NCBI GenBank assembly: GCA_937916515.1
Contig: CALFSX010000009.1
Location: forward strand, 1 to 64,000
DNA: 64,000 bases
From: an uncultured Planctomycetaceae bacterium
Lineage (GTDB): Bacteria; Planctomycetota; Planctomycetia; Planctomycetales; Planctomycetaceae
Direction: 5' to 3'
Shown here: positions 1-64,000 of the stretch, piece after piece
Layout of the letters: each line of letters begins with the position of its first letter
Numbering within the stretch: position 1 is the first letter of the stretch
Notes under the pieces: model-generated
Seen by the model: only the letters and a program-made list of their open reading frames with translations
Databases searched by the model: none
Told to the model about the DNA's origin: nothing
Program-made: the position numbers and the translations under genes

Positions 1-10
1 CATGGTCCTT

Positions 11-55
11 GTTACGTCTGTTGAAGTTACGTCTGTTGAAGTTACGTCTGTTGAA
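11..55. repeat. Three perfect tandem copies of a 15-bp unit
   Basis: The unit gttacgtctgttgaa occurs three times head to tail at 11-25, 26-40 and 41-55 without a mismatch. It lies about 85 bp upstream of the DUF1559 gene. The period is a multiple of three, so it could also be the end of a coding repeat whose gene starts before the window. There are no spacers, so it is not a CRISPR. Confidence 0.9.
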
Positions 56-141
56 ACTCAAGGGGCCACTCTTGTTCGGTGAGTGGTTCTTTTGGTTAAG
101 GCCTGTGGCTGTCATTCAAGTGGAAGTTGAGCGATTTAGTT

Positions 142-1266
142 ATGAGACGTGTCATCAGAAAACGCCCGGGGTTTACTCTGCTGGAACTGTTGGTTGTGAT
201 CGCCACCATTGCTGTGCTGATCGCATTGCTGTTACCCGCCATTCAACAGGCTCGTGAACAGGCTCGGCGATCACAGTGCAATAACAACCTGATGCAGCTG
301 GGCATCGCACTGCATAACTATCAAACGACACATTCTATGTTGCCACCGGGATGCGTAAACTCAACCGGCCCCGTTGTCGAAGGCATGCCCGCCGGGATGG
401 AACAGGACTATGGTATGGGCGGAATGGAGGGCTATGGAGTTGACGAGACTGAAGAGCCGCAGGATGGTTCTCCCGCGCCAGCGGCGATTGACTATGGCTA
501 TCGAATGAGTTGGATCGCTCAGATTCTTCCGCAGCTTGGGCAGGACAATATTTATCGTAACGTGGATTTTATCAATCCCGAGCGGAGTTTTCTGACGGCA
601 GAACAGCTTGAGTATTATGATCCCCCCGCAAAAGAGTCTCGCGAAGGTAAGACGGCGGTCGCTGAGCAGGAGGACGACGGTGACTATGGTGGCGGATCTG
701 GTTTTGGTATGGGGGAAGGGCCACCCATTGCAGATGAGGTAATCATTGCCGGACTGCGTTGCCCAAGTTCGCCTTATTCTGCGCCTCTGAATGGTGCTTC
801 CAATTCCGACTATGCAGGGTGCCATGCCAGCAAGTCTGTGCCCATTGACACCAACAACGATGGCCTGCTTTATCTGAACAGCAGTGAATCGTTGTATGAA
901 GTTCCTGACGGTGCTTCCACGACCATTTTGGTGGGAGAAAAGCTGGCGACAAACCTGGAAGCGGGATTCCTGACGGGCGACTACAGCACGTTACGGAACA
1001 CGGGCACCGCCACCAATGTGCTTGATAAGTTGGTCGACGAAGCACGCGGAGGCTACACTCACAACGGGCAGACACTTGACACGATTCTGGATGAATCCGG
1101 CAAACCGCAGCAGGTTCGAGGCTTTTCAAGCTATCACGGTGCTGTCTGTAATTTTCTGATGGCGGACGGTTCTACGCGAACTATCGGGAATATGATTTCG
1201 CTGGAGATCCTGCAACAACTTGGAAGTCGCAACGACTCTGGTCTTGTTTCGAACGCCGATTTTTAG
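142..1266 (+). CDS. DUF1559 domain-containing protein (type II pseudopilin-like)
   Basis: This is a member of the DUF1559 family (SBP_bac_10), which is greatly expanded in planctomycetes and carries a type IV pilin/pseudopilin-like N-terminus. The N-terminus shows the prepilin cleavage and helix signature [20 protein letters not shown], followed by the family's [15 protein letters not shown] helix. Near the C-terminus is the conserved H-x9-DG motif ([12 protein letters not shown]). A Gly/Met/Tyr-rich acidic insertion lies at roughly residues 80-115 and another at about 165-190; both are unusual for the family. I chose ATG at 142 because it puts a short basic leader (MRRVIRKRP) before the GF cleavage site; an in-frame TTG at 127 is the alternative. 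The protein is expected in the cytoplasmic membrane, exported and processed by a prepilin peptidase. The exact role of the family is unknown. It stands alone, 224 bp upstream of the next gene. Confidence 0.93.
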
Positions 1267-1490
1267 ACCGGCTTGCAGGATTAACGGTCAACAGTTGCTG
1301 CGTTTTGATGCTTCGGGGCGCTGTAGATCGCCTTAGATGCAGGAAAACTTGCAGAAGGCAGATGGTATAGCCGCTGCCGTTAAATTGTTGACGCAGTTGG
1401 GCTGTGGTTGCAGATAGCGTTTGCAGTTCTGATTTTCGCTGCTGATAATGGTGTCGGGCATTCGATTCTTTCCATACGGCACCGATAACC

Positions 1491-3062
1491 ATGGCTGTTT
1501 CAATTCCACGTTTTACCGTGTTTGTGGTAACGCTGCTGTTTGTCGCGTCCGCTGACGCAATGGCCCAACGTTCACACAGCGGTCACTCGCATGGCTCTCA
1601 AAATCGAGGCCCCAGCACCACAAACATTGGGACCGGCAGCTTCGGTATAAGTCAACGCTGGGGAACACCAGCTGCTCGCGGGTATCAATCGCCTGGTAAT
1701 CATTCGTCATCACCCGATTGGACTTTGCGGGCGCCTTCGGGTTCAACTCGCACGCTCACATCGGGGCAGATCGTCATTCCGCGTGGTCCCGGTTCTACGT
1801 ACAGCAGGCAGTCACCCGGAATCAGCTATTCCTCAGGCCGTGGTGGATCAGTGGTTTATGGCGGTGTCGGCGGTCCGATTAACTATCATAACTATGGTGG
1901 CTATCGTACTTATGGCGTGTCGCCAATTTATAGCCAGCCATTCTATAATGGACTTTCCATTCAGTACTCAACGGGCAGTGGATTCCTTAACGCCTATGGG
2001 TACGGGAATGGCTATTACAACGGCTTTCCGGGAGTCATCGCTGCTCCGATTGTTGTTCCCTATGGCAGCTACGATTCCGGTCCGTTTTTTCCACAACAGC
2101 CGGCGCCACCGCAGCTGATTCTTCCGCCGAGTCCCGCAGCCGTAGCTGCCGAGATGGCTTATGATGCGGGCACAGCCAGTGCAGCCGAGCGACAGAATGG
2201 AGCTGTTTTGTCACAACCATTGCAAAGCGATGAGACTCCGATTTTGAATGAGTTCGGCGACGATTACAAAGCTATTCCAGAACAGCAGATTTCTGCCGTC
2301 GATCGTATTAAAAGTTTGCGTTACCAAACCTCCGGCGACCAGGCGTTTCGCCAACATGACTACGAATCTGCGGAAGCACTTTACAGGGCAGCATCGGATA
2401 CCGCCGTTGTTCGACGAGCACCCTGGTTGCGTCTGGCGTGGGCTCAGGTTGCCTTACGGAAAAACAGCGAAGCATTAGCCAGCCTGAAGACTGCGTTGCA
2501 TCTACGGGATGATCCGACAAGTTCATGGGTGGATGGAAAAGATCTGTTCGGAGTCGGCTTTGAAACGAACATGGTTAAACTTAACGAAGATCTTTGGAAG
2601 TGGTTGCAGGCTAAGCCGAATTCTACAGATCGTCTGCTGCTGGTTGCTGCGTTTCAGCAACTGCGTGGGTATGCGGGCATCTCTCAGGAACTCACGGACG
2701 CTGCGTCCAGAAATGGCCTCGACCGTGAGCTCATTAGTGCTTTGCGAGAAATATCGGCCGCGAACAACGTGGCGGGGGCCGGGCCGAATCAGCCGCCAGT
2801 TGATCAAGCTCCGCAGCCCATTGATATACCGCTTCCTCCTGTTTCGTCGGTTGATGACGGTGGGATTCGGATGATTGGCGGTCGAGTGATTTCGCCTGCG
2901 GAAACGTCGGATGCGGCGATCGGTGCTCCAGAACCTGTACTTGCCAGCGAAGAGTTTCCAGCGACGCAATCGGAAGCGAGTTCGAAGAACTTAGGTCCGT
3001 TGCCGCAGGTTTCTCCCGGACTGCCTTTGGTGATTCCGCCGATGAATTCGCCAACGCCATAA
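1491..3062 (+). CDS. Secreted Gly/Tyr/Ser-rich protein with C-terminal TPR-like region
   Basis: I do not recognise a named family. The N-terminus is a clear Sec signal peptide (RFTVFVVTLLFVASADAMA, cleavage near residue 25). Residues of about 30-190 are low-complexity and rich in Gly, Ser, Tyr and Pro, with repeats such as YGGVGG and YGYGNGYYNG. They are followed by a proline stretch (QQPAPPQLILPPSP). From about residue 270 there are one or two TPR-like helical hairpins (GDQAFRQHDYESAEALYRAA and the region around LAWAQVALRKNSEALASL). The tail is Pro/Ser-rich. Proteins of this build are common in planctomycetes and are usually annotated as hypothetical or TPR proteins. It is probably periplasmic or in the envelope. 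The start is ATG, with no strong Shine-Dalgarno visible. The gene downstream is on the same strand, 116 bp away. Confidence 0.85.
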   Translation: MAVSIPRFTVFVVTLLFVASADAMAQRSHSGHSHGSQNRGPSTTNIGTGSFGISQRWGTPAARGYQSPGNHSSSPDWTLRAPSGSTRTLTSGQIVIPRGPGSTYSRQSPGISYSSGRGGSVVYGGVGGPINYHNYGGYRTYGVSPIYSQPFYNGLSIQYSTGSGFLNAYGYGNGYYNGFPGVIAAPIVVPYGSYDSGPFFPQQPAPPQLILPPSPAAVAAEMAYDAGTASAAERQNGAVLSQPLQSDETPILNEFGDDYKAIPEQQISAVDRIKSLRYQTSGDQAFRQHDYESAEALYRAASDTAVVRRAPWLRLAWAQVALRKNSEALASLKTALHLRDDPTSSWVDGKDLFGVGFETNMVKLNEDLWKWLQAKPNSTDRLLLVAAFQQLRGYAGISQELTDAASRNGLDRELISALREISAANNVAGAGPNQPPVDQAPQPIDIPLPPVSSVDDGGIRMIGGRVISPAETSDAAIGAPEPVLASEEFPATQSEASSKNLGPLPQVSPGLPLVIPPMNSPTP

Positions 3063-3178
3063 GTGTTTTTACCAGGCGTGTAGGCAAACAACGACCGACT
3101 GGTGGCTATGATGCCGTTGCCTGAAATTCATATTTGATTCGGCGTTTTTGTGGCCCATAGCAGTGGAAGCTGATTTGC

Positions 3179-6064
3179 ATGATGGATGCGATTGTCGAAA
3201 AATACTTTCGCTCGCAACAATCCGGCCTGTTTAAGTGGGTCGACAATGGTCGCGAATTGTGTTGGCTGGATGGCACGACAGTTTCGTTTCACGCGGAACT
3301 TGCGGTGGTTATCGAACGGCTTTCTCGTGGCAGCCTGCCGTCGTTTTCTTCCATCATTGTTGCGGTGGCCGCGTCAAGATCGACATGGCCAGCAGTCGCG
3401 CAGCGGATCACTCGACTTGTTCGAGCATTACAGGAATCTGAACTTCCGTCTTACGCGGAAGCGATGAGAAAGCATCGCTATCTTACAGATACCTGGCAGT
3501 CGTCTGCTGAAAAGTTGACATTGCTTTCCAGGTACGCTGCAGTCGAAGTGCAGACGCCGGAATCTCGTGCTGAATTGCTGGCAACGCTGTTTGATCATTT
3601 TGAAAGCGGCTATTCAGAAGATGAGCAAACGGTATTGGCGAAGGCATTCAGGGCCGGACTTCCTGAAGACTGGTTTTTTGAACGGAAAGGTGACGGCGAA
3701 ACACTAACATTGCCGTCGACGGACAAGGAAGAAGCCGAATGGCGTTCTCGCCCGCCGTTGTTTCATCGCGTATTGCACGATGTGCTGGAGCTTTTGCGAA
3801 TCGCTCGTGTGCTGGCCAGCAGTCTGCACGATTACTCAGGCGAAGATCTGAAGCAACGTGTTTCGACGGGTGTGGCGGCAGACGTTGTGGCTGTGGACGA
3901 ATCACCCTTGGATTCGCCTCAGCTTGCGGCGAATCTGCTGGATTCCTTACGCAACGATCCGGAGCTGGCTGGTTTTGCTCGATTGTCACGCAACTTAATG
4001 GCAGCGGTGACTTTGCCGAGGTCGTTGGAATCTGCGTTGGATATTCCTGCGGGCGGAATATCCGACATCAGCAATCGCGGGCAGTTGGACAAGCTACTCT
4101 TAAGCGAACTGGCATTCGACGATTTAACGCTGGCCGTTCGGATTGCGTCCAACGAAGCGATGTATATTCGGCGAGAGTCGCCACCGAATCCGCGCGTGGA
4201 ATCTCGTGCCGTGCTTATCGACAACAGTCTGCCGATGTGGGGCATTCCGAAACTGTACGCCACCGCGATGGCTATGGCGCTATGTGCAGATTCCCACACA
4301 AATTTGAAGGCCGAATGCTATCGGGCTGATGGTGATCAGTTGGTGCGGGTTTCTTTTTCAAGTCGTGATGCGGTCACTGAACAGCTGACATCGCTGGCAA
4401 CCGTTGAACATTCCGGTGCAGCTATCTCAGCGTTTGAGGATGCTGTGCTGCGGCAGTCGCATTCAGCGGAACCTGTGATTATTACTACGGGCGACGTGTT
4501 GGAGTGTTCGGGCTTTAAGCGAGCACTGGAACGCTCGACTTTGAAGAACGTGTGGGTGATTGCCGTTGAACGCGACGGTCGATTGTCGGTGTTGCAACGT
4601 ACCGTTCAGGGGACTTCTGTTCGCAAGCAGATTCAACTGCGGCTGGACGATATTTTAAGCCGACCCAACACAACGATACGTCGTTCGTTTGTTTCGGGAG
4701 AGTTGCCGGATATCTTTCGGCGTGCGGAATTTCCGTTCAGACTGTCGCATCAAACTCGTGCAGGCCGTGTGTTTGCCTGGGGTGACGAGTTGGTTGCGGT
4801 GGCGGATGATGGTCGTTTGATGTTGTGGTCCGGCCGTCGTTTGGGAGCAAAACAGATATGCGATGATCTTCCGCGGCGAGGCAAAACAAACGTGCATCTG
4901 GTTAGTCGCGATGCTGCAGCAGTTCGGTTGTTTGTTCCGGGCGAAGCGTCAGAACTGATTACTGTAAGTCGTTTTGGTGAGCAATTGAATCGGGTGGTCA
5001 TTCAAGGAAAACTGGATGGCGTACGGGACGTTCGGTCTGTGGGGGCCGCATTGTTGCTGTTTTGTATGGTCGACGGTTACGAGCGAGTAATTGCGATTGA
5101 CGAAAAAACAGGACGAACGTTGGCAAATCGTGTTTTGCCGAAGGAAGTGTATCGTAACGGCCGCTGTCTGCTGGGAAACAATAAGTGGTCCTTGCTTACA
5201 TTTGACGGCCAGGAATTGGGGGGCCAAAAGTTGCCATCGGAGTTTAGCGGTGCGAAGGACGTCGTCGAATTGGCTGCCGGTGAGTTTTTGATGATTGATA
5301 AAGCCGGCCAGATCGTCGATCCAGGCGGTGAATTACGATTCAAAGAATTTCGCAGACAAATGCCCAGAGCTGCCACAAGGCTGTTTGGATATTTGCCCGG
5401 CGGCGATCGAATTGGCGTGGCCTGGGGAGACAATGTATCCTGGGGAGACAGCGTATCTTTGGGGAACAATGCTATTCTGCTGAACGTTAAGACGGAGCAG
5501 CCTGAGTCGTTTAAGCACAGCTGGACGGGAGCTGCAGATTTTGAATTTCAGGAAGCTCGCAAAACGATTTCGATGCGTACGCCGCGCTGGAAATTTCGCC
5601 GCATCGGTATCGACGGGAATGCTGGGCATCTTGTTCTGCAGGCCGCAAGTGGTTTGTTGTTTGCAATCAAGTTCAATTCAGCATTGGCAGGAATTGAGTT
5701 GGTTGCGGCTGACCAAACAAGCCGGACCAGTCGTTTCTTTGATTTCGAATCCTGCGCAGCGCCGGATGGCGTTGGATACAGGTTGCAGGTCGCGCAGATT
5801 GCCGACGTCGGTAGTGCGTGGTTGGATTCGCGAGGACTGTTGCACTTGAAATGCGATGACGGACAGTATCCGCAAGTCAGCTTTGCGGTTCAGGATGGTC
5901 AGCTTTCCGGTTGGCTTTCAACGGGAGAAGTGTTTGGCGAAGACTATTATTTTGGTCGCAAAGACCGTAGCCTCGAACTAAAACAGGTTTCTGCGGCTGT
6001 TGCCTGGGAGTCTGCCGTTAAGCCGTTTATTGGTATTGCTCCATGGAGTTTCCACTACACCTGA
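3179..6064 (+). CDS. vWA-like / beta-propeller protein of a MoxR-vWA-bpX-type ternary system
   Basis: This is a 961-residue cytoplasmic protein with no signal peptide or membrane segment. The N-terminal part (FKWVDNGRELCWLDGTTVSF, then a Leu-rich helix SRGSLPSF followed by a small-residue helix) resembles the N-terminal region of proteins in the MoxR-vWA-beta-propeller (bpX) ternary systems described by comparative genomics. Residues of about 340-470 look like a von Willebrand A fold, with a degenerate metal site: D348-N-S at the first strand where DxSxS is expected, SGAAI in place of the Thr motif, and TTGD in place of the third Asp loop. From about residue 520 to the end, a run of short beta-rich blades (GRVFAWGDELVAVADDGRLM and similar) suggests a propeller. 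Two near-identical 18-bp units give WGDNVSWGDSV near residues 750-760. The gene overlaps the next by 22 bp, so the two are very likely co-translated. No MoxR ATPase lies in the window. The family assignment is from memory of sequence patterns; the domain order is inference. Confidence 0.62.
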   Translation: MMDAIVEKYFRSQQSGLFKWVDNGRELCWLDGTTVSFHAELAVVIERLSRGSLPSFSSIIVAVAASRSTWPAVAQRITRLVRALQESELPSYAEAMRKHRYLTDTWQSSAEKLTLLSRYAAVEVQTPESRAELLATLFDHFESGYSEDEQTVLAKAFRAGLPEDWFFERKGDGETLTLPSTDKEEAEWRSRPPLFHRVLHDVLELLRIARVLASSLHDYSGEDLKQRVSTGVAADVVAVDESPLDSPQLAANLLDSLRNDPELAGFARLSRNLMAAVTLPRSLESALDIPAGGISDISNRGQLDKLLLSELAFDDLTLAVRIASNEAMYIRRESPPNPRVESRAVLIDNSLPMWGIPKLYATAMAMALCADSHTNLKAECYRADGDQLVRVSFSSRDAVTEQLTSLATVEHSGAAISAFEDAVLRQSHSAEPVIITTGDVLECSGFKRALERSTLKNVWVIAVERDGRLSVLQRTVQGTSVRKQIQLRLDDILSRPNTTIRRSFVSGELPDIFRRAEFPFRLSHQTRAGRVFAWGDELVAVADDGRLMLWSGRRLGAKQICDDLPRRGKTNVHLVSRDAAAVRLFVPGEASELITVSRFGEQLNRVVIQGKLDGVRDVRSVGAALLLFCMVDGYERVIAIDEKTGRTLANRVLPKEVYRNGRCLLGNNKWSLLTFDGQELGGQKLPSEFSGAKDVVELAAGEFLMIDKAGQIVDPGGELRFKEFRRQMPRAATRLFGYLPGGDRIGVAWGDNVSWGDSVSLGNNAILLNVKTEQPESFKHSWTGAADFEFQEARKTISMRTPRWKFRRIGIDGNAGHLVLQAASGLLFAIKFNSALAGIELVAADQTSRTSRFFDFESCAAPDGVGYRLQVAQIADVGSAWLDSRGLLHLKCDDGQYPQVSFAVQDGQLSGWLSTGEVFGEDYYFGRKDRSLELKQVSAAVAWESAVKPFIGIAPWSFHYT

Positions 6065-9024
6065 AATACTGTTCAGAACGCCGTCACGCCGTTTGCGGGT
6101 TGTTGATTCCTGGAGACGACGTGTCAGCATGGCTGTCAGTCGCCTTGCGTGAGCAGGTTCCATTCGGCGATCAGCGGTTTCTGATTGTTGCTGAACAACA
6201 TGGCGCGGCTGCAAATGTTGTGGCGGCTCTGTGCTTGTTTCCGGCGACAACGAATGGCTGTTCGTCCCAAGTTGTTTCAGCGACATCTGCGGCTAGCCCG
6301 CTATCCATTGATTATGGTTGCCGAGCGGGTCGATTGTATTTGCCGGTTAATTCGGAACTTTCTGCTGCGATTACCGATTCAGAACTGGACGCCCTTTTGC
6401 CGGGCGGAAGATTGCCTGGAGACTCTGGCAGGTTGTTTGTGTGGCACCCAACTTGCGGACTGATCGGCTTTGATGCGGAACACGTGCTTTCTGCAGCCGA
6501 TTTGTTGTCTGGGCCGCCCGATTCAGAACGTGTTTGGGATGCTGTCGAAGTTGGACCGCAGCTTAGCCGCGCTGTGCGATCGCTAAGCCCGGAAGCATCT
6601 GCAGACTTCCTGCAAATGCTGGACGAGGGCAAGGATGATATCGGTGGCGAGTCTGAAAATATCGAGAATGTTCCTCGCGCGCCGGACGAAAAATCTGGAG
6701 CCGCTATTCGTGATGCGATGCGTGGGGTCACCGATGGGGTTGCCAAGGCGATACATGGAATAACGTCAAAACTTCCGACGGCCGAAAATGGCAACGCAAT
6801 GCTGGGCAAGTTGCATCGATGGGCTGAATCTGTGCTTGCGGGAACTGCCGGTGGCAGTGGTTCAGGAGGTCGCAAGGCATCGTCAGGGCGAATGGATTCG
6901 GGGCTGTCGACTCGACGAGAAAACGAAATCAAACGCCTGTTGAATCTGTTGAAAAATGATCCCGACAAAGGTCTGAAGTTTGCGTTGCCGCTTGGCGGCG
7001 AAGATCGCAGTCGAGGAATTTCGAGGCCCACAGATCGTTTGGGGGAGCATGATATTGATTTGCATTCGAATAGTTGGCGAGGATCGGGGCGAGGCGATTC
7101 GTGGGATCTTCCGTGGGAATATCAGGCAAAACTGCAGTTGCAATATCGCGAAATCGCTCAGCGAGAAATGCGACTGGGCAGGTACCGTCGAGCCGCCTAC
7201 ATTTACGCTCGCTTGTTGAATGACTTTACGTCAGCTGCTGGCGCGTTGGAAGCTGGTCGGCTGTATCATGACGCTGCAAGTATCTATCTTGAGCATTTAA
7301 GAGATTTCAGCAAGGCGGCTGCATGTTTTCGAAGTGGCGGTTTCTGGGAAGAAGCTCTGCAGATTTATCGCAATCACGAACGCTGGATTGCTGCCGGTGA
7401 GCTGTATCAGGAAATCGGAGACGCTGCCAAAGCTTCGGAAATGTTTCAACATGAAGTAAACGCCTGCGAACGTCGCCGCGATTACTCCACCGCAGCAACC
7501 GTGGCAGATCATCGGCTTGACAATGCGGAGCTTGCTACCGAATTGCTCATTACCGGGTGGATGCAGGGCCTGAATGGCCGCGAGTGTTTTCGGCAAATTA
7601 TGAATCTGCACGGGCGTCGAGGCATGCATCGCGAAGTGGAATCTGTGCTTCGCAACCTGACTGTATCTGATAACCTGAATACGTCGCAACTGCTTGACGC
7701 CGTGACAGTCTGCAGCGAAAACGCGATTGGCTATCCGGAAGATTCGGTTCGTATTTCAGCTCGAAGGCACACGTTTCGTCTGGCGGCTGTGTTGCTGAAG
7801 CCAGAGGATGACGGCCAGTTGTCAGAAGTTCAAAGCACTGCAGCGTTGGCGGCGCTAAGACGGCTGGATCCCGGCGATGGATTACTTCAGGCTGACGCTC
7901 ATCGTTTCGAAACCGAATTGCAGCAGCCAGCGGTACGTGTAAAGAAATCATCTCCGGTGGTCTCTTCTGAGTCGGCCAACCATCCTGGGGCGAAGCTGAT
8001 CAGCAGGATAGATCTGCCTCCCGCTGGTACTCCACCTGGCACGCGTTGGCTGGACATTGTCTGCAATGGTTCGTTTGTGTTTTATTTGGGAATAACGCCT
8101 CAAAGTACGGTCGTTTTCGCCAGGCAAACCATTGGAACACGGCTGGACGGAAGGCTGGTGACGCAGGATCGGGCGGTGCTGCTGCCGGTACCTCTGGACC
8201 TGGAAGCCAGCCAACTGGCTCTCCGATTGAATTCCAGCGACCCGGAACGAATTTGGGTTGTGCCGGTTGGTACTTCAGGTCCATGGTGTACCCCGGCTCG
8301 CAATATTCAGGCGGTGAATGAATCGGAATTCGTGATTGCCCATTTACCGGATATGGGTTCCTTGCTGGACGTGTGTGATACGTCGTCCGGATGGTTGTTT
8401 TGCCTGGATGTTTCGGCGGGAACAGGCGGTGGAAGTTTTGGGCTGAACATCATAAATTCATTCAGGCTGGTTGATCGCACCGTAGCGATTGAAAACCTGC
8501 TGGATGTTCTGGAGCCCGAAGCTTCTCCTGTAAGGTTTCGTTTGTACGTTGATGGCACGGGATTCTTCGTGGTAGCGGGACGAACTGTTGTACGTCTAAC
8601 TGCCAGTGTCAAAGACGTTCTGGATTCACAGGACGGCGCGCGCATGTCCGCGAAGGTTTTGGAAACGCTGCCATTTTCGCCCATCAATATGACAGTGTCG
8701 CCCAACAGCACGATGACTCGTCTTGTCTTTTCTTTTGAGGAAGGGATGCGAGTTGTTTGGAAATCGGCTTATGGGAGTTGTTTATTCGGGCATGATCTTG
8801 TTCGCCCGGTGACTGCTTTTTCCAGCAACGGAATTCTGGCTGCCGCGTGTGCTGTAAGTAATCGAATCGATTTTTATCGCCTGTCACGCGGGCAGGCAAC
8901 GCTTGTTGAATCGACGGTGGCATCGGAATCCGTCACACATCTGACGTGCGGACCAGCCCCCAATCAGATTCTGGCGTTTCATCCCGGTGGCGGGATTTCT
9001 CAGTACGCCATTCCGTTTAGATGA
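6043..9024 (+). CDS. Large helical-repeat / beta-propeller protein, bpX6-like partner
   Basis: This is a 993-residue protein without a signal peptide or clear membrane segment. Residues 1-150 form a compact domain (SERRHAVCGLLIPGDDVSAW, later RLYLPVNSELSAAITDSELD). It resembles the N-terminal module of bpX6-type proteins of the MoxR-vWA-beta-propeller ternary systems. A flexible linker follows, including GGSGSGGRKASSG near residue 275. Residues of about 350-560 are alpha-helical repeats of the TPR/coatomer type (REMRLGRYRRAAYIYARLL, LYHDAASIYLEHLRDFSKAA, LYQEIGDAAKASEMF). From about 650 to the end is a beta-rich, propeller-like region (TRWLDIVCNGSFVFYLGITP). The start ATG lies inside the preceding gene, giving a 22-bp overlap and implying translational coupling. 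The pair forms an isolated two-gene unit facing an HD hydrolase on the other strand. A scaffold or regulated-assembly role is inference only. Confidence 0.6.
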   Translation: MEFPLHLKYCSERRHAVCGLLIPGDDVSAWLSVALREQVPFGDQRFLIVAEQHGAAANVVAALCLFPATTNGCSSQVVSATSAASPLSIDYGCRAGRLYLPVNSELSAAITDSELDALLPGGRLPGDSGRLFVWHPTCGLIGFDAEHVLSAADLLSGPPDSERVWDAVEVGPQLSRAVRSLSPEASADFLQMLDEGKDDIGGESENIENVPRAPDEKSGAAIRDAMRGVTDGVAKAIHGITSKLPTAENGNAMLGKLHRWAESVLAGTAGGSGSGGRKASSGRMDSGLSTRRENEIKRLLNLLKNDPDKGLKFALPLGGEDRSRGISRPTDRLGEHDIDLHSNSWRGSGRGDSWDLPWEYQAKLQLQYREIAQREMRLGRYRRAAYIYARLLNDFTSAAGALEAGRLYHDAASIYLEHLRDFSKAAACFRSGGFWEEALQIYRNHERWIAAGELYQEIGDAAKASEMFQHEVNACERRRDYSTAATVADHRLDNAELATELLITGWMQGLNGRECFRQIMNLHGRRGMHREVESVLRNLTVSDNLNTSQLLDAVTVCSENAIGYPEDSVRISARRHTFRLAAVLLKPEDDGQLSEVQSTAALAALRRLDPGDGLLQADAHRFETELQQPAVRVKKSSPVVSSESANHPGAKLISRIDLPPAGTPPGTRWLDIVCNGSFVFYLGITPQSTVVFARQTIGTRLDGRLVTQDRAVLLPVPLDLEASQLALRLNSSDPERIWVVPVGTSGPWCTPARNIQAVNESEFVIAHLPDMGSLLDVCDTSSGWLFCLDVSAGTGGGSFGLNIINSFRLVDRTVAIENLLDVLEPEASPVRFRLYVDGTGFFVVAGRTVVRLTASVKDVLDSQDGARMSAKVLETLPFSPINMTVSPNSTMTRLVFSFEEGMRVVWKSAYGSCLFGHDLVRPVTAFSSNGILAAACAVSNRIDFYRLSRGQATLVESTVASESVTHLTCGPAPNQILAFHPGGGISQYAIPFR

Positions 9025-9071
9025 TTGCACAACTGTGCGACGAATGTGGCGACACGTTTTGTGCGGCAGGT

Positions 9072-10397
9072 CTACATCACGATCTTCCCAAGCAGAGTGT
9101 CAACAGTTGCGCTGTCGGGAATCAGCGGAAGCGTGTGTTCTGCAACGCATACTCGAACACGTTTTACGCAATCGTCAAACGTATTGTCAGACATGGCTGC
9201 GACAATCGGTGATGCCTGCTGAAGTGCTCGATAAGTGTTTTCTTTGGGATAGAAAATGTCAACTTTGAATTCCACTTCGCGATGCAGCGGCGGAGCGTCA
9301 ATCAGTACATCGACGGGGCTGATGTTGCTGCCGCAGCGTTGACTTAGTACGCGAGCCAGTTCGTTGGAACATTTGACGATGTCTCGATACGGCATTTGAC
9401 GCAGTGCGCGATATAGTTCCGGATGTTGGAACAGACTGTATTCGCTGAGTCGTTTGTGGAGGCGACGTTTGGGGCCGAACAATCCGGCGGTGAGCGATTC
9501 AGCTGGGATGCCCAAGCTGGCTTCGACAAGTGTGCGGATCATTTCCGGTTCGGTCATTCGGAACAGGCACGCCAGGTCCAGATTGCGATGGACGTCATAG
9601 AACGCTCTGGCAAACATGGTTGTGGCAGACCGCACAGTGTGATGCCAATAAACTTCGCTGAACATCACGTAGCGAGCGAACACCATCATTTCGGCGGCGG
9701 TTTTGCCTTTGTGAGTAATGGCCAGTCCGTCGCCGATTTCATTGGGAATCAGCGAGCTGATCAATCGGTTGCGGTCGAAGTTTCTGCCATAGGGAACGCC
9801 GCAATGCTGGCTGTCTCGGTTTAGGTAGTCCATCTTGTCGATATCGATGGGGCCGGACAAAATTGATTGTCGAAGCTTTAAGCTGGGATCTTCTGACTTG
9901 CCGGTTAACACCTGCAACACTTCGTGTGGTTGCACGTTCCACTGATTTCGCAGTACGTCGGCAAGTTCGTTGTCGGGACCCAGAAACTGTGCGGCAAAGG
10001 CTTCGTGCGGCGGCATGTTTTCCAGTTCGAGGTCTTCGATCGGGTGGCAAAAAGGCCAGTGCCCGATATCGTGAAGCAAGGCGGCAACAATCAATACTTC
10101 TGCATCGTGGGCCGAGACGGCTGCGGCAAATCGTTCGTCTTTTCCCAGTTGAGCCAGATATTTCAGGGAGTTGTCGTAAACTCCCAATGCATGTTCAAAT
10201 CGCGTATGAATGGCTCCCGGATAAGCGCGAGAAGCGAGTGCCAGCTGGGTGATTTGCCGCAGGCGTTGAAATTCTGAGGTGTCGACAATGGCTCGGACAC
10301 GCCGAGTGAACGGGATGTCCTGCTCAACAGGAACTCGCACCACACTTACGTTTGGACCAGAAGATGAAAGTTCCGGGATATCGGAGTACGGGTGCAT
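9072..10397 (-). CDS. HD-domain phosphohydrolase (dGTPase/SAMHD1-like)
   Basis: This is a 441-residue soluble HD-superfamily hydrolase. The metal-binding residues of the fold are visible: His64 and His69 in AIHTRFEHALG, His109-Asp110 in VAALLHDIGHWPF, and a later Asp in the region DIDKMDYLNRDSQHCGVPYG. The motifs FQRLRQITQL and TRFEHALGV are typical of the SAMHD1-like/dGTP triphosphohydrolase branch of COG1078, whose members hydrolyse dNTPs or related phosphoesters. The C-terminal half is the usual helical extension of COG1078. The start is ATG. The gene is convergent with the 993-residue protein upstream in the window (47-bp gap) and divergent from infA. The substrate cannot be read from the sequence. 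Confidence 0.9.
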   Translation of the reverse strand: MHPYSDIPELSSSGPNVSVVRVPVEQDIPFTRRVRAIVDTSEFQRLRQITQLALASRAYPGAIHTRFEHALGVYDNSLKYLAQLGKDERFAAAVSAHDAEVLIVAALLHDIGHWPFCHPIEDLELENMPPHEAFAAQFLGPDNELADVLRNQWNVQPHEVLQVLTGKSEDPSLKLRQSILSGPIDIDKMDYLNRDSQHCGVPYGRNFDRNRLISSLIPNEIGDGLAITHKGKTAAEMMVFARYVMFSEVYWHHTVRSATTMFARAFYDVHRNLDLACLFRMTEPEMIRTLVEASLGIPAESLTAGLFGPKRRLHKRLSEYSLFQHPELYRALRQMPYRDIVKCSNELARVLSQRCGSNISPVDVLIDAPPLHREVEFKVDIFYPKENTYRALQQASPIVAAMSDNTFDDCVKRVRVCVAEHTLPLIPDSATVDTLLGKIVM

Positions 10398-10791
10398 GCT
10401 GTTTGGGCGTCCAGCGGAACTTCATGCGTTAAAAAACGGTGAATCCGGTTGGATTTGATGTTTGAAGGCCGACAAAGCGGAGAATTTCATGGTCGAGTGA
10501 CGATGATAAGCGAAATCCCCTTGAGTTTCTGATGCTGGAGTGTAACGATTCCGGTACTGACGGACACTTCCACGCAGACGCATGTGGTTGTGTCGCTGCA
10601 AAAAGTTCGAAGTGCCGGTCGACGTCCCGTATTTTTGACCACTGGTCAAATGGGAGAATCGTGTTTAACGCGGCGCATTACTGAGAGTTGTTCTTTACAA
10701 TTCCGGTGAGGTTCGAATTCCGCGTACGATTCATCCATGGGGATGTTTCCTCATTTACGGCTCTTAGTGAAAAAGTAAAAGTAATTACAGA
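10398..10791. other. Intergenic region between the HD hydrolase and infA
   Basis: About 390 bp separating two divergent genes. It must hold promoters for both. I see no convincing gene, RNA or strong hairpin here; short open frames on the minus strand have no recognisable protein features. Confidence 0.5.
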
Positions 10792-11010
10792 ATGGCGAAA
10801 GAAGAAGCAATTCAGGTCGAAGGCAACGTTGTCGAAGCCCTTGCGAACACACAGTTTCGCGTGGAACTCGAAAACGGCCATTTGGTCATGGCTCACGTAG
10901 CCGGCAAGATGCGAAAGCACTTTATTAGAATCGTTCCTGGCGACCGAGTCGTTGTGGAAGTGTCTCCTTACGACCTGAATCGTGGTCGTATCGTTTATCG
11001 AGAACGTTAG
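10792..11010 (+). CDS. infA: Translation initiation factor IF-1
   Basis: This is a 72-residue protein of exactly the usual IF-1 length. It binds the 30S A site together with IF-2 and IF-3 during translation initiation. The whole chain is one S1/OB-fold domain, with the hallmark segments [52 protein letters not shown] and GRIVYRER. The start is ATG (MAKE). It lies 59 bp upstream of the RNase H gene on the same strand, so the two may be co-transcribed. Unlike many bacteria, it is not in a ribosomal protein operon here. Confidence 0.97.
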
Positions 11011-11069
11011 AATCTCCGTTTTCTAAACGAAGCTCTGTTCATCAGACCAAACATCTGGGCCGGAACCCG

Positions 11070-11540
11070 ATGACGACAGCTGCCGAATCACTGCCATTCG
11101 TTCGAATTTACACGGATGGTGCGTGTCGTGGAAATCCTGGTCCAGGCGGATGGGCGTGTATCCTGCGCCATCCGGCCAGCGGCAAAGAAGTCGAATTAAG
11201 CGGCGGCGAACCGGAAACGACCAACAACCGCATGGAACTGCAGGCGGTGATTGGTGGACTAAGACATCTGACGCGCAAAACCAAAGTGGAAGTCATCACT
11301 GACAGCACCTATGTGGCTCAGGGATGTAATTCCTGGATGGCTGGTTGGAAACGTAACGGCTGGCAACGCAAAGAAGGCCGCAAGCTGAAACCCGTGCTTA
11401 ACGTTGAGTACTGGAAGAAACTTGACGAATTGCTTTCGAAGCACGACGTGAAGTTTACCGTTGTGAAAGGGCACTCCGGCCACGCAGAAAACGAACGCTG
11501 CGATGTGCTGGCTGTAGCCGCCGCCGAAGCTCAACGCTGA
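11070..11540 (+). CDS. rnhA: Ribonuclease HI
   Basis: This 156-residue protein is the length of classical RNase HI, which cleaves the RNA strand of RNA-DNA hybrids in the cytoplasm. The four catalytic acidic positions are present: Asp16 in [16 protein letters not shown], Glu in NNRMELQAV, Asp in [10 protein letters not shown] and the C-terminal Asp in ERCDVLA. The basic handle ([14 protein letters not shown]) and the [12 protein letters not shown] loop are also conserved. The start is ATG. It follows infA by 59 bp on the same strand and is convergent with the very large membrane protein gene downstream. Confidence 0.96.
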
Positions 11541-11711
11541 CCGTCGTACGCTGTGTTTTCAGCGACCTCTATCTTTGGCGTGGCTACGCGTGTAACGTTC
11601 CGCATCGGACGATTGTTTACCGGGCTGCTGTCTGCGAGACTGCGTATTTTACATGCAAAACGCAATACAGCGGACGTGCGTTCAGCCGGTGAATGGGACG
11701 GAATTCCTGTG

Positions 11712-14700
11712 TTACCGCCGCCGCCCTTCCGACAATGATCGCTGGTAGAGTTCCAGCAGGTCTTTGTACTGTGATGGCGGTGCGGAACGTTGAGTTGTTG
11801 TGTCCTGTTGTTCGATATCGCGATCCGTTTTTCCAACTCGTTCTTTGGGAGCAGCTTGCAGATTGAGACTTTTCAGCAGCTCTTCAACTCGACGACGCTG
11901 CAATTGGCGAGCTTTGGAGTCTGCATCACCTTCTTCTTTTAAGGTGTTGAGTTGTTGTTGCATTCGATCGCTGAATTCTTTCAGCTGGTCTTCCGTCCAG
12001 CCCAGTTCGTCCAGCAATTCCTGATCAACGGTGCCTCGTTCGATATCTTTCTGCAGTCGTTTCAGTACCAGGTCAGCTGCTTGAGCGGCGTCCTGAACGT
12101 TGGGGTCGTCGGCTTTGAACGGTTTAGCCGCTTCTTCACCGCCGGAGCCTGATCCCGGTTTGTTTTCGTCGCCACCAGGCTGATCCTGTCCAGATGTGTT
12201 GGAACCACCACCGCCAGCCGGATTTTTTCCGCCGCGACCGCCATTGCCTGCTTTGCTTTGCTCACCTTTAGAGTTTGATTTGCCTTCTCCTCCTGGCTTT
12301 CCGCCTTCCTTGCCAGCCTGATCGCCGCCTTCCTGTCCGCCCTGTTGGCCTTCTTTTCCTCCTTGTTTGCCGCCCTCCTGTCCCTGTTCACCAGGTTTTT
12401 CGCCCTGTTGTTGGCCCTCCTGTCCCTGCTCGCCAGGCTTGTCGCCCTGTTGTTGGCCCGTCTTCTGGTCTCCTGGCTTGCCACCCTCCTGGCCTGATTG
12501 CTTGCCACCGTCCTGTCCCTGCTGACCGGGCTTGTTTCCTTGCTGTTGTCCGTCCTGTCCCTGCTGACCGGGCTTGTTTCCTTGCTGTTGTCCGTCCTGT
12601 CCCTGCTGACCAGGCTTATTTCCTTGCTGTTGTCCGTCCTGTCCCTGCTGACCAGGCTTGTTTCCTTGCTGTTGTCCGTCCTGTCCCTGCTGTCCGGGCT
12701 TGTTGCCTTGCTGTTGTCCGTCCTGCCCCTGCTGACCGGGCTTGTTTCCTTGCTGTTGTCCGTCTTGTCCCTGCTGACCGGGCTTGTTTCCTTGCTGTTG
12801 TCCGTCTTGTCCCTGCTGACCGGGCTTGTTTCCTTGTTGTTGTCCGTCTTGTCCCTGCTGACCGGGCTGGTTGCCTTGTTGTTCACTTTGCTGTTGCTTG
12901 TTGGTGTCTGCGTTCTCACCATTTTGCGGTGTTGTTTCGTTGCCAGAGTCCGGCTGCTTCTGATCGTCCATCGCAGCATTGCCGCTGCCAGGCTCGGCAG
13001 TTTTATCTGGATTCTTTTCGGACGTGCCATCTGCGTCGTTCGACTTTGGATCCTGCTGGCTTTCGTCAGATGCGTCGTCAGTTGAATTCTCTTTGCCCGC
13101 TTTTTCTGTTGCGGGTTTATCGTTGTTGGTTTCGGAACCGTCTGCTGATTGGTTTCCCTTCAGGTTTTCGTTCGCCGCTGAAGCGTCTGCGGTTGAGTCG
13201 TCTTTTTCGTTTGCCTTTTCTTTGGCAGGGTCCATCAGTTGGTCTGGCGACACTCCATCGGTGGCATCATCTGTTTTGCTATCAGTTTGATTGCTGTCGT
13301 TGGAATTATTGCTGGATGCATTTTGAGGCCCCGTATCATCACCCTTCTTGATTTCAGGGGATGGATCGCTGGGCGAGTCGCCTGTCGATTTACGAGTTTC
13401 TTTTTCCTTGTAGCTTTCCAATAGACGCTGCATGGCGTCGCTATCGTCCATTGGGGACGAAGGCTTGTTTGAGGGCTTGCCTTGGTCGGATGATGATTTT
13501 CCGCTGGCAGCATCGTTCGATGAGTCGCTGGGTGTGTTGTCGCCGGTTTGCCCTGTCGGCTTGTCTGTGGATTCGCCGCCTTCTCCCTGTTTCTGCGTCT
13601 GATTGCCGGTGGCGTTTTCTGAGTTGCCGGACTCACTGCCGTCTGATTGTTTCCCAGACTGGCCCGCTTGTTCACCGGCTTCTGCTGAGCCGTTGGGGGA
13701 TTTGCTGGCATTGCCGGATTGGTCGCCATCTTTCGGTGCGTCGTTGGGCGACGCATTTTCGTCGGCTGCAGGGGGCTGATTGTTGTCTTTGGGCTTTGTT
13801 GGATCGTCTGCCTGTTGTTGTTCTGCATTGCGTTCGCGTTGTTGTTGTTCCTGAAACTCTTTGTCTCTGGCAAGCTGCTTTTTAACTTCATCTTCAGAAA
13901 TGGGAGCCTGGATTTCGAACTGCAACGTTCCTGAACGCGACTGACTTCCCAGCGGCGGCTTGTTGTCGCGAGCGGTAATGTAGTAGCGAACGACGTCGCC
14001 TTGTTTCAGTTCAAGTGGTTCCAGATCAAACTCCCACGTTCCGGTCCACGACTTTTGCAGGCTTTGACGCGTGGCATCAAACAGTGGTTCCGGGGTTCGC
14101 AGTTGTCCATTGACTTCGTAATTCAGTTTGACAGAACGCAGCAGGAAATCCGGGTCTTCGGCTTCAACAAGCAGTGGCACAACAGCATTTGCGGCCACCT
14201 GGAGATCTCGAATCGGGTCGATCAGTTTTACGATGGGAGCCTTATCCGGACGAATGTTGACTCCGTAAACAGTCGGTTGTGGATCCGTACGACCGATTTC
14301 ATCTTCCACTTCAATGCGATAGTACCTGGGAGACGTTCCGTCCTGTCGCAGGTTTAATGGGAAGCGTGCGTTAAGCTTTGTTCCCTGAACTTCCAATGAG
14401 AACTCTTCGGCCGGCACGGTAAAACTCGGGTCGTCGCTGAATCTTATTGAAGCAGAACTTAATGGCACGTTTGGTTCCGCAGCCAGAATTACTTCGGAAC
14501 CTTCCCATGCGTCAATGTTGCCGTTTTCTGTTGTCACACCAACCAGCGACATATAGTCTGGATATCGATAAGTCAGCTGCAAAACGCTGGCGGTTGGCGG
14601 TTGATCGATCGTGACCAGAAAGTCTTCAGTCTGGGCGTCTCCTGCTGTAATTCGATAAGTAAAATTCTGCCGCAGTCCTCGATCTGACGCCCCTGTCAGT

Positions 14701-15488
14701 AGAACTCGAAATCTGCCGTCGCCTTCAGCGGGCTGCATCGTGAACTTTTCGTCGACGTATGTTTTGTCAGCGGTTGTGTACAACACCACAACTTCATCGG
14801 GCACGTTTCCGCCAATGTCTGCAATAACTTCCAGTTCTGTGCCTGCTTGAATAACGGCCGTTCCTGGCTGAACTTTTAGTATTCGGGTCTGCGTGGCAAC
14901 CGCGGCGTTGGCAACCGTTAATGGACGCAACAGGTTGATGGCTTTGGGACTGAAGACCGCATACAGGCACGTGGAAAGTACAAGTCCAAACAGCACAAAA
15001 CCCAGCTGCATCAGCCAGCGTCGATCGATCGCTTCGTCCAGATTAACTTTGGCCAGTCCCACTGCCGCGCGTTTTTCGATTGTTCTGCGAATAGAATCGG
15101 ATGCTCCCGCACCGGACGCGTTTAAGTCGACAAGGCTAAGCAGCGAGCCGTTCATGCCTCGGCTTTCGTTGTCCAGCATGCGAGCTGCATACAACGCACT
15201 TACTTCGGTCGTCCACGGTCGAATGACATAGCGGTAGACGATGTAAGCACACGAAGCGAGAACCAGCGTCAGCATGGCGGCTCGAGTAAACGGGCGGAAG
15301 CCACCGGTGACAACCCAGTGGTCAAAAATTGTGAAGACCAGTACATAGCCGATCAACAGCACTCCAGCCAGCAACAGAGCTGTCAACAGGTCTGTCCATT
15401 TGATCCGATCTCTGGCGGCTTTGATGCGATGCTCAATATATTCGTCGCAATCAGCGTAAGGGCTGGATGGCTCTGCTGCAGTTGACAT
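11712..15488 (-). CDS. Giant DUF4175-like membrane protein with Gln/Gly-rich tandem repeats
   Basis: This is a 1258-residue protein. Residues of about 30-180 contain three hydrophobic segments (LLTALLLAGVLLIGYVLVFT, MLTLVLASCAYIVYRYV, MQLGFVLFGLVLSTCLYAVF). They anchor a large exported beta-rich region up to about residue 530, with Ig-like or DUF4175-like stretches (TEDFLVTIDQPPTASVLQLTY). Then comes a long charged coil (KKQLARDKEFQEQQQRERNA), a Ser/Asn/Asp-rich disordered section, and about nine 14-residue repeats built on PGQQGQDGQQQGNK. After further Gly/Gln/Lys-rich sequence, the C-terminal 130 residues become helical (LDELGWTEDQLKEFSDRMQQ). Planctomycete homologues often sit near MoxR, DUF58 and vWA (BatA-like) genes; none is adjacent here. 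An envelope-spanning or cell-surface structural role is inference. The start is ATG, giving MSTAAEP. Confidence 0.85.
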   Translation of the reverse strand: MSTAAEPSSPYADCDEYIEHRIKAARDRIKWTDLLTALLLAGVLLIGYVLVFTIFDHWVVTGGFRPFTRAAMLTLVLASCAYIVYRYVIRPWTTEVSALYAARMLDNESRGMNGSLLSLVDLNASGAGASDSIRRTIEKRAAVGLAKVNLDEAIDRRWLMQLGFVLFGLVLSTCLYAVFSPKAINLLRPLTVANAAVATQTRILKVQPGTAVIQAGTELEVIADIGGNVPDEVVVLYTTADKTYVDEKFTMQPAEGDGRFRVLLTGASDRGLRQNFTYRITAGDAQTEDFLVTIDQPPTASVLQLTYRYPDYMSLVGVTTENGNIDAWEGSEVILAAEPNVPLSSASIRFSDDPSFTVPAEEFSLEVQGTKLNARFPLNLRQDGTSPRYYRIEVEDEIGRTDPQPTVYGVNIRPDKAPIVKLIDPIRDLQVAANAVVPLLVEAEDPDFLLRSVKLNYEVNGQLRTPEPLFDATRQSLQKSWTGTWEFDLEPLELKQGDVVRYYITARDNKPPLGSQSRSGTLQFEIQAPISEDEVKKQLARDKEFQEQQQRERNAEQQQADDPTKPKDNNQPPAADENASPNDAPKDGDQSGNASKSPNGSAEAGEQAGQSGKQSDGSESGNSENATGNQTQKQGEGGESTDKPTGQTGDNTPSDSSNDAASGKSSSDQGKPSNKPSSPMDDSDAMQRLLESYKEKETRKSTGDSPSDPSPEIKKGDDTGPQNASSNNSNDSNQTDSKTDDATDGVSPDQLMDPAKEKANEKDDSTADASAANENLKGNQSADGSETNNDKPATEKAGKENSTDDASDESQQDPKSNDADGTSEKNPDKTAEPGSGNAAMDDQKQPDSGNETTPQNGENADTNKQQQSEQQGNQPGQQGQDGQQQGNKPGQQGQDGQQQGNKPGQQGQDGQQQGNKPGQQGQDGQQQGNKPGQQGQDGQQQGNKPGQQGQDGQQQGNKPGQQGQDGQQQGNKPGQQGQDGQQQGNKPGQQGQDGGKQSGQEGGKPGDQKTGQQQGDKPGEQGQEGQQQGEKPGEQGQEGGKQGGKEGQQGGQEGGDQAGKEGGKPGGEGKSNSKGEQSKAGNGGRGGKNPAGGGGSNTSGQDQPGGDENKPGSGSGGEEAAKPFKADDPNVQDAAQAADLVLKRLQKDIERGTVDQELLDELGWTEDQLKEFSDRMQQQLNTLKEEGDADSKARQLQRRRVEELLKSLNLQAAPKERVGKTDRDIEQQDTTTQRSAPPSQYKDLLELYQRSLSEGRRR
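12508..12885 (-). repeat. 42-bp in-frame minisatellite, about nine units
   Basis: About nine near-identical 42-bp units lie inside the giant membrane protein gene and encode PGQQGQDGQQQGNK-type 14-mers. Units differ by only a few mostly synonymous changes (for example cttgtttcc against cttgttgcc), which implies recent expansion by slippage or unequal recombination. The antisense strand also stays open here, producing an artefactual Leu/Ser-rich frame. Confidence 0.95.
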
Positions 15489-15771
15489 ATTTGCTTCCGG
15501 GGAAAGGTGCTGATGTTCGCCGCGTTTTGCGTTCGGGAACTCCAGATTTCCGTTATTGTATCTAATTTGTACAAAGCCACATCAGGCTGAACCGCCCGGT
15601 GTTTGCCTTCGTCAATAAACGTGAAGCTAAACGATTGGTCCGTACGGCGAATGGCGTCTTCACAACAGTAGAGTAATTTTACTGCTAAGTCCGTTCAGGA
15701 ATTGTCACGAATTTGATGCAACAAGGCAAATATTATCAGAATGCGCGGCCCTCCACCTGCATTGACACTTT

Positions 15772-15799
15772 CGTCATTCCCGCGCAGGCGGGAATGACG
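15772..15799. repeat. REP/dRS3-like palindrome
   Basis: A perfect inverted repeat: arm cgtcattcccgc, loop gcag, arm gcgggaatgacg. The core ATTCCC(n8)GGGAAT is the same as that of the widespread REP-like elements known as dRS3 in Neisseria and found in many other genomes. It is extragenic. It could act as a transcription-attenuating hairpin or be the footprint of a REP-type element. Confidence 0.85.
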
Positions 15800-15834
15800 G
15801 TTGAGGTGCGGGACATGTGGCAGGGGGCTGCCAC

Positions 15835-15872
15835 AACGCCGTGAAGGGGTTTCGGAGCGGGAGTTTCGCCGT
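15835..15872. repeat. Short dispersed repeat, copy 1
   Basis: The stretch aacgccgtgaaggggtttcg and the following agcgggagtttcgccg match the segment at 47296-47330 (aacgcggtgaagggattttt, then gagcgggaaaaccg) with a few substitutions. It lies in a gap with no gene. It may be a fragment of a larger decayed mobile or repeat element. Confidence 0.5.
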
Positions 15873-15905
15873 CTTTTTAACGCGGGATTGCTGCGGCTAT
15901 TGCAT

Positions 15906-16580
15906 TCAGCGTTTGTGTTTTTCCTGCGTCTGGTGCACGGGAACCGTCATCCCCAGAATTGTGGCTGCGTCCTGAATTCTCGCATCTCGCCACATGGTGT
16001 TTTCGATGACATTGCTGGGTTTCTGCCCGGCCTTGTGAAACGCCGCAAGAATGCGAACAAGCTTTTTGGACAGCCTTATCTGCACCCGGGCTGAATTCTG
16101 CGTGGACTTGTCATCTGTCGCTGAAACCGGTTTGGCTGCTGATGCGACCGGAACGGTTTTTGGCTTTGCTGTATCCAGAGTCTTTAACTGCGTTGGCAGT
16201 GGCCGTTGTGGTGTTGAATCTGGCTGTACAGGTTTTGCGATTGATCGCGCTGTTCTTGCGATGCGTGAAGCAGCGTTTGCGGCTTGCACGGCATGCAGGC
16301 TATGCTGAACGGAAGTCAGCAGTTGCATTTCCAGGGAATCGTCGCGGCCATGGTGGGCAACGTCGACTCTTTGCACTGTTTCCCTGGAAGCTGTGTCTGT
16401 CCCTTTGGTTGGAGCAGTTACATGATGCTTACGAGCAGCGACTGCCATGCCTGTGTTTGCCTGCACTTCAGACACGTCGCTGCGACGCACCACTGGCACT
16501 GACGGGTGAAGAAGCGGCGCGTGATGAAGTGGTGCGGCGAAAGGTCGGTTCGGCCGAACTCGTGTAAGTATTTGGGGCAT
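15906..16580 (-). CDS. Hypothetical protein with ribbon-helix-helix-like C-terminus
   Basis: I do not recognise this gene. The frame is open for 224 codons. Its last 70 residues look like real protein: a basic beta-strand (SARVQIRLSKKLVRI) followed by two helices (AFHKAGQKPSNVIENTMW, RDARIQDAATILGM), reminiscent of CopG/ribbon-helix-helix DNA-binding proteins. The middle is Ala/Thr/Pro/Lys-rich and probably disordered. The first 44 residues (Pro/His/Arg-rich) may not be translated; ATG at 16448 (MAVAARKHHV) is a plausible later start. No strong Shine-Dalgarno is visible at either start. The gene is isolated. Confidence 0.42.
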   Translation of the reverse strand: MPQILTRVRPNRPFAAPLHHAPLLHPSVPVVRRSDVSEVQANTGMAVAARKHHVTAPTKGTDTASRETVQRVDVAHHGRDDSLEMQLLTSVQHSLHAVQAANAASRIARTARSIAKPVQPDSTPQRPLPTQLKTLDTAKPKTVPVASAAKPVSATDDKSTQNSARVQIRLSKKLVRILAAFHKAGQKPSNVIENTMWRDARIQDAATILGMTVPVHQTQEKHKR

Positions 16581-16972
16581 AGCACACCCAATCTTTCTGA
16601 GGGGGGCGAGTCTTTGGGACGCGTTGCTGAAACGGCGGTCTGGGTTATGCGATCAAATCCGTTCACCGCAGCACGGGGGCATTTTTGTGCTCTTGTTGTT
16701 GATCGATGAAAGCCAACGCGTAAACAATCGACGCGTTCTTCCTGACTTGTGAAATCGGCATCAACTGCCGCAACGGTCACCGTGGGAGGGGAAATTTCTA
16801 TCCGTTCAGGGAAACAAGCGAGTCTGTAACGATTGTACGACCGCAGACGTTCGCGATTTACAGGTTTTGTTTTGTTGTGGGATCCCTGATTCAGGCTGAG
16901 TTCATCACGCGACCGCCAGCCCTTTGCGCAAGAATCAAACGGCGAAAATGATTTCGGGAAACCTGCCGAAGC
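16581..16972. other. Intergenic region
   Basis: About 390 bp between two minus-strand genes. A 120-codon open frame runs across it (16418-16780, minus) but its composition is not protein-like, and it overlaps the more credible frame at 15906-16580. Nothing else is recognised. Confidence 0.45.
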
Positions 16973-18178
16973 CTACTCTGAATCCAGGTCCAACCAGACC
17001 AGTCGATGGTCGGAACAATCGATGGCATCTGCCAAGGCGTTGTTGGTTGCGGGCCAGAAGACCCCGCCGTCGACCACCGTCCAGTCAGAGCTGGGCAGCA
17101 CATAGTCGACTCGAAGATTCCCAACTTCACCATCTGAAAAGTCTGCTGTGTCACTGCGTGCAATTCCGCTTTGGCGTAAGTTGGCGCCTGCCTGTAATTC
17201 CGTAGCTTCTGTGGCCCCTTCGCTGCCCGGTACGAATGTGGAATTGACTCGTTGGTGGTTTAGCAGTTGTTGAATCGCATTGTTGTGGCTATTGCCATCG
17301 ATTGGGTCTGCGTTTTGGTCGCCCAGAATCACAAACGATTCCGTATCGGGCAGTCCTCCAGAATGGCCCTGGTCGTCAACCAGCCAGTCAGCAGATTTGT
17401 TGGAAAGGTATTCAGCCCAAAGTCGAATTTCATCATGGTTTCGTTTTCCATTTCTGTCTTCCGGGCCATCGAAAGCAGGAGGAGTTGGATGTGATGCCAG
17501 CACGTGCAGAATCTTTCCATTTACGTTGACCGGAATGTCCCAATGGCTTTTTGATGAGAGGCGAAAAACGTTCCATGCGTCAGCGGAGTACCACGGTTGT
17601 TTCGAAACTGGATCCATGGGAATCGCGGCGTCTGGCATGTTCTTCCACAGCAGATTTTGAAACGTTCGGACCTTGTCGCGTTCAATTGGAAACATTGACA
17701 GCACAACCATGCCGTATTGACCGGGGAATTTCCCATAACCATAAGAATCGCCGGGGCCGTCTGAACTTCCGTTGTGCTCGAAGTCGTGTCCGCTGGGAAC
17801 TCCCGTGTTAACGGACGACGAAAACGCATACGGATAGGTAATGGGGTGAGTTTCATCCGCTGCGGCCTGCAGGAATCTGGTTCTGAACAGTTGAATTGAT
17901 TCGCCCGTTGCGTCGTAGTCGAATTCATTCATCAGCAGGATATCAGGCCGTACTGTCCTGATAATGCTGGCAACTTTTTTTGCCTGAACGTTATCGGTTC
18001 GCAGGTCTGCAGTAAGGCGTCCTTCGCGGCTTCGATTCAGACTCACGTTAAAGGTGGCGACACGCAATGTTTTTTCCTCGTTGGCGGTTTGTGCGTGGCA
18101 ATGAGACGTAGCGGATATGCTAAAGGCATATAGCAGCATTGCACACGCACTCCATTTCATTGGGCGAGCAACGAACAT
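16973..18178 (-). CDS. Secreted endonuclease/exonuclease/phosphatase (EEP) family protein
   Basis: This is a member of the EEP superfamily (DNase I-like fold), which hydrolyses phosphodiester or phosphomonoester bonds with a divalent metal. Visible landmarks are LRVATFNVSLN (first strand with Asn), ILLMNEFDYD (metal-binding Glu), VLASHPTPPAFDG (catalytic His region), FVILGDQNADP (GDxNxxP motif) and DCSDHRLVWLDL (terminal SDH motif). The N-terminus has a signal peptide (MKWSACAMLLYAFSISATSH), so the enzyme is exported. I placed the start at ATG 18178 because GGAAGG lies about 10 nt upstream; a TTG ten codons further upstream has no ribosome site. The planctomycete members of this branch resemble secreted phytase-like or nuclease-like hydrolases. 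The substrate is unknown. The gene stands alone. Confidence 0.9.
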   Translation of the reverse strand: MFVARPMKWSACAMLLYAFSISATSHCHAQTANEEKTLRVATFNVSLNRSREGRLTADLRTDNVQAKKVASIIRTVRPDILLMNEFDYDATGESIQLFRTRFLQAAADETHPITYPYAFSSSVNTGVPSGHDFEHNGSSDGPGDSYGYGKFPGQYGMVVLSMFPIERDKVRTFQNLLWKNMPDAAIPMDPVSKQPWYSADAWNVFRLSSKSHWDIPVNVNGKILHVLASHPTPPAFDGPEDRNGKRNHDEIRLWAEYLSNKSADWLVDDQGHSGGLPDTESFVILGDQNADPIDGNSHNNAIQQLLNHQRVNSTFVPGSEGATEATELQAGANLRQSGIARSDTADFSDGEVGNLRVDYVLPSSDWTVVDGGVFWPATNNALADAIDCSDHRLVWLDLDSE

Positions 18179-18580
18179 TGACCAACAGCCTTCCGGGATG
18201 TTTTCCAAGGTGAATCCTAAGTCACGGGCAGTGCAGAAGTATGGCTACCGTTCACAGAAATACAACAGGGGCGATGTTTGAATATTTGGCGAAGAAAAGG
18301 TCGACTGTGGTTCTGGTTGCGAAGCGGATTCTGCCGTGCATTTGGCACTAATTATGGTTGACGCAGTCGCTCGGATTTCCGTTGCGTTTTGCTAGCATGG
18401 GGCGAGTAATACTTGTTGGCAAAGACACAGTTTGTTTGAGATACGCTGAAATTGGCTCGCTTGGGGACTGACGTTCGCTGCCGTTGACGTTTTTGTTGTG
18501 ATTGAATTTCCAATATCAATTGCCGGATCCTGCTGCCGTGTTGCATTGGTGGCTTTAAGTTTGAAGGTGAGAACTTGAAA
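18179..18580. other. Intergenic region between divergent EEP and sulfatase genes
   Basis: About 400 bp that must contain promoters for both flanking genes. No gene, RNA or strong inverted repeat is recognised. Confidence 0.5.
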
Positions 18581-20131
18581 ATGAAATTTTTGTTCATCGC
18601 TCTGGGCGTGAGTGTTTTCGGTCAGTTGTTTGCGGCTGAAGTTCAGCGACCGAATGTCGTCTTCATTTTGGCAGATGACTTTGGATGTCGAGATCTTAGC
18701 GGTGAAGGTAGTTCGTTCTACGAAACTCCCAATCTGGATCGGATCGCTCGTGAGGGAGTTAAGTTTTCCAATGGATACGCTACGTGTCAGGTTTGCAGTC
18801 CATCTCGTGCTAGCATTATGACCGGTAAGTATCCGGCACGATTACACATGACGGACTACATTGGTGCTGCCTCAGGCCTTGATTGGAAGCGCAATGGAAG
18901 AATCCTGCCAGCTGAATATTTGCACAATCTTCCGCATTCAGAAACAACTCTGGCAGAAGCCCTGAAGGAAGGTGGCTATCGAACGTTTTTTGCAGGCAAA
19001 TGGCATCTGGGAGGAGAAGGTTCTCATCCCGACAATCATGGTTTCGATGTCAATATTGGTGGGCATTTTCGAGGAAGTCCTCCCGGCGGATTCTTCGCTC
19101 CATTCAAGAATCCCGAAATGAAGGACGGACAAGCGGGGGAATCGTTGCCCATTCGTTTGGCACAGGAAACAGTTGACTTCATTGCAGCCGAATCTACACA
19201 GCCGTTCTTCGCGTACCTGTCGTTTTATTCTGTTCACAGCCCAATTCAGACGACTCGTGAACTGTGGTCGAAATACCGTGACAAAGCTGTCGCATTCGAT
19301 ACACCTCAGGAGCGGTTTGTAGTGGATCGTACATTGCCCGTTCGGCAGGTTCAGGATTGTCCAATCTATGCGGGCATGGTTGAATCGATGGACAACGGAG
19401 TGGGTATGGTTCTGGAAACACTGGACCGTTTGAAGCTGGCAGAAAACACAATTGTGATTTTCACATCAGACAACGGTGGAGTGTCATCGGGCGATGCTTT
19501 TGCGACATCGAATCTGCCATTTCGCGGTGGGAAGGGACGGCAATGGGAAGGGGGAGTTCGTGAGCCATACTATATTAAAGCTCCCGGAATAAAGCCTGGG
19601 GTTAACGAAACGCCCGTTACCGGAACCGACTTCTATCCAACAATTCTGGAGCTTGCGGGGCTTCCTGCAAAGCCGGATCAGCACGTTGATGGCGTTAGTC
19701 TTGTGCCGTTGCTTAAAGGAGAATCGATCAAAGATAGATCGCTGTTCTGGCACTATCCGCATTATGGAAATCAAGGAGGCGAACCATCTGCTTTTGTTCG
19801 CAACGGTGACTGGAAGTTGATTCACTATTGGGAAGATGGCCACGACGAACTGTATAATATCGTGGCTGATATTGGTGAGCAAAATGACCTGGCCGCGGTT
19901 AATCCGCAGATAACAGCAAAGCTACGCGCTGAACTTGATGACTGGTTGCTGGCGACAAAGGCTGCGATTCCTGAGTTGGATGCTCGCTTCGATCAAAAGC
20001 TGCACGACGAGACTCAGGCAGCGATCCGCAACAAACGGAAGCCAGCGTTGGAAAGGCAGCACGCTGAATTTCTGTCTGAGAAATTCCGCCCGAATGCAGA
20101 TTGGTGGGGGTCTTTGCAAACGAACGACTGA
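18581..20131 (+). CDS. Secreted sulfatase (arylsulfatase family)
   Basis: This is a formylglycine-dependent sulfatase that hydrolyses sulfate esters. The signal peptide is MKFLFIALGVSVFGQLFAAE. Metal-binding Asp residues are in NVVFILADDFGCRDL, and the catalytic Cys72 sits in CSPSRASIMTGKYPAR, the site converted to formylglycine. GKWHLGG and the later SDNGG metal motif (VIFTSDNGGVSSG) are present. The length of about 516 residues is normal. The ATG at 18581 is preferred over a TTG two codons upstream because GAAGGTGAG lies at 18563. Maturation needs a formylglycine-generating or anaerobic sulfatase-maturing enzyme, not present in the window. Substrates are probably sulfated polysaccharides; the exact sugar cannot be read. 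It is transcribed alone. Confidence 0.95.
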   Translation: MKFLFIALGVSVFGQLFAAEVQRPNVVFILADDFGCRDLSGEGSSFYETPNLDRIAREGVKFSNGYATCQVCSPSRASIMTGKYPARLHMTDYIGAASGLDWKRNGRILPAEYLHNLPHSETTLAEALKEGGYRTFFAGKWHLGGEGSHPDNHGFDVNIGGHFRGSPPGGFFAPFKNPEMKDGQAGESLPIRLAQETVDFIAAESTQPFFAYLSFYSVHSPIQTTRELWSKYRDKAVAFDTPQERFVVDRTLPVRQVQDCPIYAGMVESMDNGVGMVLETLDRLKLAENTIVIFTSDNGGVSSGDAFATSNLPFRGGKGRQWEGGVREPYYIKAPGIKPGVNETPVTGTDFYPTILELAGLPAKPDQHVDGVSLVPLLKGESIKDRSLFWHYPHYGNQGGEPSAFVRNGDWKLIHYWEDGHDELYNIVADIGEQNDLAAVNPQITAKLRAELDDWLLATKAAIPELDARFDQKLHDETQAAIRNKRKPALERQHAEFLSEKFRPNADWWGSLQTND

Positions 20132-20328
20132 CTGCTTCGGATCAGCCTTCAGTATGTCATGGTTGCTACAATCGGCATTCTTGTCACTCCCGTCAGTGTC
20201 CTTGCACCACAAAGTTCTGACTCTGGCCGCATTTTGCGGTATCCCGGCGTGTTCCTGAACTAGGTTTTATACAGAGGCGATTCCTGTTTTTAAGTGAATG
20301 CCTTTGGCCACCGTCAGGAACCCGCGGG

Positions 20329-20814
20329 ATGCTGGAAGTTGTTGCAAATCTGTTCACGCGACGTGACCCACGTCGCGAAGCCCGACTGGGGCTTGCTCGT
20401 ATCATCAGCCGATATGACATGACTTGCCTCAGTTACGAACAGGGAATCACTGTAGAGCGTCGGGACCGAGACGAACGTCATGTGGCGTTAGGTGTGTGGC
20501 TTTTCCCGTGCAAAGCGACGGCAAAAGCTGCGGACCTCAACATTGCCAGCGGAGTGCCTGCGGTGACTCATGACCTTCGCAGCGAAGGTTTTGGAGTGAT
20601 GACTCCCGTGAGTTTAAAACACAAGCATTTCTTCGTCGCGGTACCGGATGAAACCGATTGCTGGCGATTCTTTAAATGTGATGTTCGCCATAACTCAGTC
20701 AAGCCCGGAAACTGGTATTTGCTGGGCTTGCAGGTCGATGTCAGCATCTTACTGGACGGCAAACAGCGAATCCGATTTCGAGATCATATTGGCGAAATCT
20801 GCGGCGCAGAATAG
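20329..20814 (+). CDS. PilZ-like domain protein
   Basis: This is a 161-residue soluble protein. The pattern RRDRDERHVALGVWLFPC, then HDLRSEGFGVMTPVSL, then a beta-rich end (FKCDVRHNSVKPGNWYLLGL) follows the layout of PilZ domains. Canonical PilZ proteins bind cyclic di-GMP through RxxxR and D/NxSxxG motifs. Here RDRDER could serve as the first motif, and LRSEGFG replaces the second, so binding is uncertain. The start is ATG with CAGGAA about nine bases upstream. It lies 197 bp after the sulfatase on the same strand. The family call is by pattern only. Confidence 0.5.
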   Translation: MLEVVANLFTRRDPRREARLGLARIISRYDMTCLSYEQGITVERRDRDERHVALGVWLFPCKATAKAADLNIASGVPAVTHDLRSEGFGVMTPVSLKHKHFFVAVPDETDCWRFFKCDVRHNSVKPGNWYLLGLQVDVSILLDGKQRIRFRDHIGEICGAE

Positions 20815-21242
20815 GTGCATGGTCGAACATGATGCTGTGAAAGAGTGCCCACATACGGCGGCCAATGAGACGGATTTTTGACGAATGCCGGCAACCGCAC
20901 GCCGCTTGGCGCATCGAAGAAATATTGTTTTTGCGTCGTAATCAAAATGGTGCGCTCATGGTGCGTGTTCGGTCCGCTTGTTGGCCGGAGCGGTTCGCAC
21001 GTCCCACGTCTTGCCGCGATCCACGCCACCGGGTCAAGGGCGAAGCCCTTGTTAGGTTGATGGTGCGAATCGCCAGTATTGCTGGATTGTGGCGGGGTTT
21101 GAGCGTTTCTGGCCTGCCCCGTCAAACCCACGTATTGCCACAAATTGCGTGTTTGTGCAACAATTCGTCGTATATGACAGCAGCCCCGCCAAATTGCAAT
21201 TGATGGGCTGCACGCTACCTGGATTGACTCAATGGAGTGAGC
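20815..21242. other. Intergenic region carrying a dispersed repeat
   Basis: About 430 bp between two plus-strand genes. The central part (20942-21058) is a copy of the dispersed repeat described separately. Short open frames across it are products of the repeat. Confidence 0.6.
20942..21058 (+). repeat. Dispersed intergenic repeat, copy A
   Basis: The diagnostic segments are tcaaaatggtgcgctcatg, then ccacgtcttgccgcgatcca, then cgggtcaagggcgaagccct followed by tgtta. It shares these blocks with copies at 35203-35337, 41135-41226, 47181-47292 and 62841-62966. The middle part is the most diverged of the clear copies. Confidence 0.8.
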
Positions 21243-23309
21243 ATGTCCGTTTTCTGTGCGATTCGCGATCTCTTTAAGTTTGGCCGTAAGACTCGCCGTC
21301 GAACTGGTTCGTTGGCATCTGCTGCGACCGTTTTGGAATCTCGCGTTCTGCTATCGGCAACGACTGTTACGCCTTTCGGCAATCTGGCTTTGGATAGCGG
21401 AGCTGATCTGAAGACGGTGAAGTTGACTGATCATTTCGATGATCCGGCGATCAGTGGCTCCACCGTTAAAATTGAGACTCCTCTGGGTAGCTTCATCGTG
21501 GAGACGTATGACACGATTACTCCGGTCACGTCACAGAATTTTCTGGATCTTGTGGCCGGTGGAAACTATGCCGACATGTTTTTTCACCGATCCTCAACGG
21601 GATTCGTAGTTCAGGGCGGTGGATTTGCGTACCCGGAAGGTGCCACGCAGCCTACTTCCGTTTCCAACAATGGTACGATTACAAACGAGTTTACCAGGTG
21701 GTTCGATTCTGCTATTGGAGGACTGGCTGCTGGCACTCCTTTGAATACTCGCGGTACGTTGGCGATGGCTAAACTTGGAGGCGACGCCAATAGCGCGACA
21801 TCGCAATGGTTTGTTAACCTTGCAGACAACTCATCAAATCTGGACGCTCAGAACGGCGGGTTCACCGTTTTTGCTCATGTCTTGTACGATGGCATCGATA
21901 CCGTTGACGCGATCGCCGCGCTGCCGCGAGTGAACGCGGGGGCACCATACGATACCCTGCCTGTGCGAGACTTCACTTCGGGGATCATTCAGCGCCAGCA
22001 CCTGGTGACAACGTCATCAAGTGTGGTGCAGGAACTGACGTATGAGATTACCGCAAATACGAATCCGTCGGCAGTGAACGCAACCATCGAAAACGGACTG
22101 CTTGTTGTCGCGGGAATTCAAGGGCAATCAGGTTCTGCTGACGTCACCGTGGTTGCCACCGATCTTCAGGGAAACACTGCCACCAGCACGATGTCGGTGC
22201 AAGTGGGCCTGACGTCCGCCGTTACTGGTCCGGTTGGTGGCGGAAATATTGCGAGACCACAAATTACATGGTCTATTGCCTCAGGCGCCACAGGTTACGA
22301 TTTGTGGGTGAACCAGCTTGGAGGCCAGAATGCAATCATCAACGCCACGGGGCTTGAAGGTACATCATTTACGCCAGCAGAAGATCTGGAGAACGGCGAC
22401 TATCGAGTCTGGGTGAGAGCCCGAAATGCAGACGGCGCTGGCGCGTGGAGCGTAGCTCATGTTTTCACTGTCGGGTTGCGTGCTGTAACAATCACGTCTC
22501 CTTCCGCTCGCCTGGTGACAGTCAACCGTCCGGAGATTCAGTGGGAGGCTGCAGACCGAGCGACAGAATATGACGTCTGGGTGAACAAGGTTGGCGGTGA
22601 AAGTCAGATCATTCGTAACACTTCGGTTTCTGGCACTTCGCTTACCCCGGACTTTGATCTTGCGGAAGGAGTCTATCGCGTTTGGGTGAAGGCCAAAAAT
22701 GCTTCCGGAGAGTCTGCCTGGAGTTCAGCAGTAACGTTTGAAGTGAATACTCAGAGCACGCCTTTTGTTACTGCTCCTGCTGCAATCGTAAACAGTGCTC
22801 GGCCTCAGATCGCTTGGACGGGATCTCCTGCGGCGACATTTGAACTATGGGTCAACCAATTGGGTGGCACATCAAAGATTATTCATGACACTACTGTGGC
22901 CGGGCCATCTTTAATACCGTCGAGTGATCTGCCTTCGGGCACCTATCGAGTCTGGGTGCGACTACGTGGAGAAACGGGAAGTCCTGGGCCCTGGAGTGCA
23001 GCATATGATTTCACAATTGCGTTGAACGATACTCCAGATCAGGTGGTCGTTTCCGGTGTGTCGGCCACCGCTACAGCAAGGCCAGTTTTTGCGTGGGCGG
23101 CCGCAACACATGCGACGCGTTACGAAATTTGGGTGAACAGCATTTCCGGCACGGCGACGCGAGTAGTCAGCGAAACAAATCTCACGGATCTGCAGTACAC
23201 GGCGACCACCGATCTGGCGCAGGGCCAGTATCGGGTGTGGATTCGAGCATTCAATTCCGGGGGAGTGGCGGGCCCCTGGAGTGCTGCTGTGAACTTTACG
23301 TTGACTTAG
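21243..23309 (+). CDS. Cyclophilin-type peptidylprolyl isomerase with Fn3-like repeats and LEPR-XLL-like N-terminus
   Basis: The N-terminus has a basic stretch (KFGRKTRRRTG) followed by TVLESRVLLSA, a variant of the LEPR-XLL motif found on exported surface proteins of planctomycetes. Residues of about 75-245 form a cyclophilin-type prolyl isomerase domain: VKIETPLGSFIVETYD, NFLDLVAGGNYADMFFHR, GFVVQGGG, TRGTLAMAKLGGDANSATSQ, FVNLADNSSNLD and FTVFAHVL. A cadherin-like beta domain follows. About four repeats of some 90 residues then run to the end, each ending in a strand like YRVWVRARN and containing a W/Y-x-x-WVN strand (GYDLWVNQLGG), like fibronectin type III modules. ATG 21243 is chosen; GTG 21237 is alternative. 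It is likely on the cell surface, as a foldase or as an adhesion protein with a foldase head. Confidence 0.88.
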   Translation: MSVFCAIRDLFKFGRKTRRRTGSLASAATVLESRVLLSATTVTPFGNLALDSGADLKTVKLTDHFDDPAISGSTVKIETPLGSFIVETYDTITPVTSQNFLDLVAGGNYADMFFHRSSTGFVVQGGGFAYPEGATQPTSVSNNGTITNEFTRWFDSAIGGLAAGTPLNTRGTLAMAKLGGDANSATSQWFVNLADNSSNLDAQNGGFTVFAHVLYDGIDTVDAIAALPRVNAGAPYDTLPVRDFTSGIIQRQHLVTTSSSVVQELTYEITANTNPSAVNATIENGLLVVAGIQGQSGSADVTVVATDLQGNTATSTMSVQVGLTSAVTGPVGGGNIARPQITWSIASGATGYDLWVNQLGGQNAIINATGLEGTSFTPAEDLENGDYRVWVRARNADGAGAWSVAHVFTVGLRAVTITSPSARLVTVNRPEIQWEAADRATEYDVWVNKVGGESQIIRNTSVSGTSLTPDFDLAEGVYRVWVKAKNASGESAWSSAVTFEVNTQSTPFVTAPAAIVNSARPQIAWTGSPAATFELWVNQLGGTSKIIHDTTVAGPSLIPSSDLPSGTYRVWVRLRGETGSPGPWSAAYDFTIALNDTPDQVVVSGVSATATARPVFAWAAATHATRYEIWVNSISGTATRVVSETNLTDLQYTATTDLAQGQYRVWIRAFNSGGVAGPWSAAVNFTLT

Positions 23310-23653
23310 AAACAGGTCTCAAATCTGTGTCGAATTTTTCGTCGAACAATCCGGACAGGCATTCGGAGCCAGGGCTGTCTGGCGTTTTTCAGGAACTCCG
23401 CTGTCGATCTTACTTATCAGACAATCTGAAAGTGGCTTTCGTTCTGGCGGGACAAATGAGTCCAATTGCACAATATCCGGTCGTTCGAGCCTGATTTTTG
23501 TGTGGTTGACTGTGACATCCCAGCTTACTCAGATATGCTCGACGGAAGGCAGTTTCGCCGTAAACAGAGACGATTGTTTGTTGAGCAACAAACAACAGTA
23601 GAGACACAGACCGCTGCCCACTCACCGATTGTTTTGTTGCTCTTGAGGATGCT
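23310..23653. other. Intergenic region
   Basis: About 344 bp between two plus-strand genes. No gene or clear hairpin is seen; the last 20 bases include the GAGGA ribosome site of the next gene. Confidence 0.5.
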
Positions 23654-24220
23654 ATGGCAGAACTTCTTCAAGGCCGTTTTTTAGTGGCGGCAAACCACAT
23701 GAAGGACCCCAATTTCTACCGCTCCGTGGTATTAATGCTGGAAGATAATGATGACGGCGCCATGGGGCTTGTGATCAACCGCCCCTCTTCCATTGGAATT
23801 GATGCGGCGTTGGCTAAAGGTGACAAATTGCCGGTTAACGCTGATCCGATCTATTCCGGAGGACCAGTGGAAACGACGGCCTTGTTCATTCTTCACAGTT
23901 GCGTTGAACTAAGCGAGAAGGATGAAGCCGTCTGCGACGGAATCTTTCTTACAGGCAGTAATGATTCATTCGAATCTCTGTTACACGCTGAGCGGAAGTG
24001 TGATCACGATTGCGGTTTTCGTGTTTATTGCGGCTATGCTGGATGGGGAGTTGGCCAACTTAACAGCGAAATCGATCGCGGCGACTGGCGCGTGATGATG
24101 GCAGATCCCAGCATTGTGTTCCGGCATGATCCGTACGAGGTCTGGGAAGCTTGCAACCAGACACTGTGCGAGCAGAATCGGATACTGCGTCACAATGTTC
24201 GAAACCCAGAATGGAATTGA
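23654..24220 (+). CDS. YqgE/AlgH family protein (UPF0301)
   Basis: This 188-residue protein matches the length and signature of the YqgE/AlgH family: LLQGRFLVAANHMKDPNFYR, VVLMLEDNDDGAMGLVINRP, YSGGPVETTALFILH, YCGYAGWGVGQLNSEI and WRVMMADPSIVF. The family is cytoplasmic. AlgH was first linked to alginate regulation in Pseudomonas, but the molecular function remains unsettled. The start is ATG with GAGGA seven bases upstream. It stands alone between the cyclophilin and the aldose epimerase genes. Confidence 0.95.
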   Translation: MAELLQGRFLVAANHMKDPNFYRSVVLMLEDNDDGAMGLVINRPSSIGIDAALAKGDKLPVNADPIYSGGPVETTALFILHSCVELSEKDEAVCDGIFLTGSNDSFESLLHAERKCDHDCGFRVYCGYAGWGVGQLNSEIDRGDWRVMMADPSIVFRHDPYEVWEACNQTLCEQNRILRHNVRNPEWN

Positions 24221-24400
24221 AGTTCAGCAAAGCATCAGACGCATTCAGTGTACCTTATGCCTGAAATTCGATTCTTAACGGAAGTCGTTGGTTGTATCAC
24301 ACGTTGTTGGGGCTGCTTTTTTTTAGGCGATCGGCACCTGGTCTGTGGCAATCGCATCGTCTTATATTTTGAACAAACAGATTTTGTCGGGATTGAAAGT

Positions 24401-25366
24401 ATGAACACTGTATTGTTGAACGACCCGTTAACTGGTTCTACCGCAAAGATTGCCGTCGATCTGGGATTCAACTGCTTTGAATTTTTGGCCTCCGTTGGCG
24501 AGGATACAATTTCAGTAATTGATTCTGCAGATGGGTTTGCTGATGGCGGCAAACCACCAAGTCATAGCGGGATCCCTCTGCTGTTCCCATTTCCCAACAG
24601 AATTCGCGAAGGAAGATATTCGTGGAACGGTGTTGACTATCATCTGCCGGAATCGCTTGTTGGCTACGAAGGTTCCGGTAATGCGATTCATGGATTTTGC
24701 CTGGACCGCCCATGGCGAATTCTGAATCAGACGGATTCTTCCGTAACGGGCATTTTTCGAATCAGCCAGGACGCTCCTGAACGATTGCCGTTGTGGCCCG
24801 GCGACGGTGAAATCGAAATCTGCTATTCGCTTAATGATGGCTGCCTGCGCGCTGATATTACAGTTCGCAATCCAGGCGAGACGCCTCTTCCATGGGGCTT
24901 CGGAACTCATGCGTATTTCAAGTTGCCATTGGGCAGGAACAGCGAAGCCGGACGTTGTACCGTGAATGCTCTGGTTTCAAAATGCTGGAAGTTGGAAGGC
25001 TGCCTGCCGACAGGAGAGCTTGTTGATCCGCCTCAGAATGGTCAACTGAAGGACTCGCCATACTTCAATACTCTAAAGCTGGATGATGTTTACGCGGCCG
25101 TTGAAGCTGATGCGGGAGTCGTAACGTGTCGCATTGTCGATGACGAAGCAGGCACTCAGGTTGTTCAGCGATGTGATGATTCGTTCCGTGAAATTGTGGC
25201 CTTCACGCCACCATGGACGACGGCCGTTTGCCTGGAACCCTACACCTGCACCACTGATGCAATTAACCTGCAGCAGCAAGGCGTGGACGCTGGCCTACGA
25301 GTACTCGGGCCCGGTGAATCGTGGTCGGGCTGGATTGAAATCGCTGCTGGTGCGGTTGTCTGTTAA
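24401..25366 (+). CDS. Aldose 1-epimerase family protein (galactose mutarotase-like)
   Basis: This 321-residue protein has the galactose mutarotase-like beta-sandwich fold, which interconverts alpha and beta anomers of aldoses or binds hexose-6-phosphates. Visible landmarks are GGKPPSHSGIPLLFPFPNRI (substrate-binding Arg region), AIHGFCLDRPW (His of the NGxHG-type motif), PWGFGTHAYFKL (catalytic His region), LDDVY, and FTPPWTTAVCLEPYTCTTDA with the Glu that usually acts as base. The frame is open for 51 codons upstream, but the ATG at 24401 (MNTVLLND) matches the family N-terminus, so the upstream part is left out. It is cytoplasmic and transcribed alone. Confidence 0.9.
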   Translation: MNTVLLNDPLTGSTAKIAVDLGFNCFEFLASVGEDTISVIDSADGFADGGKPPSHSGIPLLFPFPNRIREGRYSWNGVDYHLPESLVGYEGSGNAIHGFCLDRPWRILNQTDSSVTGIFRISQDAPERLPLWPGDGEIEICYSLNDGCLRADITVRNPGETPLPWGFGTHAYFKLPLGRNSEAGRCTVNALVSKCWKLEGCLPTGELVDPPQNGQLKDSPYFNTLKLDDVYAAVEADAGVVTCRIVDDEAGTQVVQRCDDSFREIVAFTPPWTTAVCLEPYTCTTDAINLQQQGVDAGLRVLGPGESWSGWIEIAAGAVVC

Positions 25367-25476
25367 CTTCAGGTGATAGATTGAGGCTACTGCCTGGCGG
25401 GGACGACTGCACTGGGAAACGGGGCCTGTTTCGATGAGCGAAATTCGTTGAATTCGTATAGACGAGGACCCTGTTG

Positions 25477-26196
25477 ATGGCCAATCAAATATCGGACATC
25501 GATGCGAACCCATTCCGTCCGCCGTTGCAGCAGTCCGATTTAATCTCGCTATCGCCAGATACGGAATTTCTTGTATCCACGGAATGCGTTTTGTGCGGTG
25601 ATGAGCTTCGATTGCCGCCAATCTGCATTCATACAGGGGATACCGATGAGCTGATTGCGAGGGAGTCTGTTTTACAGTGGACTCCGCCGTGGTTGGTTAT
25701 GTTGCGAGCAATGCTGGTCGGCCTGGTGCTGCCTCTTTGCGGAAGCGCAATGTTGTGGGTTGCAAATTCCGGGTTCTCCACGCGGTTACCAATGCGAAGT
25801 CTGGAAGCCGTTCCTATGCTGATTGTTGGAGCAATCTTTATTGCGACGGGGTTTTCCATCTATCTGGCAAGCCGGTTTACAAAACGGCTGACTGCTGTTT
25901 GGTATGTCGAATGCGGTGCTGACGCGAAGCTTAAACAGCAGCGGCGATTCTGGCGGGCGGGGTTGGCCCTGTTTTCTATCGTATTGTTGGGCTCACTGTA
26001 TTGGGATGCCTTTGTTCCGTTGGGACTTCTGAGTTTGCTGGGATTAGTGCATTCCGTCAATCGGTTGCGAGGCTTACGGCAGCTTTGTTTTTCGGGGCGC
26101 CACATGGGCCTGAATGTTGTTACCGGGCTGTCACCAATGTTTCTGCGACAGGTTCAGGGGATCATCCAAAACTACGATGGTGAGCGTCCATCGTGA
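25477..26196 (+). CDS. Hypothetical membrane protein, paralogue of the next gene
   Basis: I do not recognise a named family. The N-terminus carries DIDANPFRPP, a short NPF/NPY-type motif frequent in planctomycete membrane proteins. A cytoplasmic beta-rich head with LCGDELRLPPICIHTG follows, then four hydrophobic segments: LVGLVLPLCGSAMLWVA, VPMLIVGAIFIATGFSIYLA, LALFSIVLLGSLYW and a short one near LGLLSLLGLVH. ATG 25477 is chosen, preceded by GACGAGG. Its stop TGA overlaps the GTG start of the next gene (GTGA), so the two are translationally coupled. Both share head, motif order and topology, which indicates tandem duplication. The function is unknown. Confidence 0.82.
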   Translation: MANQISDIDANPFRPPLQQSDLISLSPDTEFLVSTECVLCGDELRLPPICIHTGDTDELIARESVLQWTPPWLVMLRAMLVGLVLPLCGSAMLWVANSGFSTRLPMRSLEAVPMLIVGAIFIATGFSIYLASRFTKRLTAVWYVECGADAKLKQQRRFWRAGLALFSIVLLGSLYWDAFVPLGLLSLLGLVHSVNRLRGLRQLCFSGRHMGLNVVTGLSPMFLRQVQGIIQNYDGERPS

Positions 26197-26912
26197 ATGC
26201 ACCAGATACAGAAGACTTCAATCCGTTTGCTGCTCCAGAGGTACCGTCTGACAACGATATTTCATTGCGTGCGAATCAGAGTTTTCTGCTGTGGAACAGC
26301 TATATCCTGTGCCAGGATGTCGCCGAACTGCCACGAGTTTGCATTGTTTACGGAGACTGCGAAGGCCTGAAGCCGAGAACGTTCCGCCATAGCAGGTTGA
26401 CAACATGGTGGGCCACCAGCTTGTCTTTGGGAGCAGTTGCAGTTGCCGCACTGATAACGATGGTTCTTAATAGTGGCAGTATCGCTGTTAGAGACGCTGC
26501 GGCGCCCGTGGTTGCAATTGGAACATTGGCGTTTGTCACGCAATTGTGCGTTACCTGGCTTTGGGGTCAACACAAGATGCGAATTACTTACTATGTGGGG
26601 GCAGCGTGCCGTAAGCAGGAACGTAGGAAACGCATGGCTGTTTTGGTGTTGTGCCTTGCCGCTGCAACATTACTGGGAGTGCTCGCTACAGCAAATCAAC
26701 CTGGCTCAAATCGTTCCGTCATCATCAAGCTGGCCACAGGAGGCTTAGTAATTGGGTTTCTTGTCCGGGTGAAAACGCAACTGCACTTCAAACGCCGGAA
26801 GCACGGACTAAATGCGATTGGTGGGCATTCAGAGGCGTTCACTGTCGCAGTTGGTCTGCTGAATCGGGCTGCATCCAGTCAACGCCCGAGCATTCCACAG
26901 TCCACTGACTGA
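26193..26912 (+). CDS. Hypothetical membrane protein, paralogue of the previous gene
   Basis: It starts with GTG in a 4-bp overlap (GTGA) with the previous stop codon. The N-terminus FNPFAAPEVPSDN repeats the NPF motif. LCQDVAELPRVCIVYGDCEG lines up with LCGDELRLPPICIHTG of the upstream protein. Three or four membrane segments follow: ATSLSLGAVAVAALITMVL, AAPVVAIGTLAFVTQLCVTW, MAVLVLCLAAATLLGVLATA and TGGLVIGFLV. The C-terminal FKRRKHGLNAIGGHSEAF parallels FSGRHMGLNVVTGLSPMF of the partner. The coupling suggests a heterodimer; this is inference, and no biochemical role is known to me. Confidence 0.8.
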   Translation: MNAPDTEDFNPFAAPEVPSDNDISLRANQSFLLWNSYILCQDVAELPRVCIVYGDCEGLKPRTFRHSRLTTWWATSLSLGAVAVAALITMVLNSGSIAVRDAAAPVVAIGTLAFVTQLCVTWLWGQHKMRITYYVGAACRKQERRKRMAVLVLCLAAATLLGVLATANQPGSNRSVIIKLATGGLVIGFLVRVKTQLHFKRRKHGLNAIGGHSEAFTVAVGLLNRAASSQRPSIPQSTD

Positions 26913-26974
26913 TTGTGAGTAATCAGGCTGACTGGCTAAATGAATGAATACAACTTCCCAACCGCAAACAACGT

Positions 26975-29416
26975 TTACAATCGGAAACGGAAGGTCTCAT
27001 AGATGTATCGCATGCCCCATTGAAACACGGTTCGGTCATCCACAAGAAAGCGAGCTGTCCCACGCATGCCGGGTTGAATCAATGCGGCATCGGCAACACT
27101 TTCCGGGTGTACGAAATGCATTTCCACCGTGGCGCGATAGGCGGTGCTGGCCAGAGTGTTCTGGCCTTTGTCGTCGGGGCGAGTTGTAAGCGGACCGCCG
27201 TATTTTGTTGTGAGCGATTCCGGAGCAACCTTTTCGCCTCGACGAGAAATCAACGTTACCGGGGCGATATAGCTGATATCCGGAAGATGGTCCAGTTTTA
27301 GTTCCACCTGCATTTTGTCCTGCAGGTCTTCGCGGTCGGATTGATCGATGTACATGACAGCATGAAGCTTTTCCGTGGGGGCAATCTTCATCAGTTCGGC
27401 ACCCGCTTCAACGAAGCAGCCAGAGTTCATATCGTCCAAAGGTGTGCCGTGCCAGCGGTCAAGTTTTGTGCGATTGATTTCGTCTCGCTGAGGTTCAGGC
27501 ACACGATCCGGTGCGACAATTTTCCCGGCGGATGGACTGAAGATCACTCGAGATCGAAGTAACTCAATGACGTCGTTCATGCGAGCTCGAAGATTATCCA
27601 TCTCCACGCGTTCTCTGTGGATTTCGGCAGACATGTCCAGCTTCAGGTTGGGGCCTTGATCAAGTTTATGTTTGTAAGCTTTTGCACCATAGGAAAACCA
27701 GGTCTGCAGCAGCTTTGGGATTTCCTGGCGGTATTCGATGGCCTTTTGGTCATCGATGATTGCCAAAATCCGGCCTTCGGCGACTGTCGTTCCGGGGCTT
27801 GGTAAGCCCGTGTATTCTGATGGTTTCGGAAGACGTTTCAACAGATCGAATTCTGGTTCACCAAATGACTGTTGTTCAAACGTTGCCCAGATGATCTGAT
27901 CCAGAACATTGGCCTGATCCTGTTCCAGCTGCTCGTAAATTTCACGATAGTCTTCCGGCGTCAGTACCTGCCCGGAAAACGGACCGCTGGTAACTCGCAC
28001 GACGTTCACGGGTTCCATGGTAAACGGAGCAAAGTGGTACCATGGAACAGGAATGCTCAGTACCAACCAGCATGCTGTGCCAGCAATCAACAGCGAGAAA
28101 AAGATCTTAATTTTGCTCATCGGCTCAATCCTCGGCGCTGCAATGATTTGATAGATGTTCTTAAACATCGAGAACAAGATACCGCCCATCGAAAACACAC
28201 ACAGCGTAATTCCGAGGCTTTGCAGGTCGTATGGTTTTAACACGGTATACAGAAACGTGCTAATCGAAATCAGAATAACCCAACGGTAAGACCAGGCAGC
28301 AATGGCGTAGGTAACGAACCAGGCTTTACCGGTTTCCGGCATGAACGGATCGGGACGACTTTCAATGCCCAGGCAGTACCACGAAAATGCTTCTCGAAGC
28401 ATCTTGTCAGACTTGGCTCGAAGATTGGGAATCTCAAGAAAGTCACTCATCATATAATAACCGTCAAACCGCATCAGCGGATTGGCGTTGAAGATGACGG
28501 TAGTAATTGTCGTTACAAAGAATGTGTTAAGTGCCAGGAAGTGCAACATGCCCGGTTTAGTGAACCACCAGACATAGATCGCGATCGCGGAGATGATGAC
28601 TTCAATGTACATCCCTGCCGCACCAATGATGATGCGGTGCCACTTGTTGCGCATCATCCACGAATCCGTCACGTCACAATACAAACACGGGCTGAACACC
28701 AGCAGCATCACACCCATTTCGTGACACTCGGCCCCGTAATGATGGCAGCTTAAACCGTGCCCGAATTCGTGAATGATTTTGGCCAGTCCCAAAGTCGCCC
28801 ACAGGTAAATCAGGTTTGGCCAGCCAAAGAACGACTGAAACTCGGGAAGTCGGCTTTGGAATTCGTCGAACTGAGCACCCAGCATTAACCACGCACTGAC
28901 GACAAACAGCATCATCGTCCAGACCAGCGGCTTCCAGAACATCCACGCCAGATAAGGGTGCATCCATTTCAGAGTCCGTTCCGGGTCCCAACCGGGCAGT
29001 CTCAGATACATCAGGCTCATCAGCGTTTGTTTGATCTTCTGATTGCGTTCCTTGCGCCGTTCGCGAATAACTGACGCTCCCTGGCCGGGGCGATTGCTGA
29101 CCACCAGCCCCTTCTTGTGCAGGTCGGTAATCAGTTGTTGGATATCGCTAAGCGAGACCTGCAGAGTGGGAAAGTACAGCTTGAGATCATCGCGAACCTT
29201 TTCCAGGCTGCGAGTGCCATCCAGCAGGTCCAGAATCTTGTACTGCTCTTTTTGCAGTCGGTGATACTTCAGGCCAACAGGATCTTTAATGACCTGATAG
29301 CCTACGCCGAGATAGTCGATATCGGCGACAACCAGGTCAGCACGGCGTTCCAGGGGAATTGGTCGCTGGTTGGATGCGACCATTTCGTGGGATTGCGATT
29401 GTGTTAGTTCCGCCAT
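26975..29416 (-). CDS. M50 site-2-type metalloprotease fused to HlyD-like adaptor
   Basis: This is an 813-residue membrane protein. Residues of about 40-110 resemble a PqqD-like winged-helix domain (KYHRLQKEQYKILDLLDG). The central part is a peptidase M50 (site-2 protease) membrane core: the zinc motif H216-EFGH-220 in LAKIIHEFGHGLSCHHYGAE, then SPCLYCDVTDSW, and the third ligand region NPLMRFDGYYMMSD. About eight hydrophobic helices lie between 160 and 450. From about 470 to the end is a periplasmic adaptor (HlyD/MFP-like) part with lipoyl-type strands (GEVAEGRILAIIDDQ-like, SAGKIVAPDRVPEP) and a coiled coil (AEIHRERVEMDNLRARMNDV). The family is common in planctomycetes, next to efflux or peptide-export genes. 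It sits 143 bp downstream of a secreted HlyD-like gene on the same strand, so the two probably form one export unit. The cargo is unknown. Confidence 0.88.
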   Translation of the reverse strand: MAELTQSQSHEMVASNQRPIPLERRADLVVADIDYLGVGYQVIKDPVGLKYHRLQKEQYKILDLLDGTRSLEKVRDDLKLYFPTLQVSLSDIQQLITDLHKKGLVVSNRPGQGASVIRERRKERNQKIKQTLMSLMYLRLPGWDPERTLKWMHPYLAWMFWKPLVWTMMLFVVSAWLMLGAQFDEFQSRLPEFQSFFGWPNLIYLWATLGLAKIIHEFGHGLSCHHYGAECHEMGVMLLVFSPCLYCDVTDSWMMRNKWHRIIIGAAGMYIEVIISAIAIYVWWFTKPGMLHFLALNTFFVTTITTVIFNANPLMRFDGYYMMSDFLEIPNLRAKSDKMLREAFSWYCLGIESRPDPFMPETGKAWFVTYAIAAWSYRWVILISISTFLYTVLKPYDLQSLGITLCVFSMGGILFSMFKNIYQIIAAPRIEPMSKIKIFFSLLIAGTACWLVLSIPVPWYHFAPFTMEPVNVVRVTSGPFSGQVLTPEDYREIYEQLEQDQANVLDQIIWATFEQQSFGEPEFDLLKRLPKPSEYTGLPSPGTTVAEGRILAIIDDQKAIEYRQEIPKLLQTWFSYGAKAYKHKLDQGPNLKLDMSAEIHRERVEMDNLRARMNDVIELLRSRVIFSPSAGKIVAPDRVPEPQRDEINRTKLDRWHGTPLDDMNSGCFVEAGAELMKIAPTEKLHAVMYIDQSDREDLQDKMQVELKLDHLPDISYIAPVTLISRRGEKVAPESLTTKYGGPLTTRPDDKGQNTLASTAYRATVEMHFVHPESVADAALIQPGMRGTARFLVDDRTVFQWGMRYIYETFRFRL

Positions 29417-29559
29417 GTGCTGAATTGAACCCGCTGATTGCTACCACAAGAGGCGTTGCCTCATTCAACTTCTGGTTGTCGCTGACACAAACATGCTTCG
29501 GTTTGTGCTGTTAAATACGTTCACCGACCAGAATTGTTCTGGATGATGGTTCGTCTGTT

Positions 29560-30549
29560 TTAGGGCGATAGAATCACTGCATCGACTGTTGAACCTTCGT
29601 TCAGCAGATACTTGGCAATTCCCTCAATCTTGTTTTGGACAACGCATTCAACCACCAGAGTATTCTCTTTATCTGATTCGCGACGAGCTCCCACAAATGT
29701 GACTCGCCCAACGCAGATTTCCTCTTCGGGCGAGGCTTGCGGCAGGGAAGTGGTGATCGCTTCATTGGCGGTGTCAGTTTTCGTTGACCGGAACGGTGAT
29801 CCATTCACTCCCCCATTTTTCGGAGCCTCGTCGGGCGATGAACTTGTCGGCCTGACAAGCACCTTGTCACCAATGTTGATGCGTCGCTTGAAATTCGGAT
29901 TCACCTTCAATTCGACAAGCATTTCTTCGAAATTAACGATCGTCATAATGGGGTCTCCCTGACGAACAGAAGCTCCGATGGCCTTCTTATGTAGATCGAC
30001 AACGATGCCATCGAATTCCGCATGACGAGTGTACTGTTTCAGCTCCACGCGTTTGGTGTCAGCCTTTAGCTCAGCCCCCCTCTTGTCGGCCTGGGACTTG
30101 CGGACTTCTGCGTTTGCCTTTATCAGTGCAAGGTCCTGCTCTCGAATTTCATTTTCGGTGAAGACCATACTGCCCGCTTCCTTGTTGCGGTCTTTCATGT
30201 CTTTCAATCGAATGCCTTCCTGATCAACCGTGATCTTTGCGAAATCGATAAGGATGTCCGAAGATGTCACTGCGTGATCAAGTTCAGCCAATTCGGCAAC
30301 GACCCGTTCTTTATCGATCTCAACGATCACCTGCCCCTTTTTGACAATCTCACCTCGTTCATTTGGAGTCAGCGTGATTAGGGTACCCGGCACATCAACG
30401 GAAATTTCAATCTGCTTCTTAACCTCAACGCGAGCACCAACAACCGGAATTGCATTGGGAGAGTCCCATTCCTTTTGAAGCTGCGCGAATGCTGAGTGAC
30501 CTGTCAGGAGTAGTGCGTGTGCAAGGACAATTGAAAATAGGTTTTTCAT
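29560..30549 (-). CDS. HlyD/MFP-family periplasmic adaptor protein
   Basis: This is a 329-residue exported protein with a signal peptide (MKNLFSIVLAHALLLTGHSA, cleavage near FAQ). It shows membrane-fusion-protein organisation: a first lipoyl half (KQIEISVDVPGTLITLTPNE, GEIVKKGQVIVEID), a helical hairpin (about 85-165, rich in Lys/Glu), the second lipoyl half (HAEFDGIVVDLHKKAIGASV, RQGDPIMTIV) and a beta-barrel region (KRRINIGDKVLVRP). Such adaptors bridge inner-membrane transporters to the outer membrane. The partner here is probably the M50-HlyD protein 143 bp downstream. No RND pump, ABC ATPase or outer-membrane channel is nearby, so the pump is elsewhere or the system is of an unusual type. 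Confidence 0.88.
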   Translation of the reverse strand: MKNLFSIVLAHALLLTGHSAFAQLQKEWDSPNAIPVVGARVEVKKQIEISVDVPGTLITLTPNERGEIVKKGQVIVEIDKERVVAELAELDHAVTSSDILIDFAKITVDQEGIRLKDMKDRNKEAGSMVFTENEIREQDLALIKANAEVRKSQADKRGAELKADTKRVELKQYTRHAEFDGIVVDLHKKAIGASVRQGDPIMTIVNFEEMLVELKVNPNFKRRINIGDKVLVRPTSSSPDEAPKNGGVNGSPFRSTKTDTANEAITTSLPQASPEEEICVGRVTFVGARRESDKENTLVVECVVQNKIEGIAKYLLNEGSTVDAVILSP

Positions 30550-31068
30550 GATATTGTTTGTTCCAGCTAATCAGATTGGGCGAAGAAAATTCGCCACCGG
30601 ATTGAATGACTCGTAAAATTGCAGCGACTGATCGTTTCAGCGACGCAAGATACAAGGATACTGGGCATTTGTGTGTTTTCGGAAACCGTACGCCAACGAA
30701 ACGCATCGCTGCTTCACGGAATCAACTCTACGAGCACACGTTGGCCAAAGCCAGCTTTCTGAAGACAATGACTGCGCGTACCCACCACTACGGGACGACC
30801 TTAGTTGTTGAATCTAACGCATTTACGGTCATTTCACAATGGGATTTTCGGCTTACCGCTGCAGGGGAAATGGGCGTTTTGGGCGGATCGTGAAAGCCGC
30901 ATGCGATCTGCAACGTCAGGAAAATCCATTGGTGGTCGCTCAGAAGGAAGGGGTAACGCTTTGATCCGTCAAAGGCGTGCGAAGGTGACGAACTGGCAGC
31001 TCTGCCCGTGTTTTCGAAAGACCATCGGCTGGAGCTGGCTCCATGGCTTTGCCAATGGCTGCTTTTGC
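30550..31068. other. Intergenic region between the HlyD adaptor and upp
   Basis: About 520 bp between two minus-strand genes. Short plus-strand open frames (30606-30893 and 30805-31212) have no protein-like features; the second runs into upp in antisense. No hairpin of note is seen. Confidence 0.5.
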
Positions 31069-31704
31069 CTAAGTGTTAAAAATTCTGTCGCCGGCGTCGC
31101 CCAGGCCGGGAACGATAAACTTCCGTTCGTTCAGGCATTCATCGATCGCGCACGTGTAGATGCTGACGTGTGGAAATTCTTTCGTCAGCCTTTCAATGCC
31201 TTCCGGTGCTGAAATGATCGACAGCATGCAGACTTTTGGGACTCCCCATTCCTGCAGGGTTTCAATTGCAACGGACGCAGAGCCGCCAGTCGCCAGCATT
31301 GGATCCAGGACCATGGCCACGCTAACGGGGTTGTTTCTTGGCAGCTTGTCGTAGTATCGGACAGGCTGAGCCGTTTCTTCGTCGCGATAAAGCCCCAGGT
31401 GCCAGACTTCAATGTCTGGAATCAGTTCTGTAATTGGTGACACCATTCCAAGTCCGGCTCGCAAAATTGGTACTGCTGCAATGCGTCCTGTTAGCTGCTG
31501 GCAGGTGACAGTTTTGATGGGAGTCGTCACGGTACACGCCTCGGTTGCCAGGTCACGCGTGGCTTCCGCCGCCAAAAGTGTGGAAAGCGTGCGGATGTGC
31601 TGCCGAAATTGAGACGGGCAGGTGTCAACAGACCGTAGGCGGCTAAGATGGTGACTGGCAAGAGCGTGCGAAAGTTCGTGCACCTGAACGTTATCGGCGG
31701 CCAT
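31069..31704 (-). CDS. upp: Uracil phosphoribosyltransferase
   Basis: This is a 211-residue salvage enzyme converting uracil and PRPP to UMP in the cytoplasm. Landmarks are the substrate loop region GRIAAVPILRAGLGMVSPI, the YYDKLP segment, the PRPP-binding loop VAMVLDPMLATGGSASVAIE, SIISAPEGIERL, and the C-terminal uracil-binding FIVPGLGDAGDRIFNT. The length and order match UPRT. The start is ATG (MAADNVQVHEL), divergent from the Rossmann-like membrane protein gene at 31898. Confidence 0.95.
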   Translation of the reverse strand: MAADNVQVHELSHALASHHLSRLRSVDTCPSQFRQHIRTLSTLLAAEATRDLATEACTVTTPIKTVTCQQLTGRIAAVPILRAGLGMVSPITELIPDIEVWHLGLYRDEETAQPVRYYDKLPRNNPVSVAMVLDPMLATGGSASVAIETLQEWGVPKVCMLSIISAPEGIERLTKEFPHVSIYTCAIDECLNERKFIVPGLGDAGDRIFNT

Positions 31705-31897
31705 ATTTAGATCTCAATTTGTCAGGTTGTCAACGTCGGGAAACCAACTTTCGGCGGACTGCAGCTGTTGTTCACCAGGCGGTCAGATGTTTGAATGTTC
31801 CGCACTGTGCCGCCATTACTTGCCGTCGTCAACCGAACCTGCGGCCGCGGAGCTGTTGTTGGCTGCATTTGGCAAACTTTATGGGTACCGATGATCT

Positions 31898-33067
31898 ATG
31901 CGTTTTGTTCTTATTGGTGAATGTGCCGAGGCTGCTTTTGTGGCTGATGCAATTCAGGCATCTGCCCAGCACAGCCTGATTTCCTGCTGCGTGGACGGCC
32001 CGCTGGCTCAGGAACTCAATGCGCGACAAATTGGTTTTTCGCTTGCCGCTTCTGCCGAAGAAGCAATGACGACGTCTGGTGCTGAAGCGGTCATTATTGC
32101 AGTTGGCGACGCAGATCGATCAACTCAGCTTGTTCGTCAGGCATCGCAGGCAGATTTGCATGTGGTTGTTCTTCCGCCGGATGACGTATCAATCGCATTT
32201 AGTTACGAAGTTCATCTGCTGCTGGACGAAAGTCGGCTGGGCATTCTTCCGCTGACTGGTCGATGGTATCTAAACCCCAATGCTGGCGGAATTTCAAAAG
32301 CACTTCCCGACGCTGCCGGGGTAAGAAGCCTCGCACTCGAATGTGTGCTTTGTACGGACGAAGTGCAGCAGCGGCGCAGTCAGTTACTTGGAATCGATGC
32401 GTTGTGCGCCTGCGGCTTCCAGTACAATCAGGTCACGGGAATGGACTTGCCATCAGCGGATGGCTCCCTGTTGTCCCGAACCATCACATTGGCGGCGACC
32501 GTTTCGGAATCAGAATCCGGAGCTCCACCGGCAACATTGTCGTTCAGGCAGGCGGCCAATACTAAAGCGGACGTTAAGCTTAGTGTGCATCAGAACAACG
32601 ATTCTGCGATAGGTATCCCAACCGCGTTGCCCGCTCCCTGGGCATCACAGTTGGTTCGATCTTCGACCACGATGCTGGATCGAATTGTGTCGCGTTTGCA
32701 GGATGCTGATGCGTGCCAGCGAGGCATGGTGGCTTTTTCGAATACGCTGGAACTGAAGGCTGGTCTGGACAAGTCGTTTCGTCGTCGCCGCACGGTCGAT
32801 GTGTACTTTGACGGAGTTTCAGAACGCGGGGCATTTAAGACACAAATGACGGCGATTGGCTGTGGAGTATTAACGTACGTGATTTTGGGACTGGTGGGTT
32901 TCCTGATTGTCGCCAAAGTGGCCAATCTGCCACCATGGGCTTTGAAAACGGCTCGCGTCGTGTGGATTGCTCCGGTCGTTCTGTACCTGTTAGCTCAATT
33001 GTTGCTGCCGCTATCGCGAGAACGCGGAACCGCTGTGGATGCCAAAGACGATGCTGACGTTGGATAG
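31898..33067 (+). CDS. Rossmann-like protein with two C-terminal membrane helices
   Basis: I do not recognise a precise family. Residues 1-120 resemble a nucleotide-binding Rossmann fold of the Gfo/Idh type (MRFVLIGECAEAAFVADAIQ, EAVIIAVGDADRSTQLVRQA, LHVVVLPPDDVSI), although the GxGxxG loop is GECAEA and thus weak. The middle part continues like an oxidoreductase C-terminal domain (VTGMDLPSADGSLLSRTITL). The last 70 residues hold two hydrophobic helices (CGVLTYVILGLVGFLIVAKV and VVWIAPVVLYLLAQLLLPL), an unusual addition for this fold. The protein may be a membrane-tethered pseudo-oxidoreductase. It is divergent from upp, 193 bp apart. Confidence 0.72.
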   Translation: MRFVLIGECAEAAFVADAIQASAQHSLISCCVDGPLAQELNARQIGFSLAASAEEAMTTSGAEAVIIAVGDADRSTQLVRQASQADLHVVVLPPDDVSIAFSYEVHLLLDESRLGILPLTGRWYLNPNAGGISKALPDAAGVRSLALECVLCTDEVQQRRSQLLGIDALCACGFQYNQVTGMDLPSADGSLLSRTITLAATVSESESGAPPATLSFRQAANTKADVKLSVHQNNDSAIGIPTALPAPWASQLVRSSTTMLDRIVSRLQDADACQRGMVAFSNTLELKAGLDKSFRRRRTVDVYFDGVSERGAFKTQMTAIGCGVLTYVILGLVGFLIVAKVANLPPWALKTARVVWIAPVVLYLLAQLLLPLSRERGTAVDAKDDADVG

Positions 33068-33198
33068 TGCAAGGAACGTCAACTGCTGTCGAGTTAAGCG
33101 TGGGCCGATGTTTTGAGGTGCCGCCATGGCCGACTAAACGCGTCTGCCGACGCGTAACCCAATATTGCATCTCCAGCATTGCTGCGTCCCCGGAAATC

Positions 33199-34239
33199 TC
33201 AGCCTGTTGTTGAAAACCGATGGCCGGGCTTCCAAAACAGTCCCACAATGCTGCGTGAAATTCGGAAGGCCATGCTGCGTTCGGCTTCTTTGCCGTACTT
33301 CCATCGAAACAGCCAGCATTGCACAACGTACAAAAACTGGTCGATGATATAAGCCACCAGCGGGATTGTCAGGATGATGATGACCGTGTATTCCGTGTAG
33401 CCCATTCGGCGTGCTGTATTCAGCAAAGATCCTAACCCGCCAGCTTCATCACTTTCCTTCATGATTTCAACCAGCATGATATAGCCGAACGCAAGCCCAA
33501 ACAGCACTCGCAGCGAATTGAACACCATCGGCATCGCCAGTGGCACCAGCACCTTGAAGACGATTTGTAACTGTGACGCTCCCAGAGTGAGCGCGGTTTC
33601 GATATAGCGTTGAGCCACTTCGCTGACGGCGTCAATTGTGTCTGCAATAATGAAGGCGACGCACGCGATAAAGATGAACATGTACTTTTGAGTTTCTCCC
33701 GTACCAAACAAGGCCAGCACAAGGGGAATCAAGGCGGCAATGGGAATGTTTCGCCCGAACAAAACCAGCGGCGAAAAGAAACTGCGAATCAGCGGAAAAC
33801 AACCGGCCGCAACGCCAATCGGAATACCGACCAGTACGGCCAGGGCAAACCCAACGACAACTCGTTTCAATGAAACAATCGTATTGTTCCAGAGGTGGCT
33901 TTCAGGTGCCTCAGAATCCAGCAATTCCTTTCGCATTTCCCACGTTTCACTTACCGATGGCAACTGGCTGTGGCTAAGCCAGCGTTCTTCGTGTTCGCCC
34001 GATGTTGCTGCCCACCAAAGCACTCCCACTAATGCAATGGAAAGTAGCCCGGCTAACGTTGCGACCCATCCTGGAATCTCTGCACGCAGTCGCAACCATG
34101 AAAGCCGGGGTTGTCTGGATACTTGAACATGCGCAGACTCTGACGCGGTTGACGCTGTGGCGTCCGACGCAGTATTGAGGCCCTTATCTTGCGCTGGTGG
34201 CACCTGATTCGTGTTATCTGAACTTGTTGGCTCATCCAC
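33199..34239 (-). CDS. ABC transporter permease (BPD_transp_1, SsuC/TauC-like)
   Basis: This is a 346-residue inner-membrane permease with about six helices in the binding-protein-dependent transport fold. The EAA loop that docks the ATPase is present as ETALTLGASQLQIVFKVLVP, and helices such as PLVLALFGTGETQKYMFIFI place it with the SsuC/TauC/nitrate-type importers. A Ser/Thr/Ala-rich cytoplasmic tail of about 50 residues precedes the first helix (VATLAGLLSIALVGVLWWAA). A periplasmic insertion of about 50 residues follows the first helix. No ATPase or solute-binding protein gene is in the window, so the complete importer must be assembled from unlinked genes. The start is uncertain within the hydrophilic tail. 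Confidence 0.87.
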   Translation of the reverse strand: MDEPTSSDNTNQVPPAQDKGLNTASDATASTASESAHVQVSRQPRLSWLRLRAEIPGWVATLAGLLSIALVGVLWWAATSGEHEERWLSHSQLPSVSETWEMRKELLDSEAPESHLWNNTIVSLKRVVVGFALAVLVGIPIGVAAGCFPLIRSFFSPLVLFGRNIPIAALIPLVLALFGTGETQKYMFIFIACVAFIIADTIDAVSEVAQRYIETALTLGASQLQIVFKVLVPLAMPMVFNSLRVLFGLAFGYIMLVEIMKESDEAGGLGSLLNTARRMGYTEYTVIIILTIPLVAYIIDQFLYVVQCWLFRWKYGKEAERSMAFRISRSIVGLFWKPGHRFSTTG

Positions 34240-34376
34240 GGGACGTTACTCCGAATTCGCAAAAGAGAGTTTGTTTGAACAACATATTCCAGGCTGCTGC
34301 TGCATAAGGCAGTCAAAGCTGGTGCCGCCAGATTTGCGGTTCCAGGTTTCTACGATAAGCTCAACAAAGTCTATGG

Positions 34377-34955
34377 TTAGTTCGCTTTTTTCAGAAAGCC
34401 CGCAACCAGCACGATTAAAGTTCCGTTGACTCGGCCTTCGACATGTTTAGGGTTCGATGTGAGCGAAATATTCTTGACCAGAGTTCCGCGTTTGGCCGTA
34501 AAACCGCCACCTTTGACGACCAAATCCTTGATCAGCGTGACGTTGTCTCCAGCGTTTAACGCAATTCCGTTGCTATCCAAAGTCGGCCCGGCCTCGCTGC
34601 CTTCGTCAGTCACGATCAGTGCTTCAGCCCAGCGTTGAGTGTCTTCATCCAGATACAGCGTCTCCAGCAGATCCAGTGGCCAGCCTTCAGACTTAAGTTG
34701 GTTCAGCATTCTCCAGGCCATTACCTGCACTGCCGGCACGGTGCTCCACATGCTGTCATTCAGGCATCGCCAGTGATTTGGGTCAACGCTTTCCGGATCG
34801 TTGATTTGAGTGCGACATACTTCGCAGGTAAGAATACACTGCTCTGCGGTGCCATCACTGTTTGGTGGAAGTTCGTAGACGGACAGCTCTGTTGTGTTGC
34901 TGCAAAGTTCACATTTTTGTCCGCTACGTTCCTGAAGACTTTGTTCCACAGTCAT
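34377..34955 (-). CDS. phnA: PhnA domain-containing protein
   Basis: This is a 192-residue cytoplasmic protein. The N-terminus is a zinc ribbon (CELCSN and CEVCR pairs) and the C-terminus is the compact PhnA beta-domain: DSNGIALNAGDNVTLIKDLV, VKGGGFTAKRGTLVKNI and the VEGRVNGTLIVLVAGFLKK end. PhnA is named after the Escherichia coli phosphonate locus, but the domain is widespread and its activity outside a few phosphonoacetate hydrolase reports is unclear. The start is ATG. It lies upstream of the permease on the same strand with a 137-bp gap and is probably a separate unit. Confidence 0.93.
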   Translation of the reverse strand: MTVEQSLQERSGQKCELCSNTTELSVYELPPNSDGTAEQCILTCEVCRTQINDPESVDPNHWRCLNDSMWSTVPAVQVMAWRMLNQLKSEGWPLDLLETLYLDEDTQRWAEALIVTDEGSEAGPTLDSNGIALNAGDNVTLIKDLVVKGGGFTAKRGTLVKNISLTSNPKHVEGRVNGTLIVLVAGFLKKAN

Positions 34956-34979
34956 TGAATCCGCTCAGCTTGTCTGAAA

Positions 34980-35015
34980 TAAAAAAGACCGACCACATCA
35001 GTTTGTGGTCGGTCT
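34980..35015 (-). terminator. Rho-independent terminator reading on the minus strand
   Basis: A perfect 12-bp stem (agaccgaccaca / tgtggtcggtct) with a 6-base loop. On the minus strand it is followed by TTTTTT. It would end transcripts coming from the DUF1549/DUF1501 operon to the right before they enter phnA. Confidence 0.88.
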
Positions 35016-35062
35016 GAATAGTATATCAGATTCTGAGATTTAGGCATCCTGACGCCGTTTAG

Positions 35063-35200
35063 CTGGACAGCGCCAGGTTCTATGACAGGTCTGTATTTCT
35101 GCGACCCACATCAGCCGCAGGGCGTTAGCCCCGGTTAGGACGGATCACGGAAAAAACGGGGCTAACGCCCTGCGGCTCATTGAGACATGTCGCTGTCCAG
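35063..35200. repeat. 138-bp nested inverted-repeat element
   Basis: The outer 10-bp inverted repeats ctggacagcg (35063-35072) and cgctgtccag (35191-35200) are perfect. Inside them, a long hairpin pairs agccgcagggcgttagcccc at 35113 with ggggctaacgccctgcggct ending at 35177. The element abuts copy B of the dispersed repeat and lies between genes. It could fold into a stable cruciform or RNA hairpin. Confidence 0.8.
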
Positions 35201-35202
35201 TA

Positions 35203-35337
35203 AGAGTCTTACTCAAAATGATGCGAGCACTTTGCGAGCCTATTGGCCGTAGCGACAACGGAGCGACTCGGCGTTTCGAGCGTTCCACGTCTTTCTGCGT
35301 GCCACGCCACTCGGTCAGGGGCGAAGCCCTTGTTAGC
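35203..35337 (+). repeat. Dispersed intergenic repeat, copy B
   Basis: This is the longest copy. It begins agagtcttactcaaaatgat, continues cgtagcgacaacggagcg, then cgagcgttccacgtc, and ends gggcgaagcccttgttag. The start is almost identical to that of copy E at 62841. An extra segment of about 15 bp separates the first two blocks compared with copy E. Confidence 0.85.
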
Positions 35338-35373
35338 CAGGACCTGCGATACGTTGTCCGCTGAAGAATTGTT

Positions 35374-36672
35374 CTATCCGAATAGTTTCTTCAAAGGTGC
35401 ACCGTCATGAGCAATCTTGAATGGGCGACCGTTGGAGGCCTGAATCGTTTCTTCAATGGGCAAGCCGCAACCGTATCCGATGGTGGCGTTCAGGTCGTAT
35501 GGATAGCAGTGTTCTTCTTCGACAGACTTTCCGATCTTGTCTGTCTTGCCGATGATCTGACCTCCTTTGATGCCTGCTCCCGTCAGCATCGCACTGAATG
35601 CTCCCGGATGATGGTCCCGTCCGGCGTTCTGGTTGATTTTCGGAGTTCTTCCGAATTCAGTGCCCAGCACGATCATTGTTTTGCTTAGCAGCCCTCGTTC
35701 TTTCAGGTCATCCATCAGTGTGGCGATTGCGGTATCCAGTTGCCCTGCTCGCGAGCTGAATGAATCGTAAATGTCGTTGTGGTTGTCCCAACCACCGTGT
35801 TCGATTTCGATAAAACGAACACCTTTTTCGACCAGTCGGCGTGCCAGCAGGCATCCCTGTCCGACGCGATTGTTGCCGTAGCGCTCCTTCATCGAAGCAT
35901 CTTCTTTACTGATGTCGAAGGCCTCCAGATCCGGGCTCTTCAGCAGTCGAACGGCTTCTGAGTAGTATTCTGAATACGCCTTGACGTCGGTGTTTGAATA
36001 CTTCTTCATGAAACCGGATTCAAACTGGGAGATCAACCGACGGCGTTTGTCGAACGTCTTTTCATCCAGATACTTTGGTGGTTTCGTGTTTTGCAGTCCG
36101 GTCGCTGGATTGCCAACAGGAGCTGGTGCAACAGTTGCCGAAAGATATCCCTGACCAGGATGGCGACTGCCTCCACCAATAATGACGCTGCCAGGCAAAT
36201 CTTTATTCTTCTTGCCTTCGAAGTGAGTCAGCCACGAGCCCATAAATGGATGTCGGATTGTACCAATCATCTTGTAACTGGTTCTCATCAGGTATTGTCC
36301 CTGTTCATGAGCTCCGGTTTCAGTGGTCATCGATCGGATGACGGCAAGCTGGTCCATCTTGCTGGCCAGCATGGGCAGATGTTCGCCAATTTTGATGCCG
36401 GGCACTGAGGTTTGGATTGCCTTGGTTTCGCCGCCAGATTCTTCGCCGGGTTTTGGGTCGAACGTATCGATATGGCTCATCGCTCCGTTCATGAACAGAT
36501 AAATGACGTGTTCGGCTTTCTTCGACTGAGCCAGCGGACTGGCTGCCTGTGCGGCCGTTCCAAACAGGCTTTCCGCGACGGGCAGAATGCTGACGCCAAA
36601 CGCTGTTTTTGCCATCGATTCCAGGAAGCGTCGACGAGAAACGTCGTTCATGGCAGACAGGGAATGCTTCAT
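35374..36672 (-). CDS. DUF1501 domain-containing protein (Tat-exported)
   Basis: This 432-residue protein belongs to the DUF1501 family, which has an alkaline-phosphatase/sulfatase-like fold and is greatly expanded in planctomycetes. The twin-arginine signal is SRRRFLESMAKTAFG, so export is by the Tat path. Family landmarks are VIYLFMNGAMSHIDTFDPKP, GIKIGEHLPMLA, GAHEQGQYLMRTSYK, HPFMGSWLTHF, FIEIEHGGWDNHNDIYDSF, TMIVLGTEFGRTPKIN and GRDHHPGAFSAMLTGAG. The ATG at 36672 is chosen as the start before the Tat motif, although the frame is open 19 codons further. It follows the DUF1549/DUF1553 gene by 106 bp, a pairing typical of planctomycetes. The enzymatic activity is not established. Confidence 0.95.
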   Translation of the reverse strand: MKHSLSAMNDVSRRRFLESMAKTAFGVSILPVAESLFGTAAQAASPLAQSKKAEHVIYLFMNGAMSHIDTFDPKPGEESGGETKAIQTSVPGIKIGEHLPMLASKMDQLAVIRSMTTETGAHEQGQYLMRTSYKMIGTIRHPFMGSWLTHFEGKKNKDLPGSVIIGGGSRHPGQGYLSATVAPAPVGNPATGLQNTKPPKYLDEKTFDKRRRLISQFESGFMKKYSNTDVKAYSEYYSEAVRLLKSPDLEAFDISKEDASMKERYGNNRVGQGCLLARRLVEKGVRFIEIEHGGWDNHNDIYDSFSSRAGQLDTAIATLMDDLKERGLLSKTMIVLGTEFGRTPKINQNAGRDHHPGAFSAMLTGAGIKGGQIIGKTDKIGKSVEEEHCYPYDLNATIGYGCGLPIEETIQASNGRPFKIAHDGAPLKKLFG

Positions 36673-36778
36673 ATAGGTTAACTCCAGACGAGATGTTTCA
36701 ATTCGGATGCGATTCTGCAGCAACAACAATTTGCGTCGCTCATTCAGTGCCGAGCGAAGACACGCACAAACCGGTGCC

Positions 36779-38704
36779 TTATTGGATGAACAGAAATTCT
36801 TTGGTGTTGATCAATGCCCAGATAACGTTTCCATAGCCGGCGTTACCGCTGGCTTTAAGTTCACGTTCAGCGACGTCTCTTTCGTTGCTCTTCGGTGCTC
36901 TGGTCAAAACTGTGTAGAAGATGGCGTTTATTCGGTCTGTGGTGCTGGGGGCCGACATCACTGTGTCGTAAATCACGCTGCCACGTTCCAGCATCATGTG
37001 AGTGATTTCGCCGTTGAAGATGGTCAGAATCTGACCGACACTTCCCTGTCGACCAGACGATTCAATCAATTCGCGATCGCTTTGACCGAATTGACGCAGA
37101 AAGTGTTCTGGTGGCAATGGCGTCTGTAACTCCGATGCTCGCGCCAGAGTCATCCCTTTGTAGGAATTTCTTTCTCGAGTCACCTTGCGTTCCGCTGTGG
37201 GGCTGAAGTTTTCATTGAACTCTGTCATCGCTCGATTGACGTCGGTGGCTTTCGCCTTATCCAGATCAAGGTTGATCGCACTCGCCAGATTGTCCATAGA
37301 TGGACGCGTAAACGATTCCGGATTGTAGACGGCAAGTGTCAGCAGCGAGTCCCAGATTTGTTCGGCAGACATGCGTCGCAAGGTTGGGCCGGGAAAGTAA
37401 TATGTTTGTGTCAGATCCAGGTCACCCGGTGTCGCTTCTCGCTGCCATGCCTTGGTGTTGAAGATGATTCGTTGAATTTCGCGAACGTCGAATCCGTTGT
37501 TGACAAGTTCTGTGGTTAACAGGTCAAGAACTTCAGGATTTGATGCGACGCTGTCGTCTCGGATGTCGTTCACCGGTTCGATCAGCCCGATGCCAAAGGC
37601 CTTGTGCCACATGCGATTGACAATGTTTTTTGCGAATCGAGGATTATCCGGGCTGGTCATCCAGTTGGCCAGCACCTCGCGAGACGAACTGGCTCCCTTT
37701 ACGGATTCTGCCTTGCCAAAGATCGGCTTCATGCTCACAACCTGGTTCGGCTTGCCATTGTCGTATTGATAGTCGTGAGGCAGCTTCAATGGCCGTGTTT
37801 GCTCATACGTTGCAAACATGTTCGCGTTGATCATTCGAGAAAACACACCATTGGTGTTGGCATCAGGATCCATTTGTTTAAGTTCGTCTCGTAGACGAGT
37901 TAATGGATTGCCGTTGGGAAACATCTTCTTGTCTCCAGCGCCAAGGCGTGTTCGAGTGCCGTACCAGTACGCCGCCATTTCGTAGTATTCGCGTTGCGTC
38001 CAGCGGTCGAAGGGATGGTCGTGGCATTGAGCACATCCGATTTGCGTTCCCAGCCACACTTGAACCATATTATCGACGGCATCCAATTCCATGTTGGAAT
38101 CACGCATTGAAAAACCAACTGCCGGGTTCTCCCAGATGCGACCTTCTGCGGTCAACATTGTGTGGACCCATTTGTTGTAAGGCGTGTTTTCACGAATCGA
38201 ATCTTTGATCCATTCGTGATACGGTTGGGCAATTTGATTGTTGTTGATCGGATTGTCCTGCAGTCGCAGAATGTCCGCCCAATAGTTGTAGGTGTGGCTT
38301 ACGTAGTCGTACGACGACAGCAAATCGTCAATCAGCTTTTCACGTTTGTCTGGAGCTTTGCTTTGGACGAATTCACCAACTTCTTTCAGCAGCGGAATGC
38401 GTCCGCCGATCTCCAGGTACGCTCGACGCACAAACAGCGAATCAGAGAGCCGAGGATTCGGAAGAACGTTGTGCTTTTGATAGTCGGCATCCATCAGTCG
38501 ATCGATCTTGCCGGCGATCGTTCGCACATTGTCTGAAGTTGCCTTATTGACTTTGGCGACTGGCCCCCATTCAACCTTACCGTCGCCTTTGGGAATGCGG
38601 CTTGTTGGCTTCCTGGCGTCTGAACTCGATCGCCCCTGAGCGTTTGCTTCCGGCGAGTCTGCGAAAATCAAGAAACCAATAATCAGGACAATCAAAAGAC
38701 GCAT
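36779..38704 (-). CDS. DUF1549 and DUF1553 domain-containing protein
   Basis: This is a 641-residue exported protein with signal peptide MRLLIVLIIGFLIFADSPEA. The N-terminal half is DUF1549 (DSLFVRRAYLEIGGRIPLLKE, YNYWADILRL, MLTAEGRIWENPAVGF). It includes the segment IGCAQCHDHPFDRW, whose CxxCH resembles a haem c attachment site. The C-terminal half is DUF1553 (LANWMTSPDNPRFAKNIVNR, AFGIGLIEPVNDIRD, MSAEQIWDSLLTLA, FIQ end). Such proteins are nearly always next to DUF1501 genes in planctomycetes, as here, and the two are thought to act together in the periplasm. ATG 38704 directly precedes the signal peptide, so it is preferred over an earlier in-frame start five codons upstream. Confidence 0.95.
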   Translation of the reverse strand: MRLLIVLIIGFLIFADSPEANAQGRSSSDARKPTSRIPKGDGKVEWGPVAKVNKATSDNVRTIAGKIDRLMDADYQKHNVLPNPRLSDSLFVRRAYLEIGGRIPLLKEVGEFVQSKAPDKREKLIDDLLSSYDYVSHTYNYWADILRLQDNPINNNQIAQPYHEWIKDSIRENTPYNKWVHTMLTAEGRIWENPAVGFSMRDSNMELDAVDNMVQVWLGTQIGCAQCHDHPFDRWTQREYYEMAAYWYGTRTRLGAGDKKMFPNGNPLTRLRDELKQMDPDANTNGVFSRMINANMFATYEQTRPLKLPHDYQYDNGKPNQVVSMKPIFGKAESVKGASSSREVLANWMTSPDNPRFAKNIVNRMWHKAFGIGLIEPVNDIRDDSVASNPEVLDLLTTELVNNGFDVREIQRIIFNTKAWQREATPGDLDLTQTYYFPGPTLRRMSAEQIWDSLLTLAVYNPESFTRPSMDNLASAINLDLDKAKATDVNRAMTEFNENFSPTAERKVTRERNSYKGMTLARASELQTPLPPEHFLRQFGQSDRELIESSGRQGSVGQILTIFNGEITHMMLERGSVIYDTVMSAPSTTDRINAIFYTVLTRAPKSNERDVAERELKASGNAGYGNVIWALINTKEFLFIQ

Positions 38705-38956
38705 GGATACTCCCAACAATCAATGTACGGTCCGTGGCAATCTGCAGTTCCGGACACACGTTATCAGAACGCAACAAATTGGCAGTCCGATATTCTTCCT
38801 CGCGATTACTCAACATGCAACCCGAGATCGAAAAACAGAGAAGTCAGGCAAACGTTTGCCATGTCGGCTGGTGAAATTTCGAACCAAACGTTTCAAATTC
38901 CCCCCAAAGTGCTGTTAGCACCAAAGTCTGGCGGGCACGTATCGGCCGCAAAAGAC

Positions 38957-41122
38957 TTAGCTTTGTGATTTGCGTGACAGGCTGATGCGTTTTCGTTGTT
39001 CGTCGACTTCCATGACCGTAACTTTTACGATGTCGCCAACGCTGACTTCCTGAGTCGGGTCTTTCACAAAGTGGTCGGCTAGCTGTGAAATATGAATCAG
39101 CCCGTCCTGGTGAACACCGATGTCGACAAAGGCACCAAAGTGAGTGACGTTGGTGACGACTCCTTCAAGACGCATTCCGGGTGCCAAATCGCTCACTTCC
39201 TGAACGGCTTCGTCAAACTGCACGGCTTTGAATTCTGATCGTGGATCTCGCCCTGGGCTGGCCAGTTCGTCCAGAATGTCACGCACGGTAAACTCACCGG
39301 CATCGTCGGCGATAAACTGCCTGGCAGTAAGACCTGACAACAGTTCTCGATTGCCAATCAGTTGCGTCATCGGCACGTTAAGTTGCTTTGCGATTCGCGA
39401 GACAACGGCATAGCTTTCCGGATGCACGGCCGAATTGTCCAGCGGTTCCACTCCATCGCGAATTCGCAGAAAGCCGGCCGCCTGTTCAAACGCTTTGGCT
39501 CCCAGTTTGGGAACTTTCATCAGTTCCTTTCGGTTCTTGAAACGCCCGTTGGTATCACGATACTTCACAATGTTTTGAGCGACCGTCTTGCCAATTCCGG
39601 CCACGTACGACAGTAACGAAGCGCTGGCCATGTTGACGTCTACGCCAACCGAATTCACACAGGATTCGACTTCGCGATCAAGCGACTGTTTCAGCTGAGT
39701 TTGGTTGACGTCGTGCTGATACTGGCCGACTCCCACGGCACGTGGGTCAAGCTTGACCAGTTCGGCTAGTGGGTCCTGCAATCGGTGAGCAATACTGATG
39801 GCTCCTCGAATTGTCAGATCCAAATCCGGATACTCCGCTGACGCAAGTTCACTGGCAGAATAGACAGACGCACCCGATTCGCTGACCATGACTTTAGTGA
39901 TCTTCAGCGAATTTTCTTTGATCAGCTGAGAGATAAACGCGTCTGTTTCGCGAGACGCTGTTCCATTACCGATTGCGATAAACTTCACATCGAATTGCTG
40001 GATCAGCTTTAGTACTGCTTTGCCGGCACCGGCGATGTCACTGCGAGGAGGTGTGGGAAAGATGTTGGCGTATTGCAGAAAGCGTCCGGTTTCATCGACG
40101 ACTGCAACTTTGCAGCCGGTGCGAAAGCCCGGGTCAATTCCCATCGTAACCTGAGGCCCCGCTGGTGGCGCCATCAACAGTTCTCGCATGTTGCTGGCGA
40201 ACACGCCGATGGCTTCTTCATCGGCTCGCTGCTTTAGTTGCTGCATCATCGTTGATTCAGCGGCTGGCTGCAGCAATCGTTTGTAGCAATCTTCAACGGT
40301 GTTCTTCAAAACGTTAGCAAAGGCAAAGTTTTGATTGCGAATCAATCGTTGCTCCAGTCGAGGCATGACGTATTCCTCATCCGGATCGACAGTCAATCGA
40401 AGAAAGCCTTCCGCTTCACCGCGTTTCATGGCCAGAAATCGGTGAGATGGCATTCGGTCCACACGCTCGTCGTGTTCGAAGTAAGTTTCAAACTTGGAAC
40501 CGTCTTCTTTTTTGCCACGCTTTACTGCAGATACAAAACGCCCGCGTTGAGCTCGTTCGTTCATCCATTGACGTAGCTCCACGTTTTCCGCCCATGTTTC
40601 CGCGACGATATCGCATGCTCCCGCCAAAGCGTCATCGGTCGACGTGACATCTTTATCCGGCTTCACAAAACGCTGCAGCAGCGATTCGACAGATTCGTTA
40701 ACGTCGCGTTGGTTTAGCAGAATGTCGGCCAGTGGCTGCAGTCCGCGTTCTCGAGCTGCAGTGGCTCGAGTTTTTCGCTTCGGCTTGAACGGCAGATAGA
40801 TGTCTTCCAGCAACTGTTTCTCGTTGCAATCCAGAATGCGTTTTTTCAGGTCTGCTGTTAGCTGGCCCTGCTCGTCAATTGTCTTCAGGACGGTGTTTTT
40901 GCGATCCGCAAGTTCGCGAGCCTTCGCCAGCAGATCTTCGATGGCACGCAGCTGAATTTCGTCCAACCCTTCCGTCACTTCCTTGCGGTAGCGAGCAATG
41001 AACGGCAGTGTGTTGCCGTCATCCAGCAGCTGAATGGTGCGCTCCACCTGCCGTTGAGACACCGAAAGCGATTCCGCAATCGCAGCAGCCACCGACTTAA
41101 TGTCGAAAATTTCGAGTTCCAT
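38957..41122 (-). CDS. tex: Tex-family RNA-binding protein (S1 domain)
   Basis: This is a 721-residue cytoplasmic protein of the Tex/Spt6-like family, which has a helix-turn-helix N-terminal part, a YqgF-like nuclease fold, helix-hairpin-helix motifs and a C-terminal S1 domain. Visible segments are TLPFIARYRKEVTEGLDEIQ, ILLNQRDVNESVESLLQRFV, GIDPGFRTGCKVAVVDETG, AIGNGTASRETDAFI, VMVSESGASVYSASELASAE, GQYQHDVNQTQLKQSLD, LLSYVAGIGKTVAQNIVKYR and the S1 domain GVVTNVTHFGAFVDIGVHQD. The family binds nucleic acid and influences transcription and toxin expression. The start is placed at ATG 41122 (MELEIFDIKS). The reading frame stays open for 53 codons upstream, but that extension runs through a dispersed repeat (copy C) and must be an artefact. 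Confidence 0.96.
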   Translation of the reverse strand: MELEIFDIKSVAAAIAESLSVSQRQVERTIQLLDDGNTLPFIARYRKEVTEGLDEIQLRAIEDLLAKARELADRKNTVLKTIDEQGQLTADLKKRILDCNEKQLLEDIYLPFKPKRKTRATAARERGLQPLADILLNQRDVNESVESLLQRFVKPDKDVTSTDDALAGACDIVAETWAENVELRQWMNERAQRGRFVSAVKRGKKEDGSKFETYFEHDERVDRMPSHRFLAMKRGEAEGFLRLTVDPDEEYVMPRLEQRLIRNQNFAFANVLKNTVEDCYKRLLQPAAESTMMQQLKQRADEEAIGVFASNMRELLMAPPAGPQVTMGIDPGFRTGCKVAVVDETGRFLQYANIFPTPPRSDIAGAGKAVLKLIQQFDVKFIAIGNGTASRETDAFISQLIKENSLKITKVMVSESGASVYSASELASAEYPDLDLTIRGAISIAHRLQDPLAELVKLDPRAVGVGQYQHDVNQTQLKQSLDREVESCVNSVGVDVNMASASLLSYVAGIGKTVAQNIVKYRDTNGRFKNRKELMKVPKLGAKAFEQAAGFLRIRDGVEPLDNSAVHPESYAVVSRIAKQLNVPMTQLIGNRELLSGLTARQFIADDAGEFTVRDILDELASPGRDPRSEFKAVQFDEAVQEVSDLAPGMRLEGVVTNVTHFGAFVDIGVHQDGLIHISQLADHFVKDPTQEVSVGDIVKVTVMEVDEQRKRISLSRKSQS

Positions 41123-41134
41123 TTCGAATGGTCC

Positions 41135-41226
41135 TAACACAAGGGCTTCGCCCTTGACCCGGTGGCGTGGATCGCCGGAAGACGTGGAACGTTCGAACCG
41201 CCGAGCCGCTCCGTTGTCGCTACGAA
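41135..41226 (-). repeat. Dispersed intergenic repeat, copy C (reverse orientation)
   Basis: On the minus strand it reads cgtagcgacaacggagcgg, then cgaacgttccacgtcttcc, then gatccacgccaccgggtc and aagggcgaagcccttgtg. It matches the others closely but lacks the aaaatgatg block. It lies just upstream of tex and creates a spurious N-terminal extension of that frame. Confidence 0.85.
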
Positions 41227-41323
41227 AAAGAGAAACGCACCAACCAGTCGCGAAGTCAACTTTCTGATGCGAGTTAACCAAAACGATACTGGACCTGGTG
41301 CTGCGTCGCAGCTCAATCTCCAG

Positions 41324-41408
41324 GTAGTGGATCTTGTGAAAGATCCTGCGAAAAGGAGACAGTTAACGAGATCCTTGTCGCTTCAGAATCTTTCACAAGA
41401 CCCACTAC
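41324..41408. repeat. 85-bp inverted-repeat hairpin with 25-bp arms
   Basis: The left arm (41324-41348, beginning gtagtggatcttgtgaaaga) and right arm (41384-41408, ending cacaagacccactac) are reverse complements at 23 of 25 positions, with a 35-bp centre. Both mismatches would form G-U pairs in RNA. There is no T-run, so it does not look like a standard terminator; it resembles a miniature inverted-repeat element. Confidence 0.85.
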
Positions 41409-41547
41409 TTTCAACCCTGAACTCATAGCGGTCACGCAGCACGAGCATTCCACCTGAACGACAACCAGCAGCATCTTGTGGAACTTTGAGCTTGCTGGTC
41501 AAGCAAACTGCGCCAACATCGAAAGGCGGCAAATTCCCATCGCGTAC

Positions 41548-42426
41548 TTAGTCGATGATTTTACTGATCGGGTATTCGACAATGCCGCGAGCACCCGCCA
41601 ACTTCAGTTGTGGAACCGCAGTGCGTACGAGATTTTCTTCCACAATTGTATTAACCGCCACCCAGTCTGGATCGGACAGGTGCGAAACTGTGGGAGTTTG
41701 CAGTGCGGGCAAAATTGCCAGCACGGCGTCCAGCTTGTCGCGGTGGACATTCATCATCAGTCCGACTTTGCCTTCGGCTTCCAGGCAAGACTGCAACATT
41801 AAAGCGATGTTATCAACTTTGCTTTTAACCCACTGGTCCTTATAGGCCACTGGGTTAGCAATAAATCGAGTGGTGCTTTGAATGACTTCATCCAGAATCC
41901 GTAGGTTGTTGGCTCGCAAAGAGCTACCGGTTTCTGTGACTTCTACAATCGCGTCGGCAAGCTTTGGTGGCTTAACTTCTGTGGCTCCCCATGAGAACTC
42001 AACTTCTGCCGTTACACCGTGTTTTGCCAGATACGACGTTGTAAGCCCCACGGCTTCTGTGGCGATACGCTTGCCCTGAAGGTCTTGAACGCTTTTGATT
42101 GGCGAATCTTCCGGAACACAAAGCACCCAGCGAACAGGACGCCGGCTGACTTTTGAAAACAGCAGTTCACACACTTCGTGAACGTTGGCGTTGGTTTCAA
42201 CAACCCAATCGTGTCCGGTAATTCCGGCGTCAAGAATTCCGTTGGCTACATAACGAGCCATTTCCTGAGCGCGAATCAGCATGCACTCAATTTCAACATC
42301 ATCAACTGTTGGGAAATAAGATCGAGAAGAAAACTTGATGTTGTATCCCGCTCGTTTAAAAAGCTCAGCGGTTGATTCCTGCAGACTGCCAGCCGGAATG
42401 CCAAGTTTAAGTATTCGTTCAGACAT
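41548..42426 (-). CDS. hisG: ATP phosphoribosyltransferase (long form)
   Basis: This enzyme catalyses the first step of histidine synthesis, joining ATP and PRPP. The 292-residue length and the C-terminal ACT-like regulatory part ([40 protein letters not shown]) mark the long, histidine-regulated form that does not need HisZ. Catalytic-domain landmarks are [58 protein letters not shown] and [20 protein letters not shown] (PRPP loop). The start is ATG (MSERILKLG). It lies 61 bp downstream of hisI on the same strand, forming a small hisI-hisG unit; no other his genes are in the window. Confidence 0.96.
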
Positions 42427-42487
42427 TTTGATTCACTTATATTTCAGATATTTGAAACGACAATTCGCAGACGCGACAAGGGCGATA

Positions 42488-42877
42488 CTATTTCTTGTAG
42501 ACATCGTCCGGATTAAAAAACCGCTCGCCCTCAACAGTGACTTCTCTGGTGGCTGGATCAACTTTGCGAAAGAAGCAACTGCGATAGCCAGCATGACACG
42601 CCGCGCCGCCGATTTGGTTAATTTTGACCAGCAGCGTATCTGCGTCGCAATCGAAGTACAGAGCTTTCAGTTCCTGAACATTGCCGCTTTCTTCTCCCTT
42701 GCGCCACAGTTTTTGGCGGCTGCGGCTGAAGTAGACGACTCGCCCGGTTTTCAGCGTTTCTTCGTAAGCTTCTGCGTTCATCCATGCCATCATCATTACG
42801 TCGCCGGATTTTTCGTCCTGTGCGATGACTGGAATAAGTTCCGTTTTTGAAAAGTCCGGAGCTGCCTGAGTACTCAT
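42488..42877 (-). CDS. hisI: Phosphoribosyl-AMP cyclohydrolase
   Basis: This is a 129-residue single-domain enzyme of histidine synthesis, opening the adenine ring of PR-AMP with zinc and magnesium. Segments are LIPVIAQDEKSGDVMMMAWM, VVYFSRSRQKLWRKGEESGN, and the metal-binding core ALYFDCDADTLLVKINQIG followed by AACHAGYRSCFFRKV, with the Asp/Cys pattern of the family. It lacks the pyrophosphohydrolase (HisE) domain, so HisE must be separate. The start is ATG (MSTQAAPDFS). It is the upstream member of the hisI-hisG pair. Confidence 0.96.
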   Translation of the reverse strand: MSTQAAPDFSKTELIPVIAQDEKSGDVMMMAWMNAEAYEETLKTGRVVYFSRSRQKLWRKGEESGNVQELKALYFDCDADTLLVKINQIGGAACHAGYRSCFFRKVDPATREVTVEGERFFNPDDVYKK

Positions 42878-43410
42878 TTCTATCCTCTTTCCAGTTCAGT
42901 CGTCGTCTGTACGAATAAACGGAGATCGCCATGCTTTGCGCTGTGGCAGAATTCTATAACCTTTTGCTGATAAAGAGCTTGTGACAGGCAAACGTTAACG
43001 AATAGTTCGCACTAAAAAGCTCGCCCCGCAGATTATCAGCCTTTTTATCGATCCTCCACCGCCACCGGTGATCGCGTGCCAGGTTTCCCTAACGCGGGAG
43101 GCACTTTGCCCATTCGAACTACCTTATCAACAGAACTGTTTTTGTTTGTCGCTGCAATTTCTTTGATAAACGGTTTGAGCACTGTCTGCGAAACTTTTTC
43201 GCGAAGGAGTGAAGTCTGCAATTGTTCGAAAAATCACCTGAATTACCTTATTGAGACGGAAAAAGTGCTGTGAGTTTCCCAAATTGAAAGGTGGGAAGTG
43301 CGCACATTCGTATACCGGGGGATTGCCTTGAAAAATCAGTTCTCTATTATTCCGCCCAATGCAGCCACGCTTTGTTCTATGAATGTTGCGTTGCTGAAAG
43401 GCTGAATTGA
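42878..43410. other. Intergenic region between hisI and cysC
   Basis: About 530 bp between divergent genes. It must hold both promoters. A 65-codon open frame at 43076-43273 has a hydrophobic stretch but no ribosome site or family resemblance, so I do not call it. No strong hairpin is seen. Confidence 0.5.
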
Positions 43411-44055
43411 ATGGATCCGCGACTAATTGAAAGTTCTCTGGGGATGGCTGAACAGAAGGCTACAAACGTTACGTGGCACGAACACAACGTCACGAATGCG
43501 GAACGCCAGAAGCTGAATGGTCACAAAGGGGCGGTTCTTTGGTTCACGGGTTTAAGTGGCTGCGGCAAAAGCACAATTGCAAACGCAGTTGATCGCTTGT
43601 TGCACGATCGCGGCATTCATACCTACGTTTTGGATGGTGACAACATCCGAATGGGGCTGAACAAAAACCTTAAGTTTTCAGCAGAAGATCGTACCGAGAA
43701 CATTCGTCGTATTGGTGAAGTGTCGAAGCTGTTTTGTGACGCTGGAGTCATTGTGCTGTCGGCATTCATTTCGCCCTTCAAAGAAGATCGCCATCAGGTG
43801 CGCAATCTTCTGGCAGATGGGCAGTTTCTGGAAGTTTATGTCAAAGCTTCATTGGAAACCTGTGAAGCACGGGACCCCAAAGGGCTTTATAAGAAAGCGC
43901 GAGCCGGAGAAATCAAGGATCTCACCGGTATTGACTCCCCTTACGAAGCCCCTGAATCGCCAGAGATTGAATTGGATTCAGACGGCCAGAGCGTAGAAGC
44001 TCTGGCAAATGAAGTTGTCTGTCACCTGGAATCCAAAGGGTATTTTGGCGTGTAG
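43411..44055 (+). CDS. cysC: Adenylylsulfate kinase
   Basis: This 214-residue enzyme phosphorylates adenylylsulfate (APS) to PAPS with ATP, a step of sulfate activation. The P-loop is [14 protein letters not shown]. The APS-binding and family segments are [90 protein letters not shown] and [12 protein letters not shown]. The N-terminal segment [20 protein letters not shown] is typical of stand-alone CysC. The start is ATG 43411; ATG 43444 is possible. It is followed by a strong terminator, so it is a single-gene unit. PAPS could serve sulfotransferases, an interesting counterpart to the sulfatases nearby. Confidence 0.96.
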
Positions 44056-44066
44056 TGACTGTTTGC

Positions 44067-44097
44067 AAAGCGAGGCTTAAATTGCCTCGCTTTTTTA
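44067..44097 (+). terminator. Rho-independent terminator of cysC
   Basis: The stem aaagcgaggc / gcctcgcttt is perfect over 10 bp, with a 7-base loop (ttaaatt), followed by a run of T. It begins 12 bp after the cysC stop codon. Confidence 0.95.
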
Positions 44098-44135
44098 ATT
44101 TGCCGGTTTTACTGTTGCCTGACGCGTGACAGTTT

Positions 44136-44235
44136 GAGTTTTACTTAAAATGATGTGTGCATCTCGCACACAACCTTCTGCAGCCGCCACGTGGTGGTTC
44201 AACTTTAGTTCAAGGGCTACGCCCATGTCAGGGAC
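44136..44235 (+). repeat. Dispersed intergenic repeat, decayed copy F
   Basis: The beginning gagttttacttaaaatgatg matches the start of copies B and E (gagtcttactcaaaatgatg), and near the end ttcaagggctacgcccatgt parallels gtcaagggcgaagcccttgt. The centre is diverged and shows ccacgtggtgg. It is probably an old copy. Confidence 0.5.
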
Positions 44236-44399
44236 CGCTCAGTAGCAGCGTCCCCGACACCGGAAAAGAATGGAATTCTGCTCTGGTTTACCGGTTAGAC
44301 AGGCACGGATGTTTGTTGGCCAACTTAAAAAATTTGTATCGACTTTTGAATGGAAATGAATTCCTTCAGGTCGACACTGAAGTTCAGAAAAGGACGCAA

Positions 44400-45338
44400 A
44401 TGACAGTTGTTTCTATGACAACGTTTCTGATGATGAGTTTCGTTTCCATGGATATGGGACTCAACACAGTATCTTCCGAAGTCACGCGCGAGGTCAATGT
44501 TTCCAGTCCCGACTTGCCGCATTACTGGTTGACGTCATACGACGATGCCAGGCGAATTGCGGCGACTAACAAGCTGCCACTCTTGTTACACTTTGACGCC
44601 ACATGGTGTGGTGCGTGTCGACGAATGGATCAGGATGTTCTTAATAAGAACGAAGTCACGTCGCTGCTTGGCAATCGAGTAATCGGTGTGAAAATTGATG
44701 CCGATCGGTTTAAGAATCTGATTTCTGAATTTGGCATTTCGACTCTTCCAACGGAAGTGGTTGTCTATGCGGATGGCACTCAGGGAAGTCGGTATGTTGG
44801 TGCCACTTCTTTGGGTTCGTATGTTGCCAGACTGGAAAGCATCAGCAGCAGCAATGATGCCGCAATCGCTCAGGCAGGCAGCGTCAAAGAGAAAGAAACA
44901 GACTCCAAAAATATTCGTTCGTGTCTGATCGTGCGGCACGACGGCAAAATGGTGGGAGTCGGCGGGTATTCTCCTGTGGCTTTAACTGACAATCGACAGT
45001 GGTTAAATGGCAGCAGCGAATTTGTGGCGACTCATGAAGGCGTCGATTACTTCCTGCAGTCCGCTCAGGAATTGGAAAAGTTTAACGCAAATCCTAAACG
45101 CTATGTGCCCAGGCTTCATGGCTGCGATCTTGTGGAATTGCATCGAGAGAACCGAGCGACCGCCGGTGCCATTGAATATGGTGCGTTTTACAACGGCCAG
45201 GTGTTTTTCTTTGCCAGTCTGGAAAATCGAAGTCGATTCGAAACCAATCCAACCTGGTACATGGGTGCAATGACGGACGCGGGCACGGCAAACGACGAAA
45301 TGTTTCCGTTCCTGCAATCGGATTCAGCGAATAACTAA
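44400..45338 (+). CDS. Thioredoxin-like protein with C-terminal YHS-like repeats
   Basis: This is a 312-residue protein. The N-terminus may be an export signal (MTTFLMMSFVSMDMGL). Residues of about 50-150 are a thioredoxin fold with an intact CxxC (LLLHFDATWCGACRRMDQDV), the FGISTLPTEVVVYADG strand with cis-Pro, and GSRYVGATSLGSYVARLE. From about 180 there are two copies of a YHS-like module (VGGYSPVALTDNRQW ... YFLQSAQELEKFNANPKRY, and CDLVELHREN ... VFFFASLENRSRFETNPTWY). This architecture is known from planctomycetes. I start at ATG 44400, which has AAAAGGA ten bases upstream; the open frame before it runs through the decayed repeat copy F. A role in periplasmic thiol or metal handling is inference. 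Confidence 0.87.
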   Translation: MTVVSMTTFLMMSFVSMDMGLNTVSSEVTREVNVSSPDLPHYWLTSYDDARRIAATNKLPLLLHFDATWCGACRRMDQDVLNKNEVTSLLGNRVIGVKIDADRFKNLISEFGISTLPTEVVVYADGTQGSRYVGATSLGSYVARLESISSSNDAAIAQAGSVKEKETDSKNIRSCLIVRHDGKMVGVGGYSPVALTDNRQWLNGSSEFVATHEGVDYFLQSAQELEKFNANPKRYVPRLHGCDLVELHRENRATAGAIEYGAFYNGQVFFFASLENRSRFETNPTWYMGAMTDAGTANDEMFPFLQSDSANN

Positions 45339-45359
45339 TTCGACTTTGGCTTAGACAAG

Positions 45360-45391
45360 GGAGTGCTGGTACGTGCCGGCACTCCTTTTTT
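45360..45391 (+). terminator. Rho-independent terminator
   Basis: The stem ggagtgctgg / ccggcactcc (one G-U pair) with loop tacgtg is followed by TTTTTT. It lies 22 bp after the stop codon of the thioredoxin-YHS gene. Confidence 0.92.
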
Positions 45392-45561
45392 ATTGTACGG
45401 TAAATTTATTAGAGTTTCAGATGGCAAGACCTCGTTTTTTGCGACACGTAGATTGAAGCAAAGCATTCCTCAGAAACACCGACTTCTTGTGAACCCTGTT
45501 TCTTGATGGTCAGGATAGCTTCAGTCTTAGCAAGACGGAATGAATATAAAGGCAAGACAAT

Positions 45562-47070
45562 ATGTTGAAACCGTTTTCAATGACAATGCTGGCGATTGTT
45601 TTTATGGTCCCTGCCGTTCGGGCCGCCGAAAAGCCCAACATTGTCTTTATACTTGCGGACGATTTGGGCTATGGAGACCTGGGATGTTACGGTCAGCAGA
45701 AAATTCGTACTCCCAACATAGACGCGTTGGCCGCCAGGGGGATGCGGTTTACACAACATTATACGGGAGCGCCCGTTTGCGCGCCGGCTCGATGCACTTT
45801 GATGACCGGCCAGAATTTAGCTCACGCTCAGGTTCGAGGAAACCGGGACTCTGGCAACGGCCGCATCTATCCGGGGCAATGGCCGTTAACTGAAGAAGTT
45901 GTGACGATTGCCGAGGTGCTGAAGTCTCACGGTTATGCCACTGGCGCATTCGGTAAGTGGGGGCTGGGGCCATCCAATACGTCTGGTTCCGCAATCAAGC
46001 AGGGCTTCGATCGGTACTTCGGATACAACTGTCAACGCAACGCTCATAGTTTCTATCCTCCGTTTCTGGACAGCGACGAAAAAGAAGTTCTTATTAACAA
46101 ATACCCCATTCCGGGACACGATCGAAAACCGGAAGGCGAAGTGAAGGCGGAAGACTATCGGGCCGAAAATTATGCCCCGGACGTGATTCTGACCGAAGCT
46201 TTGAAGTTTCTGGATAAGAACAAATCCAATCCGTTTTTCCTGTATCTGCCATTCGTTGAGCCTCATGTTTCCATGCAGCCACCTCAGGAATGGCTGGATC
46301 AATATCCGGAAGAATGGGACAAAGAACACGGAGCCTATCGCGGCGAGAATTCCTATTTGCCGCACCCACGTCCCAGAGCTGCTTATGCTGCAATGATTTC
46401 AGACCTGGATGAACATGTTGGAGCAATTCTGCAACGGCTGGAACAGCACGGGCTAACAAACAACACGCTTGTGGTGTTTACATCAGACAACGGACCCACA
46501 CATGGTGGGCGAGATCCAAGGTGGCACATCGGTGGAGCAGCCTGCACGTACTTCAATTCGGCCGGCGGTTTGAAAGGTTTCAAAGGCAGTTGCTACGAGG
46601 GGGGAATTCGTATTCCATGTGTCGTAAGCTGGCCGGGCCGGGTTGCGGCGGGCAGTAAGTCTGAGTTGCCGTCTTACTTTCCGGATTGGTATCCCACAAT
46701 TTGCACGGTTGCGGAAGTCGATCTGCCCGAAGCTCAACGTCTCGACGGCATCAACCTGTTGCCGGAACTAACCGGAAAACCGATGCCGAAACGGGAAGAT
46801 CCGTTGTACTGGGATTTCCACGACTATGGTGGAATTGTGGCCATTCGTGATGGCAAATGGAAAGCATTGCGTCGCGACACGCTAAGGAAAGTTCCCGCGA
46901 ATTGGGAACTCTACGACCTGGAATCCGACGCAGCGGAAACGACAGACGTTTCCAGCGAACATCCGGAAATTGTAGAGAGACTTGAGGCAGCGTTCATCGC
47001 CACTCGAACAATCGAGTCCGACTTTCCAGTGCCTTTGTACGACGCCAAAACCACAAAGAGCAACAACTAA
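45562..47070 (+). CDS. Secreted sulfatase (arylsulfatase family)
   Basis: This is a 502-residue formylglycine sulfatase. The signal peptide is MLKPFSMTMLAIVFMVPAVR, followed by AAEKPNIVFILADDLGYGDL with the paired metal-binding Asp residues. The catalytic Cys73 lies in PVCAPARCTLMTGQNLAHA, matching the CxPxR consensus. The region GAFGKWGLGPSNTSGS has the catalytic Lys, FLYLPFVEPHVSMQPP the His, and VVFTSDNGPTHGG the Asp-Asn metal ligands. The insertion HIGGAACTYFNSAGGLKGFK fits the A-type arylsulfatases. The start ATG is preceded by AAGGCAAG. Export and oxidation of the Cys require Sec and a formylglycine-generating enzyme. The likely substrate is a sulfated polysaccharide. Confidence 0.96.
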   Translation: MLKPFSMTMLAIVFMVPAVRAAEKPNIVFILADDLGYGDLGCYGQQKIRTPNIDALAARGMRFTQHYTGAPVCAPARCTLMTGQNLAHAQVRGNRDSGNGRIYPGQWPLTEEVVTIAEVLKSHGYATGAFGKWGLGPSNTSGSAIKQGFDRYFGYNCQRNAHSFYPPFLDSDEKEVLINKYPIPGHDRKPEGEVKAEDYRAENYAPDVILTEALKFLDKNKSNPFFLYLPFVEPHVSMQPPQEWLDQYPEEWDKEHGAYRGENSYLPHPRPRAAYAAMISDLDEHVGAILQRLEQHGLTNNTLVVFTSDNGPTHGGRDPRWHIGGAACTYFNSAGGLKGFKGSCYEGGIRIPCVVSWPGRVAAGSKSELPSYFPDWYPTICTVAEVDLPEAQRLDGINLLPELTGKPMPKREDPLYWDFHDYGGIVAIRDGKWKALRRDTLRKVPANWELYDLESDAAETTDVSSEHPEIVERLEAAFIATRTIESDFPVPLYDAKTTKSNN

Positions 47071-47180
47071 CCTGCCTGTTGGCAGCCTTTCGTACGTTAG
47101 TCTGCAGTGTGTGGTGTGTCGTCTTTTTGCGAGGTGTACGTTTGGGCCGGGCAAGCTAAGATGGCCTCTGAGTTTTTGGG

Positions 47181-47292
47181 GCTTACTGAGAATGATGGGC
47201 GCACAGTGGGCGCATCATTTTCGTAGCGACAACGCAGAGGCTCGAACGTCCCACGTCTTCCCGCAATCCACGCCACTGGGGCAAGGGCGAAG
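47181..47292 (+). repeat. Dispersed intergenic repeat, copy D
   Basis: It carries gcttactgagaatgatgg, then tcgtagcgacaacgcagagg, then ccacgtcttcccgcaatcca and cgccactggggcaagggcga. The usual ending (gaagcccttgtta) is replaced after gcgaag by the short repeat listed at 47296. Confidence 0.82.
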
Positions 47293-47295
47293 TTC

Positions 47296-47330
47296 AACGC
47301 GGTGAAGGGATTTTTGAGCGGGAAAACCGT
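47296..47330 (+). repeat. Short dispersed repeat, copy 2
   Basis: The stretch aacgcggtgaagggattttt, followed by gagcgggaaaaccg, parallels 15835-15872. It directly follows copy D of the dispersed repeat, so it may be a second module of the same element. Confidence 0.5.
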
Positions 47331-47372
47331 GGGATAAAGCGAAAGATCGAGGCTGGATTTTGGGTGCGGTTA

Positions 47373-47548
47373 AGTCACGAAGTGACGGTAGGTGATAGCC
47401 ACGGGCGCGAGCCCGTGGAACAGCATTCGACAGTCGTTTTCAGTCCTGAAGGGACGACAGGCAACAACGCGAAATGATACGCCTACCGTCCCTTCGGGAC
47501 TTTCCGTCTGACTTTTTGCAAACCACTACCTAACGTCACTTCGTGACT
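47373..47548. repeat. 176-bp element with nested inverted repeats
   Basis: The terminal inverted repeats (47373-47393, agtcacgaagtgacggtagg, and 47528-47548) match at 20 of 21 positions. Inside are a short hairpin (ccacggg-cgcgag-cccgtgg, 47399-47418) and a second inverted pair, agtcctgaagggacg (47442-47456) with cgtcccttcgggact (47487-47501), matching at 14 of 15. Each terminal repeat is itself palindromic (gtcac-gaa-gtgac). The whole could fold into a branched structure. No reading frame of interest lies inside. Confidence 0.88.
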
Positions 47549-47846
47549 GAAGCCCATTCGGCATGACTGCCTCTTCTCCAGTTCAAACAGTGTTTTTGCT
47601 TTTCAAAACCTTTCACGGCGTTGGGCGAAGCCCGTGTGGTTGCGTCTCAACAAATAACTCTATGTCGGCACATTTCTGCATCGTATCGAACAGCCAGGCA
47701 CCACAGAAACAGAGAATCACCCCATCACTTCGGTATGCTTGTTAACGATTTCTGAACAATAGAAAACTTGTGGGGGGCCAACGGAGTCATCCAGAGTTTG
47801 GTGACTGCCATCACGACTGTTTTTGTCCCACCCCCCGCAACAAAGA

Positions 47847-50800
47847 ATGGACATCGTCCTGATGAACTATCCAGGCAGACTTGCAAGCTCAGTCCTTATT
47901 GCTTTTTCTGTGGTGGCGGCATTAATCGTTGGTGAAGCCCAACTGCAAGCTGATGAGGCCGCTTATGATGTGGTCGTCTACGGCGACTCGTCGGGAGCCG
48001 TCACGGCTGCTGTCGCGGCGAAGCGGCAGGGGCGTTCGGTCGTACTCGTAAATCCGACGCATTTTCTGGGTGGAATGAGCGCCAGTGGGCTGGGTGCGAC
48101 TGATTTCTTGGGACAGCGGGCGACGTTCGGGGGAATCGCATCGGAATTCTACGACGCGATCGCTGCCGAGTACGGCCAGGCACATGTTCGCAGTTTTGAG
48201 CCGCACGTTGGGCAGCAGGTTTTCAAGAAACTGGTTCAGGACGCGGGCGTCACGGTGGTATTCAATGAAAAGATCAACCGCCAGACGGGCGTTGAAATGG
48301 TCGGTCAGCGAATTGTGTCCATTACGACTCTGAGCGGCAAGACCTACCGCGGCAGGATCTTCATTGACGCAACTTACGTTGGCGACCTGATGGCGGCAGC
48401 GGGCGTGACCTACACCGTCGGTCGTGAAGCGGAGAGCCAGTATGGAGAAAGTCTGGCGGGCGTTCGGCGCGGCGACACCGATCCGCGAATTCACTATCGA
48501 CAAGGCGACAAAGACCATTTCATTGTGGACGTTGATCCGTACGTGATTCCTGGTAAGCCGGAAAGTGGACTGCTTCCACATGTGCATCGGATTGAGAACC
48601 TCGAAAATGGTCAAGGTGATCGCAAGATTCAGGCCTACAACTATCGGCTTTGCCTGACGACCGATCCAGACTTGCGAGTCCCTATCGAGAAACCTGATGG
48701 CTATCGCGAGATCGACCACGAACTGCTGCTGAGGAACTTCGAGGCCGGCGATTCTCGTCTACCTGCATTGGTCGATCGCCTGGCGGGTTCAAAGTCCAAG
48801 GTCGATTGGAATAACATGCACGCCATTGGTAGCGACTACGACGGGGCGAATTGGGAGTATCCTGAAGCGTCTTACGAAAAACGACGCCAGATTGAAGCCG
48901 CTCACGAGCTATACATTCGCGGGTTTCTCTGGACACTGTCCAACAGTCCACGTGTTCCCGCTGCCATCCGAAATCGAGTTGCAGGCTATGGCCTTGCTAA
49001 GGATGAATTCACTGACAACGGCGGTTGGCCGTACATGATCTATATCCGCGAAGCCCGTCGAATGGTCGCCGATTACGTCATGACTCAAGCTGATTGCGAA
49101 GGGAAACGAATCGTTGCAGATCCAGTTGGCCTGGGTTCCTTTGGAATGGACTCGCATGTGGTGCAGTTGTTCGTCAACGAGAAAGGCTTTGTTCGTCACG
49201 ACGGTGTCATCTGGCATGTACCGCCGAAGCCCTATGGAATTTCTTACCGTTCGATCATCCCGAAAATTGGAGAATGCGAAAACCTGCTCGCTCCCATCTG
49301 CCTGTCGACCTCACACGTTGCTCACGGATCGATTCGCATGGAGCCCGTGTTTATGGTGCTAAGCCAAAGCGCGGCGACGGCAGCCGGTGTTGCGTTGGAC
49401 AAGGGCATCAGCGTTCAGGAAGTCGAATACGCCGACCTTCGAAAACGGCTCGATGCAGAAAACCAGATCGTCCAGTTTGTTGACGTGTCGAAGCGACCAA
49501 AACAATTGCAGAAGCCGATCAACTTGAGTGGCATCGTGGTTGACGATACGGACGCCAGCAAGACCGGCGACTGGACGGCCAGCACGTATGACGCAGGTTT
49601 CGTCGGAGCCTCGTATGTACATGACGGCAATGCTGGGAAAGGCAACAAGGTCATCCGTTACGAAGCTAAACTGCCCAGGGACGGGGGCTACGAAGTGCGG
49701 ATGTCGTATACGTCGCGCGATAATCGTGCCACCAATGTTCCCGTCACCATCCACCACGTCGAAGGAAGGTCGGTGGTAAAGGTCAATCAACGGGACCGGC
49801 CAGGCCTCAACAACGGTTTTCATTCGCTGGGCACGTTTTCGTTTGCCAGTGACAAGCTTGCAGGCGTGGAGATCAGCACGTCGGACACCGATGGCTACGT
49901 TATTGCTGACGCGGTTCAGTGGGTTGCCGTGAACGAACCAGTGGATGTCACTTCGCCGAATGCTGTTTCATCTTCGAAGGCGGTCGGCGATGCGGGATCG
50001 CGGCCGAACATCGTTGTTATTCTGGCTGATGATTTGGGAATCGAATGCCTGTCATCCTACGGAGGCAACCATCATACGCCGAATATCGACAAGCTTGCCA
50101 TGCAGGGCATGCGGTTCACCCACTGCTTTTCCAACCCCTACTGCTCGCCGTCGCGTGCCAACCTGTTGACGGGACGGTATCCGTTCATGAACGGTTTGAC
50201 CGAGGTCATTTTTGACGAGCGGGCACATGCAAACACTTACCTGCATACGGATCAACCCAGTTTCGCCAGACAGCTCAAGCAGGCAGGCTACACAACTGCG
50301 ATCGCCGGTAAATGGCAACTCTCGTTTCTGCATCAGCGCAATACAATTGCCGATTTTGGCTTTGATCAATATCAATGCTGGCAGATCTTCCGGAGCGACA
50401 AGTCCAAGACCACTCGGTTTCATCAGCCGCATTTCAATCGCAACGGAAATATCATTGCTGATGAGATCAGCGGTCGGTATGGCCCTGAGGTCAACGCCGA
50501 GTTCCTTATCAATTTCATCAAAACCAACGCGGCCACGGACAAGCCGTTTTTGGCATATTATACAAGTCTGCTTCCCCACTTTCCGTGGGTGCCCACTCCG
50601 GACAGTAAAGACCAGAGCTACCAATTGCCGAACGCGACGCACAAGGGTAACCCGAAGTTCTTTCCCGACATGGTCACGTATCTGGACAGGAATGTCGGGC
50701 GGATCATGCAGACGTTGGAGCAGACGGACATTGACGACAATACCGCTGTGATCTTCCTGGCGGACAACGGAACCGATCGTGATTTGAAGAACCAATGGGG

Positions 50801-51230
50801 CGACGAAAAGGTCATCGCCGGAGGTAAGGGCACCATGACTGACCGAGGCACTCATGTGCCATTGATCGTTCGCTGGCCGAAACACATCCGGGCGGGATCG
50901 ACATGCGATGACCTGATTGATTTCTCTGATCTGTTCCCCACACTGTGTGACTTAGCCGGTGCCCCACTGCCGCGGGAAAAAATCCACGGGCGAAGCTTTC
51001 TGCCTCAATTGCTGAGTAACGACGGAAGTCCCAGAGCATGGGTTCACGTTCAGGACAAGGGGGCTCGGCACGTCAGAAACAAAGATTACATCCTCAACAA
51101 CAAAAACCAGCTTCGGTCGGTCGTGGAGATTTGGGAGCCGCCGGCGAAACCCGATCAAAACAAATATCCCGAAAAAGAGCGAGCGGCACGTTTGCAATTG
51201 CAGGCTGTGTTCGACGCTCTCGGGAAATAG
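47847..51230 (+). CDS. FAD-dependent oxidoreductase / golvesin-like / sulfatase fusion protein
   Basis: This is a 1127-residue exported protein (numbering from ATG 47847) with three modules. First, after a signal segment (SSVLIAFSVVAALIVGEAQL), residues of about 40-530 form an FAD-dependent oxidoreductase: YDVVVYGDSSGAVTAAVAAK is the dinucleotide fold, and HFLGGMSASGLGATDF and FIDATYVGDLMAAAG are typical of the FAD_oxidored family. Second, residues of about 558-695 resemble the golvesin/xanthan-lyase C-terminal beta-sandwich (SGIVVDDTDASKTGDW, YEVRMSYTSRDNRATNVPVT, GYVIADAVQWV). Third, from about 719 is a complete sulfatase with NIVVILADDLGIECLSSYGG, catalytic Cys766 in NPYCSPSRANLLTGRYP, IAGKWQLSF and VIFLADNGTDRD. 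The frame is continuous with no break. The start is uncertain (TTG 47823, ATG 47847 or ATG 47862). By eye, codon use seems more GC-rich than in the neighbours, which could mean transfer. Confidence 0.93.
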   Translation: MDIVLMNYPGRLASSVLIAFSVVAALIVGEAQLQADEAAYDVVVYGDSSGAVTAAVAAKRQGRSVVLVNPTHFLGGMSASGLGATDFLGQRATFGGIASEFYDAIAAEYGQAHVRSFEPHVGQQVFKKLVQDAGVTVVFNEKINRQTGVEMVGQRIVSITTLSGKTYRGRIFIDATYVGDLMAAAGVTYTVGREAESQYGESLAGVRRGDTDPRIHYRQGDKDHFIVDVDPYVIPGKPESGLLPHVHRIENLENGQGDRKIQAYNYRLCLTTDPDLRVPIEKPDGYREIDHELLLRNFEAGDSRLPALVDRLAGSKSKVDWNNMHAIGSDYDGANWEYPEASYEKRRQIEAAHELYIRGFLWTLSNSPRVPAAIRNRVAGYGLAKDEFTDNGGWPYMIYIREARRMVADYVMTQADCEGKRIVADPVGLGSFGMDSHVVQLFVNEKGFVRHDGVIWHVPPKPYGISYRSIIPKIGECENLLAPICLSTSHVAHGSIRMEPVFMVLSQSAATAAGVALDKGISVQEVEYADLRKRLDAENQIVQFVDVSKRPKQLQKPINLSGIVVDDTDASKTGDWTASTYDAGFVGASYVHDGNAGKGNKVIRYEAKLPRDGGYEVRMSYTSRDNRATNVPVTIHHVEGRSVVKVNQRDRPGLNNGFHSLGTFSFASDKLAGVEISTSDTDGYVIADAVQWVAVNEPVDVTSPNAVSSSKAVGDAGSRPNIVVILADDLGIECLSSYGGNHHTPNIDKLAMQGMRFTHCFSNPYCSPSRANLLTGRYPFMNGLTEVIFDERAHANTYLHTDQPSFARQLKQAGYTTAIAGKWQLSFLHQRNTIADFGFDQYQCWQIFRSDKSKTTRFHQPHFNRNGNIIADEISGRYGPEVNAEFLINFIKTNAATDKPFLAYYTSLLPHFPWVPTPDSKDQSYQLPNATHKGNPKFFPDMVTYLDRNVGRIMQTLEQTDIDDNTAVIFLADNGTDRDLKNQWGDEKVIAGGKGTMTDRGTHVPLIVRWPKHIRAGSTCDDLIDFSDLFPTLCDLAGAPLPREKIHGRSFLPQLLSNDGSPRAWVHVQDKGARHVRNKDYILNNKNQLRSVVEIWEPPAKPDQNKYPEKERAARLQLQAVFDALGK

Positions 51231-51411
51231 TGCTGCGGTCATCTCTGGAGACCTTGCCTGCTGCGATCAAAATCGCAAGCTCGCTTGTGCTGGCTGTCGG
51301 TGGCTGAATGTCGCGTCAGACAGGGCCTCTGCTCAAAACTCTGAATCCGGCGATTGGCTTGCAGCAAGCATGCTGGGTCAAGGTGACAGGTTATGCTTGA
51401 GCGGCATAACG

Positions 51412-51447
51412 AAAAAAGCCGTTTCCTGAGGGGATCAGAAAACGGCT
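51412..51447 (-). terminator. Rho-independent terminator of tRNA-Leu
   Basis: On the minus strand, agccgtttt and gaaacggct form the stem, extended by ctga/tcag pairs around the loop, followed by TTTTTT. It lies about 20 bp downstream of the tRNA 3' end. Confidence 0.85.
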
Positions 51448-51465
51448 AAAACGTTGTGTTTTTAT

Positions 51466-51550
51466 TACCGGAGGCGGGGATCGAACCCGCACGGGCTGTT
51501 ACGCCCACCGGATTTTGAATCCGGCGTGTCTGCCATTCCACCACTCCGGC
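51466..51550 (-). tRNA. tRNA-Leu (anticodon CAA)
   Basis: The 85-base gene reads on the minus strand. The acceptor arm is GCCGGAG / CTCCGGT with discriminator A; the first pair is G-U. The D-arm region is TGGTGGAATGGCAGACAC. The anticodon stem is CCGGA/TCCGG with loop TTCAAAA, giving anticodon CAA. A long variable arm (TGGGCGTAACAGCCCGT), as in type II tRNAs, and the T-arm GCGGGTTCGATCCCCGC follow. CCA is not encoded. It is followed by a terminator. Confidence 0.96.
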
Positions 51551-52280
51551 GACGGGGACGAAGTATAATGGTGACACGCTGTTCCGCAACGGAACGACTG
51601 GTAATTCTGCTGACAGAATTCAGGATGTCGGCAGAAATACCAGTAGAATTGGCACATCTTGTCACGATTAGGCTTAAATCAGCTGGCTGAGTTGCGTCAT
51701 CTGATGGGCCAGCAGGTTTCAGTTGCCGTGATCGGCCAGGCAATTGTTGCGTGAGCAAGCAGGTTCGGCGAAGTGCAGCAGTCGGATTCCAACGACCCCA
51801 TGGCGACAGTCACAACCGGTGATGCATCTGGGCAGGACTAGCGGATTTTGTGGACCTGGAACCAGAGGTACGGTCTGGAGATCAAAGAGTCTGGTTCACT
51901 TTTTCGGGGTGGTCCCCAGAGTGACCATTCTGCGACGAATCTTGAGTCGCGGAAACTCCAAACGAGCTATACAGGCTGGTTCCAGCGAGCCAGAACCGTC
52001 AGCAACGCAATGGTAGATTGCGGAAATGGCTGCTCACTTGTTCGTGTCTGTTGTCGCTGCCCAGCCGATTGAATTTCGAGTACACTGCTGCTTCGTGCTG
52101 AACCTCGGCAGTGTTGCAATTGGTCGGCGGACCCAGACGAGGGAGACTCGCAATAGAATTACGCGGTCGCTCGGAAACGCTTTGTTGTCGCTCAGAAAAA
52201 GATGAGATCGGTGTGCACGTCACTTTTGTGTACACGATATCTTTCGGTAAGACTAAACACAGTTCTCGTTGCCTAATTGT
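51551..52280. other. Intergenic region upstream of the ATP-grasp gene
   Basis: About 730 bp between tRNA-Leu and the next gene. Several open frames of 70-120 codons exist on both strands, but none has protein-like composition or a ribosome site. It holds the tRNA promoter side and the promoter of the ATP-grasp operon. I see no repeat. Confidence 0.5.
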
Positions 52281-54848
52281 ATGCCTCAATCGCAGACTCA
52301 AGTTACTTCATCACGGTTGTTCGAATCGTATGCCCCCATTTCCGGGGTCTATGATGAGGCCGTACTTCCCAACGGTGATGCCCGCCCCGAATGGAAATCG
52401 CTGCTTTCTCGTCTGGAAGCACTCGGCGACGGCCCGTTGCGAAAACGGTGGCTACAGGCTCAGGCGCAGATAGAACGTGACGGCGTTACGTTCAATCCTC
52501 ACGACGACGATGGCGTGGTCTCTCGGCCATGGACTTTGGACGCCATTCCGATGGTGTTTAGTAACACCGAATGGTGCGGGTTAACAGAAAAACTGGGACA
52601 ACGAGCTCGCGTGCTGGAAGCGCTGCTGGTCGATCTGTTTGGCGAACAGCGAGTACTGAAAGATAAGATTATTCCGCCGGAACTGTTGTTTGGGCATCCG
52701 GCTTGGTATCCGTCTTATCAGGGTCTCAATACAGCGCGGCAGTCATATCTGACGTACTCAGTGACCGACATCGCGAGAGCTCCTGACGGCAAATGGTGGG
52801 CGACGGGAGATAGAACGCGTTCCCCGTTTGGTCTCGGCTATGTGCTGGAAAATCGAATCGTTACGTCGCGCATGCTTTCCAGCTTGTTTCGCAGTCTGCC
52901 GGTTCGGCGACTGTCCGGGTTTTACGCGGCGCTGAAAGAGAATCTGCGAAAGCTTGCACCGCAGTTTAAAGACAATCCTCGAATTGTGCTGTGGACCAAA
53001 GGGCCGCAAAGTCGGGGCTATTTTGAAGATTCCTATCTGGCACGATATCTTGGCTACACACTGGCCGAAGGCGACGATCTTGCTGTTAGAAATGGTCGAG
53101 TTCAACTGTTGACACTTGGCGGAACTTTGCCCGTGGAAGTGTTGCTTCGCCGTATTGATGACGACGATTGCGACCCTGTTGAATTGAATCTGCAGTCTCA
53201 AATTGGCATTTCATCACTTCTGGATGTGTTGCGTGCAGGTCGAGTGAACGTGGCCAATGCCGTTGGAAGTCGCATTGTTGAATCGCCAGCGTTCCTGCCG
53301 TTTTTGCCCGCCGTTTCGCGACATTTGTTGGGTGAGGAACTGGCGATTCCTTCTGTGGCCACCTGGTGGTGTGGTGGCGAAAAAGCTCGCAGCCATGTGA
53401 TTCAGAATATCGACAAAATGCTGATTCGGCAGGCATTCCGAATGACGGACATTCGCCCAATCGTTGGACACTCATTGACGGAAAAGCAGCGAGAAGAAAC
53501 GATTGCCCGCATCAACGCTGATCCAACCAGCTTTGTTGGCCAGGAGATGGTGGCACGTTCGACAACTCCCGTGATGACGGAATCTGGAATTGAACCGTGG
53601 TACGTTGGTCTGCGAGCCTACATGCTGGCAACGGAAAACGGATTTCAGGCGTTGCCAGGTGGGTTGGCTCGCGTGTCCAGCGATTCCGACAGCTTGAACT
53701 TTACAATGACTGACGGTGAACGCAGTCAGGACGTTTGGATTCTTGCGGAAAAACCAGAAGAGCACATGAGCTTGCTGGAACCTCCCAGCACACCCATAGA
53801 GCCGCGTCGCAGCGGTTCGGAACTGCCCAGTCGTGTGGCGGACAACTTTTTCTGGCTTGGGCGATACACAGAGCGAGCCATGCAAACGGCTCGACTGTTG
53901 CGAACGCTGTTTACAAGTCTGGAATCTGAGGAAACGGATGGCCCCGAAAATCGTCCGTTGCTGAGAGTGCTGGCGCTGCAGGGGCAAATTGACCCCGATC
54001 ATTTGGTGCCGGAACTTAGCAAAACCGTAGCCGACATTATCAGTGCTCTTCCTCCATCTATACTGGATTCCAGTCGTGCGTTTTCTCTGCAGTCTTCCGT
54101 AGATAATGCAGCCCGAACTGCAGCACGCGTGAGAGACCGTATTTCTGTGGATATGTGGAGAGCTTTGGATCGCCTGAATAGTCACTTTCAGGTTGTGAAG
54201 CGATCTGGAAATCCTCAGTCGGTCGATATGATGGCACTGTTGGAAAACACCCTTGCCGATTTGTCCAGTTTGTTCGGGCTGGTGGCGGAAGGCATGACCA
54301 GAACTCTTGGCTGGAGATTCTTTGACCTTGGATGCCGTCTTGAAAGAAGCTGGCAGACGACAAGCCTGATAAAAAGCTTCTTTGTGTCACACCGAAGCGA
54401 CGACCCTGACACAGTTGAAGCGCTGTTATCCACGGCGGACAGCTTGATGACCTATCGCAACCGTTATTTGTCCACGTTTCAGATTCCAGTGGTGCTGGAC
54501 CTGCTGATCACCGACACAACCAACCCGCGTTCGATTATCTATCAGCTGATTCGGATTAATGAACATCTGGACGCGATGCCAGGTAATGAAGGCAAAGCGT
54601 TGCTGAACCCGGAACAGCGTGAAGCCATGTCATTGGCAAACATAGTGCGACTTGTTGACATCTACGCCCTTGGTCAGGTTGATGAATCGGGTTCGCGGCC
54701 CCAACTGCAGAAACTGATGGCGCGACTTGAAGAGAGATTACCTAAGTTGTCAGATGCCGTTTCCAGTCGGTTTCTGATTCACGCAGGGCTTCCGCGTCAT
54801 TTTGGTTCTTCAGTCGATGGAAGTCATCAGCAATATGTTTCCAAGTGA
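52281..54848 (+). CDS. Circularly permuted ATP-grasp protein fused to alpha-E domain
   Basis: This is an 855-residue cytoplasmic protein. Residues of about 60-480 are a circularly permuted ATP-grasp domain (formerly DUF404/DUF407): RVLEALLVDLFGEQRVLKDK, PPELLFGHPAWYPSYQG, SPFGLGYVLENRIVTSRML, VLWTKGPQSRGYFEDSYLAR, YLGYTLAEGDDLAVRNGRVQ and VANAVGSRIVESPAF. From about 505 to the end is an alpha-E domain (DUF403): SRVADNFFWLGRYTERAMQT, GMTRTLGWRFFDLGCRLERS, YRNRYLSTFQIPVVLDLLIT and NPRSIIYQLIRINEHLDAMP. In many bacteria these are separate genes next to a transglutaminase; here they are fused and the transglutaminase follows 204 bp downstream. Comparative work proposes that such clusters make or modify peptides through amide ligation. 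Start ATG 52281 is preferred over TTG four codons earlier. Confidence 0.95.
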   Translation: MPQSQTQVTSSRLFESYAPISGVYDEAVLPNGDARPEWKSLLSRLEALGDGPLRKRWLQAQAQIERDGVTFNPHDDDGVVSRPWTLDAIPMVFSNTEWCGLTEKLGQRARVLEALLVDLFGEQRVLKDKIIPPELLFGHPAWYPSYQGLNTARQSYLTYSVTDIARAPDGKWWATGDRTRSPFGLGYVLENRIVTSRMLSSLFRSLPVRRLSGFYAALKENLRKLAPQFKDNPRIVLWTKGPQSRGYFEDSYLARYLGYTLAEGDDLAVRNGRVQLLTLGGTLPVEVLLRRIDDDDCDPVELNLQSQIGISSLLDVLRAGRVNVANAVGSRIVESPAFLPFLPAVSRHLLGEELAIPSVATWWCGGEKARSHVIQNIDKMLIRQAFRMTDIRPIVGHSLTEKQREETIARINADPTSFVGQEMVARSTTPVMTESGIEPWYVGLRAYMLATENGFQALPGGLARVSSDSDSLNFTMTDGERSQDVWILAEKPEEHMSLLEPPSTPIEPRRSGSELPSRVADNFFWLGRYTERAMQTARLLRTLFTSLESEETDGPENRPLLRVLALQGQIDPDHLVPELSKTVADIISALPPSILDSSRAFSLQSSVDNAARTAARVRDRISVDMWRALDRLNSHFQVVKRSGNPQSVDMMALLENTLADLSSLFGLVAEGMTRTLGWRFFDLGCRLERSWQTTSLIKSFFVSHRSDDPDTVEALLSTADSLMTYRNRYLSTFQIPVVLDLLITDTTNPRSIIYQLIRINEHLDAMPGNEGKALLNPEQREAMSLANIVRLVDIYALGQVDESGSRPQLQKLMARLEERLPKLSDAVSSRFLIHAGLPRHFGSSVDGSHQQYVSK

Positions 54849-55052
54849 TTTCAATTTTTATCTGTTTAATCAACGTGGATGTTGGCTGTGCAAAGCACCT
54901 TCTGCGTTGTGCGATTTACTGGTTGTTCAGTTGCAATTGATGTGAGCCGGGTGGCTGGCGTCCACTGCCGTTGTTACTAAACGACACCATCATGCTGATT
55001 AATCCTGTTCAACAACCCTGCCTGCCTTCGATGTAAAGCAACGCGAATCTCC

Positions 55053-55937
55053 GTGCAATACAAGATCACTCACATAACGTCCTATAAGTATTCAAATCCC
55101 GTTAGTGTTTGCCACAACGTGGTGATTTTGTCGCCGCAGGTAAATGATTTTCTGGAAGTGAGCAGTCAGCGATTGACGATTCGGCCGCTGCCCGAAGCCG
55201 TGTCAAAGCGGCAGGACATGTTCGGCAATATTGTGCAGCGGTTTTCGCTGGAACAAAATCATTCTCAGCTGACGATTACCGCGACAAGCCGTGTGACCGT
55301 GCTGCCTCGAGCTATTCCGCCAGCCGAAAATGCACCCACCTGCGCCAGCGTAATCGCCGACATTGCTCAACGAATCGATCCCAACTGGCTGGACGTAATG
55401 CCGTTTGTGATGAATTCACCGCGAGTCATTCGCAATGCTGAATACCTTGCTTACGCGGCGATTAGTCTGTCCAGCGAAAAGTCTGTGATTACGGCCGCGA
55501 TGGATTTGACTCATCAGATCTTTACGGACTTCAAATACGACAAAAATGCGACAAAGGTGGATACGCCCACAAAGGTTGCGTTCGATGGTCGTCACGGAGT
55601 GTGTCAGGATTTTGCTCACATCGCCGTTGCCTGTCTGCGGTCGTTTGGGTTGCCTGCTCGATATGTGAGCGGCTATTTGCGAACGCTGCCTCCACCGGGT
55701 AAAGAACGCTTGATCGGTGCGGACCAGTCTCACGCATGGGTGTCTGTGTATTGCGGTTCACAGATTGGCTGGGTTGATTTCGACCCCACAAACGATTGCG
55801 TCTGTGCGACCGACCATATTCCAATAGCTGTTGGTCGAGACTATAGCGACGTGGTTCCGATACGCGGCGTATTTTTGGGGGGAGGCGACCCTATACTGTC
55901 CGTCAGCGTTGACGTTGCTCCCGTTGATGAAGGATAG
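55053..55937 (+). CDS. Transglutaminase-like cysteine protease family protein
   Basis: This is a 294-residue protein with a bacterial transglutaminase-like N-terminal domain (KITHITSYKYSNPVSVCHNV, VILSPQ) and a catalytic core. Cys184 lies in HGVCQDFAHIAVACLRSFGL, followed by PARYVSGYL, the His in GADQSHAWVSVYCGSQIGW, and Asp in VDFDPTNDCVC, which gives a full Cys-His-Asp triad. The start is GTG 55053; no ATG fits the N-terminus. It follows the ATP-grasp/alpha-E gene on the same strand, a conserved association. It probably cleaves or transfers peptide bonds made by the ATP-grasp partner; this is inference from gene context in the literature. Confidence 0.95.
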   Translation: MQYKITHITSYKYSNPVSVCHNVVILSPQVNDFLEVSSQRLTIRPLPEAVSKRQDMFGNIVQRFSLEQNHSQLTITATSRVTVLPRAIPPAENAPTCASVIADIAQRIDPNWLDVMPFVMNSPRVIRNAEYLAYAAISLSSEKSVITAAMDLTHQIFTDFKYDKNATKVDTPTKVAFDGRHGVCQDFAHIAVACLRSFGLPARYVSGYLRTLPPPGKERLIGADQSHAWVSVYCGSQIGWVDFDPTNDCVCATDHIPIAVGRDYSDVVPIRGVFLGGGDPILSVSVDVAPVDEG

Positions 55938-55996
55938 GTGGCGCCCGGCAATCGAGGTGCCACACTTGTTAGCTGCGTTAAGTGATGCGTATCGCA

Positions 55997-56473
55997 TCAC
56001 TTAACCGCATTCAGCGCAGCGGCTTTTTCATCGATGAATTTTGCGTGATGCGGAATGTGTCCGGTGATTCGTTCCAGCAGTGTTTCCAGTGTGATGGGGC
56101 CGTCGTCAGAATGGACGCCGGTACGCTGAAAGTCTTCGATGTCACAGTTCTTAAGAATTATGCTCAGCTGTCGTCGAGTCATGTCGATCAGCTGAAGTTC
56201 TTCTGCGACGTCGCGAGTGTGATAGGCCAGTCCGGCGGCGAAAACGTCCGGGTTGCCTCCAAAAAACGTCGGATTATCTTCCACCAGGACTCGCTTCATG
56301 CGATCTGCATAAATGGGTTCGAAGTCGGCAATATGACATACAACCTGACGGACAGACCACTTGCCAGCCACTGGGATTGCGTCGTAGTCCGACGCAGAAA
56401 TCTGTTCGACTGCAGTGCGAAGCAGGTCACAACCGGTTGAGTACCTGTCCAGCAACGTTTGGATATCAGACAT
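55997..56473 (-). CDS. DinB-family protein
   Basis: This 158-residue protein has the four-helix DinB/YfiT-like fold. The metal-binding His residues are in RQVVCHIADFEPIYADRMKR and in RITGHIPHHAKFIDEK; GKWSVRQVV is also typical. DinB-like enzymes bind a divalent metal and include thiol-dependent transferases (mycothiol or bacillithiol type), but most are uncharacterised. The start is ATG (MSDIQTLLDRY). It is convergent with the transglutaminase gene, with 59 bp between. Confidence 0.93.
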   Translation of the reverse strand: MSDIQTLLDRYSTGCDLLRTAVEQISASDYDAIPVAGKWSVRQVVCHIADFEPIYADRMKRVLVEDNPTFFGGNPDVFAAGLAYHTRDVAEELQLIDMTRRQLSIILKNCDIEDFQRTGVHSDDGPITLETLLERITGHIPHHAKFIDEKAAALNAVK

Positions 56474-56565
56474 TGAGATTGATTCAGTGAACTAAGAATT
56501 GACTATGGAAGCTTGTGGGATTCCGGAAACGCTGGCCAGCTTTGATGCTGTGCTGGTCGTCCGAA

Positions 56566-57036
56566 TTAATCGTCGCTGAACAAATCTGTAAATCGTTGGA
56601 CAATCTCGTCTGGCGTGATGTTTTCAATGCGAGATGCAATGGTCCAGCGATGTCCGAATGGGTCGTCCAAAGTGCCCGAGCGTTCTCCATAAAACTGGTC
56701 GCAGACTGGCTTAAATTGAGTGGCACCTGCCTCAATGGCGGCTTCGAATATCGAGTCAACATCGTTGACATAAACCATCAGCCCTGTTGCTGATCCTCCA
56801 ATGGATGGTGGTGCGAGAATTTCCATTTCAGGGACTTCATCAGCCAGCATCAGCAGGCCTCCAGCAAGTTTGAGTTCGGCATGCCCAATCAAGCCATCGC
56901 TGGTTTGCAGAACCATGCGTTCTTCGGCACCAAAAACTTTCTTGTAGAATTCAATCGCTTCCCGTGCTCCGCGAATTACAAGATACGCAGTAACTCCGGA
57001 ATAGCCTTCTGGAATGGGGTTCACTGAATCTGACAT
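56566..57036 (-). CDS. VOC-family (glyoxalase/PhnB-like) protein
   Basis: This 156-residue protein has two beta-alpha-beta-beta-beta modules of the vicinal oxygen chelate fold. It resembles the PhnB/YCII-like branch: VTAYLVIRGAREAIEFYKKV, FGAEERMVLQTSDGLIGHAE, LKLAGGLLMLADEVPE, LMVYVNDVDSIFEAAIEAGA and RSGTLDDPFGHRWTIASRIE. The region upstream is open for 37 codons, but ATG 57036 (MSDSVNPIPEGY) has AAGAGAT just before it. The substrate is unknown. It is upstream of the DinB gene on the same strand, 92 bp away. Confidence 0.94.
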   Translation of the reverse strand: MSDSVNPIPEGYSGVTAYLVIRGAREAIEFYKKVFGAEERMVLQTSDGLIGHAELKLAGGLLMLADEVPEMEILAPPSIGGSATGLMVYVNDVDSIFEAAIEAGATQFKPVCDQFYGERSGTLDDPFGHRWTIASRIENITPDEIVQRFTDLFSDD

Positions 57037-57538
57037 CGACGATCTCTTGGGGTAAGTTGATAACTCACGATGAACTGTTTTCTGGTGATGGTAGCTTGCA
57101 GAAAATTGCCATTGAAAACAACCGAGGCAATCATCGAATTGGGGCACTTTTCAACGACCAGATGTTACGGCGCATTATGACAGGATGTCCGTCAACTTGG
57201 TTTGATGCTTATGGTATGGGTTGCGGGACTTAGTGTTTGAGGGGGCTGAAGGTGCGATGGCGTTGCATCTGCGGATTCCGGTTCGTGAGGACCACTTGCT
57301 TCATCAGGAAATTGTACGGAAGTTGGCGTTTTGGCCTCTTCGTACGCTTTGGCGGTTGCTAAAACGCCATGTTGACAGCGTCGTGCGACCGCATGGTGCG
57401 ATCCTTTGCGGTGAGCGGATGAGTTTGTTACACGTGATCTTAGGATCGCGAGCCTTAGTGCAATCGTTTCCTCTGGTGCTCAACGTCACGTTGCTGTCCG
57501 TTGTTGATTGATTCTTTTTGTGCGCTGGAGTCGTCAGA
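57037..57538. other. Intergenic region between VOC and metallophosphoesterase genes
   Basis: About 500 bp between divergent genes. A 96-codon plus-strand frame (57221-57511) has no ribosome site or family resemblance and is not called. No clear repeat is seen. Confidence 0.45.
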
Positions 57539-58726
57539 ATGATGTTGGTGGCCGGGATTGCTGTGTTGCTACTGTCTTGCATTGGCAATGCCGAATTTTG
57601 GGTCATTCTGATGAACCGCCGGCATGCTTTGCGGTACAGGCATCATCGGCTAAGACGTGCCCGTAGTCTGCACGATGCGGGCGTGTTTCTGTTTCCTCCT
57701 TTCCTGTTCTACTACGCAGGCTTGCGCGACGGCGGACTGTTGCGCGGAGGAACGTTTGACGATTTGCCTGCCAGCTTGCAGGGGATTATTTCGGTTACGT
57801 TTCTGGGGCTTGTTCCGTTTTTCTACGGGGTGATCCGTTGGTGGCTGCGGAAGCCACCAACGCGTCAAATTGCTTACCATTCAACCATTCATGACGTTCT
57901 GGCCGATGCGAAGACATCCGGCAACCAGGCAGCAGTGACGGGAGATCGTCCGGGGCTTCTGGCGAAACTGCCGTTGAATCAGATCTATCAACTGGAAGTC
58001 ACTCAAAAGAAAATTCGCCTAAAGAATGGCCAGCATGAGCCCAAGTCTGTTGGTGATCGTCGCACGATTCGATTGGCTCATTTTTCTGACGTGCATTTGA
58101 TTGGTTGCCCCGGCAGAAAGTTCCATGAGTTTGTCACTGACCAGCTATGCCGCTTGAAGCCAGATGCCTTTATCTGCACGGGCGATATTCTGGATCGAAT
58201 TGAGTTGCTTGATTGGGCAACTCAGTCGTTTACTAAGCTGGCAGGCGTGGCACCTTGTTTTTTTATCCTCGGCAATCACGACTGGCATTTGGACCACGAT
58301 CACATTCGTCAGCAGTTGGCCAACACAGGCTGGCAGGACCTGGGCGAGCAATCGACAGTTACTGATATTGCTGGCGTTTCTGTGATGCTTGCAGGTACTG
58401 AGTATCCATGGATCGGGCGGAATCCCAATGTGCCGTCTCGTGCGGATGAAGACGTTCGCCTGCTGCTGAGTCATTCTCCTGACCAGCGTAATTATGCTGC
58501 CGGAAATGACTTTGACATAATGTTGTGTGGCCACAATCACGGCGGACAGGTTGTACTGCCGGTGATTGGGCCGGTGTATTCGCCCAGCATTTATGGAGTA
58601 AAATATGCGGGGGGATTGTTTGAACACGGCGACATGTTGATTCACGTGTCCAGAGGCGTTGGTGGCAAAGATACGCTAAGATGGAACTGTCGTCCCGAAG
58701 TAACGCTGCTGGAACTGGAAGTCTAA
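57539..58726 (+). CDS. Membrane-anchored metallophosphoesterase (YkuE-like)
   Basis: This is a 395-residue protein. The N-terminal part holds two or three hydrophobic segments (VAGIAVLLLSCIGNAEFWVI, GVFLFPPFLFYYAG and the stretch around FLGLVPFFYGVIRWWL). From about residue 180 comes a calcineurin-like phosphoesterase with all motifs: AHFSDVHLIG (DxH), FICTGDILDR (GDxxD), FFILGNHDWHLDHD (GNHD), LLSHSPDQ and MLCGHNHGGQVVLPVIGPVY (GHxH). The end YSPSIYGVKYAGGLFEHGD resembles YkuE/lipid-A-type phosphoesterases acting at the membrane. Start ATG 57539 has GGAG eight bases before it. The substrate is unknown, possibly a membrane phospholipid or UDP-sugar. Confidence 0.92.
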   Translation: MMLVAGIAVLLLSCIGNAEFWVILMNRRHALRYRHHRLRRARSLHDAGVFLFPPFLFYYAGLRDGGLLRGGTFDDLPASLQGIISVTFLGLVPFFYGVIRWWLRKPPTRQIAYHSTIHDVLADAKTSGNQAAVTGDRPGLLAKLPLNQIYQLEVTQKKIRLKNGQHEPKSVGDRRTIRLAHFSDVHLIGCPGRKFHEFVTDQLCRLKPDAFICTGDILDRIELLDWATQSFTKLAGVAPCFFILGNHDWHLDHDHIRQQLANTGWQDLGEQSTVTDIAGVSVMLAGTEYPWIGRNPNVPSRADEDVRLLLSHSPDQRNYAAGNDFDIMLCGHNHGGQVVLPVIGPVYSPSIYGVKYAGGLFEHGDMLIHVSRGVGGKDTLRWNCRPEVTLLELEV

Positions 58727-58837
58727 TCTTAATGCGAGACGTCGGCGATTTGTGTGCGGCTTTTTATCTTTGCCGTTTGCGATTGAAGCGGCGATTATGT
58801 TTCGACGTGATTCTGGTGGAACGAAGGAAGTGAAGTT

Positions 58838-59290
58838 ATGGCGTGGGAAATTACGGGTACAATTGTAGTCCCGATCGACTTTTCGGGAATGTCCGTGGAC
58901 GCTGTTGGAAAAGCGTGCGAACTTGCCGCATCACCGGATCTTGTTCACGTTTTGCACGTTGTGCCCACTTTGGACCAGATTGCTCCTGGTGCACCTGGTG
59001 CACCTGGCCACGGCTTGCCGACCGATGATGATCGGCGAGCGGCAGTTCGACAGCACTTTTCTGAATTTCTTCATCAGCACGGATATCATGGCGTTCGCGA
59101 TGTTGTACTTGATGGTGAACCAGACACTGTGATTGCTGAATATGCGGCAACCGTCAATGCAGAGTTGATCGTGATTCCGTCTCACGGATATGGCGGTTTT
59201 AAGAGATTATTGCTGGGGTCTGTGGCTGAGCATGTGGTGCGATCAGCCCAATGTCCAGTGCTGGTTCTTCGAAGGTCGGATGCAGAATGA
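58838..59290 (+). CDS. Universal stress protein (UspA family)
   Basis: This is a 150-residue cytoplasmic protein. The fold is shown by TIVVPIDFSGMSVDAVGKAC at the N-terminus and by the ATP-binding signature in LIVIPSHGYGGFKRLLLGSV, followed by AEHVVRSAQCPVLVLR. The loop carries a repeated APGAPGAPG stretch from tandem 9-bp units around 58983-59010, an uncommon insertion. The start is ATG with GAAGTGAAG upstream. The stop codon overlaps a possible ATG of the next gene (ATGA at 59287), suggesting co-expression with the TIM-barrel epimerase. Confidence 0.94.
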   Translation: MAWEITGTIVVPIDFSGMSVDAVGKACELAASPDLVHVLHVVPTLDQIAPGAPGAPGHGLPTDDDRRAAVRQHFSEFLHQHGYHGVRDVVLDGEPDTVIAEYAATVNAELIVIPSHGYGGFKRLLLGSVAEHVVRSAQCPVLVLRRSDAE

Positions 59291-59367
59291 CATTTGGCTT
59301 TAATCCGCCTTCATTGGACGATAGATTAGCCGTTTCCCTGAACCCCTTTTTTCAGAAGGCCGTGTCG

Positions 59368-60297
59368 ATGCCATCACCTCAAACTTCTCGTCGTTCGTTT
59401 ATTCAGGCTGCTGCCGCTGTGACAGCAGGAGGATTCGTCCTGAATTCCGGCATGGCTGTTGCAATGCCAACGATGCCTGCGGAAGAATCGACGTTGAAAG
59501 GACGTTTGTACAAGACGCTGAAAATTGGCATGGTGAACGTTGAAGGTTCGCTTGTCGATAAATTCAACGCGGCGAAAGAGGCGGGGTTTCACGGGATCGA
59601 AATGAACGCTCCCGGCATGGACGTGGAAGAGACAAAACGAGCGATTGCAGAAACGGGCCTTCCCGTCGATGGTACCGTCAATTCTACTCACTGGCAGGTG
59701 CGTCATACCGATCCTGATGCAGCAGTTCGAGCCAAAGCTTTGGAATCATTAAAAGACGCCATCCGCATGACTCATGCAGTTGGTGGAAACACGGCGTTGC
59801 TGGTTGTTGGGCATGGCAAGGATGGTCCAGAAGAAGAAATCTGGAAGCGATCGATCGATAACATTTCACAGGCTCTGCCGCTGGCATCGGAACTTGGTGT
59901 TTATATCGCGATCGAAAACGTTTGGAACCAATTCCTATACGACCACGATGGCGATTCGACTCAGTCTGCGGCGAAGTTTGTGAAGTTCGTTGACGAGTTG
60001 AATTCGCCCTGGGTTGGAATGCAGTTTGATATCGGCAATCACTGGAAATACGGAAGCATGGGCGACTGGATCCGCCAACTGGGGCGACGGATTGCTAAAC
60101 TGGATCTGAAGGGCTTTTCACGCAAGGACAACAAGTTCACAAAGATCGGCGAAGGCGACATCGACTGGGCTGACGTTCGCAAAGCTCTGCTGGAAATCAA
60201 CTACACCGGGTGGGCGGCCGCAGAAGTGGGCGGTGGCGACCTGAATCGGCTGAAAGAAATTTCGGCAAACATGGACGTTGCATTTGGCCTTGTTTAG
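59368..60297 (+). CDS. Sugar phosphate isomerase/epimerase-like TIM-barrel protein, Tat-exported
   Basis: This is a 309-residue AP-endonuclease-2/xylose-isomerase-like TIM barrel. The N-terminus has a Tat signal (TSRRSFIQAAAAVTAGGFVL). Segments are LKIGMVNVEGSLVDKFNAAK, EAGFHGIEMNAPGMDVEETK, GLPVDGTVNSTHWQVRHTDP, GVYIAIENVWNQFLYD (metal Glu), WVGMQFDIGNHWKYGSM (metal Asp-x-x-His), RIAKLDLKGFSRKDNKFTKI and YTGWAAAEVGGGD. Family members are isomerases or hydrolases of sugars, many of them exported in planctomycetes. I start at ATG 59368, with AGAAGG ten bases before; ATG 59287, which overlaps the previous stop, is the alternative. Confidence 0.92.
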   Translation: MPSPQTSRRSFIQAAAAVTAGGFVLNSGMAVAMPTMPAEESTLKGRLYKTLKIGMVNVEGSLVDKFNAAKEAGFHGIEMNAPGMDVEETKRAIAETGLPVDGTVNSTHWQVRHTDPDAAVRAKALESLKDAIRMTHAVGGNTALLVVGHGKDGPEEEIWKRSIDNISQALPLASELGVYIAIENVWNQFLYDHDGDSTQSAAKFVKFVDELNSPWVGMQFDIGNHWKYGSMGDWIRQLGRRIAKLDLKGFSRKDNKFTKIGEGDIDWADVRKALLEINYTGWAAAEVGGGDLNRLKEISANMDVAFGLV

Positions 60298-60419
60298 AAC
60301 ATCCGAACGTGGCAACGTTGCTCCTTTAAGGGGCTGAGAATTCCGCTGCTGCGTCGACGATGCCGTCACTATAATTCAGATGCACCCAAGTTGGTGTAAA
60401 CCTTTTTGATTAACAATTC

Positions 60420-61088
60420 ATGCACCCACCAACGACCAGCGAACTTGCAGCCATGCTTGATCGCCACAATGTCCTTGTCTCTCCGGAGCACTACGAAAAT
60501 CTTTGTCGCTATTGCGGTCTGCTGTGGGACTGGAATACTCGTATCAACCTTACCCGCCACACAGATGTGAAGACATTCGTAACGCGAGACATGATCGACA
60601 CCATCAGGCTGTCTTCGCACATTCCTCAGGGAAGCAAGTTGCTGGATGTTGGTTCCGGGGGCGGGGTTCCGGGAGTGATTCTGGCCATTGTTCGCCCGGA
60701 CCTGCAGGTTTCGATGGCAGAGTCCGTCGTCAAGAAGGCCCGCGTTCTGGAAGCGATCGTGAAGCGTCTTAAGATTGATGCGCCGGTTCACGCCAAGCGT
60801 GGCGAAGCCGTCCTGAAATCTGAAAAGTTCGACATCATTACAGTAAGAGCTGTCGCTTCGTTGCGAAAACTGCTGTTTTGGTTTCAGCGATCATCAAAGT
60901 CCTTTGATCACATGTTGATGATCAAAGGCCCCAAATGGGTGATGGAAGCCGAAGAGGCTCGCGAAGAAGGTTTGATGGAAACGGCTTCCGTGGAAGAAGT
61001 GGATAGCTATACAACTCCTGGACACGACGGAGACAGTGTTATTCTGTCTGTGAAATGGTCGGCACAGGATACCCCTGCGGCTACGTAG
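60420..61088 (+). CDS. rsmG: 16S rRNA (guanine(527)-N(7))-methyltransferase RsmG
   Basis: This is a 222-residue SAM-dependent methyltransferase that modifies G527 in the 530 loop of 16S rRNA. Landmarks are YCGLLWDWNTRINLTRHTDV, FVTRDMIDTIRLSSHIPQ, the SAM loop LLDVGSGGGVPGVILAIVRP, MAESVVKKARVLEAIVKRL, FDIITVRAVASLRKLLFWF and MLMIKGPKWVMEAEEAREEG. The start is ATG (MHPPTTSEL). In many bacteria rsmG is beside mnmG or parA/parB; here it is alone. It converges with a Cys-rich secreted protein gene. Confidence 0.96.
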   Translation: MHPPTTSELAAMLDRHNVLVSPEHYENLCRYCGLLWDWNTRINLTRHTDVKTFVTRDMIDTIRLSSHIPQGSKLLDVGSGGGVPGVILAIVRPDLQVSMAESVVKKARVLEAIVKRLKIDAPVHAKRGEAVLKSEKFDIITVRAVASLRKLLFWFQRSSKSFDHMLMIKGPKWVMEAEEAREEGLMETASVEEVDSYTTPGHDGDSVILSVKWSAQDTPAAT

Positions 61089-61092
61089 GCTT

Positions 61093-61141
61093 TAAAAAAA
61101 CAGGCCGAGAGGCCATGTCGCTTAGACACGGTCTCTCGGCC
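61093..61141 (-). terminator. Rho-independent terminator of the small Cys-rich gene
   Basis: The outer arms ggccgagag and ctctcggcc pair perfectly, with a partly paired interior. On the minus strand the stem is followed by tgttttttt (A-run 61093-61100). It lies 22 bp after the stop of the 79-residue Cys-rich gene and may also stop rsmG transcripts. Confidence 0.9.
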
Positions 61142-61162
61142 ATTCACTTCATCCGTGAGTTG

Positions 61163-61402
61163 TTACTTGGTATTGCAGTTACCGGTTGCACAGCAGCCAG
61201 AATTGCAGCAGGCGTCGTCACAGAAGCATGGGCCGCCAGTATCACAGGCACATCCCAGTTCTTCGCATACACAATCGACGCACTTACAGTCTGTGCAGCA
61301 TTCGCAGCAAGACAATGGCGTGGACGCTGACTGAGACAGTGTGGCAAATGCCAGGGCGGAAGAGGCAACCAGAACGCTGGCCGCCATGATGAACTTTTTC
61401 AT
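61163..61402 (-). CDS. Small secreted cysteine-rich protein
   Basis: I do not recognise a family. The frame encodes 79 residues from ATG 61402. The first 30 are a clean signal peptide (MKKFIMAASVLVASSALAFA). The mature part, about 50 residues, has 17 Cys in the pattern CCxCCxxCxCxxCxC, then CxC, CxC and two CC pairs (LSCCECCTDCKCVDC ... DDACCNSGCC). The density resembles metallothionein-like or defensin-like proteins, but here in an exported setting. A strong terminator follows. It lies 166 bp downstream of a second Cys-rich secreted protein gene on the same strand. A metal-binding or disulfide-bonded envelope role is inference. Confidence 0.85.
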   Translation of the reverse strand: MKKFIMAASVLVASSALAFATLSQSASTPLSCCECCTDCKCVDCVCEELGCACDTGGPCFCDDACCNSGCCATGNCNTK

Positions 61403-61568
61403 GGTATAGCTTTCAAACAAGGGCAAAGCCCCTGACAGTAGAGTCAAGCTGACAAACGGAAACACTCCGTGTTCACTTTGTGAATTCCCCATAGCGTGCT
61501 GAAATTCACTTGCTTGAGACTCTTAAGGAAGAATGTTCAGTTAAAGAATCCAGAACGTTCCTCCTAAG

Positions 61569-61997
61569 CTAATTCCTCCACACGCACAGTTCGGCCAGTC
61601 GCTCATGCACGGACCGGTCGTCTTCCGGTTGCGAATCATCAGAACAAAAGCGGACTGTAGGTTCGCGTTCAGCGGCTGTTGGAAGGCACTGCTGACTTGT
61701 CAGTCCAGTATCATATGATCTGACGGTGTCCCGAGTTTTTTGCTGATTTGCTGGTTGCCTGGGAGTCTCCGCACAGCACGGGCAACTGCCGCAGCAGTCG
61801 GTTGTTGCCGAATCTGCTGCAGTCTGGCAGCACGTTGGTGCCGACGGGTTCGTAGAGCAACAGGACGGCTGCGAGTTTTCGGACGCTGCTTCTGCCGCAC
61901 AGCAGGAATTGCAACATTCCAGCAGTGGCTGAGCCAGCATGCAAAGACTGGCGAGCAGTCCTGAAAGCAATCGAAGGATGTTGGGCAGCACGTTCAT
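61569..61997 (-). CDS. Secreted cysteine-pair-rich protein
   Basis: Unrecognised family, 142 residues from ATG 61997. The N-terminus is a signal peptide (NILRLLSGLLASLCMLAQPL). The next 55 residues hold six CC pairs (ECCNSCC, PSCC, TCC, DCCGSCPCC) separated by Ser/Ala/Thr-rich spacers. The remaining tail of about 60 residues is hydrophilic with three single Cys. The frame is open upstream for 47 codons (MKRIVELARR is an alternative start), but only ATG 61997 puts the hydrophobic leader first. It is the upstream neighbour of the 17-Cys protein. CC-pair-rich exported proteins are rare. They may bind metal (copper or iron-sulfur) or form disulfide networks; this is inference. Confidence 0.78.
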   Translation of the reverse strand: MNVLPNILRLLSGLLASLCMLAQPLLECCNSCCAAEAASENSQPSCCSTNPSAPTCCQTAADSATTDCCGSCPCCAETPRQPANQQKTRDTVRSYDTGLTSQQCLPTAAEREPTVRFCSDDSQPEDDRSVHERLAELCVWRN

Positions 61998-62173
61998 ATC
62001 GTTATTCTTCGTGCGTTGCCCGAAAACTTCAAGAGGGATTTGGTGAGTTCTTCTGGCCAGCTCAACTATTCGTTTCATAACTTTAGTGTTTGGGGAGAGT
62101 TGCGTAGTTTTGGTGTTCTGCTTCAGGCTGATTGCCATCAGCCTGAAGCGGAAGCCATTCAGGTCGGCAACAG

Positions 62174-62662
62174 CTATTCCGTCGCCTCTGGCGATCGCTC
62201 TGGAAAGACCACTTCAAACTGCTCAAACGCGATTAGTAGGTCATCGTCGATCTGTAGCGGTGTGTCTTTTAGGACTCGAGAGAAATAGCCAATGTGAGCA
62301 GCACGCCAATGAGCGAGGCTTCCCTCGCCCTCTCCTTCAAGGGGCGCGTGTGTTTCCGTTATGTCGGCAAAACGCAGGATGTCGACTTGTACGGTTCGGA
62401 TAATACATTGAGCGACACCTGCAAAGTCTGTCACTACATGCAGGTCGTCCTGCCTGGGGATCGGGATGTTGTGTAACTGAAGTTCAGCAAGTGACGACGC
62501 AGTGGCTCGCTTAATCCCTTTTAGAACAAGAGCCGCGCATTGGTCTGCATCTGTTTGATTGTCGCAAAAGTGAAACGTAGAAATTTCATGATCAGGGAAG
62601 GTCGTTTGTTGCGCATTGGCCGCCAGGAAACTTTGCCACATTTGGGTGACGGATTCATGCAT
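62174..62662 (-). CDS. ASCH domain-containing protein
   Basis: This is a 162-residue cytoplasmic protein of the ASCH (PUA-like) family, which binds RNA. Related bacterial proteins include an N4-acetylcytidine amidohydrolase. Visible motifs are VLKGIKRATASSLAELQLHN (the GxKxxT loop region), QDDLHVVTDFAGVAQCIIRT, FADITETHAPLEGEGEGSLA, HWRAAHIGYFSRVL and LLIAFEQFEVVFPE. The start is ATG 62662 (MHESVTQMWQSF); the frame is open for 39 codons before it. The exact substrate is unknown. It lies 176 bp upstream of the Cys-pair-rich gene on the same strand. Confidence 0.93.
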   Translation of the reverse strand: MHESVTQMWQSFLAANAQQTTFPDHEISTFHFCDNQTDADQCAALVLKGIKRATASSLAELQLHNIPIPRQDDLHVVTDFAGVAQCIIRTVQVDILRFADITETHAPLEGEGEGSLAHWRAAHIGYFSRVLKDTPLQIDDDLLIAFEQFEVVFPERSPEATE

Positions 62663-63082
62663 GGCTAAGCTCTTTATTTGGATGGCACTATAATCGCGTT
62701 GCGAGATGTCGAACTCTGGTTTGCTGGCTGGAGGAGTCTCAGCGATAAAGAAAAGTCCACGAATGCTAATAGCTGTCAACAGAGAAAGCGACAGTGGGTG
62801 AATTCAGTATAAGCGTTTTCCTTGTCAGTTAATGGCAGGTTAGAGTCTTACTCAAAATGATGCGCGCATGTTGTTCGTAGCGACAACGGAGCGGTTTGGC
62901 GATTCGAGCGTTCCATGTCCTGCCGCATTCCACGCCACTGGGTCAAGGGCGAAGCCCTTGTTGGGTTTAGGTGCCTGGCCGGTTGCGGACGAATGCGACG
63001 TCTTCTAACATGAGAACGTTGGTGCGATCATGAATGTTCCGGGAAATGGAACGAGTTGTAATGTGCAGAAGGACCGTGCGGA
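62663..63082. other. Intergenic region with dispersed repeat copy
   Basis: About 420 bp between divergent genes. Copy E of the dispersed repeat (62841-62966) sits in the middle; the rest must hold promoters. Nothing else is recognised. Confidence 0.65.
62841..62966 (+). repeat. Dispersed intergenic repeat, copy E
   Basis: It begins tagagtcttactcaaaatga, then cgtagcgacaacggagcg, then cgattcgagcgttcc, the block cattccacgccactgggtca and agggcgaagcccttgttggg. It is the best overall match to copy B (35203) and lacks copy B's extra segment of about 15 bp. Confidence 0.85.
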
Positions 63083-64000
63083 ATGAAGAATTTGGTGAGT
63101 GTTTTTTTGTTGTTGGCGACTTTTTCTGTGAGCGTTTCCGGACAGCGTCAACAGCGTGAAAGCAGGACTGCTTTGGCGTCACGCATGGCGGTTCCAACTG
63201 GAATCGGACAGCTGGAAACTCCGCCCGGCTTGTTTGATGCGGGAGTCGACGAGCTTGGACGCTCTTATCTGTTAAACGGACAGCCTGCCGTCAACAGCAA
63301 ATTGATTCTGACCGCCAGCAACGGATTTTTTGATAATGGTGCCTGTGTGGCAAAGGGGCAGTCGAGCTTGCCCAAAGTTGGCGACGACGACTTAATTCAG
63401 CCCAATTTTGCGTATCTTGGCGACTGGAAGAAAGCCGATAGTCCACTTCGCTGGCACGTTTGGTTGCCAGAGCCTGGCCGTGTTTACGTGAAAGTAAACA
63501 TGAATGTTGCTCAGCCTGCCGCTGGCTCGAAAATTAAAGTTCAGTTGGCTTCCGAAACTCGAACCGTTTCGACAGTCGCTTCATCTCCGGATGTGGGACA
63601 GCCGTGGGAGTTGGTATTTGAATGCTCTAAGCCGGGGCAGCACACGTTGTCGCTTACGGCACTTTCGGTCAATTCACCAAAGTCCGGTGTCGGCGAATTA
63701 CACACGATCGACATTTACGGGCCCGCCATTCAGGAGGCTCAATTACTAAGAGCTCGCTGGAGGCCAGCTGCTGTTCACGCGGGCTATTCGTGTTCGTCGA
63801 TTAAGCAAAGCCGAATGTGGGTGATGACTACACGAAGTGTCTGCGAGTTCAGCAGCTATTCTCCCATCACGACTCCATTTGGATACTATGGAACGTCCTT
63901 TGACGCAGATCGGCGTTCAAACGGATCGTTCAATTTTTCGATGTGGGCCGCCAGTGCCAAAGGCAAAGTTCCGCCATTGGAACAAATGCCTCATTTGCTG
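63083..64000 (+). CDS. Secreted DUF3472/DUF5077-like protein (3' end beyond window)
   Basis: The frame is open from ATG 63083 to the window end, 306 codons without a stop, and continues outside. The N-terminus is a signal peptide (MKNLVSVFLLLATFSVSVSG). Residues of about 100-215 look like a beta-sandwich carbohydrate-binding or DUF5077 domain (PLRWHVWLPEPGRVYVKVNM, PWELVFECSKPGQHTLSLTA). From about 230 the sequence resembles DUF3472 (HAGYSCSSIKQSRMWVMTTR, SYSPITTPFGYYGTSFDADR, FNFSMWAASAKGK). Such proteins occur in planctomycetes and Bacteroidetes, often with sulfatases. AAGGA lies about ten bases before the start. The function is unknown. Confidence 0.8.
   Translation, partial: MKNLVSVFLLLATFSVSVSGQRQQRESRTALASRMAVPTGIGQLETPPGLFDAGVDELGRSYLLNGQPAVNSKLILTASNGFFDNGACVAKGQSSLPKVGDDDLIQPNFAYLGDWKKADSPLRWHVWLPEPGRVYVKVNMNVAQPAAGSKIKVQLASETRTVSTVASSPDVGQPWELVFECSKPGQHTLSLTALSVNSPKSGVGELHTIDIYGPAIQEAQLLRARWRPAAVHAGYSCSSIKQSRMWVMTTRSVCEFSSYSPITTPFGYYGTSFDADRRSNGSFNFSMWAASAKGKVPPLEQMPHLL

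Follow-up and report, generated by a model that had tools for sequence, protein, structure and literature searches.

The closest described counterparts of the genes reported here are the MoxR-vWA-beta-propeller (bpX) ternary systems, which occur in several phyla and form subsystem 4 in the survey of Kaur et al. 2020 (PMC7159879). The description of subsystem 4 gives the same families and architectures as found here, with a degenerate vWA site and a GXXXTAKS P-loop that is frequent in the MoxR component. The same survey suggests that the two propellers pair. Two better-known MoxR-vWA couples serve as further reference points. In Escherichia coli, ravA and viaA are overlapping neighbours whose products localise to the inner membrane (PMC9489729), and for NorQ-NorD a cryo-EM study (PMC13036017) supports a model whereby the ATPase acts on its vWA partner by twisting and stretching a linker. 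Among the freely accessible papers listed in our searches, none dealt with a split bpX operon and none tested a bpX system experimentally.

The DNA analysed is a stretch of 64,000 nucleotides (hereafter the window) from an uncultured Planctomycetaceae bacterium (assembly GCA_937916515.1, contig CALFSX010000009.1, positions 1 to 64,000), and holds a vWA gene and a bpX3 gene. In the genome as a whole several features of a bpX system were found: a vWA protein with a C-terminal propeller, the bpX0 and bpX1 domains as we read the description by Kaur et al., a third component combining TPR-like repeats with a propeller, and a MoxR with the GXXXTAKS P-loop. Unlike subsystem 4 as Kaur et al. describe it (PMC7159879), MoxR-bpX2 occupy one locus and vWA-bpX3 another, with bpX4 at neither. 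Probably the operon of a single bpX ternary system has come apart, its pieces now lying at two places in this genome, and the pair in the window is the capture half; both the identity of the system and the split are well supported. Because gene linkage, by which such systems are recognized, is lacking here (MoxR-bpX2 lie on contig C138 and vWA-bpX3 on C9, the contig of the window, so that MoxR, vWA and third component do not share a neighbourhood), we regard it as a dispersed variant and not as a standard member.

Domain layout of the gene pair

The two genes lie on the forward strand at 3179-6064 and 6043-9024, overlap by 22 bp (6043-6064), and encode proteins of 961 and 993 residues, exactly as a preliminary description of this DNA had given them. 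That description also proposed a bpX ternary system, and a Pfam scan bears this out, with bpX1 in the first protein (E 1.4e-11) and bpX3 in the second (E 2.8e-21) both above the curated cut-offs. The first gene encodes the vWA-beta-propeller component, an assignment based on its bpX1 and bpX0 matches and on the position of its orthologues in relatives, between bpX2 and bpX3. An AlphaFold model of the protein (75-row alignment; mean pLDDT 86.6, pTM 0.60) comprises, from N- to C-terminus, a helical domain (residues 1-323; 3179-4147), a vWA-like alpha/beta domain (residues 342-486; 4202-4636), a propeller-like region (residues about 520-865; 4736-5773) and the bpX1 domain (residues 876-951; 5804-6031). 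The bpX0 match (residues 32-170) falls within the helical domain, in a stretch that is helical in the model; at E 5.1e-5 and 24.1 bits it is just below the cut-off of 27, and a match at E ≤0.1 was obtained in all nine members of alignment A1 (the window protein and eight relatives). A match to ivWA (PF19997), the vWA type of the FtsH ternary systems, is weak and below the cut-off (residues 290-315, E 0.028); bpX1 and bpX3 domains are present instead.

The second gene encodes the third component. Its model (mean pLDDT 82.4, pTM 0.48) has a small alpha/beta domain, a helical linker, TPR-like repeats (residues 358-627; 7114-7923) and a WD40-type propeller (residues 643-993; 7969-9021); the Pfam bpX3 domain covers residues 4-193 (6052-6621). 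TPR models matched this protein at E 0.19 or worse, while some of the nine members of alignment A2 did have TPR matches (best E 0.00025). Since the pTM values are modest, the arrangement of domains relative to one another is not reliably predicted in either model, and the AlphaFold alignments were composed of the window sequences and related-locus sequences only. The propeller of the second protein is clear in VIA structure comparison (Z 21.3, rmsd 3.6, 290 residues), and that of the first gave a middling best score (Z 11.0, rmsd 5.0, 243 aligned residues, over 522-790). Thus the propeller-like second half that had been proposed for the first protein, and the helical repeats and C-terminal propeller proposed for the second, were all recovered.

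Hydropathy in the bpX3 protein of the window peaks at 1.46, and a value of at least 1.6 is reached within the first 400 residues in 26 of 61 aligned rows. The membrane-spanning segment that Kaur et al. describe in the third component (PMC7159879) does not appear to be universal among the proteins aligned here.

The vWA assignment stands on different ground. The model has the order strand, helix, hairpin, helices and strand, with D348 straight after the first strand. In hhalign, a 75-row profile aligned the segment with E. coli ViaA so that D348-N-S registers on the D-T-S of ViaA, with D348 on the MIDAS aspartate (E 0.0043, probability 7.9%; unrelated controls gave E 0.25 and 0.49). ViaA differs in being only 483 residues long, so that the propeller parts of the window protein are unpaired in this alignment, and in its canonical DTSGS motif, where the window protein has D-N-S-L-P. 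Used as a sequence query against the PDB, the vWA segment gave three matches, none of them a vWA protein; the Foldseek and VIA matches listed were propellers, so that fold search did not confirm the vWA fold. The earlier expectation that both folds would emerge from structure prediction therefore held for the propellers, in AlphaFold and VIA, and for the vWA topology in the model; the vWA fold was absent from the matches listed in the PDB, Foldseek and VIA searches. It is the least supported of the domain assignments, suggested by the predicted topology together with the weak but register-exact ViaA profile match.

The degenerate metal site noted previously, with proline in place of the second serine, is indeed present at residues 348-352 (D-N-S-L-P), within a MIDAS-type loop D348-N-S-L-P-M-W-G at 4220-4243. 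Across the 75 aligned rows D348 is conserved in 74 and W354-G355 is invariant. At position 350, 46 rows have G, 19 have T and 9 have S; at position 352, the second serine of DxSxS, R occupies 57 rows, K 11 and P 6, the window protein being among these last six. An acidic site after the fourth strand is not strictly kept (position 439 is D in 37 rows and E in 18). These column counts make the weak metal site a trait of the family and not a peculiarity of the window protein, and Kaur et al. (PMC7159879, section 8) describe a subset of these vWA domains in which one aspartate or both are missing. As had been suggested, the vWA domain may plausibly bind its ligand without a metal ion.

MoxR, bpX2 and the usual operon order

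The genome of the window contains 17 bpMoxR matches at E ≤0.01, none of which lies on C9. The best, on C138, reaches 317 bits, against 58 for the runner-up. The bpMoxR cut-off (27 bits) is unspecific, being exceeded in 12 of 14 control genomes, so it is by the 317-bit score alone that the dedicated MoxR is told from ordinary ones. The dedicated MoxR, 432 residues long, has intact P-loop (GPPGTAKS) and Walker B motifs; the same P-loop is present in 66 of 67 MoxR proteins from the named loci described below. Among solved structures it is closest to RavA, with a RavA-type AAA+ core (PDB profile match E 9e-57; hhalign E 5.2e-40). The next ORF, overlapping the 3' end of MoxR by 4 bases, is bpX2 (E 3.5e-45). 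The genome has one above-cut-off copy each of bpX1, bpX2 and bpX3. Both pairs lie mid-contig, MoxR-bpX2 at 17.5-19.6 kb of the 32.8 kb C138 and vWA-bpX3 some 3-9 kb into the 77.2 kb C9. A thymidine kinase gene flanks MoxR-bpX2 on one side and, on the other, a gene that we take from its sequence to be glycogen-synthase-like. A scan of these two contigs found bpX4 neither beside MoxR nor anywhere else on either. The proposal of a split form with MoxR encoded elsewhere is therefore upheld by a dedicated bpMoxR on C138; the alternative label 'stripped-down' is not, given that the genome encodes one dedicated copy each of MoxR and bpX2, except perhaps with regard to bpX4, which was not located on the two contigs scanned.

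Relatives were gathered with an alignment-based scan, a single-protein scan of the genome contigs having returned none. We retained 80 named loci of 132 relatives, assigned by record title to Planctomycetota, Bacteroidota, Verrucomicrobia, Wallbacteria, an Acidobacteria MAG and others; alignments A4 and A5 take in 74 and 60 of these loci, A6 takes in 30 of 75 rows, and MoxR profile matches below 150 bits were left out of the tables. The usual order is bpX4-MoxR-bpX2-vWA-bpX3. Its MoxR-bpX2-vWA-bpX3 part holds wherever the genes share a stretch; a synteny search for a linked MoxR was among the checks that the preliminary description had called for. MoxR and bpX2 are adjacent in 70 of the 80 loci, bpX2 and vWA in 73, and vWA and bpX3 in 70, the remainder being mostly contig ends; two loci (L147 and L174) have gaps of 1.1 and 1.5 kb at the bpX2|vWA junction. 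Upstream of MoxR there is a fifth gene, next to it in 61 loci and not adjacent in 6, and the one member of its family that was scanned (from L168) is bpX4 (PF19920, E 2.7e-43). Of the 52 named loci not shared with the family genomes treated below, all 50 that can be judged have bpX2 next to vWA, and in the other two the sequence stops at the vWA gene.

Where the operon breaks, and competing readings of the split

Among 170 genomes of the family, MoxR (E ≤1e-50) was detected in 42, vWA (E ≤1e-10) in 44 and both in 40. The bpX system is thus accessory and patchily distributed. Where both genes are present, bpX2 and vWA are adjacent in 34 genomes (counting G108 and G178, in which contig ends fall between MoxR and bpX2) and the operon is broken at bpX2|vWA in six. 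Both halves are mid-contig in three of these, namely the window's genome, G166 and G097. In G156 MoxR is at a contig start and 8 kb behind bpX2 hold no vWA; in G095 the 3 kb before vWA hold no bpX2, and the bpX2 gene of that genome stops 200 bases short of the edge of a contig; in G013 MoxR, bpX2 and vWA are on three contigs. Broken junctions fall in scattered lineages, with six changes between split and linked states on the MoxR tree and eight on the vWA tree, where two genomes without MoxR were scored as split (G152, with a contig end, was excluded from both counts). Over all family loci, MoxR|bpX2 is adjacent in 39 and broken in one genome, and bpX2|vWA is adjacent in 34 and broken in 10 genomes, one of them by a partial vWA match (the vWA matches of G168 and G182 are only partial). 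The bpX4|MoxR junction is also often broken (6 genomes; in G015 bpX4 sits 2 kb off), and vWA|bpX3 is broken in G097, G106 and G168. Fisher tests of bpX2|vWA gave p 0.008 against MoxR|bpX2, 0.07 against vWA|bpX3 and 0.41 against bpX4|MoxR, contrasts that are only suggestive since the genomes are not independent. Among split operons, bpX4 is beside MoxR in G166, G097 and G095, and is not beside MoxR in the window's genome, in G013, or in G005, a genome of the same genus that has MoxR-bpX2, a TGA in the MoxR frame and no vWA match.

The agreement of the MoxR and vWA trees indicates that the separated halves were inherited together, which speaks to joint inheritance and not to contact. Both trees were quick ones with SH-aLRT support only, and leave out vWA matches of ≤400 and MoxR matches of ≤230 profile positions. 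At a support of 100, the window's genome groups with G005, G064, G066, G145, G152 and G156 for MoxR, and with G064, G065, G066, G145 and G156 for vWA. MoxR and vWA distances are strongly correlated over 48 genomes, five of them Bacteroidota loci (Mantel r 0.90; maximum of 2000 permutations 0.36), and the true pairing of halves in the six split genomes comes 7th, not first, among the 720 that are possible. A glycogen-synthase-like gene on C138 and an HD-domain gene on C9 each have matches in 8/8 genomes of the genus (66-77% identity, excluding self), which places both halves in this lineage. Gene order round both loci is scrambled within the genus and does not reveal the ancestral site.

The gene upstream of the pair (1491-3062) was considered as a part of the system, its homologue in G005 lying about 4.5 kb from MoxR-bpX2. 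It was found in 8/8 genus and 26/170 family genomes and, since 20 of these 26 carriers have no MoxR or vWA matches, we take it for no more than a neighbour.

The genome is a 343-contig draft, and G108 and G178 look split merely through a contig end between MoxR and bpX2; an operon that is in fact continuous, broken by assembly or binning, would nevertheless be a highly improbable explanation of our data. Both halves are mid-contig and flanked by open genes, their contigs have similar GC contents (0.53 for C138, 0.52 for C9) and each carries a gene matched throughout the genus, and the same junction is broken in five further genomes that have both halves. Loss of function at the time of splitting, with the halves now relics of a system on its way out, is unlikely, yet it has more in its favour. 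Six of the seven other genus genomes lack both MoxR and vWA and the seventh is G005, so that only one genome of eight has both genes; bpX4 is not beside MoxR; and conserved-column retention is lowish, ranking 7 from the bottom of 75 for the vWA protein and 13 of 61 for the bpX3 protein. Against this, none of the four ORFs is interrupted, the nucleotide-binding motifs of MoxR are intact, and the retention values (0.87 and 0.91) fall within those of linked relatives, the lowest of which, 0.785 and 0.805, both belong to linked locus L208. The low-side retention and the losses within the genus are what keep decay in consideration.

That the vWA-bpX3 pair might act with no MoxR at all, as a stripped-down receptor, is suggested by G065 and G160, which retain the pair with no bpMoxR (E ≤1e-20) or bpX2 (E ≤0.001) match. 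For the window this is very improbable, as its genome possesses a dedicated MoxR and bpX2. Nor are the two examples straightforward: the G065 genome has a completeness of 94%, with a contig end 2 kb ahead of the vWA gene, and the vWA match of G160 lacks about the first 105 profile positions, for which reason that pair may be decaying.

Proposed mechanism and significance

In the preferred reading, a single bpX system encoded at two loci, MoxR would assemble into an AAA+ ring resembling that of RavA and be partnered by bpX2, and the vWA-propeller and TPR-propeller proteins would pair as a capture scaffold. The vWA domain, its metal site weakened, would bind a client or the third component. By analogy with the model for NorQ-NorD, ATP hydrolysis by the MoxR ring would then remodel the capture complex. 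Whereas the E. coli genes for RavA and ViaA are neighbours, MoxR and vWA are here on separate contigs, and the two halves, made from separate loci, would have to meet after synthesis.

As to what such a machine is for, a conflict role appears a little more likely than housekeeping assembly. Kaur et al. (PMC7159879, section 22) inferred conflict because the third component varies, and the patchy occurrence in the family, with MoxR in 42/170 and vWA in 44/170 genomes, also sits poorly with a housekeeping function. An assembly chaperone in the style of RavA-ViaA or NorQ-NorD is still quite conceivable: the MoxR is clearly RavA-like, the Pfam matches of the four proteins include no effector domain, and PADLOC has no model at E ≤0.01 for vWA, bpX3 or bpX2, with MoxR matching only at E 0.0016-0.0088.

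Surveys based on gene neighbourhoods will miss or miscall dispersed systems like this one. The points at which an operon breaks hint at which of its parts belong together; as MoxR stays by bpX2 while the bpX2|vWA junction breaks, two separately purifiable sub-complexes are predicted. There is also a slim chance that each bpX system unites, for convenience, two distinct machines, with bpX4-MoxR-bpX2 as the ATPase module and vWA-bpX3 as the receptor or scaffold module. If so, the two modules could be encoded, regulated and perhaps used apart, and some planctomycete receptor modules would work without a dedicated MoxR or with another MoxR of the genome.

Repeats and an additional reading frame in the window

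Within the vWA gene, the stretch that encodes the propeller contains a direct repeat with an 18-base unit present in 2.8 copies (window 5421-5471). A separate ORF of 1258 aa is encoded on the minus strand (window 11712-15488); its middle is of low complexity, being encoded by approximately nine 42-base repeats (12508-12883), and a Pfam search of this ORF at E <= 0.01 returned no match.

MoxR genes in related genomes

In G005, a genome from the same genus as that of the window, the MoxR frame (locus L069:4769-5980) includes a TGA, as well as extra Glu codons in a run at the position of E-D-E in the MoxR of the window genome; no vWA match was found in genome G005. Beyond its dedicated bpMoxR, genome G097 yielded two bpMoxR-like matches on contigs C244 and C112 (loci L223, L248 and L249); they score 196 and 154 bits and perhaps represent a different ternary system.

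Gene arrangement and the bpX2-vWA junction

In G013, the system is split three ways, with MoxR, bpX2 and vWA on separate contigs (loci L060, L241 and L046). Behind the vWA genes of L062 (G097) and L090 (G106), bpX3 was absent despite several kb of contig beyond. Two linked relatives carry added sequence precisely at the bpX2-vWA junction: L174:8627-9583, with an ORF of 319 aa on the opposite strand and a weak, below cut-off Pfam match to Yae1_N, and L147:7778-8873, with an ORF of 113 aa for which the Pfam search gave no match. Both inserts could possibly be early steps toward an operon split.
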